Assembly: GCA_049969715.1 (NCBI GenBank) | Contig: JBMFOH010000023.1 | Location: 1 to 26,657, forward strand | Reading direction: 5' to 3' | DNA from: JBMFOH01 sp049969715 [NCBI: bacterium] | Lineage (GTDB): Bacteria; DUMJ01 | Length of the DNA: 26,657 nt | Part shown: in pieces, positions 1 to 26,657 of the stretch | How positions within the stretch are numbered: the first letter of the stretch is position 1 | How the letters are laid out: each line of letters starts with the position of its first letter | Notes under the pieces: model-generated | The model's database searches: none | Told to the model about the DNA's origin: nothing | The model's input: the letters and a program-made list of their open reading frames with translations, nothing else | Made by a program: the position numbers and the translations under genes

Positions 1-1
1 T

Positions 2-217
2 CAGAAGGAGGCAGAGGAGATTGCTAGAAGGATGAAAAGTGAGGAAGAGGCCATAGAGTTAGCATTGAATATAGAAAAGGACACGCTATTATTCTATTAC
101 GAACTGATAGATGGGGTAGAAAGAGAGGAAAAAGAGATAGTTAAAAGACTAATAGAGCAAGAGAAGACTCATATTAGAAGATTAACTACCCTGAGACAGA
201 TAATAAAAGCAGGTTGA
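2..217 (+). CDS. Ferritin-like/rubrerythrin-type protein, C-terminal part (cut by window edge)
   Basis: The reading frame is open from the window edge, so only the last 71 residues are visible and the true start lies outside. The segment is all-helical and charged. It carries an E-K-D-x-x-x-x-F-Y-Y-E-L helix and a later E-Q-E-K-T-H-I-R-R-L helix, the spacing of the E and E-x-x-H ligands in the second half of a ferritin-like four-helix bundle that binds a di-iron centre. Such proteins (rubrerythrin family) usually protect anaerobes against peroxide or oxygen or store iron. No rubredoxin-like C-x-x-C domain follows; the protein ends right after the helix (RQIIKAG). The family call rests on these helices only, and the exact subfamily cannot be given. 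Confidence 0.6.
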   Translation, partial: QKEAEEIARRMKSEEEAIELALNIEKDTLLFYYELIDGVEREEKEIVKRLIEQEKTHIRRLTTLRQIIKAG

Positions 218-237
218 TCTATACCCCCTCAGAGTTT

Positions 238-266
238 TTGACTATATAGGAATTTCATGCTATTCT
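238..266 (+). promoter_or_regulatory. Sigma70-type promoter for the barrel-like gene at 299
   Basis: TTGACT (238-243), a 17-bp spacer and TATTCT (261-266) lie 32 bp upstream of the start codon and just before the AAGAAAGGAGG ribosome-binding site. Near-consensus by inspection only. Confidence 0.55.
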
Positions 267-298
267 ATTCTTAGAAACTATTAAGAAAGGAGGAAGCG

Positions 299-748
299 AT
301 GAAAGTAAAGGTAATTTTCGGGGCGTTAACAGTATTCTTTTTTCTCTTTGTTTCTTCGATAGCTTGGGCGGACCCATTTAGTATAGGGATGAAAATAGAT
401 CTCTTAGATATAGGGAGAGCAAATCTACCCTTCTTTGGAATCAGTATGGAAACAGAGCTTATCCCATCCTTTGGAAGTAGACTCTCTATATCTTTCAACG
501 CCACAGATAGTACAGTACTTTCGCTTTTGGGGATAGATGGACTATATAAAATATCTTTTCCCGGGGAGATTCTTATCCCATATTTTGGCTTAGGGATCGC
601 TTATCTTACTGATGGAACTTCAGGTGCTAGTGGCGGTAATTTTTTCGGAGGATTAGAAGTAGACAATATGACTCTAGAGGGAGGTTTTCTCTATTTCTTT
701 GAGAGTAACACCCTAAGCTCTAGGATTGGATTTTATATCCCATTTTAG
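299..748 (+). CDS. Small secreted beta-barrel-like protein (hypothetical)
   Basis: 149 residues. The first 24 form a Sec signal peptide: K3/K5, a hydrophobic core FGALTVFFFLFVSSI, then AWA before DPF. There is no lipobox Cys, so the mature protein is exported and not lipidated. The rest alternates polar and hydrophobic/aromatic residues in short strands separated by Gly/Ser/Asn turns, and the chain ends in -RIGFYIPF. A C-terminal Phe after an aromatic/hydrophobic alternating strand is the recognition signature of outer-membrane beta-barrels handled by BAM. At about 125 mature residues it could form a small 8-stranded barrel. No named family is recognised. The start is supported by a strong ribosome-binding site (AAGGAGG) with good spacing. 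It has its own promoter and a strong downstream hairpin, so it is probably monocistronic. Confidence 0.7.
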   Translation: MKVKVIFGALTVFFFLFVSSIAWADPFSIGMKIDLLDIGRANLPFFGISMETELIPSFGSRLSISFNATDSTVLSLLGIDGLYKISFPGEILIPYFGLGIAYLTDGTSGASGGNFFGGLEVDNMTLEGGFLYFFESNTLSSRIGFYIPF

Positions 749-798
749 GGATAAATAATAGGAAGAGGAGCGGTTACTCCTCTTCCTATTATTTATCC
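749..798. terminator. Perfect 22-bp hairpin, bidirectional terminator between convergent genes
   Basis: Arms 749-770 and 777-798 are exactly complementary over 22 bp, with a 6-nt loop CGGTTA. The core is GGAAGAGGAG/CTCCTCTTCC and the outer part is AT-rich, supplying a T-rich exit on both strands. It begins one base after the stop codon of the upstream gene and ends 7 bases before the stop codon of the convergent gene. Confidence 0.85.
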
Positions 799-804
799 TA
801 TTAT

Positions 805-2106
805 TTATAAGATGTAATTATATCTTTTCCCTAGCTCTGCATATATCTCTATCCTCTTATTGAGATCTGGATATCTCTCTATAGTTTCTCTAGAAAAGAG
901 TCCTTTATTTATATCTTTTGTAGCTAGCCTTTCATGAGCGATCAATGCCCACGTTGAATCTATAAGGTTTCTAAATTCAGGGTCTTTTAATTTCTCGCAT
1001 ATAAATGGTTGTCTAGGAGAATTTATGTCCTCCCCACTTATCTGAAAGAATCCATACTTATCGCAGAGAGCCTTTACCCTTTTAAGTTGAGCCAATGTAT
1101 TTCTTGAGGGCATATACGTAACAGCATCGAATCCCAATCCTTTAAGGACATCAAAAAGGAGGTCTAGATATTCGTCCTCAAACTTTTCACTCTTCTTATC
1201 GCCAGTAACAGATTCTTCTATATCACCAAGATATGCATATGCCAGAATAGAACCAATCTCCTTTGAAAATCTAACTATCTCCTCTACATCGGGGCATTCT
1301 GTAGTTGCCTCTATATAGAATCTTTCTACCAGTTCTGCCTTTAGGGCTCCTAAGAGGTCATAGTCATAAAATTCATTATTCGCATCCAATAAGTAGTTCT
1401 CTATCCTCCTGGTTAATCTTATCTTTAATATCTCCTTCAGGAATCTAACAAGATTTTCTCCTTTCCCATATTTTTCTATCAGTCTATGGGATAAAGCAAA
1501 GATGATATGCCTTTCTGTGATACTTCCACCTTCATTATACATAGAGAGAGGTATAACATCCTTTTCAAAATCAATATGGATGTCTAATGGTTCCATCATA
1601 TGGTTAATCCTCTCTACCATTAATCTGTTTCTCTTATTCCTCTCAGAAAGATAATAAGATAAGTATTCCCTTACCTTGTCGACCTGGGTATGGGGGATAC
1701 CATGCAAAGAGACATAGGCTATAGACCGCTGGTCAGGATTATTAAGCTTTCTACCCTTTAATGGAGTTTTAGAAAAGTCTACCCTACATTCTATACCTAT
1801 CGTAGTTGCTATTTCCATAATCTTACCTGCAGTAATAAACTCCTTTGCCCCACTTATAGAATCATGGTCCATTATACCTGCAGTAATGAGCCCTGATTTG
1901 TAAGCCATCCATATGGCTTTAGTAGGAGAATATGGAGAAAAAGAATAGGTTGTATGAATATGATTATTCACTGCATAGTCATTTACCTCAGGTCTTGCTA
2001 TATCTCCCTTATCTATCCCCTCTTTTAATATCTTTAGATTTGTAAGTCTTATATCAACCTTAGGATTGTTTAAATCCTCTATATACTCTAGGTATCTTTC
2101 TTGCAT
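805..2106 (-). CDS. PHP-domain metal-dependent phosphoesterase
   Basis: 433 residues. The PHP (polymerase and histidinol phosphatase) signature begins after a short N-terminal helical part: N-H-I-H-T-T-Y-S-F-S-P-Y-S at about 48-60 (H49, H51), then I-M-D-H-D-S (D80, H81) and G-I-E (E106). Later acidic/His positions include S-G-E-D-I-N near 355. PHP proteins bind two or three metal ions in a TIM-like barrel and hydrolyse phosphate esters. The natural substrate here cannot be told. It is longer than stand-alone histidinol phosphatase (about 270 aa) because of a helical insert between about 130 and 280. The start codon is preceded by AGAAAGGAG. It is divergent from the slipin gene and convergent with the barrel-like gene, so probably monocistronic. 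A possible promoter is an extended -10 TG-A-TAGTAT with the TAGTAT at 2136-2141 on this strand. Confidence 0.75.
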   Translation of the reverse strand: MQERYLEYIEDLNNPKVDIRLTNLKILKEGIDKGDIARPEVNDYAVNNHIHTTYSFSPYSPTKAIWMAYKSGLITAGIMDHDSISGAKEFITAGKIMEIATTIGIECRVDFSKTPLKGRKLNNPDQRSIAYVSLHGIPHTQVDKVREYLSYYLSERNKRNRLMVERINHMMEPLDIHIDFEKDVIPLSMYNEGGSITERHIIFALSHRLIEKYGKGENLVRFLKEILKIRLTRRIENYLLDANNEFYDYDLLGALKAELVERFYIEATTECPDVEEIVRFSKEIGSILAYAYLGDIEESVTGDKKSEKFEDEYLDLLFDVLKGLGFDAVTYMPSRNTLAQLKRVKALCDKYGFFQISGEDINSPRQPFICEKLKDPEFRNLIDSTWALIAHERLATKDINKGLFSRETIERYPDLNKRIEIYAELGKRYNYIL

Positions 2107-2174
2107 AATATCTAACTCCTTTCTATTTTATTTTTATACTATCACAAAACGAATGCTTTGGAAATATAATTTTA

Positions 2175-2183
2175 TGATACAAT
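2175..2183 (+). promoter_or_regulatory. Extended -10 promoter element for the slipin operon
   Basis: TG-A-TACAAT (2175-2183) is an extended -10 box 26 bp upstream of the slipin start. The -35 region is poor, as expected for extended -10 promoters. A matching TG-A-TAGTAT faces the other way at 2136-2144 for the divergent PHP gene. Confidence 0.4.
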
Positions 2184-2209
2184 ATAAGAAAAAGATGGGA
2201 GGGATATTT

Positions 2210-3157
2210 ATGAAGTTAGTCCCAATAGTTTTCCTATCCATTATTGTTATAGAAGCCATATGGTGGATAGTGTGGATGGTATTAGCATTTACTAGAAAGA
2301 TCTATGCTAACTTCTTCTTTATGCTCGCCATATTCATAGGATGGGGGTTTCTAGCCCATATAGGTATAAGAAATATCACAACGATAACTATCCTAGAGAA
2401 GGCTATCGGTTCATTTGGACTACTGCTTGTTCTCTTTATAGTACCTATTATCCTACTCCCAGGGATGGTAGTGATTATTCCAGAATATCAGCGGGGCGTA
2501 CTTTTCCGATTGGGTAGATTAGCAGGAACATTAAATCCAGGGCTTAATGTCATCTTTCCCTTTGGTATAGATCGAGTTTGGAAGATAGACCTAAGGACAT
2601 TCACCATAGATGTATCAAAACAGGAGGTAATTACTAAAGATAACGTTCCTGTAATGGTTGACGCGGTAGTATACTTCAATGTGTCTAATCCTGTTCTAGC
2701 AGTAACTAAGGTGGAGAACTATACTAACAGTACTACCTTATTAGCACAGACTCTTCTACGTTCGGTTTTGGGGCAGCATGAGTTAGATGATATGTTAGCC
2801 CAAAGAGCACAGCTCAATGAGGTATTAAAGAATCTCCTTGACGAAGCTACTGACCCTTGGGGTATAAAGGTGACAGCAGTAGAAATAAAAAGTGTGGAAC
2901 TACCAGATACAATGAAACGAGCTATGGCAAAGCAAGCAGAGGCAGAGAGAGAAAGAAGGGCTAAGATTATAGCTGCCGATGGTGAATATCAGGCTGCACA
3001 GAAACTATTAGAGGCTGCCCAGGTGATCTCTAAAGACCCATCAGCAATACAACTGCGTTATCTACAGACATTAACAGAGATAGCAGTAGAGAAGAATTCT
3101 ACAATAATATTCCCGTTACCTATGGAGATATTAAAAATCTTTGAGGCGAAAGCCTAA
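2210..3157 (+). CDS. Slipin / stomatin-like SPFH (band 7) membrane protein
   Basis: 315 residues from the ATG at 2210, chosen because it has a GGGAGGG ribosome-binding site; a longer open frame reaching back to 2066 runs through the divergent promoter and is unlikely. Hydrophobic segments lie at about 4-28, 33-52 and 66-90, so the N-terminus is more membrane-embedded than in simple slipins, which have one hairpin. The SPFH/band 7 domain follows at about 88-240: IIPEYQRGVLFRLGRL, then LNPGLNVIFPF, VDAVVYFNV and GIKVTAVEIKSVELPD. A charged Ala/Glu helix (about 238-275, KQAEAERERRAKII) is the usual oligomerising coiled coil. Slipins scaffold membrane microdomains and often pair with an NfeD-like protein; no NfeD gene is adjacent here. 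It heads a run with three further genes. Confidence 0.88.
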   Translation: MKLVPIVFLSIIVIEAIWWIVWMVLAFTRKIYANFFFMLAIFIGWGFLAHIGIRNITTITILEKAIGSFGLLLVLFIVPIILLPGMVVIIPEYQRGVLFRLGRLAGTLNPGLNVIFPFGIDRVWKIDLRTFTIDVSKQEVITKDNVPVMVDAVVYFNVSNPVLAVTKVENYTNSTTLLAQTLLRSVLGQHELDDMLAQRAQLNEVLKNLLDEATDPWGIKVTAVEIKSVELPDTMKRAMAKQAEAERERRAKIIAADGEYQAAQKLLEAAQVISKDPSAIQLRYLQTLTEIAVEKNSTIIFPLPMEILKIFEAKA

Positions 3158-3173
3158 GATAAAAGGAGGAAAG

Positions 3174-3443
3174 ATGGATAATACAGAATGGATTTGGAAC
3201 GAGGAGTCAGGACTCTCAGAGGAAGGAAAGGAAAAGATACTAGAATTTATCAGAGAATTTGAAAAGGATGAAGGTGGTACCCTAGATATCCTTATTGAAG
3301 GGGTAGGAGGTCACTTCTCAGAGCTTATCAATTATCCCAAGCCTGAAGACTGGAAGTTTTTCCCTACTGAATGGATATGCTATAGAAAGGATAAGGAAGA
3401 GATGGCAAAAAGAGTTATAGAAAACCTTCATCCCGAGATGTAA
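3174..3443 (+). CDS. Hypothetical 89-aa soluble protein in the slipin run
   Basis: Start ATG at 3174 (MDNTEW...) has an AAAGGAGG ribosome-binding site 17 bp after the slipin stop codon; a farther in-frame ATG at 3141 would overlap the slipin gene and has no such site. The protein is acidic in its first half (EESGLSEEGKEKILEFIREFEKDE) and has a central Gly/Trp-rich stretch (LIEGVGGHFSELINYPKPEDWKFFPTEWICY). There is no signal peptide or membrane segment. I do not recognise a family. Tight spacing suggests co-transcription with slipin and the following acetyltransferase. Confidence 0.7.
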   Translation: MDNTEWIWNEESGLSEEGKEKILEFIREFEKDEGGTLDILIEGVGGHFSELINYPKPEDWKFFPTEWICYRKDKEEMAKRVIENLHPEM

Positions 3444-3457
3444 CCTATAGAGTACAG

Positions 3458-4084
3458 ATGTCTTTAAGTAATCTTACTATAAGAAGGGGTAGAATTGAAG
3501 ATGCTCAAGACTTTTCTAGTCTTGTTTTAATTTCTGCCCCTATCTTTTTCCCATTATTGTTTGGGCATAATGTTCAAGAAGTAATGAAGAACCTGTTCCG
3601 AAATCATAGCAATATTTTTAGCTTCCAACATTCATATTTTATCGAACTAGATGGTAGAAACATTGGTATGGCTCTTGGGTATACTTGGAATGAGGGAAGG
3701 GAGGAAGGGTTTAATACTGGAATGCTTCTAGTTAAATATCTCAAATGGGATATCATTACACAGGCTCATTATCTACTTAAAGCCCGAGAGATATTGGGAG
3801 AGATCATAGAAGGAGACTATTATATAAGTAATATTGCAGTGTATCCTGAATTTAGAGGACTTGGATTAGGAACTAAGCTTCTAGAGAAGATGGAAGACGA
3901 AGCGAAGGAAACAGATTGCAAGAGAATGATATTAGATTTAGAGACTGAGAATAAGGGTGCAATGGCATTATACAAAAGACTTGGATACGATACAGAGAAG
4001 GAGTCTTCCACCATGGTTATTAGAGGCAAGAGATTTAAATTCCTTAGAATGAGAAAGATTATAAAAAGAGGGATGGGAGGGTGA
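3458..4084 (+). CDS. GNAT-family N-acetyltransferase
   Basis: 208 residues. GNAT motif A, the acetyl-CoA pyrophosphate loop, is clear at about 123-140: ISNIAVYPEFRGLGLGTKLL with R-G-L-G-L-G at 133-138. Motif B follows as ENKGAMALYKRLGYD at about 164-178. The N-terminal part (IRRGRIEDAQDF) is the usual first strand and helix. Between about 30 and 115 there is a larger hydrophobic/aromatic insertion (FFPLLFGHNVQEVMKNLF), a likely substrate pocket. The substrate is unknown. It begins 14 bases after the previous gene and ends 4 bases before the next, so it belongs to the same transcript. Its ribosome-binding site is weak, consistent with translational coupling. Confidence 0.8.
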   Translation: MSLSNLTIRRGRIEDAQDFSSLVLISAPIFFPLLFGHNVQEVMKNLFRNHSNIFSFQHSYFIELDGRNIGMALGYTWNEGREEGFNTGMLLVKYLKWDIITQAHYLLKAREILGEIIEGDYYISNIAVYPEFRGLGLGTKLLEKMEDEAKETDCKRMILDLETENKGAMALYKRLGYDTEKESSTMVIRGKRFKFLRMRKIIKRGMGG

Positions 4085-4088
4085 TTAA

Positions 4089-5207
4089 ATGTGTGACACT
4101 ATTGTGGCTTTAGGAAATTCCACATTGAATGGATCCGTCTTGTTTGGTAAAAATAGTGATAGAGAAAAGGACGAGCCTCATATTATAATACGAGTTCCAA
4201 GGAAAGAACATAAGAAGGGAGAAAGGGTTAGGTGCACCTATATTGAGATCGATCAAGCTGAATTGACATATGACTGTATCCTGTGTAAACCATCCTGGAT
4301 ATGGGGTGCAGAGATGGGGGTAAATGAAAATGGGGTTGTAATAGGAAACGAAGCAGTATTTACGAAAGAAAGACAAGGTCCACCAGCACTTCTAGGAATG
4401 GATATCTTACGGCTTGCCCTTGAGAGGAGTAAGACAGCAAAAGAAGCGGTTGATAACATTATCTACCTTATAGAGCATTATGGACAGGGTGGAAAGTGTG
4501 GTTATACTAAGGACTTAAGATATCATAATTCCTTTCTTGTTGCTGATTTTACATCTGCCTGGGTTGTAGAAACAGCTGGCTCTTATTGGGAATTAGAAAA
4601 GGTCAAAGATATTAGAAGCATCTCTAATGCTCTAACTATAAGAGAGTTTAAGAAGAGATATGAGAATAAACTCATTACGAAATTCAGTTGTGGAGACTTT
4701 CGACAGAATCTAACTACGGGTATGCTAAGAGAAAAGAAGGAAAGACTTACAGTAGAGGATTTTAAAGATATCTTAAGGTATCATTATAATCTACACAGTA
4801 AAAACATCTTGTACGGTTCGATGAAAAACATATGTATGCACTCAAAAAGTATCATCTCAAGCGAGACAACAGGTAGTCTTATTGTAGAACTTGTAGATAA
4901 CGAGATAAATATATTTGCCACTGGGAGTTCTCTTCCTTGTCTTTCTGTATATAAACCCTTATGGTTTGTAGAGGATATGGAACTTTTCTATAGTGAAGAT
5001 AACATTAGCCCAGCAGTTGATTATTGGAAGGAGCAGAGAAAGATCATAGAGCAAGTTGAAAAGGGTAAAAGAGATAGAGCTACTTATTTGGAAAATAGAA
5101 ATCGAGTTGAAAGAGAGCTGTTTGAACTTGCAAGGTCTAGCAGAGATGATGTCGAAAGAGAAGAGGTTATAAAGAAGGCATGGAGAAGTATTCAAATTAC
5201 AGATTAA
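4089..5207 (+). CDS. C69-type (secernin/dipeptidase-like) Ntn-hydrolase
   Basis: 372 residues. It begins MCDTIVALGNSTLNGSVLFGKNSDR, the N-terminus of peptidase family C69/secernin proteins, where the Cys at position 2 becomes the N-terminal nucleophile after Met removal. Other conserved parts are WGAEMGVNENGVVIGNEAVF (about 72-91) and HNSFLVADFTSAWVVET (about 146-162), typical of the Ntn fold. The C-terminal 60 residues are highly charged and helical (EQRKIIEQVEKGKRDRATY), as in secernins. The family includes broad-specificity dipeptidases, but actual activity of secernin-like members is often unproven. No signal peptide is seen, so it is cytoplasmic. The start is fixed by the catalytic Cys and a GGGAGGG ribosome-binding site. 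It is the last gene of the slipin run; no clear terminator follows. Confidence 0.82.
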   Translation: MCDTIVALGNSTLNGSVLFGKNSDREKDEPHIIIRVPRKEHKKGERVRCTYIEIDQAELTYDCILCKPSWIWGAEMGVNENGVVIGNEAVFTKERQGPPALLGMDILRLALERSKTAKEAVDNIIYLIEHYGQGGKCGYTKDLRYHNSFLVADFTSAWVVETAGSYWELEKVKDIRSISNALTIREFKKRYENKLITKFSCGDFRQNLTTGMLREKKERLTVEDFKDILRYHYNLHSKNILYGSMKNICMHSKSIISSETTGSLIVELVDNEINIFATGSSLPCLSVYKPLWFVEDMELFYSEDNISPAVDYWKEQRKIIEQVEKGKRDRATYLENRNRVERELFELARSSRDDVEREEVIKKAWRSIQITD

Positions 5208-5244
5208 TCTAGTCTCATCCTATGAAAAGCTTAACAGCAAGAGA

Positions 5245-5292
5245 TTGACAAACTTATAAATGATATAGTATACTGTTATCAGTCGTATATAC
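5245..5292 (+). promoter_or_regulatory. Promoter with overlapping inverted repeats for the AraR-like regulator
   Basis: TTGACA (5245-5250), an 18-bp spacer and TATACT (5269-5274) form a near-consensus sigma70 promoter. An interrupted inverted repeat GATA-T-AGTA/TACT-GT-TATC (5262-5280) covers the -10 box, and a second palindrome GTATATAC (5285-5292) lies at the expected start of transcription. These are good candidates for autoregulatory operators of the following GntR/LacI-type regulator. Confidence 0.6.
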
Positions 5293-5312
5293 AATAGACA
5301 TTTAGAGGAGAT

Positions 5313-6449
5313 ATGTTAAAGGTATTGGGAGATTGGGATTTATTACCTATATATGCTAAGATAGCGGAGACCCTGAGGGAAGAGATAAAGAACGGTACTC
5401 TTAAGCCTGGGGACCAGCTTCCTACAGAGGAAGAGTTATGTAATTTCTATAATGTAAGTCGAGGGACTATAAGAAAGGCTCTCAGTCTATTAGAGTCGGA
5501 AGGTATTATCTCAAGGAGACAAGGAGTCGGAAGTTTTGTAGGTAGTGCACCTGAGAAGATATCGGCAAAAAGTATAGCCTTGATAATACCATATATGAAA
5601 TATATGGGCTCAGACCTTTTACTTGGTATAGAAAGAGCTATAAAGGTTGGCGGATATCATCTCTTTTTCTTCTGTTCTGATGGTAATGTAGACATAGAGG
5701 TAGAAAAGGTAAATCAGCTTATTAATTCAGATATAAAAGGAATCATCTTATATACACTTGAAGGAGAGTATAAAGACGTAGGAATAAGAAATCTGATAGA
5801 TTCAAAAAAGCCATTCGTTCTTATAGATAGGTATCTTCCTCATATCAATACATCCTGGGTGGTCTCTGATAACTATAATGGGGGCTATGAGATGACAAAA
5901 TATCTTATTAAAAGAGGACATTCTAGGATATGTTTTGCCATCTATTCTGAGGAGTACTATGAGGTTACCTCAGTGAGAGATAGAAGATTGGGGTATCTAA
6001 AGGCAATGGAAGATTATGAGTTATCTCCCAGTGTAATACAGTCTTATCCTCAGATGCCACCTCAAGATGAAAAGGAACTAAGAGAAGGTTTTAATATATT
6101 TATAGATGAAATAGAAAGGTCTATTAGAAATGAAGGAACTACCGCTTTCTTTGGGATAAACGATATGACTGCCGTAAGGATTATGAGGTCTCTTTCAGAG
6201 AGAGGATACAAGATTCCTCAGGAGGTATCGATTGTTGGCTTTGACTGTATGAGGATACTAAGAGACATTGGGATAAGGCTTACTTCTGTATATCAAGACT
6301 TCTTTCAGATGGGTTTTGAGGCAGGTAAGTTTATCCTAGAGAAGATTAATAACCCTAACCTAGAAGACAAGCAAATCTCTATACCTATAGAGATAAGGAG
6401 AGGAGATACAGTAAAGGCGTTTATAGAAGAGGAGGTGATAGGGGTATAA
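5313..6449 (+). CDS. GntR-LacI hybrid (AraR-like) transcriptional regulator
   Basis: 378 residues. The N-terminus is a GntR winged helix (about 12-78): PIYAKIAETLREEI, GTLKPGDQLPTEEELCNFY, VSRGTIRKALSLLESEGII and RRQGVGSFV. The rest (about 86-375) is a LacI/periplasmic-binding-protein-type sugar sensor: SIALIIPYM, IKGIILYTLEG, PFVLIDRYLP, VVSDNYNGGYEMTKYLI, FFGINDMTAVRIMRSL and VSIVGFDCMRILRD. This domain order is that of Bacillus AraR, which is released from DNA by a sugar. The neighbouring sugar importer is the obvious target, ligand unknown. The start is uncertain: the GAGGAG site ends only 2 bases before the ATG at 5313, while the TTG at 5325 is 14 bases away; both are imperfect. Confidence 0.88.
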   Translation: MLKVLGDWDLLPIYAKIAETLREEIKNGTLKPGDQLPTEEELCNFYNVSRGTIRKALSLLESEGIISRRQGVGSFVGSAPEKISAKSIALIIPYMKYMGSDLLLGIERAIKVGGYHLFFFCSDGNVDIEVEKVNQLINSDIKGIILYTLEGEYKDVGIRNLIDSKKPFVLIDRYLPHINTSWVVSDNYNGGYEMTKYLIKRGHSRICFAIYSEEYYEVTSVRDRRLGYLKAMEDYELSPSVIQSYPQMPPQDEKELREGFNIFIDEIERSIRNEGTTAFFGINDMTAVRIMRSLSERGYKIPQEVSIVGFDCMRILRDIGIRLTSVYQDFFQMGFEAGKFILEKINNPNLEDKQISIPIEIRRGDTVKAFIEEEVIGV

Positions 6450-6538
6450 GAGAAATTTAGGATTTTATGACTTATATCTTTAAGGGGGAAGTAAGAGGTA
6501 GGATTAAAATTTATAAATTAAGAAAAGGAGGCGTGTAA

Positions 6539-7843
6539 ATGTTTGGTAAGAAGCTATTAATAGGGTTTATTTCAGCTTTACTTGTTTTGAGTAGTTTGAC
6601 CTTTGCATTTGCTAAGACTACAGTGACATTTTGGTCTGTATTTACAGGAGACCCATATAAAAGTTCTATTCAACATATCGTAGATGAATTCAATAAACAG
6701 AACCCAGATATCGAAGTAAAAGTTACTCTAGTAGCAGCAAGCGCAGTAACAGATGTATCTAAGCTTATGACTGCAGTGGCAGGTGGAGTGGGACCAGACA
6801 TCTATACTGTAGATAGGTTTACCGCTGCTCAAAGAGGAGCGACTGGAATCCTCGAACCTCTAAACGACCTTATAAAGGCTTCATTCGGTTCTGTGGAAAC
6901 CCTCCAAAAGGAGTATCTACCTTTTGCTTGGGATGAAGCTACTTGGGATGGTAAGGTTTGGGTATTGCCATTTGATACAGATGATAGAGCTCTATACTAT
7001 AGAAGAGACCACATCAGAGAAGTGGGCCTTAGTGGGCCACCCAAGACTATAGCAGAACTAGATACATATGCAGAGAAGCTTACGAAGAAAGATGCAAGTG
7101 GAAGATTCCTAAGGATAGGATTTATTCCATGGTTAGCACAAGGATGGCATTATACCTGGGGATGGGCATTTGGTGGAGAATTTTATAATCCAAAGACAAG
7201 GAAGCTCACAATCACAGACCCTCGTATTGTGCAATCCTTTGAATGGCAGAAGAGCTATGCTGATAAATATGGTATAGCAGCTATTCAGTCATTCTCTTCT
7301 GCATTTGGTTCTGAGGCTCAGGACCCATTCATTATGGGTATGGTATCTATGAAAGTAGATGGAGACTGGACTTTAGCTTTTATGGACAAATTTGCTCCCA
7401 AGATGAAGTGGGGAGTTGACTATGGTGTAACCTACATTCCAAGACCAGCAGAGTTAGCTAAGAAGCCTATCACCTGGGCTGGCGGATGGAGTTTTGGTAT
7501 CCCCAAGGGAGCAAAGCATGCTAAAGAGGCATTTGAATTCATGAAGTTTGCCTGTGGACCAATTGGACAGAAAACCTACTCTATAGAAACACTACACTTA
7601 CCAACTGTTGCAGAACTTTTAAAGGATAAAGATATTAGAGGAGAGAGAAGACATGCCTTCTTTGTAGACCTATTAAGGTATGCAAAGAACCGTCCTCCTC
7701 TACCAGTAGGTGCTCTCCTTTGGGATGAGCTTACTGCAGCAAGAGATGCGGTTATCAATGGACAGAAGACACCTCTAAAGGCTTGCCAGGATGTCGAGGC
7801 AAGAGTACAGCCAGAACTAGATAAGTTTTTCGCAGGTAAATAA
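6539..7843 (+). CDS. Carbohydrate ABC transporter substrate-binding protein (family 1, MalE/UgpB type)
   Basis: 434 residues. Sec signal peptide at 1-25 (FGKKLLIGFISALLVLSSLTFAFA before K26) with no lipobox Cys, implying a soluble periplasmic protein rather than a lipoprotein. The mature start KTTVTFWSVFTGD..., then IVDEFNKQNPDIEVKV and GVGPDIYTVDRF, is characteristic of cluster B sugar-binding proteins. Later parts include WDGKVWVLPFDTDDRALYYRRD, FIMGMVSMKVDGDWTL and TWAGGWSFGIPKGAKHAKEAFEFMKF. It captures a sugar or glycoside and delivers it to the two permeases that follow. It has an AAAAGGAGG ribosome-binding site. The 89-bp gap to the regulator holds an AT-rich palindrome AATTTATAAATT (6508-6519) but no clear promoter, so read-through from the regulator is possible. 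Confidence 0.93.
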   Translation: MFGKKLLIGFISALLVLSSLTFAFAKTTVTFWSVFTGDPYKSSIQHIVDEFNKQNPDIEVKVTLVAASAVTDVSKLMTAVAGGVGPDIYTVDRFTAAQRGATGILEPLNDLIKASFGSVETLQKEYLPFAWDEATWDGKVWVLPFDTDDRALYYRRDHIREVGLSGPPKTIAELDTYAEKLTKKDASGRFLRIGFIPWLAQGWHYTWGWAFGGEFYNPKTRKLTITDPRIVQSFEWQKSYADKYGIAAIQSFSSAFGSEAQDPFIMGMVSMKVDGDWTLAFMDKFAPKMKWGVDYGVTYIPRPAELAKKPITWAGGWSFGIPKGAKHAKEAFEFMKFACGPIGQKTYSIETLHLPTVAELLKDKDIRGERRHAFFVDLLRYAKNRPPLPVGALLWDELTAARDAVINGQKTPLKACQDVEARVQPELDKFFAGK

Positions 7844-7856
7844 GGAGTATAGGGCA

Positions 7857-8750
7857 GTGAAGGCAAGTACATCAAGAAGAAATACCCTCTATGGGATATT
7901 ATTTGCGCTACCATGGATCCTTGGATTCTTAGCCTTCACTGCCTATCCTATTCTTGCCTCCCTATACTATAGTTTTACAGAGTATGTAGGAATAGGGACC
8001 CCTAAATGGATAGGCAGTGGAAATTATAATACGCTTTTCCATGATGAGCTTTTTGGGACCTCACTATATAATACACTCTATTATGTAGGGTTAGCGGTAC
8101 CAATAGGCTTTGTGGTAGGATTAGGTTTGGCATTATTACTCAATATAGACCTAAGAGAGATAGGGATTTATAGAACATTAGTATATCTCCCCTATGTGCT
8201 TCCTGCAGTGGCAGTGAGTTTTATATGGCTTTGGATGTTAAATCCTTATTACGGATTACTGAATCTATTCTTAAGCACAGTATTTCATATTCAAGGACCA
8301 GGCTGGTTCTCTGACCCTAAATGGGCTAAGCCAGCATTTGTAATGCTGGCACAGTGGGGAGCAGGGGGTTCAGCTGTTATATTTCTCTCATCTATTAAAG
8401 ATGTTCCCAGAGAGCTTTTAGAATCGGCAGAAATAGATGGGGCAGGATGGTGGACAAAGTTCAGTAGGATTATTATCCCTATGATAAGCCCTGTCATTCT
8501 ATACCATATAATCACTGCCCTTTTTGGTGGCTTTCAGATATTTACTACCGCTTATATAGCTACCAATGGAGGACCAGCAAATTCTACTCTTTTCTATGTG
8601 CTATACTTATATAGAAATGCATTCCAGTATAGCAAGATGGGTTATGCATCGGCAATGGCTTGGATACTCTTTATTATGGTCCTTATAATTACATTGATAA
8701 TCTTTAAGACATCTGCTAGATGGGTATTCTACAGGGGAGGAGGAGAATAA
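7857..8750 (+). CDS. Sugar ABC transporter permease, MalF/UgpA type
   Basis: 297 residues with six predicted membrane helices (first LFALPWILGFLAFTAYPILASLYY). The cytoplasmic EAA loop that docks the ATPase is seen as ELLESAEIDGAGWWTKFSRIIIPMISP near 190-216. The call is the inner-membrane permease subunit of the importer. Translation starts at GTG 7857, 13 bases after the binding-protein stop, with GGAG at 7844-7847 giving a 9-base spacing; no ATG alternative keeps the first helix. It is co-transcribed with the binding protein and the next permease, which starts 4 bases after its stop. Confidence 0.93.
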   Translation: MKASTSRRNTLYGILFALPWILGFLAFTAYPILASLYYSFTEYVGIGTPKWIGSGNYNTLFHDELFGTSLYNTLYYVGLAVPIGFVVGLGLALLLNIDLREIGIYRTLVYLPYVLPAVAVSFIWLWMLNPYYGLLNLFLSTVFHIQGPGWFSDPKWAKPAFVMLAQWGAGGSAVIFLSSIKDVPRELLESAEIDGAGWWTKFSRIIIPMISPVILYHIITALFGGFQIFTTAYIATNGGPANSTLFYVLYLYRNAFQYSKMGYASAMAWILFIMVLIITLIIFKTSARWVFYRGGGE

Positions 8751-8754
8751 ATCT

Positions 8755-9588
8755 ATGAATGTAAGATGGTTTATGACAAGGGTAGTAAGCAGAATAGTAC
8801 TTCTTTTAATAGGTATTATATTTCTGGTTCCAATCTTTTGGATGTTTACTACATCTATAAAGGATATGTCTCAAGTAATGGCTTATCCTCCCGTATGGTG
8901 GCCCAATCCGCCTAAATGGCATAACTATATAGAAGCGGTAAATTATATACCGTTTGGACGGTATACAATAAATACTATTATAATATGTGCAGGAAATATA
9001 ATAGGAGTCTTATTCTCTGCGCCTCTTGTTGCTTATAGCATATCAAAGATAAAATGGAGAGGCAGGAATTTCCTGTTTATGCTCATACTAAGTACTATCC
9101 TTATACCCTTTCCTGTAATAATGATCCCTGTATTTATCATATTCTCTAAACTAGGATGGATAAATACCTTTAGACCTCTTATAGTACCTGCCTTTTTCGG
9201 CGGAGGAGCTTTCAATATATTCCTTTTGAGACAGTTCTTTATGACTATCCCAGAGGAACTGTCTGATGCTGCTCGCATAGATGGGGCCAGTGAGTTTAGT
9301 ATATATTCCAGAATAATGCTTCCTCTTATAAAACCAATTCTTATAGTGATATCTCTCTTTACCTTCCTAGGGGCATGGAATGACTTTATGGGCCCACTTA
9401 TCTATCTACAAAGTGAGGCAAAGTATACACTTGCCCTTGGATTGCAGATGTATAGGTCTACAAACTATGTAGAATGGCCACTACTTATGGCAGCAGCCAC
9501 AATAGTAGTTGTTCCAACCATTATTGCATTCTATTTTACCCAGAATACTATAGTAGAGAGTGTAACCCTTACAGGACTCAAGGGATAA
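8755..9588 (+). CDS. Sugar ABC transporter permease, MalG/UgpE type
   Basis: 277 residues, six membrane helices (first VVSRIVLLLIGIIFLVPIFWMF). The EAA loop reads ELSDAARIDGASEFSIYSRIMLPLIKP near 173-199. It forms the heterodimeric channel with the preceding permease. Its ribosome-binding site (GGAGGAGGAG) lies inside the end of the upstream gene. No ATP-binding subunit follows; the operon ends here, so the transporter probably uses a shared MsmK/UgpC-like ATPase encoded elsewhere. The only importer ATPase in the window (20380-21438) is of PotA/FbpC type and sits in another operon. Confidence 0.93.
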   Translation: MNVRWFMTRVVSRIVLLLIGIIFLVPIFWMFTTSIKDMSQVMAYPPVWWPNPPKWHNYIEAVNYIPFGRYTINTIIICAGNIIGVLFSAPLVAYSISKIKWRGRNFLFMLILSTILIPFPVIMIPVFIIFSKLGWINTFRPLIVPAFFGGGAFNIFLLRQFFMTIPEELSDAARIDGASEFSIYSRIMLPLIKPILIVISLFTFLGAWNDFMGPLIYLQSEAKYTLALGLQMYRSTNYVEWPLLMAAATIVVVPTIIAFYFTQNTIVESVTLTGLKG

Positions 9589-9649
9589 TATAATAAGTAT
9601 TTTGCTTAGATTATAGAGATGTTCACGGATATTTCCTGAGTATGCTATG

Positions 9650-9700
9650 GAAGAAGGCAGCATGAAACAATATAAGCTCGCCTTCTTCTTGTAATTTTTC
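9650..9700 (+). terminator. Probable intrinsic terminator after the sugar importer operon
   Basis: GAAGAAGGC (9650-9658) pairs with GCCTTCTTC (9680-9688). An inner AGC/GCT extension lies in the 21-base loop, and TTGTAATTTTTC follows. It lies 62 bp after the permease stop codon and just before the end of the convergent flavo-diiron gene. Confidence 0.5.
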
Positions 9701-10871
9701 AAACAAACTGTCTATGTTTCTCTGCTATTATGTCTGCAAGTCTATCAATAGCCCTTAAGTCTTCTTCTCTAGGAAGCCCCTTTACAAGAACAGGTTCTAA
9801 TATTTCTACCTTTAGATTGGTAAGTATATTCTGTATGTACTCTACTGTCTTTCCTCCCCATCCGTAAGAGCCTATGATAGAGGCATACTTTAGTTTTGGT
9901 CTTAGCACATTGCAAAGGTATGCGGCATACACTACACTAGGATGAGGGCCAGCCAAAACCGTAGGTGTCCCTATTATTATAGTGCCAGCATCAACCAAGC
10001 TCATTGCCAGTTTTCCTAAATCTACTGAGGATAGGTCAAATCTTTCTAAACCCACGTCTCTTTTGGTGAGTGAATCTACTAGATAATCTACCATATGTTT
10101 CGTGCTATCATGCATAGAAATATAGGGTATTACAACTACATTCTTAGGGTTATCTGATATCCAATCCTTATAGGCATTAATTATAAAAGATGGTTCATTA
10201 TAGATTGGACCATGACTTGGGGCGATGATTGATATCTCGTAAGCACCTATCTTCTCTATATTATTCTTTATCGTCGTTCTAAATGGCATCATAATCTCTG
10301 CGTAGTATCTCTTAGCTGATTCATAGACCCTATCCTTATCAGTTGCATAGAGAGAGTTTGTAGCCAGGTGAGAACCGAAAAAGTCACAGGTGAAGAGGAT
10401 CTTGTCCTCTAGCAAATATGTACTCATTGTCTCAGGCCAATGAACCCATGGGGTATATATAAACTTTAACGTCTTATCTCCAAGAGATATGGTATCTCCA
10501 TCTTTTACTGTAATAATTCTCTCCTCCTGAATATTGAGATGGTCTATCAGCATATCCTTTCCCCTAGAAGAGATTATTACCTTAGCTTCTTTGTATTTTT
10601 CAAGAACAAAGGGAAGAGAACCAGAGTGGTCCTGTTCTACATGATGAATCACTATATAATCAATCCTAGTAATATCATTCAGTTGCTCCATAAGTTGGTA
10701 GGTCATTCTTGGATCTACTGTATCTAAAAGCGCTATCCCTTCACTTCCCTTTATGAGATAAGCATTATAGCTTGTGCCATCTGGAAGAGGGATAAGGGAA
10801 TCAAAAAGCCTTCTATCCCAATCTATAGCTGGCAATTCATAAATATTTTCTTTTATCTCTCTTTTTACCAT
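9699..10871 (-). CDS. fprA: Flavo-diiron protein (A-type flavoprotein, FprA/ROO type)
   Basis: 390 residues, normal length for a class A flavo-diiron protein. An N-terminal metallo-beta-lactamase-like domain (about 1-245) carries the di-iron ligands H-x-E-x-D-H (H77, E79, D81, H82), H144 in WVHWPETM, D163 in FTCDFFGSH and H220 in APSHGP. A C-terminal flavodoxin domain (about 246-390) begins VVVIPYISMHDSTKHM and contains GTPTVLAGPHPSVVYAAY and IGSYGWGGKTVE, which bind FMN. The soluble cytoplasmic enzyme reduces O2 to water, or NO to N2O, with electrons from rubredoxin or another carrier; it is a defence enzyme of anaerobes. The phosphate loop differs slightly from the usual SMYGST form (SMHDST). 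Start supported by GGAGGG. It has its own promoter 30 bp upstream, so it is probably independent of the operon above it. Confidence 0.93.
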   Translation of the reverse strand: MVKREIKENIYELPAIDWDRRLFDSLIPLPDGTSYNAYLIKGSEGIALLDTVDPRMTYQLMEQLNDITRIDYIVIHHVEQDHSGSLPFVLEKYKEAKVIISSRGKDMLIDHLNIQEERIITVKDGDTISLGDKTLKFIYTPWVHWPETMSTYLLEDKILFTCDFFGSHLATNSLYATDKDRVYESAKRYYAEIMMPFRTTIKNNIEKIGAYEISIIAPSHGPIYNEPSFIINAYKDWISDNPKNVVVIPYISMHDSTKHMVDYLVDSLTKRDVGLERFDLSSVDLGKLAMSLVDAGTIIIGTPTVLAGPHPSVVYAAYLCNVLRPKLKYASIIGSYGWGGKTVEYIQNILTNLKVEILEPVLVKGLPREEDLRAIDRLADIIAEKHRQFV

Positions 10872-10900
10872 AAGTCCCTCCTATATAACTTTTATTATTA

Positions 10901-10929
10901 ATTATATAGGAATTCTTATAATAACACAA
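10901..10929 (-). promoter_or_regulatory. Promoter for the flavo-diiron gene
   Basis: On the minus strand TTGTGT (10924-10929), a 17-bp spacer and a perfect TATAAT (10901-10906) lie 30 bp upstream of the start codon, in the 63-bp gap after the DUF4129 gene. Confidence 0.65.
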
Positions 10930-10934
10930 GTCCA

Positions 10935-12218
10935 CTACTTTTTATCTCTCTTAGAATCCATCTTCTTATATAACTTTATAAATTCTCTCACCAGTGTGGA
11001 ATCTGGTTTGATGTCACTATACCTTATCCCTATATAAATATCTCTCATCTCTTTTATGATATTTTTATTGAAGAAACCTTCTGACTTTTTATATATCTCT
11101 AGGGTAGTATCACTATCTCTAAGTTCTATCCCTTTCCCTTTACAAGCCTGTAGGTATCTTCTGTAATAAAGCCTTATCTTTTCTAAGCTATTTTTAGGTC
11201 TTACTACCGAGAGAAATCTTTCTAAAAGATTTGTTCCCTTTGCTTCTCTAAGGATAAACTCTTTCACTTCAACATAATCTTCCTTCTTTTCCTTCCTATT
11301 GTAAGTATACTTCTGAAATAGCCTTACTATAATATAGAGGACTATGGCTAAAATAATTGTGCCAGCCATAGCTAAAAGTACTCTATCTATCACCCCAGAA
11401 GAACTAGTATTTTTCTCTACCTGTTTCATCAATCCCATTCTACTCCCTATCTTCAAATTTCCTGAAAGAAGTTCTTTATTCTCAAGTCCGTAGATCTTCA
11501 GTTTGAATGTATTTTTTCTCCCTATAATGCCAAATAGAAGCTCAAAGATGTATCCAAACACCCATAAGATACCAGTAAATACAATAGAAATGATTTCAAC
11601 AGACAGGCGAAAGACATATGATATGCCTTTAAATAAAACCCCCCTAACTGGTTCTAGGCTTAAGAGGAAACTAATAGATATAATAGCAGCTGAATACCTT
11701 AGGTTTATCCTATCCATCTCTCTATTTGCTGGATTATATTCTAGATATCTAAGGGTTCTCAACAGTATTATAGATGTTACAAGATACACCATAAAGTAAG
11801 GGAATACCAATCTATTAAAGAGTATAAGTTTAAAAGGAGAGATAATAGAAAGGAGTATAGAGATCGAGATTATTATAACCATAATACGAAGTGCACTCTT
11901 AAATCCATCTATACTTCCCCCATAAGTTATCTTGGTAAGTCCTCTAAAATTTATATATAGGGTGTATAGGTAGGCAATAGAAATAAGAAGCCTATCTGCT
12001 AAACTATTAAAAAAGATAACAGGGATAATCATCATAAGAAAAACTAGGCTACGAAATATCCTATTGTGTAGCCCTTGAGATAGGAGAGAGAGTAATACTA
12101 ATTCGACAAATATCACTTCTCCTGCCGTTATCCTGCCTATAAAACTTAATATGAAATTCAATATACCTATAACGAGAGATATATTACCTATCAGTTTGAG
12201 ATAGCGTATATTCATCAT
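10935..12218 (-). CDS. Polytopic membrane protein with C-terminal DUF4129 domain
   Basis: 427 residues. About eight or nine hydrophobic segments occupy the first 310 residues (e.g. LIGNISLVIGILNFILSFIG, ALRIMVIIISISILLSII, AMAGTIILAIVLYIIVRLF). The last 85 residues are soluble and match DUF4129: LEKIRLYYRRYLQACKGKG, then SDTTLEIYKKSEGF, IYIGIRYSDIKPDS. In many bacteria this domain ends a TgpA-type membrane transglutaminase encoded next to MoxR and DUF58; here no transglutaminase core with Cys-His-Asp is visible between the membrane part and DUF4129, so this is a shortened form. It is the last gene of the moxR operon and overlaps the DUF58 gene by 35 bases, pointing to translational coupling. 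Function in the cell is unknown, probably acting with MoxR at the inner membrane. Confidence 0.75.
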   Translation of the reverse strand: MMNIRYLKLIGNISLVIGILNFILSFIGRITAGEVIFVELVLLSLLSQGLHNRIFRSLVFLMMIIPVIFFNSLADRLLISIAYLYTLYINFRGLTKITYGGSIDGFKSALRIMVIIISISILLSIISPFKLILFNRLVFPYFMVYLVTSIILLRTLRYLEYNPANREMDRINLRYSAAIISISFLLSLEPVRGVLFKGISYVFRLSVEIISIVFTGILWVFGYIFELLFGIIGRKNTFKLKIYGLENKELLSGNLKIGSRMGLMKQVEKNTSSSGVIDRVLLAMAGTIILAIVLYIIVRLFQKYTYNRKEKKEDYVEVKEFILREAKGTNLLERFLSVVRPKNSLEKIRLYYRRYLQACKGKGIELRDSDTTLEIYKKSEGFFNKNIIKEMRDIYIGIRYSDIKPDSTLVREFIKLYKKMDSKRDKK

Positions 12219-13338
12219 CTCTCTTCTCTACATATTTGATTATATTCTCAGAAAGACATTCTAGATTATCCCTACTTAGAGAGATAATTATTACCCTTGT
12301 CATCTCTGAAGCTATAGAGTTTATGAAATCTATATAGGAATCAAGGATCTTAGGAGTTATGATAATATAGGTAGAACAATGAATATCTTTCTTATTCATA
12401 GTTAGAATTAGGTCTTCAAAACTTATACTTATGTTATATGACATCCTACCAAGGTATTCTAAAAGATTATTCAATTGAACCTGACCGGCGGAAGGATATA
12501 TCATATTTCTTTCTGCTGGAAGTCCGCTCATAATTGCATTAGTAATAAAACCATAAGGGATCTTCTTCTCTTCAAGGGTTTCTATTATTCCTCTAGTAAT
12601 AGAGATGCATCTCTCTATATCATCTATGCTCTTTTTATCTAGACCAGACCAGAACGGTTTTACACACTCTATATTTAGGAAGATCATAGTAGTATTCTCC
12701 ATCGTAAAATCGAATTTTCTCACCATAAGGCTATTATGCCTTGCTGAAGAAGGCCAGTGTATAGTCTTTGCTGGTTCTAACCCAGTATATTCTCTTATTC
12801 CTATTATCATAGTAGGGTCATCTATTATCCATCTTTCAACAGATAATTCTCCATTGTAGTCTCCATAAGGTATTATCTCTTCTCTTAGATCTACAGGTTT
12901 TGGCAATGCGATAATCTCTTGCCAATAATCTAAACCTTTAGTAAATGTATTTAAACCAAGGAGGTCTCCTGCTATTAGAGATACATCAGAAAAAATATAT
13001 CTTCCTCTCTTATCGCAATATGCCACATAGGTTCTTTTAATCCTTTGATAGGGAAGAAGAAACATGGTAATCGTATGGTACAGGAACTCTACAGTCTTAA
13101 ATCTGTCTGTCCTAAATCTATACTGAATAGTTGCAGGGAATCTCTCAATAATCTGAAAGAATGTCACTGGCAGCGCCTTTCTGTTCTCTATCACAGTGAC
13201 TATGTCAAAGTCTTCATTTACCTCTACAATCTTCTTAGATATCTCCCTCGAATATCTAACCCCTTTCAATGCATACTTTTTAGAAAGAGAGTTTAACCCT
13301 ATCCCTAGAATAATCAAAAATACCAACACGTATACCAT
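12184..13338 (-). CDS. DUF58 (von Willebrand A-like) protein, MoxR partner
   Basis: 384 residues. One N-terminal hydrophobic segment (MVYVLVFLIILGIGL) anchors it in the membrane. The next 150 residues form a beta-rich domain (VNEDFDIVTVIENRKALPVTFFQIIE, then RGRYIFSDVSLIAGDLLGL). The DUF58 signature is clear: IGIREYTGLEPAKTIHWPSSARHNSLMVRKFDF, followed by TTMIFLNIE, a vWA-like first strand. Such proteins are co-encoded with MoxR ATPases and are thought to act as adaptors. The start lies 5 bases after the moxR stop with GAGGA inside the moxR end. The order MoxR-DUF58-DUF4129 is the classic arrangement. Confidence 0.85.
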   Translation of the reverse strand: MVYVLVFLIILGIGLNSLSKKYALKGVRYSREISKKIVEVNEDFDIVTVIENRKALPVTFFQIIERFPATIQYRFRTDRFKTVEFLYHTITMFLLPYQRIKRTYVAYCDKRGRYIFSDVSLIAGDLLGLNTFTKGLDYWQEIIALPKPVDLREEIIPYGDYNGELSVERWIIDDPTMIIGIREYTGLEPAKTIHWPSSARHNSLMVRKFDFTMENTTMIFLNIECVKPFWSGLDKKSIDDIERCISITRGIIETLEEKKIPYGFITNAIMSGLPAERNMIYPSAGQVQLNNLLEYLGRMSYNISISFEDLILTMNKKDIHCSTYIIITPKILDSYIDFINSIASEMTRVIIISLSRDNLECLSENIIKYVEKRDDEYTLSQTDR

Positions 13339-13343
13339 AAGAT

Positions 13344-14288
13344 TTATAGTTCCTCTACAGGTACTTTTATAGTATCCACCAAAGACTTGATAAATGAATA
13401 TATATTTCTATCCTTACTGATACCCTTAAGAATGACCCTATGATTCAAAACATATGGAGCCATCTCCTTTATATCTTCTGGAATGATGTAATCTCTTCCG
13501 TTTATAGCTGCATATACTTGGCTTGCCTTAAAGAGAGCTATAGTACCTCTTGGGCTTACTCCAAGTTGACTTATATCCATCGTTCGAGTCTTTTCAGCTA
13601 TATCTAGAAGATAGTCCATAACCTCTTTTGTAGCTTTTACCTCACTATAGTTGCTCCTTACGTAGTCTACCTCTTCTTGGGTTATTACCCTATCTATGTT
13701 ATCAAGCATCCTGGGATTTTTATTCCTGTTTACAATCTCTACCTCTTCCTCTCTGGTTGGATATCCAATCTTTATCCTCATAAAAAATCTGTCTAGTTGT
13801 GCCTCTGGAAGAGGAAATGTGCCGTAGGACTCTATAGGATTTTGGGTAGCTAATACCATAAATGGCTCAGGTAGTCTCCTAGTTATTCCGTCTACAGTGA
13901 TCTGCTTTTCTTCCATTGCCTCCAATAAGCTAGACTGAGTCCTTGGGGTTGCTCTATTAATCTCATCAGCTAGTATTATATTGGCAAAGAGTGGTCCTGG
14001 CTTAAATTGAAAGTCTCCTACCTTTTGATTGTAGAAATTTATCCCAGTAAGGTCAGAAGGTAGAAGGTCAGGAGTAAATTGAATCCTCTTAAAGTCGTAT
14101 CCTATACTCCTAGCGAAAGCCTTAACAAGCATTGTTTTGCCTAATCCTGGGACATCCTCCAACAAAATATGTCCCCCGCATATAAAAGAGACAATCACAA
14201 GATCAATCACATCCCCCTTACCTACTATTACCTTTGACACATTATCTTTAATCTTATCTCTAAAATTCAAAAATACATCTAGATTCAT
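13344..14288 (-). CDS. MoxR-family AAA+ ATPase
   Basis: 314 residues, usual MoxR length. Walker A is EDVPGLGKTML (about 44-54), followed by RIQFTPDLLPSDLTG, the MoxR hallmark. Walker B is IILADEINR (104-112), sensor 1 is ATQNP (about 147-151), the arginine finger lies in LDRFFM (R167), and sensor 2 is in GVSPRGTIALFKAS. The C-terminal lid domain contains the IIPEDIKEMAPYVLNHRV segment. MoxR ATPases are chaperone-like, helping metal or cofactor loading or complex assembly with vWA partners. It is the first gene of the operon. Start supported by AGGAGGG at 14294-14300 with 5-base spacing. Its 106-base leader contains what appears to be a fluoride riboswitch, so expression should rise when fluoride is present. 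Confidence 0.93.
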   Translation of the reverse strand: MNLDVFLNFRDKIKDNVSKVIVGKGDVIDLVIVSFICGGHILLEDVPGLGKTMLVKAFARSIGYDFKRIQFTPDLLPSDLTGINFYNQKVGDFQFKPGPLFANIILADEINRATPRTQSSLLEAMEEKQITVDGITRRLPEPFMVLATQNPIESYGTFPLPEAQLDRFFMRIKIGYPTREEEVEIVNRNKNPRMLDNIDRVITQEEVDYVRSNYSEVKATKEVMDYLLDIAEKTRTMDISQLGVSPRGTIALFKASQVYAAINGRDYIIPEDIKEMAPYVLNHRVILKGISKDRNIYSFIKSLVDTIKVPVEEL

Positions 14289-14311
14289 TCTTTCCCTCCT
14301 AATAAACCAAA

Positions 14312-14345
14312 ATAGCTCCTACAGAGGCTATTCTGTAGGAGCTAT
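14312..14345 (-). terminator. Intrinsic terminator / expression platform of the fluoride riboswitch
   Basis: A perfect 13-bp stem, ATAGCTCCTACAG with CTGTAGGAGCTAT (14312-14324 and 14333-14345), and an 8-base loop. Read on the minus strand it is followed by UUUGGUUUAUU and then the moxR ribosome-binding site. Its 5' arm contains AGCUCC, the strand that the aptamer needs for its pseudoknot, so aptamer folding and the terminator exclude each other. The U-tract is interrupted by GG, so termination may be incomplete. Confidence 0.8.
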
Positions 14346-14394
14346 CAGCCATAACCGGCTACTATAATCTTCTTTAAGACGAGCTCCATCGTCT
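14333..14394 (-). promoter_or_regulatory. Fluoride riboswitch (crcB motif) upstream of moxR
   Basis: On the minus strand the RNA begins AGACGAUGGAGCUCGUCU. P1 is AGACG/CGUCU, and the loop between holds AUGGAGCU. Downstream come UAAAG, a small stem AGCC-GGUUAU-GGCU, and GGCUGAUAGCUCCUACAG. Loop bases GGAGCU are fully complementary to AGCUCC, giving the 6-bp pseudoknot that closes the fluoride site; CUGAU...CUCCUAC and GAUGG are conserved marks of the crcB motif. The arrangement matches, from memory, known examples from Bacillus cereus and Thermotoga petrophila. Two deviations: UAAAG replaces the usual UAAAC, and about 11 extra bases (AAGAUUAUAGU) precede the last stem. Predicted action: fluoride stabilises the pseudoknot, the terminator cannot form, and moxR is transcribed. 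Confidence 0.87.
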
Positions 14395-14400
14395 GTAAAA

Positions 14401-14429
14401 ATAATACACTTCTTAAAGATAATTGTCAA
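14401..14429 (-). promoter_or_regulatory. Strong promoter of the moxR operon
   Basis: On the minus strand TTGACA (14424-14429), exactly 17 bp, TATTAT (14401-14406). The expected start point, seven bases past the -10 box, is A14394, the first base of the riboswitch P1 helix. Confidence 0.85.
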
Positions 14430-14637
14430 TAAAGATTCTACCCTGAGCTATAATCACTTTTCAGGAAGAGGACTCCTTTCTGGCTAGATCTGATATACTA
14501 TAATCAAAAACCTAACCAGAAAATAGATAAGATTGGCACCTGATACTAGGGGAGTTATCTATTTATTTTGAGAATCGATTAGGAATTTACTCTAGTTTCT
14601 TGCCAGACCCGAAGCCAGTAAAACTTCATAGAAATTG

Positions 14638-14646
14638 TGATAAAAT
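14638..14646 (+). promoter_or_regulatory. Possible extended -10 promoter for the ABC exporter
   Basis: TG-A-TAAAAT (14638-14646) lies 45 bp before the GTG start; there is no good -35 box. Alternative -10-like TATACT/TATAAT sequences with an upstream TG lie at 14491-14504. Confidence 0.35.
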
Positions 14647-14691
14647 ATTACTATCATAAAAAAATTCTCACATATTAAAGGGGTTTGTTTT

Positions 14692-16470
14692 GTGAAATAT
14701 CTAATTAGACTAGTGAAGATAGCTAGACCATATTGGAAATATCTAGTAATTGCAGGAATTAGTGCATTGGCTATAACAGGGATAAACCTTCTGGGACCTT
14801 GGCTTATAAGGCAGCTTATTGACATCATTACAAACTTACATCAATATCCTGATCCAAGAAGATATATAATGAGGCTCTCTATTCTCCTTACCCTTTCATA
14901 CATAGCAAGGGTTCTATTTCAGTTTCTAAGCAACTATCTAGCTCACTATGCTGCCTGGCATTTAGTTGCTTATATGCGAGGTTTGGTATACGATAAACTC
15001 CAACAGTTATCTTTCAGATATTTCCAGGAAAGACAAACAGGACAGATTATGTCGAGAGTAATAAATGATACCGCTAATTTTGAATCATTAATCGCTCATG
15101 CGGTCCCTGACCTCTTTACCAATATTCTTATAATACTTGGAGTGGCTATTATACTATTCTTGGTAAATCCGACCTTGGCATTCTTATCTCTAATACCTAT
15201 TCCTTTTCTGGTATATGGTGGCACAACCTTTGCAAAACGCATCCTTCCTAACTTTAGAGAGGCACAGAGAGTACTTGCAGATTTAAATGCCGCGCTTCAG
15301 GATAATATCTCCGGTATCCGTGAGATTCAATTATTCAATCAACAGAAGAGAGAGTTAGATAAGATTAATAATAAGGTTTATAAACATACCTCTGCCCTTC
15401 TCAATGCTTTAAAATTGAGCGCCATATTCCATCCTACTGTAAGCTTTTTGAGCTCAATAGGAACAGTAGCTGTCGTCTCTGTAGGAGGGTTTATGGCTCT
15501 ACACGGGAAGATCTCTGTAGGGGATATAGTAGGTTTTATCCTCTATCTTAGTATGTTCTATCAACCGGTGACAGCGCTTAGTCAGGTAATAGAAAATGTA
15601 CAGCAGGCTCTAGCTGGCGCTGAGAGAGTCTTCGAGGTATTAGAGACAGAATCAGAAATTAAAGAAAAACCAAATGCGATTGAGCTCAAAAATGTTAGAG
15701 GGAAGGTAACGTTTGAAGATGTAAGTTTTTCATACAATGAAGGTATACCAATTTTAAAGAATATCTCATTTAACGTGGAACCTGGGCAGATGGTTGCCTT
15801 TGTTGGACCCACTGGAGTTGGAAAGACAACAATAATGTCTCTATTGGTTCGTTTCTTTGACCCAGATTCAGGAAGTATAAAGATAGATGATATAGATATT
15901 AGAGAGGTTACCTTAAAATCACTCCATGACAACATAAGCGTAGTAATGCAAGACGTGTTCTTATTTGACGGGACCATAACAGAAAATATTGCCTATGGGA
16001 AAGAGGATGCTACTATAGACGAGATAATAAATGCTGCAAAGATTGCCTGTGCTCATGACTTTATTATGGAACTCTCTGATGGATACAATACACATATAGG
16101 GGAAAGAGGAGTTAAGCTCTCAGGTGGACAGAAACAGAGATTAGCAATTGCTAGGGCAATCTTAAAAAATGCCCCTATCTTAGTCTTCGATGAAGCTACC
16201 TCCTCTGTTGATACAGAAACAGAAACTAAGATTCAACAGGCAATAAATAATCTGGCAGGAAAAAGGACAATCTTTATTATAGCTCATAGATTGTCTACTG
16301 TAAAACGGGCAGACAAGATCATCGTATTAAAAGAAGGAGAAATAGTAGAAGAGGGAACACACGAAGAGCTCCTCGCTCTAAAGGAACTATACTACCATCT
16401 ATGTTCTGTTCAATTTATAGAACAAGAGTTGTATAATGCTAATAAGGTAGAAGCCTTAGAAGAAACCTAA
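14692..16470 (+). CDS. ABC exporter, fused permease-ATPase (MsbA/BmrA-like)
   Basis: 592 residues, standard half-transporter. The N-terminal domain (about 1-310) has six membrane helices. The nucleotide-binding domain has Walker A VGPTGVGKTT (371-380), Q-loop VVMQD (Q420), signature LSGGQKQRLAIARA (476-489), Walker B ILVFDEA (496-502) and the switch histidine in IIAHRLST. It works as a homodimer or with a partner half elsewhere, exporting lipids, drugs or peptides; the substrate is unknown. Start at GTG 14692, eight bases after AAAGGGG; the protein begins directly in the first cytoplasmic helix. It is divergent from the moxR operon and shares its regulatory gap. A single exporter without a paired second half nearby favours a homodimer. 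Confidence 0.92.
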   Translation: MKYLIRLVKIARPYWKYLVIAGISALAITGINLLGPWLIRQLIDIITNLHQYPDPRRYIMRLSILLTLSYIARVLFQFLSNYLAHYAAWHLVAYMRGLVYDKLQQLSFRYFQERQTGQIMSRVINDTANFESLIAHAVPDLFTNILIILGVAIILFLVNPTLAFLSLIPIPFLVYGGTTFAKRILPNFREAQRVLADLNAALQDNISGIREIQLFNQQKRELDKINNKVYKHTSALLNALKLSAIFHPTVSFLSSIGTVAVVSVGGFMALHGKISVGDIVGFILYLSMFYQPVTALSQVIENVQQALAGAERVFEVLETESEIKEKPNAIELKNVRGKVTFEDVSFSYNEGIPILKNISFNVEPGQMVAFVGPTGVGKTTIMSLLVRFFDPDSGSIKIDDIDIREVTLKSLHDNISVVMQDVFLFDGTITENIAYGKEDATIDEIINAAKIACAHDFIMELSDGYNTHIGERGVKLSGGQKQRLAIARAILKNAPILVFDEATSSVDTETETKIQQAINNLAGKRTIFIIAHRLSTVKRADKIIVLKEGEIVEEGTHEELLALKELYYHLCSVQFIEQELYNANKVEALEET

Positions 16471-16733
16471 GGGGTCTATTAAATCCCACATTGTTCAGAT
16501 GGAACTATTTCTAGTCGACCTCTTTTGTTCTCTATTAGTATTGGAGAGAATGTCTTAAAGCGCAGTAAAGTGTCATTTATTGTCCCTCTAATTCAAAGAT
16601 AAAAACTTCAAAAATTACGATTATCCTTTTAGCGTGATAATACAGGAGAATGCTATCTCTTGAAGCTATTCAGTTCCGGCCCCTGGGGCAAATGGTACAT
16701 TTATCCTTAATAAGATTAGGTAGGCAAAGTACT
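16471..16733. other. Intergenic region between convergent genes, no gene seen
   Basis: No open frame with a ribosome-binding site is seen on either strand. Several weak hairpins occur: TTCTCT/AGAGAA (16528-16550), ATTATC/GATAAT near 16620-16643, and GCCC-CTG-GGGC near 16680. None has a convincing T-tract, so no terminator is called. Confidence 0.4.
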
Positions 16734-17915
16734 CTAAAATGGATTATTATTAAATGTATACGACCTCTCAAACACTCTACCAATCTCTTCTACTACCTTA
16801 GCGTCACCTAAAAGTTTTTTACGAATAAATGCCTCCTCTGGAGTAACATAGCCGGTGAATATCTGACTAAATGTCTGAATAGTACAACTTAATTCCCCTC
16901 TACTAACTTCATTCACTTCGATATTACCATTTCTTATCTCAACTGAAAAGCTTCTGTTATTCCATTCAGCATCACGATCAGAGATAGATATAGAAAAATG
17001 AATATTTATATCCTTCCTATAGGTCCTGTTTAATAATGCCTCTTTTACATCAACTACTCTAAACATCATCCCCGGAGAGACCTCTATCTTAATCCTTGGA
17101 TTAGGTAGGTCTAAATGGAGTCTTTCGTCAGGAGTAGTAGACCAAGATGCCTCTCTAATCTGAGCCTGATGGGCAAATATAAACCAAAATAATCCCTCTT
17201 TTGCCTCCTGATCTAGATATATCATCTCATAGATATTCATCTTACCTTCTTTTATGGAATATACTATATATCCCCTAGCCCTATTCTCGTTATTAAACCA
17301 GAGATACGCATACCTTGGATAATCTCTTCTATACGGGTCTTGTAAGACAAAGTCTCTCCATAGAAGTTCGTTACGAATAGCACAACAGTTATGTTTTTCC
17401 ACATATTCCATATATATGGCATCTAAAATAGATAGATCCTCTTCTCTGAATGGCTTTACTGTACCAACCTTCTTATTGAAACTAGAGAATTGCTCGATAG
17501 GGATTGTATAATTTATTCTTTCGAACCCTAACTCCCAACCATACTTTCTATAAAATTCATAGGAAAAAGGACCAAGCATAGAGACAAGTTGTCTTCGTTC
17601 CTTCATAATTTTCAATGAAGCTCTCAATAGTTCAGCCACCCTTCCTCCATGTCTACCTTCTGGCATAGAAGAAACAGTAGCAATTCCTCCCATACCAAAC
17701 GAAGCCCCATAGATATAGATATCAAAGGGTATAATGAATAGCATTGCAATTAATACATTAGATTCGTCATAGTACCCTAGGATTGCATCTTGAGGTATAT
17801 ACCTTTCCAGAAGCTCTTTAGCCTTAGATTTAACCTCGTTAAGCCATGGAAAGCAATACGTCATCAACTGAAGGACTCGATCATATTCTTCGTTCTTTAC
17901 TAATCTTATTCCCAT
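16734..17915 (-). CDS. Eis-type N-acetyltransferase with C-terminal SCP2-like domain
   Basis: 393 residues, the length of Eis (enhanced intracellular survival) family acetyltransferases. The first GNAT domain holds FGMGGIATVSSMPEGRHGGRVAELL (about 73-97), the acetyl-CoA-binding loop, then LVSMLGPFSYEFYRKYGWELGF, corresponding to the Eis segment with the general-acid Tyr (probably Y122 here). A second GNAT-like domain spans about 150-285. The C-terminal about 100 residues resemble an SCP2 sterol-carrier fold (FSVEIRNGNIEVNEVSRGELSCTI, FTGYVTPEEA). The protein ends in -NNNPF; in mycobacterial Eis the C-terminal carboxylate of a Phe serves as the base, so the end is probably functional. Natural substrate unknown (Eis acetylates amines, including aminoglycosides). 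It is the last gene of the operon, 14 bases after the PHP gene. Confidence 0.87.
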   Translation of the reverse strand: MGIRLVKNEEYDRVLQLMTYCFPWLNEVKSKAKELLERYIPQDAILGYYDESNVLIAMLFIIPFDIYIYGASFGMGGIATVSSMPEGRHGGRVAELLRASLKIMKERRQLVSMLGPFSYEFYRKYGWELGFERINYTIPIEQFSSFNKKVGTVKPFREEDLSILDAIYMEYVEKHNCCAIRNELLWRDFVLQDPYRRDYPRYAYLWFNNENRARGYIVYSIKEGKMNIYEMIYLDQEAKEGLFWFIFAHQAQIREASWSTTPDERLHLDLPNPRIKIEVSPGMMFRVVDVKEALLNRTYRKDINIHFSISISDRDAEWNNRSFSVEIRNGNIEVNEVSRGELSCTIQTFSQIFTGYVTPEEAFIRKKLLGDAKVVEEIGRVFERSYTFNNNPF

Positions 17916-17929
17916 ATCTTCTCTCCTTT

Positions 17930-19195
17930 CTATCTCTGCCAGTATAGTTTGTAAAATTCCTCTAAATCTCTTTTATAGAACCCAGGCTCCTTATTATCCG
18001 CCTTTCCTGTTATATATCTTATCATAAATTTCCCTTCTTCTTCACATATCTTGTCATGAGTAGGAAAGATCTCTCTTATCAAAAATTGTGTAAAGAGAAC
18101 TAACCTTAGACTTCCATAGACCCTAGGTTCTCTCTGAGGAATTGCTTCTACCCCAACACTGTAACCTAACCTTATACTCTCTATAATATCTTTCAGTTCT
18201 AGAGTAGGAGAAAAGACTACAGTGTAGTACCAGCCAAAGAGACTTCCTGTTTCACAGCCATGGGCATCGGTAACTCCAACTACAGGGATACTCTTTCCTC
18301 TAGACCTTTCATAGTAAGAGACTATCTGTAAATTATTTGAAACTAACTCATGCATATGATATCCTCCTACTATCTCTACCGCATCAAAAGGCTCCTTATC
18401 ATAGAGAAGATTGAAAAGCCTTTCAGATATATAGTAACCTTCCTTAACTCGCCAGAAAGGATGAGCAAAAACACCAAGTCCTCCACCTTCTCTAATCTTA
18501 TCGAAACACCATATAGATGATGCCAATTGAGAACGTTCAGGTATATCAGGAATTTCTTTCTTTAGTTTCTCTTCTATCTCTGAGACCTCTCTATCGTACC
18601 CTTCTCTTTCCTTGTCGAATAATTCATTGATGCTAAAGCTACCACCAAAATTTACTATATGTAGAGGATTATTTGGTGGATGAACCTCTTCCCCCGGGAA
18701 TATCTTAAAACTTAGGTCTAAACCTTTAAAGGTTTCTATCGCTTCTATAGATGGGAAATATCTTCTGTGGTCTGTTATAGACAAAAAGTCTAACCCTATC
18801 TTTCTGGAGGAACTAGCCACATAGGCAGGAGATTCTATTCCATCCGAATAGTAGGTATGTATGTGCATATCCCCTTTATAGGGTGTCCTATACAATAGGT
18901 CTTCTTCTACAGAATAGAGGGAGAATGAAAACGTCCTACTACCTACTTCTATATAGATTATATGTTCCTGCTCTCCCTCAAAGAAACCTTCAATGTGAAA
19001 CTTATTTCCATCTCGTTTTAAGCTAATACTCTGATATTCATTCTTGCTAGGGTAGTTTACTGAATAGTGAGTAACTTTATACTCACCTTCAGGCAGATGC
19101 CAGCTAGAGAATTTCGGCTCTAATGTCACAACCGTCTTACTATTGGACCTTACTATCCTTGGATAGATCTTAAAATAATTATCCAGACTTATCAT
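17930..19195 (-). CDS. CehA/McbA-like PHP-domain metallohydrolase
   Basis: 421 residues from the ATG at 19195, which overlaps the upstream TGA (ATGA) and is preceded by AAAGGAGG; a longer open frame back to 19279 would run into the MFS gene. An N-terminal beta-sandwich-like part (about 1-100) precedes the PHP domain: GDMHIHTYYSDG (H111, H113, D118), SITDHR (D142, H143), FPGEEVHPP (E169/E170, H172), NPLHIVNFGG (H179), GVFAHPFW (H245) and GVTDAHG (D310, H312). All expected metal ligands are present. Such enzymes hydrolyse phosphate or other esters. With no signal peptide it acts in the cytoplasm. Directly downstream of an organophosphate-type transporter gene, it is a good candidate to hydrolyse the imported compound. 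Substrate not determined. Confidence 0.85.
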   Translation of the reverse strand: MISLDNYFKIYPRIVRSNSKTVVTLEPKFSSWHLPEGEYKVTHYSVNYPSKNEYQSISLKRDGNKFHIEGFFEGEQEHIIYIEVGSRTFSFSLYSVEEDLLYRTPYKGDMHIHTYYSDGIESPAYVASSSRKIGLDFLSITDHRRYFPSIEAIETFKGLDLSFKIFPGEEVHPPNNPLHIVNFGGSFSINELFDKEREGYDREVSEIEEKLKKEIPDIPERSQLASSIWCFDKIREGGGLGVFAHPFWRVKEGYYISERLFNLLYDKEPFDAVEIVGGYHMHELVSNNLQIVSYYERSRGKSIPVVGVTDAHGCETGSLFGWYYTVVFSPTLELKDIIESIRLGYSVGVEAIPQREPRVYGSLRLVLFTQFLIREIFPTHDKICEEEGKFMIRYITGKADNKEPGFYKRDLEEFYKLYWQR

Positions 19196-20370
19196 TTCTT
19201 GTTCCTCCTTTGCGTTAGATATACACTTAATATTCCTACTGCAGATAATATCCCCCATAAAAGAATAATTTTTTGCCATCCAAAACGGGTAGATACAATA
19301 CCAGTAATAACACTAGCCAGGGCTGAACCTACATATGAAGAAAAGTCAAGGAAACCTGCTACGGTAGATGTGCTATTATATCTTGCGAATCTCAAAGGGA
19401 TATTTGCCAATAAGAGGACATTTATCCCATAGAGAAGGGCAGAAGATACACCTATGAGAGCTATGGTTAGAAGGACATTAAATCCTAACAGGACAAATAG
19501 AAAACTGCATACTATTAGATTGGCGAGGTATAAAAGTCCTACTGATATTTCCTCCCTATTATTGTTTTTATAATTTATCCATCCAGCAGAAAATAATCCA
19601 AGTAAACCGAGAAATGGAATAAACAATGTAAATGATGGTACACTTTCTCCAAAGGTCTCTTTCAGGAGGGTTGGAGTCCAAAGTCCAATACTTTCTTTTA
19701 TTACCCCTTGAACCAAACAAGCAATACCTACTAAAAGTATGCTCAGAGTGAGAAGGCTTTTTATAGATAGATTTGTAAAATCTAAATCCTTTCCTCTAAC
19801 ATCCTCTTTTCTATCTGGGAGAAGCTTAATCCAACATATAGAAAATATTAACACCAGTACCCCCGGGATATAGAATACCAATCTCCAGTTTATATCCTTA
19901 ATTAATCTTCCTATAGGTCCCCAGTAGATTATGTAACCTATAAACATAGATGTAGAGATACCAATACCAATCTTATTATTATCTTCTCCTGAAAACCACA
20001 AACCTAACGTTCTTACGATTGGACCCCAAAGCATTGAGAGAAGAAAACCATTCATCCCCCAAAGAATGGTAAAGAGGACCCTGTTATTCATAGAACCTAA
20101 TGTTATATTTATTAATGAGGAGAAGAATAGGGAGATAAATATAAATATCTTGGAATTTACTCTATCTCCAATGTATCCGTTTATAAGCTGACCAAAAGCA
20201 TAGGACCAGAAGAATAGACTTCCTATTAAACCTATAAAAGCCTTGTCCCACCCTAAATCTCTAATAAGATTTGGAATTATTATTGACAGGTTCGTTCTAC
20301 AAAGATAAGCTCCTGCATAGGCACACCAGGAGAGAATAAAAACCCTTTTTTGTAAAGGCATTGTCCCCAT
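19192..20370 (-). CDS. MFS transporter, organophosphate:phosphate antiporter (OPA)-like
   Basis: 392 residues with about twelve membrane helices. The start QKRVFILSWCAYAGAYLCRTNLSIIIPNLIRDLGW resembles GlpT/UhpT/UhpC proteins, where a conserved Arg follows the first helix. FGQLINGYIGDRVNSKIF is the MFS motif A region, and WRLVFYIPGVLVLI matches the middle of the family. OPA members exchange glycerol-3-phosphate or sugar phosphates for phosphate, or act as UhpC-like sensors. At 392 aa it is somewhat short for the family (about 430-450). The ribosome-binding site is weak, and the start lies only 9 bases after the ATPase stop codon, consistent with coupling. Substrate not certain; the OPA assignment is from resemblance of the first helices and the operon. 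Confidence 0.72.
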   Translation of the reverse strand: MGTMPLQKRVFILSWCAYAGAYLCRTNLSIIIPNLIRDLGWDKAFIGLIGSLFFWSYAFGQLINGYIGDRVNSKIFIFISLFFSSLINITLGSMNNRVLFTILWGMNGFLLSMLWGPIVRTLGLWFSGEDNNKIGIGISTSMFIGYIIYWGPIGRLIKDINWRLVFYIPGVLVLIFSICWIKLLPDRKEDVRGKDLDFTNLSIKSLLTLSILLVGIACLVQGVIKESIGLWTPTLLKETFGESVPSFTLFIPFLGLLGLFSAGWINYKNNNREEISVGLLYLANLIVCSFLFVLLGFNVLLTIALIGVSSALLYGINVLLLANIPLRFARYNSTSTVAGFLDFSSYVGSALASVITGIVSTRFGWQKIILLWGILSAVGILSVYLTQRRNKK

Positions 20371-20379
20371 AATTTTAAG

Positions 20380-21438
20380 CTATCTCAAGGGTACCAAAGC
20401 CTCAGGAGGAATAGAAAAATTTATCTTCTCTCCCTCTCTAGGGATATCTACAGTTCTCTGGTTAAAAATATCTATATATAGATTGTAAGAGTTCCATTCT
20501 ACTAGAAGCTTTATTATTGAACCTGCAAAAATAACCTTTGTTACCTTGCCTTCAAATGTATTTATCTCCTTTTCTCCATACGATAAAATCCTTATATTTT
20601 CAGGTCTAAACATAAAATCTAGCTCTCTATTTTCGGCTAAAAGATGAGAAACGGCAACTTTAATTTTTGCATTATTCAATTCTATAATACCCTCATTATA
20701 GTCTATTACCTTCCCCTTTATAAGATTTAACTGACCAACGAAATTTGCCACAAAACCAGTTACTGGTGTATTGTAAATTTCTAAAGGGGTACCTATCTGC
20801 TCTATCTTACCACGATTCATCACTATTACAAAATCTGACATAGATAAAGCTTCTTCTTGATCATGAGTCACATATACTGTAGTTATCTTGAGTTTTCTTT
20901 GTAATTCTCTAATCTCCTCTCTCAAAGCAACTCTAATCTTGGCATCCAAGGCACTCAAGGGCTCATCTAAAAGTAATACATCTGGCTCTATTGCTAAAGC
21001 TCTCGCTAAAGCCACCCTCTGTTGCTGTCCTCCACTAAGCTGATATGGATAGTGATTTTTTACTCCTGTAAGTTTAATAAGCTCCAGAAGAGTTTCTACC
21101 CGCTCTTTAATAATCTTTGACGGCATTCTTCTTACTTTTAGCCCATAAGCAATGTTATCGTATGCAGTAAGATTAGGGAATAATGCATAAGATTGGAAAA
21201 CCATACCTATATTTCGTTTATTTGGCGGTAAAAAGGTAATATCTATCCCATTTAGAAATATTTTCCCTTCATCAGGTAATTCAAAACCTGCTATCATCCT
21301 TAATGTAGTAGTCTTTCCACAACCGCTAGGTCCTAGAAGAGAAATAAATTCTCCCTTTCTTATGCTAAAAGTTATATGGTCCACTGCAGCCAAGTCACCA
21401 AACTTTTTTGAAATAGATTCTACACTTAGATAGAACAT
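20380..21438 (-). CDS. ABC transporter ATPase, PotA/FbpC type
   Basis: 352 residues. Walker A GPSGCGKT (36-43), Q-loop MVFQSYALFP, signature YQLSGGQQQRVALARAL (132-148), Walker B VLLLDEPLSALD (154-165) and switch His in YVTHDQEEALSM (H192). The C-terminal about 115 residues form a TOBE regulatory domain (FMFRPENIRIL, then VTKVIFAGSIIKLLVEW). This is the energy-coupling subunit of the importer made with the two permeases encoded just upstream. Start supported by GAGGGGGAG. The same family serves polyamine, iron, sulfate and 2-aminoethylphosphonate importers, so sequence alone does not give the substrate. Confidence 0.92.
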   Translation of the reverse strand: MFYLSVESISKKFGDLAAVDHITFSIRKGEFISLLGPSGCGKTTTLRMIAGFELPDEGKIFLNGIDITFLPPNKRNIGMVFQSYALFPNLTAYDNIAYGLKVRRMPSKIIKERVETLLELIKLTGVKNHYPYQLSGGQQQRVALARALAIEPDVLLLDEPLSALDAKIRVALREEIRELQRKLKITTVYVTHDQEEALSMSDFVIVMNRGKIEQIGTPLEIYNTPVTGFVANFVGQLNLIKGKVIDYNEGIIELNNAKIKVAVSHLLAENRELDFMFRPENIRILSYGEKEINTFEGKVTKVIFAGSIIKLLVEWNSYNLYIDIFNQRTVDIPREGEKINFSIPPEALVPLR

Positions 21439-21452
21439 TTATCTCCCCCTCG

Positions 21453-22277
21453 CTACTTTAGTATAGGAATTTCTTTCTTTTCTCCCACGATTCCTCGAAC
21501 TATTCTTATTACAACAAAAGAAGCTATAGTAACCATTATAAAATATACCACTGTTAGAACACTAGCAATATGTCCTTCTGTGTTCATTGCTGTATATAAA
21601 TAAACTTGAAGTGTCTTAAATCTTGCCCCTAATAATAGATTTACTAGAGTAAACTCTCCTAAAAGTCCAGCGAACGTCAATAAACTTGCATTGATGATTC
21701 CTGGAGTGATGTTTGGTATTATTACTCTGAAGAATGTCTCTATCATACCTGCACCCAAACTCTGTGAAGCCTCTGTGAGGCTTTTAACATCTATACTTTG
21801 TAGGCTATTACTTATTACAAAATACATAGAGGGAAGACCTACTGAAACATAAGAGAAGAGAAGTATATATATTGTTCCTGCTATAGGAATGGGGGGTTTT
21901 GAATATATCTGTATTAAACCAAGAGCAAGTATAACCCCTGGCAACACATAGGGGAAAAGCGTAAAAAATCTTACGAAAGGTTCCAACAAGTTTAGACTAC
22001 ATCTAACTATATAAGCAGTTGGTAGTATTATAATAAGTCCAACAATAACACTTATAGAGCTTATAAGCATAGACCTTCCGATAGAGATTAGTAAATCCCT
22101 ATTGGTAAGAGATTGGAAATACCACTTGAGGGTATAAGAGTTCGGAAGAGGGCTACCTACCTCCCAACTATCAGATACACTAAAGATTAATATGGCTAAG
22201 ATTGGCAAGATTAAATATACAACGAAGAAAAGTAGTATTATCTTTTCTAAAACGTTAGTTCTTTTCACTTTTGCCAT
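21453..22277 (-). CDS. ABC transporter permease, PotC-like
   Basis: 274 residues with six membrane helices (first ILEKIILLFFVVYLILPILAILIF). The EAA loop reads SLTEASQSLGAGMIETFFRVIIPNITPG near 166-193. Second channel subunit of the importer. It overlaps the preceding permease gene by 13 bases, indicating translational coupling. Confidence 0.9.
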   Translation of the reverse strand: MAKVKRTNVLEKIILLFFVVYLILPILAILIFSVSDSWEVGSPLPNSYTLKWYFQSLTNRDLLISIGRSMLISSISVIVGLIIILPTAYIVRCSLNLLEPFVRFFTLFPYVLPGVILALGLIQIYSKPPIPIAGTIYILLFSYVSVGLPSMYFVISNSLQSIDVKSLTEASQSLGAGMIETFFRVIIPNITPGIINASLLTFAGLLGEFTLVNLLLGARFKTLQVYLYTAMNTEGHIASVLTVVYFIMVTIASFVVIRIVRGIVGEKKEIPILK

Positions 22278-23131
22278 AATTGTGCCCTTCTATTCATCCT
22301 TAAATTTACTATTAACGACAGAATAAGTAAAAGGCCTAAAACTACCGCTAATGCATCAGCCTTTCCATAATCGGGATTTACCTCACTAGTAAGAAAATGG
22401 GCCAATCTCAATGTTATTATATTAAACGTTCCATTAGTTAAAGCCTGAGGGGTGACGTAGGCTCCAAGAGCATTGGCAAAAAGTATCACAAATGTCGCTA
22501 CAATCCCAGGGGTTAGCACAGGGATCCCTACAGTTTTCCAAAAGTACCACTCCGATGCCCCCAGGCTAAGAGAAGCTTCTCTCCACTCCTTTTTAATAGC
22601 AAAGAATGATGGATAAATAAGTAATGTAGCTAATGGGATCTGAAAGTAAAGATAAGCTATAGATATACCTACAATAGAGTAGAGAGAGAAACCTTCATAT
22701 ATATTAATTCCTAATTGTTTTAAAATAAATGTAGTAATAATTCCATTTGTTCCAAGTAAAATAATATACCCAAAGGCTAAGGGGACCCCGGCAAAATTAG
22801 ATGTGACATTTGTAAAGATAAGAAGCAGATTTTTAGTTCTTTCACTTATTTTAAATAAGGCATACGACGTAAGGATGCCAATAACAAGTCCAGCAATACT
22901 AGATATCAAAGAAATATTTAAACTATTTAGGATAGAGATTTGATAGTATCTCCTAGTGAGAACCGCATAATAGTTAGAAAGACCAACAAATCTACCATCC
23001 ATATCGATAAAACTACCTCTGATAAGATTTACTGCTGGAAGCAGAAGAAACATAAAAGAGATGATAAAGAAGGGGGATATCAATATAATACTCATTAGGT
23101 TATTTTCTAGATATCGTATGCCTCTTTTCAT
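22265..23131 (-). CDS. ABC transporter permease, PotB-like
   Basis: 288 residues with six membrane helices (first LMSIILISPFFIISFMFLLLPAVNLI). The EAA loop is EWREASLSLGASEWYFWKTVGIPVLTPG near 183-210. First channel subunit. It starts 5 bases after the binding-protein stop. The ribosome-binding site is distant (AGGAGG about 20 bases away, inside the end of the upstream gene), so it is probably translated by coupling. Confidence 0.9.
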   Translation of the reverse strand: MKRGIRYLENNLMSIILISPFFIISFMFLLLPAVNLIRGSFIDMDGRFVGLSNYYAVLTRRYYQISILNSLNISLISSIAGLVIGILTSYALFKISERTKNLLLIFTNVTSNFAGVPLAFGYIILLGTNGIITTFILKQLGINIYEGFSLYSIVGISIAYLYFQIPLATLLIYPSFFAIKKEWREASLSLGASEWYFWKTVGIPVLTPGIVATFVILFANALGAYVTPQALTNGTFNIITLRLAHFLTSEVNPDYGKADALAVVLGLLLILSLIVNLRMNRRAQLWQK

Positions 23132-23136
23132 ATTTT

Positions 23137-24264
23137 TTACTTAGAAAGAACCTCCTCTTCCCAAAGATCAGGTATCTTCTTGGAAGTTTCTGTCCATGTG
23201 TCCCAGTCTTTTATCGCTCTGGCATTTTTATACGAAGCTCTTGTAGGAAGTTGTGAGGCTATTTCCTTTGGAATTATAACCTTTCTAATAGGGCTCGCTC
23301 CACTTTTAGCATACATTATCTGTGCCTCATTACTAAAAAGAAACTCATTAAAGAGCCTTGCAGTATAAGGATGTGGCGCATATTTATTAATTATAGCTAC
23401 ATAAGCCCCTATAGCAGTTCCATCCCTTGGAATAATTACCTCTAGAGGCACACCTAAGGTCCTCTTATACTCTAAAGCCCTAAAGTCCCAAGTTATAGCT
23501 ATGGGAGCTTCTCCACGCTGTATATTACCAGGGTTAGTTTCTACTGGTTTCAAATTACCAATGGATTTAAGTTTTGCAAAGAACTCTATACCTGGCATTA
23601 TATTCTTTTCGTCTCCTCCATTTGCAAAAGCTGCTGCCAGAAGAGTATACTGTCCTTGTGCTCCCTGTCTTGGATCATCCATACATACCTGTAACTTATA
23701 TTCAGGCTTTAAAAGGTCTTTAAAAGACTTTGGAGGATTTTTTACTATGTCAGTTCTTACTAAGAATGCTATAGTTCCAAAATATTCCGTACACCAATAT
23801 CCATTTCCCTCTTTAGCCCAATCTGGAATTTCATTCCATCTAGAATTCTTAAACGGTGCCAAAACCCCCATCTTTATACCAACGCTACCAAACGCAATTC
23901 CTATATCCCCTACATCAGCTATTGGTTTGTCTTTCTCTGCTGCAAATTTATTCAACTCTTCCATACTTCCCATATCTGTATCTTCATGGGTAAGACCATA
24001 CTTAGCACAGAAAGCTTTCCAGATTTCCCCCAGATTCGCCCAGTCATCTGGCATCCCATAGCTCACTATTTTCCCCTCTGCCTTTGCTAATTTAGCCATT
24101 TCTATCTCTGTTATCCTTGTCCCATCGTTGTATTCAAAATATAACTTACCCCCAACTCTTACCACTCTTACAATATCATTTCCTGTTCTCACAGAAGCTG
24201 CCCACACTGAAGTAACAAAAAGACTCAAAATCAAAACCAAACAAATCACAGTAACTCTTTTCAT
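23137..24264 (-). CDS. ABC transporter substrate-binding protein (PotD/Fbp/phosphonate-type)
   Basis: 375 residues. Sec signal peptide 1-22 (KRVTVICLVLILSLFVTSVWA, cut before ASV), no lipobox. The type 2 binding-protein core starts at about 63 with EGKIVSYGMPDDWANLGEIWKAF. Other marks are DVGDIGIAFGSVGIK, TEYFGTIAFLVRTDIV, PKSFKDLLKPEYK and HPYTARLFNEFLFSNEAQIMYAKSGASPIR, as in iron, thiamine or 2-aminoethylphosphonate binding proteins. An extra segment at about 23-62 (TGNDIVRVVRVGGKLYFEYNDGTRITEIE) before the core is unusual. The substrate is not certain; the MFS and PHP genes of the operon favour an organophosphate or phosphonate. Strong AAAAGGAGG ribosome-binding site. Confidence 0.88.
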   Translation of the reverse strand: MKRVTVICLVLILSLFVTSVWAASVRTGNDIVRVVRVGGKLYFEYNDGTRITEIEMAKLAKAEGKIVSYGMPDDWANLGEIWKAFCAKYGLTHEDTDMGSMEELNKFAAEKDKPIADVGDIGIAFGSVGIKMGVLAPFKNSRWNEIPDWAKEGNGYWCTEYFGTIAFLVRTDIVKNPPKSFKDLLKPEYKLQVCMDDPRQGAQGQYTLLAAAFANGGDEKNIMPGIEFFAKLKSIGNLKPVETNPGNIQRGEAPIAITWDFRALEYKRTLGVPLEVIIPRDGTAIGAYVAIINKYAPHPYTARLFNEFLFSNEAQIMYAKSGASPIRKVIIPKEIASQLPTRASYKNARAIKDWDTWTETSKKIPDLWEEEVLSK

Positions 24265-24281
24265 AAGAATTCCTCCTTTTT

Positions 24282-24335
24282 TTATAGTTTTATAATTCTA
24301 GGATTTAAAATATGAGACTTATAATTTTCTCCCAA
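24282..24335 (-). CDS. Possible 17-codon leader ORF with a full-length Shine-Dalgarno
   Basis: In the 94-bp gap between the regulator and the binding-protein gene, the minus strand carries AGGAGGTGAT (24340-24349), a perfect match to the anti-Shine-Dalgarno. Seven bases after GGAGG a TTG opens a frame MGENYKSHILNPRIIKL, stopping 17 bases before the next gene. An ATG overlapping the site would give an 11-residue MNWEKIISLIF instead. Without homologues it could be a leader peptide or a decoy site. Low confidence. Confidence 0.25.
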   Translation of the reverse strand: MGENYKSHILNPRIIKL

Positions 24336-24358
24336 TTCATCACCTCCTAACGTTTTTA

Positions 24359-25120
24359 TTAAAACTTTCTACCAAGATTTTCGTAGCTTATCCCTCCATC
24401 CTTTGTAAAGATCTCTGAAGCAAACTTGCATTTGTCACCTCTATACAGGTCCTTGGCATATTCAACAATAATATTCTCTTTAGTAAAGGTAACCCTCTCT
24501 AGGAGTAAAAGGGGTGTTCCAGGCAAGATATTTAGAATTTTTGCCTCGGATTCATTTGCTACTGTAGGCTCTATAGATTCCTCCGCCCTAAAAATCTCTA
24601 TATTAAACCTCTCTTTTAAAAGAAGATATATAGAACCCTCTAGATTATAATTCTCTATACCAGGGCAGTACTTGTATGGATGAAAGGAATTCTCGATTGC
24701 TAAAGGTACTTCATTTGCTGTGCGGACTCTTATTAGATGATAGATCTTCTCCCCAATACTAAGATTCATTCTCTCTGCTAGTTTCTTATTGGCATTCAAG
24801 GTTTCAATCTTTATAAGTTTAGCTCCTGGCTTTATTCCTTGACTAAGCATACTGTCAGTAAAACCTAGGAGAAAACTCCTGGTATAAAATATCTTTGGTT
24901 CAGATACAAAGGTCCCCTTTCCCCAGATTCTAAACAGTATCCCTTCGTCTATTAGTGTTTCTATAGCTCTTCTAATAGTAGCTCTATTCACCCCATACTC
25001 GATAGCGAGATCTCTTTCTGAAGGTAACCTAGCTCCAAGAGGTATCTCCCCTTCTTTTATTCGTTGTTCGATATTATCTTTTATTGCAAGGTAAATAGCA
25101 CCTCTAGTTTTTTTAACCAT
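24359..25120 (-). CDS. GntR-family regulator, HutC subfamily (UTRA domain)
   Basis: 253 residues. The winged helix is at about 7-72: IYLAIKDNIEQRIKEG, PLGARLPSERDLAIEYGVNRATIRRAIETLIDEGILFR, GKGTFVSEP. The UTRA ligand-binding domain is at about 80-245: FLLGFTDSMLSQGIKPGAKLI, IYHLIRVRTANEVPLAIENSF, GTPLLLLERVTF and VEYAKDLYRGDKCKF. This is the architecture of PhnF, NagR/YvoA and FrlR. It leads the importer operon with its own promoter and a GGTATATACC palindrome in front of the gene, so it probably represses itself and the operon until the substrate binds. The ribosome-binding site is poor (GAGG 12 bases away, inside the operator). Confidence 0.9.
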   Translation of the reverse strand: MVKKTRGAIYLAIKDNIEQRIKEGEIPLGARLPSERDLAIEYGVNRATIRRAIETLIDEGILFRIWGKGTFVSEPKIFYTRSFLLGFTDSMLSQGIKPGAKLIKIETLNANKKLAERMNLSIGEKIYHLIRVRTANEVPLAIENSFHPYKYCPGIENYNLEGSIYLLLKERFNIEIFRAEESIEPTVANESEAKILNILPGTPLLLLERVTFTKENIIVEYAKDLYRGDKCKFASEIFTKDGGISYENLGRKF

Positions 25121-25124
25121 AATT

Positions 25125-25143
25125 GGTATATACCTCTATACCT
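25125..25143 (-). promoter_or_regulatory. Candidate HutC-type operator
   Basis: On the minus strand GGTATAGAGGTATATACC contains the perfect 10-bp palindrome GGTATATACC (25125-25134) and an additional GGTATA half-site. Known HutC-family operators have the form TGGTnTAnACCA. It lies directly downstream of the expected transcription start, where a repressor would block. Confidence 0.6.
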
Positions 25144-25151
25144 CTTAATAA

Positions 25152-25180
25152 ATTAAAACATACTTCTCTCTAGAAGTCAA
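25152..25180 (-). promoter_or_regulatory. Promoter of the HutC regulator-importer operon
   Basis: On the minus strand TTGACT (25175-25180), 17 bp, TTTAAT (25152-25157). The expected start falls at about 25145, immediately before the operator. Confidence 0.65.
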
Positions 25181-25234
25181 GCCTGTGTATTCCGAAATCT
25201 CGGCGTCTTACAAAAGCTCTGACAGACTTAACAT

Positions 25235-26590
25235 CTAATTATAACTATTTTCTATCTGAATTTCTATGATCTCTAAAGGGAGGTCTCCTAGATTCTTTAC
25301 CCTATGGATATCACAGACTGGTATTACTAAGCTTTCTCCTTCCTTTAATCGATATCTTTTATCTTGAGACTCTAGTTCTCCTATCCCTCTCATCACTAAC
25401 CAGCATTCCATTCTTTCTCTATGGGAATCTGATTCTAGGAAACTTCCTGGTTCTATGAGTAACCTCTTAACCTTGTAGCCATCCCCATCTTCTATAGTTT
25501 TATGCTTACCCCAAATCTCAAATATCTCTGTATGATTTACTATTTCTTCTCTCTCTTGTGCCTTCAGTCTTTCTATCAAATCCTTAATCTCTTGACCATT
25601 CCCTCTTTTAGTTATTAGTACTGCATCATCTGTCTCTATAACTATAATGTCTTCTACCCCTACTGTAGCTACTAGTCTACTGTTACTAAATATTAATGAA
25701 TTCTTCGTATATAAGGGACATACATCTCCTATTATTACATTCCCATCTTTATCCTTCTCTCTAATCTCGTATAGAGCATCCCAAGACCCTATATCACTCC
25801 AGAAGATATTAAACAACGGGATCACAACTACCCTGTTAGATTTTTCCATAATTCCATAATCTATAGAGATAGAAGGCATACTATGGAAGTTCTCAAGTGC
25901 ATTCTCATAGCCACTAGAGATAATCTTATAAATCCCTGGCTGATATATCTTTAGTTCCTCTAAGAATGTAGATATCTTAAAAGCAAATATCCCTGAATTC
26001 CAAAGATATACCCCTTCTCTTATGTAATTTTTAGCCATATCAAAACTTGGTTTTTCTACAAATCTATCCACTACATGATACTCGCCTTTTTTCTCTCCCA
26101 CTTTTATATATCCATATCCTGTTTCTGGTCTAGTTGGCTTTATTCCAAATATTACCAGATAGTCATCTTTTGCTATCCTTTTCCCTATGCTCATATATCT
26201 AATAAACTCTTCTACAGGGGTTATAAAATGGTCGGAGGGGAAAACAAAAACCACTTCATCTAAATCACTATTCATTCTTTCTATAACATACTGACAGGCT
26301 ATAGCAATACTTGGTGTAGTATTCTTCCCCACCGGCTCACAAATGATATTCTCTTCCATATTTTTTGAAAACCTTGAGCATATATGTTTTACATATAGGT
26401 AGTAATCTCTATTAGTAACAGAAATTATATCTTTTGGATCTACTAAATTTAACACCCTTTCGTATGTAGATTCTAACAGTCTTTTCCCATCTACTAGTTT
26501 CAGAAATTGCTTCGAATACCTCTCTCTAGAAAGAGGCCATAATCTAGTTCCTTTTCCTCCAGCTAATACAAGTGCCTTCAGACTCTTCAA
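25235..26590 (-). CDS. manC: Mannose-1-phosphate guanylyltransferase / mannose-6-phosphate isomerase
   Basis: 451 residues, a normal length for the bifunctional type II enzyme. The N-terminal nucleotidyltransferase has ALVLAGGKGTRLWPLSRERYSKQFL (6-30), EPVGKNTTPSIAIA, VFPSDHFI (D120), FGIKPTRPETGYGYI, FVEKP and LWNSGIFAF, then SDIGSWDAL. The C-terminal cupin (about 355-448) has PGSFLESDSHRERMECW and EGESLVIPVCDIHRVKN. It makes GDP-mannose for surface polysaccharides or glycans; the isomerase domain converts fructose-6-phosphate to mannose-6-phosphate. The usual Q-x-H...E cupin metal motif reads D388-x-H390...E395, with H429, so one ligand is Asp instead of Gln. Start is TTG at 26590 with no evident ribosome-binding site; no ATG lies nearby in frame, and the length before the nucleotide-binding motif is normal. 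Confidence 0.92.
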   Translation of the reverse strand: MKSLKALVLAGGKGTRLWPLSRERYSKQFLKLVDGKRLLESTYERVLNLVDPKDIISVTNRDYYLYVKHICSRFSKNMEENIICEPVGKNTTPSIAIACQYVIERMNSDLDEVVFVFPSDHFITPVEEFIRYMSIGKRIAKDDYLVIFGIKPTRPETGYGYIKVGEKKGEYHVVDRFVEKPSFDMAKNYIREGVYLWNSGIFAFKISTFLEELKIYQPGIYKIISSGYENALENFHSMPSISIDYGIMEKSNRVVVIPLFNIFWSDIGSWDALYEIREKDKDGNVIIGDVCPLYTKNSLIFSNSRLVATVGVEDIIVIETDDAVLITKRGNGQEIKDLIERLKAQEREEIVNHTEIFEIWGKHKTIEDGDGYKVKRLLIEPGSFLESDSHRERMECWLVMRGIGELESQDKRYRLKEGESLVIPVCDIHRVKNLGDLPLEIIEIQIENSYN

Positions 26591-26657
26591 CTTTTTGCGT
26601 GGAGGAAACTTAAAAATATCCTCTTGCTAACTCCTCTAAATAACATTTTTATATCAG

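What the first reader, a model, noticed from the sequence alone, without database searches (positions are those of the whole stretch)
14312..14394. Fluoride riboswitch controlling a MoxR-DUF58-DUF4129 operon instead of a fluoride exporter
Seen: on the minus strand a crcB-motif aptamer (P1 AGACG/CGUCU, AUGG loop, perfect 6-bp GGAGCU/AGCUCC pseudoknot, CUGAU...CUCCUAC) stands in the leader of moxR, followed by a terminator stem. Known: fluoride riboswitches usually control crcB/fluc, eriC-F/CLC-F and some fluoride-sensitive enzymes. No crcB-like or CLC-like gene lies in the window. Inference: this chaperone-type ATPase operon with a polytopic membrane protein is part of the fluoride response, perhaps repairing metalloenzymes or complexes hit by fluoride-metal inhibition, or acting at the membrane. 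I do not recall this pairing being described.
Basis: partly seen in the sequence, partly recalled or inferred. Interest (0 to 1): 0.93.

Follow-up and report, generated by a model that had tools for sequence, protein, structure and literature searches.

The report
Fluoride riboswitch controlling a MoxR operon
A fluoride-sensing RNA switch sits in front of a three-gene operon for a membrane-tethered molecular machine (a MoxR ATPase and two partners), and the same pairing recurs in several other bacterial lineages, which points to a fluoride-response component that we could not find described.

Summary
Window 14394-14311 (minus) carries a complete fluoride riboswitch: RF01734 30.3 bits (gathering score 34; E 7.9e-7), and 44.9 bits, E 2.3e-10, with a model trained on other fluoride aptamers. 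It begins just after a predicted promoter; its covarying 6-bp pseudoknot shares a strand with a terminator, the layout of an ON switch. Downstream lie moxR, a DUF58-like gene and a polytopic DUF4129-type membrane gene.

The pairing recurs: 6 of 80 related moxR loci have the switch in the leader, a seventh lies behind a switch-led membrane pyrophosphatase gene, and one more came from another scan. Hosts are Caloramator and a relative, Desulfosporosinus, a Thermoanaerobacteraceae MAG and a three-genome phylum. Several of these genomes have further fluoride switches before crcB, MutS-like, dynamin-like or MFS genes, so the operon belongs to a fluoride regulon and does not replace an exporter.

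What the operon does is inferred: a membrane AAA+ complex protecting fluoride-sensitive membrane proteins. A pyrophosphatase-only role is not supported. Fluoride binding is untested. The held literature does not describe the pairing; Baker 2012 was not held.

The parts
14401..14429 (-). predicted sigma-70-type promoter TTGACA-17-TATTAT just upstream of the aptamer
   Evidence: 11 of 12 consensus matches; 4 promoter-like sites found in the stretch against a mean of 2.2 in shuffles, so on its own not evidence
14329..14402 (-). fluoride riboswitch aptamer (RF01734), P1 at 14394-14390/14381-14377, 6-bp pseudoknot, P3, 14-base insert between P1 and P3
   Evidence: RF01734 30.3 bits E 7.9e-7; independent CM R1 44.9 bits E 2.3e-10; pseudoknot covariation in relatives
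14311..14346 (-). predicted intrinsic terminator (15-bp stem, 6-nt loop, T-rich tail) whose 5' arm contains the 3' strand of the pseudoknot AGCUCC: expression platform
13344..14288 (-). moxR, AAA+ ATPase, 314 aa, ATG preceded by AGGAGG
   Evidence: PF07726 E 2.5e-64, PF17863 E 2.8e-21; leader sequence
12184..13338 (-). DUF58-like protein, 384 aa: N-terminal hydrophobic helix, Ig-like domain, degenerate vWA-like domain
   Evidence: DUF58 E 0.0028, below cut-off; 23 of 40 aligned members match DUF58 at E<=0.1, best 0.0015; AF2 model pLDDT 81.7; vWA of Rpn10 (8pfd_B) Z 10.1 over residues 212-374
10935..12218 (-). polytopic helical, probably membrane protein with DUF4129-like region, 427 aa; overlaps the preceding gene by 35 nt
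   Evidence: no Pfam hit itself; 12 of 38 aligned members match DUF4129 at E<=0.1, best 5.6e-7; helical model pLDDT 78.0
9699..10871 (-). flavodiiron (ODP/flavorubredoxin-like) protein; possible read-through, association not conserved
   Evidence: PF19583 E 3.4e-28; 63-nt gap without a predicted terminator; no tblastn match in any of the 80 loci as held

Best explanation
A transcriptional ON-type fluoride riboswitch controls moxR-DUF58-DUF4129. SHOWN by sequence: the aptamer follows a predicted promoter, and its pseudoknot strand AGCUCC is also part of the 5' arm of a terminator, so the two folds exclude each other. INFERRED from the family: Mg-fluoride binding locks the pseudoknot, blocks the terminator and lets RNA polymerase read into moxR. 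SHOWN: the same arrangement stands before related operons in several lineages, and in several of those genomes other fluoride switches lead crcB, MutS-like, dynamin-like, MFS or DUF6062 genes, so the operon belongs to a fluoride regulon. INFERRED: the products form a membrane-tethered AAA+ machine (a cytosolic MoxR ring recruited by the membrane-anchored vWA-like DUF58 protein and a polytopic DUF4129-type scaffold) that remodels membrane proteins or complexes damaged or stalled under fluoride and HF stress. Confidence: regulation by a fluoride riboswitch about 0.9; fluoride-regulon membership about 0.9; the membrane-remodelling job about 0.4.
For: RF01734 and independent CM scores. Direct moxR leaders: RF01734 41.6 (L001), 45.9 (L002), 45.1 (L008), 39.9 (L017) and 40.7 bits (L183), over the gathering score; 32.0 (L004) and 23.3 (L012) below it. 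Pseudoknot: 66 of 66 cells paired in 11 aptamers, 3 of its 6 pairs with changes on both sides; 98.2% of all cells paired against at most 54.8% when partners are slid. A terminator hairpin follows the aptamer in the window and in L001, L002, L004, L008, L012, L017, L183. In the family of G012 (Desulfosporosinus; 45 held genomes) the operon is known in 2, G012 and G013, and a search of the other 43 found none at E<=1e-30; both lie among many fluoride switches (14 and 8 matches; gene order). G147: five separate switches, before moxR, crcB-crcB-DUF190, MFS, dynamin-like and MutS-like genes. L013: switch, membrane pyrophosphatase, moxR, DUF58, ORF3, then a second switch and crcB-DUF190.
Against: The window aptamer is under Rfam's gathering score. 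Fluoride binding is untested. 73 of 80 related moxR loci show no fluoride switch in or near the leader (in six of the 80 under 450 bases upstream of moxR are held, so one could be missed there), and the window's close relatives L003 and L005 have none at E<=0.01 in their whole genomes. So the operon's function cannot be fluoride-specific everywhere. On the tree the label needs at least 4 changes. I found no biochemical data for this subfamily, the vWA MIDAS looks degenerate, and ORF3 had no PDB fold match at E<=0.001.
Confidence: 0.75

Rival explanations
1. The operon maintains the cell envelope or membrane proteins in general, and fluoride control reflects envelope or acid (HF) stress; it does not act on fluoride-poisoned enzymes.
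For: The related operon is common without a fluoride switch (73 of 80 loci). Both partners look like membrane proteins. Some other genes behind fluoride switches may also be membrane-related: dynamin-like GTPases and a gene resembling a cyclopropane-fatty-acid synthase, by sequence reading only.
Against: It does not by itself explain why the same operon joins MutS-like, enolase (by reading) and pyrophosphatase genes in fluoride islands.
Confidence: 0.35
2. The machine is a dedicated assembly or repair factor for the fluoride-sensitive membrane pyrophosphatase.
For: L013 has switch - membrane pyrophosphatase - moxR - DUF58 - ORF3 in one run. H_PPase is found in 38 of 39 genomes with the close operon against 18 of 48 genomes without it.
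Against: G012 has the switch-led operon but no H_PPase found. Only 18 of 45 genomes with the more distant operon have it. H_PPase is common anyway: 12 of 20 genomes drawn across G008's class, and 17 of 18 further genomes of its phylum (the first listed), in which the operon was not sought or not found at the strict cut. Kinship confounds the contrast.
Confidence: 0.1
3. The aptamer is a diverged RF01734 relative with another ligand.
For: Score under the gathering threshold in the window, L004 and L012; the AACC stretch of the Rfam consensus is not kept in the window, L002, L004 and L017.
Against: That stretch also varies in other fluoride aptamers. The loop, pseudoknot, UGAU (UAAU in L004) and UAC/UGC elements are kept in the moxR leaders; L001, L002, L008, L017 and L183 pass the gathering score; neighbours in the islands include crcB.
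Confidence: 0.04
4. The moxR operon was placed behind a mobile fluoride switch by rearrangement, with no functional meaning.
For: Patchy distribution (at least 4 label changes) and island-like context in Desulfosporosinus.
Against: Recurrence in Caloramator and a relative, Desulfosporosinus, the Thermoanaerobacteraceae MAG and the window's lineage, with pseudoknot sequence diverged but pairing kept.
Confidence: 0.05

Closest known systems
Fluoride riboswitch (crcB motif, RF01734), as in Weinberg 2010 (PMC2864571, passages) and PMC7266159 (passages)
   Same: P1, AUG loop, 6-bp pseudoknot, P3, UGAU...UAC, terminator overlapping the aptamer
   Different: 14-base insert between P1 and P3 in the window; stands before a MoxR operon, a gene class not named in the passages read (mutS, K+/Cl- transport, formate hydrogen lyase; exporters, Na+/H+ antiporters, pyrophosphatase, HAD, enolase, chorismate mutase in PMC11139923)
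CbbQO Rubisco activase (MoxR AAA+ with vWA adaptor CbbO; PMC5385338, passages)
   Same: MoxR ATPase plus vWA-containing partner; repairs an inhibited enzyme
   Different: CbbO has a typical MIDAS, and no counterpart of ORF3 is named in the passages read; the DUF58 protein here has a hydrophobic N-terminal helix and a degenerate MIDAS, and its client is unknown
NorQD (MoxR AAA+ with vWA; PMC13036017, abstract)
   Same: MoxR-like ATPase and vWA partner acting on a target protein
   Different: NorQD serves metal insertion into nitric oxide reductase; here neither target nor metal insertion is known
MoxR-DUF58-DUF4129/transglutaminase operons (recalled, from no call)
   Same: gene order and domain kinds
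   Different: here a compact three-gene form; no transglutaminase was noticed behind ORF3 in 34 loci (judged from the first 70 residues of the next ORFs, two loci showing none; no profile search)

Membership tests
Fluoride riboswitch RF01734 | covariance-model score at or above gathering (34 bits) | tested here: not met
   window 30.3 bits, E 7.9e-7; met by the moxR leaders L001, L002, L008, L017, L183; the window is therefore filed as a below-threshold homologue
Fluoride riboswitch RF01734 | P1 and loop-to-3' pseudoknot with covariation | tested here: met
   pseudoknot 66 of 66 cells paired, 3 pairs changed on both sides; P1 95.5% of cells
Fluoride riboswitch RF01734 | match to other fluoride aptamers in an independent model | tested here: met
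   R1 44.9 bits, E 2.3e-10
Fluoride riboswitch RF01734 | expression platform overlapping the aptamer | tested here: met
   terminator 14346-14311 shares AGCUCC
Fluoride riboswitch RF01734 | fluoride binding | not testable with these tools
   needs in-line probing
MoxR AAA+ ATPases | AAA_3 domain and lid | tested here: met
   PF07726 E 2.5e-64, PF17863 E 2.8e-21
DUF58 | PF01882 above its cut-off (23.4 bits) | tested here: not met
   window protein 17.3 bits; 23 of 40 aligned members match at E<=0.1, best 0.0015; vWA-like fold at 212-374: called DUF58-like only
DUF4129 | PF13559 match | tested here: inconclusive
   no hit in the window protein at E<=1; 12 of 38 aligned members at E<=0.1, best 5.6e-7
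MoxR-vWA pairs of the CbbQO kind | MIDAS (DxSxS, motif recalled) in the vWA domain | tested here: not met
   by reading alignment A3: the first vWA strand ends LNIEC in the window; N222 invariant in 40 rows

The most novel reading that the evidence does not exclude
A fluoride-induced membrane AAA+ 'activase': the MoxR-DUF58-DUF4129 complex uses ATP to pull fluoride-metal-phosphate dead-end inhibitors out of membrane phosphohydrolases or other membrane complexes, the fluoride counterpart of CbbQO action on Rubisco, and so forms a repair arm of the fluoride response beside export.
Probability: 0.15. Interest if true: 0.85.

Novelty: new variant of a known kind. Interest (0 to 1): 0.64.

Why it matters
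MoxR-DUF58-DUF4129 operons are common, and their function is mostly unknown (recalled). A fluoride switch in front of one gives a specific inducer and a phenotype with which to test the function. It also widens the fluoride response from exporters and spare enzymes to a chaperone-type machine, and the same genomes point to further candidates (dynamin-like GTPases, DUF6062, an MFS family, a NifU-like/GGGtGRT pair).

Tried and rejected
Membrane pyrophosphatase as the sole client: tested by co-occurrence. 38 of 39 genomes with the close operon have H_PPase, but G012 with a switch-led operon has none found, only 18 of 45 with the distant operon have it, 18 of 48 without the operon have it, and base rates are high among relatives (12 of 20 and 17 of 18), so the link is not supported. 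For the 45 'distant' genomes the presence of the DUF58 gene rests on tblastn; in L064 it is cut by the contig end. Some H_PPase matches are fragments at contig ends.

The ODP flavodiiron gene as an operon member: no tblastn match in any of the 80 loci as held; left as possible read-through.

A second switch directly before moxR in L013 (4800-4852): 13.5 bits, E 1.1; it looks like a decayed copy with a hairpin and was not counted. L013 was labelled fluoride-linked in the tree because its operon lies behind a switch-led pyrophosphatase gene; a common transcript is not shown.

Fold search of ORF3 gave no PDB match at E<=0.001. For the DUF58-like protein the second look ranked Ig-like domains first and the vWA match (8pfd_B) at rank 20.

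The sample of 398 genomes of G008's phylum used a strict cut (E<=1e-135) and scored at most five candidates a genome in the rows shown: 2 matches, G004 and G008. G008 is the centre of the sample and so present by construction; both are switch-led. More distant operons there were not counted. The same search in the phylum of G002 covers only 3 genomes; G144, the third, has no match but has a switch-led DUF6062-crcB.

Rows dropped: L047 and L055 from the DUF58 alignment because their stretch holds a stop; L010 from it because its frame began late. The alignments use 40 of 80 (DUF58) and 38 of 58 (ORF3) relatives listed. The 80 loci are the best 80 of 449 relatives; in six of them (L024, L060, L062, L067, L072, L078) under 450 bases upstream of moxR are held. 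R1 was trained on 24 aptamers: 22 of the 51 distinct hits over the gathering score, and two below it (L130, L131). Left out were the moxR leaders, the GGGAAUGAAG-type aptamers with a longer linker, near-copies and others. No moxR homologue was found in the loci of the 24, but L102's contig ends about 200 bases downstream. Ten or so training rows come from genomes that also have a fluoride-linked moxR.

Gene names without a profile search: crcB (by reading and tblastn to each other), enolase, cyclopropane-synthase-like and the L113 NifU-like gene (by reading).

Literature: searches. PMC5030485 holds both terms, but the passages read treat them separately. Baker et al. 2012 is not held, so its gene list was not checked; no supplement was read. 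Seen only as passages: PMC2864571, PMC11139923, PMC7266159, PMC5385338, PMC13273304; as abstract and outline: PMC13036017. The Thermotoga petrophila aptamer and the conserved core that I used in my reasoning are recalled, from no call.

Full report
WHAT WAS CHECKED. The leader of moxR on the minus strand was read and compared with Rfam. At the curated threshold no family is found in the window. With the leader alone and permissive filters RF01734 matches 14402-14329 end to end (model 1-64 of 64) at 30.3 bits, E 7.9e-7; the gathering score is 34 and the next family scores E 0.62. I therefore built a covariance model, R1, from 24 fluoride aptamers of relatives in whose loci no moxR homologue was found. 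Over the window and 80 moxR loci (782,719 bases) it ranks the window aptamer third, 44.9 bits and E 2.3e-10. The ten accepted matches have E<=0.0015 and the best remaining one is E 0.18. A strict motif occurs once in the window, both strands scanned, and not at all in 150 Markov windows, one strand each.

ANATOMY. A TTGACA-17-TATTAT promoter-like site ends at 14401, a few bases before P1 at 14394. P1 is AGACG/CGUCU. The loop GGAGCU can pair with AGCUCC 3' of UGAU. UUAA follows P1 and about 14 further bases precede P3 (GCC/GGC). AGCUCC is also part of the 15-bp stem of a terminator at 14346-14311. AGGAGG and the moxR start at 14288 follow. Pseudoknot and terminator therefore exclude each other, the known logic of transcriptional fluoride ON switches (PMC2864571 passage; PMC13273304 passages).

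CONSERVATION. Related moxR loci were fetched from one genome per species (best 80 of 449 relatives). Direct leaders with the aptamer: L001, L002, L004, L008, L012 and L017, i.e. 6 of 80; in six other loci under 450 bases upstream of moxR are held, so this is a lower bound. In L013 the aptamer precedes a membrane pyrophosphatase whose next gene is moxR, and a second one precedes crcB. A further direct case, L183 in genome G147, came from a family-level scan. RF01734 scores: 41.6, 45.9, 45.1, 39.9 and 40.7 bits for L001, L002, L008, L017 and L183; 32.0 for L004; 23.3 for L012; 30.2 for the L013 pyrophosphatase leader. In 11 aptamers of these loci (including one before crcB and one before a MutS-like gene) the pseudoknot is paired in 66 of 66 cells, and 3 of its 6 pairs change on both sides. 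P1 is 95.5% paired. Sliding partners by 1-3 columns drops overall pairing from 98.2% to at most 54.8%. Further pair types were fewer than in the shuffles (9 against a mean of 11.1), the one measure that did not exceed them. The alignment was fitted to a model with P1 and P3 but without the pseudoknot, so P1 counts lean towards the structure and pseudoknot counts do not.

PHYLOGENETIC PATTERN. In a tree of 81 MoxR proteins all 8 fluoride-linked rows lie in one 36-row group and need at least 4 changes of label; 0 of 500 shuffles were as low. Some close relatives (L003, L005) have no match at E<=0.01 in their genomes. In the family of G012 (45 held genomes) the operon is known in two, G012 and G013, both Desulfosporosinus; a search of the other 43 found none at E<=1e-30. 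Both are rich in fluoride switches: 14 and 8 matches. In a sample of 398 genomes of G008's phylum only G004 and the centre G008 itself have a moxR at E<=1e-135, both switch-led. The window's nearest relatives G001 and G002 lie in a phylum represented by three held genomes.

THE REGULON. Relatives with the moxR switch carry other fluoride switches: DUF6062 followed by crcB (G002 L155; in G001 L154 crcB matches over 73 residues, with no ORF of 100 aa listed), a HEAT/zinc-ribbon gene and an MFS transporter (G001 L153), and in G147 crcB-crcB-DUF190, MFS, dynamin-like and MutS-like genes. In the Desulfosporosinus islands the moxR operon lies beside MutS-like genes, an enolase (by reading), DUF190, a NifU-like/GGGtGRT pair and, in G013, crcB and a membrane pyrophosphatase; not each of these has a switch of its own. 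G004 shows only the moxR switch.

THE PROTEINS. MoxR is a clear AAA+ ATPase. The second gene is DUF58-like: 17.3 bits against a cut-off of 23.4; 23 of 40 aligned members match at E<=0.1. Its model (mean pLDDT 81.7) has an N-terminal hydrophobic helix, an Ig-like domain (residues 25-148) and a vWA-like domain (212-374, Rpn10 vWA Z 10.1, rmsd 3.6, 148 residues). The stretch around 161-212 is of low confidence. The position where vWA domains carry DxSxS (recalled) reads LNIEC, so metal-ion binding of the usual kind is unlikely (alignment). The third protein is polytopic by its helical model (pLDDT 78.0) and joins DUF4129 only through relatives: 12 of 38 match at E<=0.1, best 5.6e-7. No PDB fold matched at E<=0.001. 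The three genes are closely packed: a 5-nt gap, then a 35-nt overlap.

HOW IT MOST LIKELY WORKS. Fluoride binds the nascent leader with Mg, the pseudoknot forms, the terminator does not, and the operon is transcribed. That step is inferred from the family. The protein step is inference: a cytosolic MoxR ring recruited to the membrane by the DUF58-like and DUF4129-type proteins, remodelling membrane proteins stalled or damaged under fluoride. CbbQO shows that a MoxR/vWA pair can repair an inhibited enzyme (PMC5385338 passages), and NorQD that such pairs act on nitric oxide reductase (PMC13036017 abstract; that this is a membrane enzyme is recalled). The degenerate MIDAS is a difference from CbbO. 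A pyrophosphatase-only role was tested by co-occurrence and is not supported.

NOVELTY. The riboswitch is an ordinary member of its kind in structure; its target is what is new. Searches for fluoride riboswitch with MoxR, and MoxR with crcB, each returned only one paper, whose passages treat the two separately. MoxR has no occurrence in the main text of the held review of fluoride resistance, of the review of former orphan riboswitches, of Weinberg 2010 or of the 2026 study of 1901 fluoride riboswitches. Baker et al. 2012 could not be read and no supplements were read, so absence from those gene lists is not claimed.

Noticed in passing
L086, L107, L127, L181; also L097/L150 3775-5547: Dynamin-like GTPases stand behind fluoride riboswitches in Caloramator relatives and in Desulfosporosinus and its kin (PF00350 E 4.5e-27 for L151 6304-8094; others by tblastn).
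   Followed up: partly
L155 3827-4837, L170, L154: Fluoride switch followed by a DUF6062 (CPxC-type) gene and crcB; a weaker DUF6062 match also lies in the Desulfosporosinus island (L149 7772-8365, 26.1 bits against a cut-off of 27), and a short DUF6062-like gene, by reading only, in L168.
   Followed up: partly
L153 3401-4492, L174, L160, L149 6157-7368: One MFS transporter family, 61-69% identical between the three-genome phylum, a Caloramator relative and Desulfosporosinus, is switch-led or lies in fluoride islands; a candidate fluoride-response transporter perhaps shared by gene transfer.
   Followed up: partly
L148 9458-11199; L113: A NifU-like gene (weak PF01592 match, with the GGGtGRT gene behind it in L148) follows a fluoride switch in Desulfosporosinus; a protein similar to it by reading follows one in a Faecalibacterium MAG.
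   Followed up: no
G001, G002, G144: The window's closest relatives by MoxR (G001, G002) lie in a phylum of only three held genomes; the window may come from a poorly sampled lineage near it.
   Followed up: no
L047 5947-7050, L055 5947-7116, L188: The DUF58-like gene has an in-frame stop in two Caloramator genomes and in G154, suggesting decay of the operon, an imprecise frame end on my side, or assembly error.
   Followed up: no
window 14692-16470 (+): An MsbA-like ABC exporter is divergently transcribed from the moxR leader; no accepted fluoride aptamer was found on its side.
   Followed up: no
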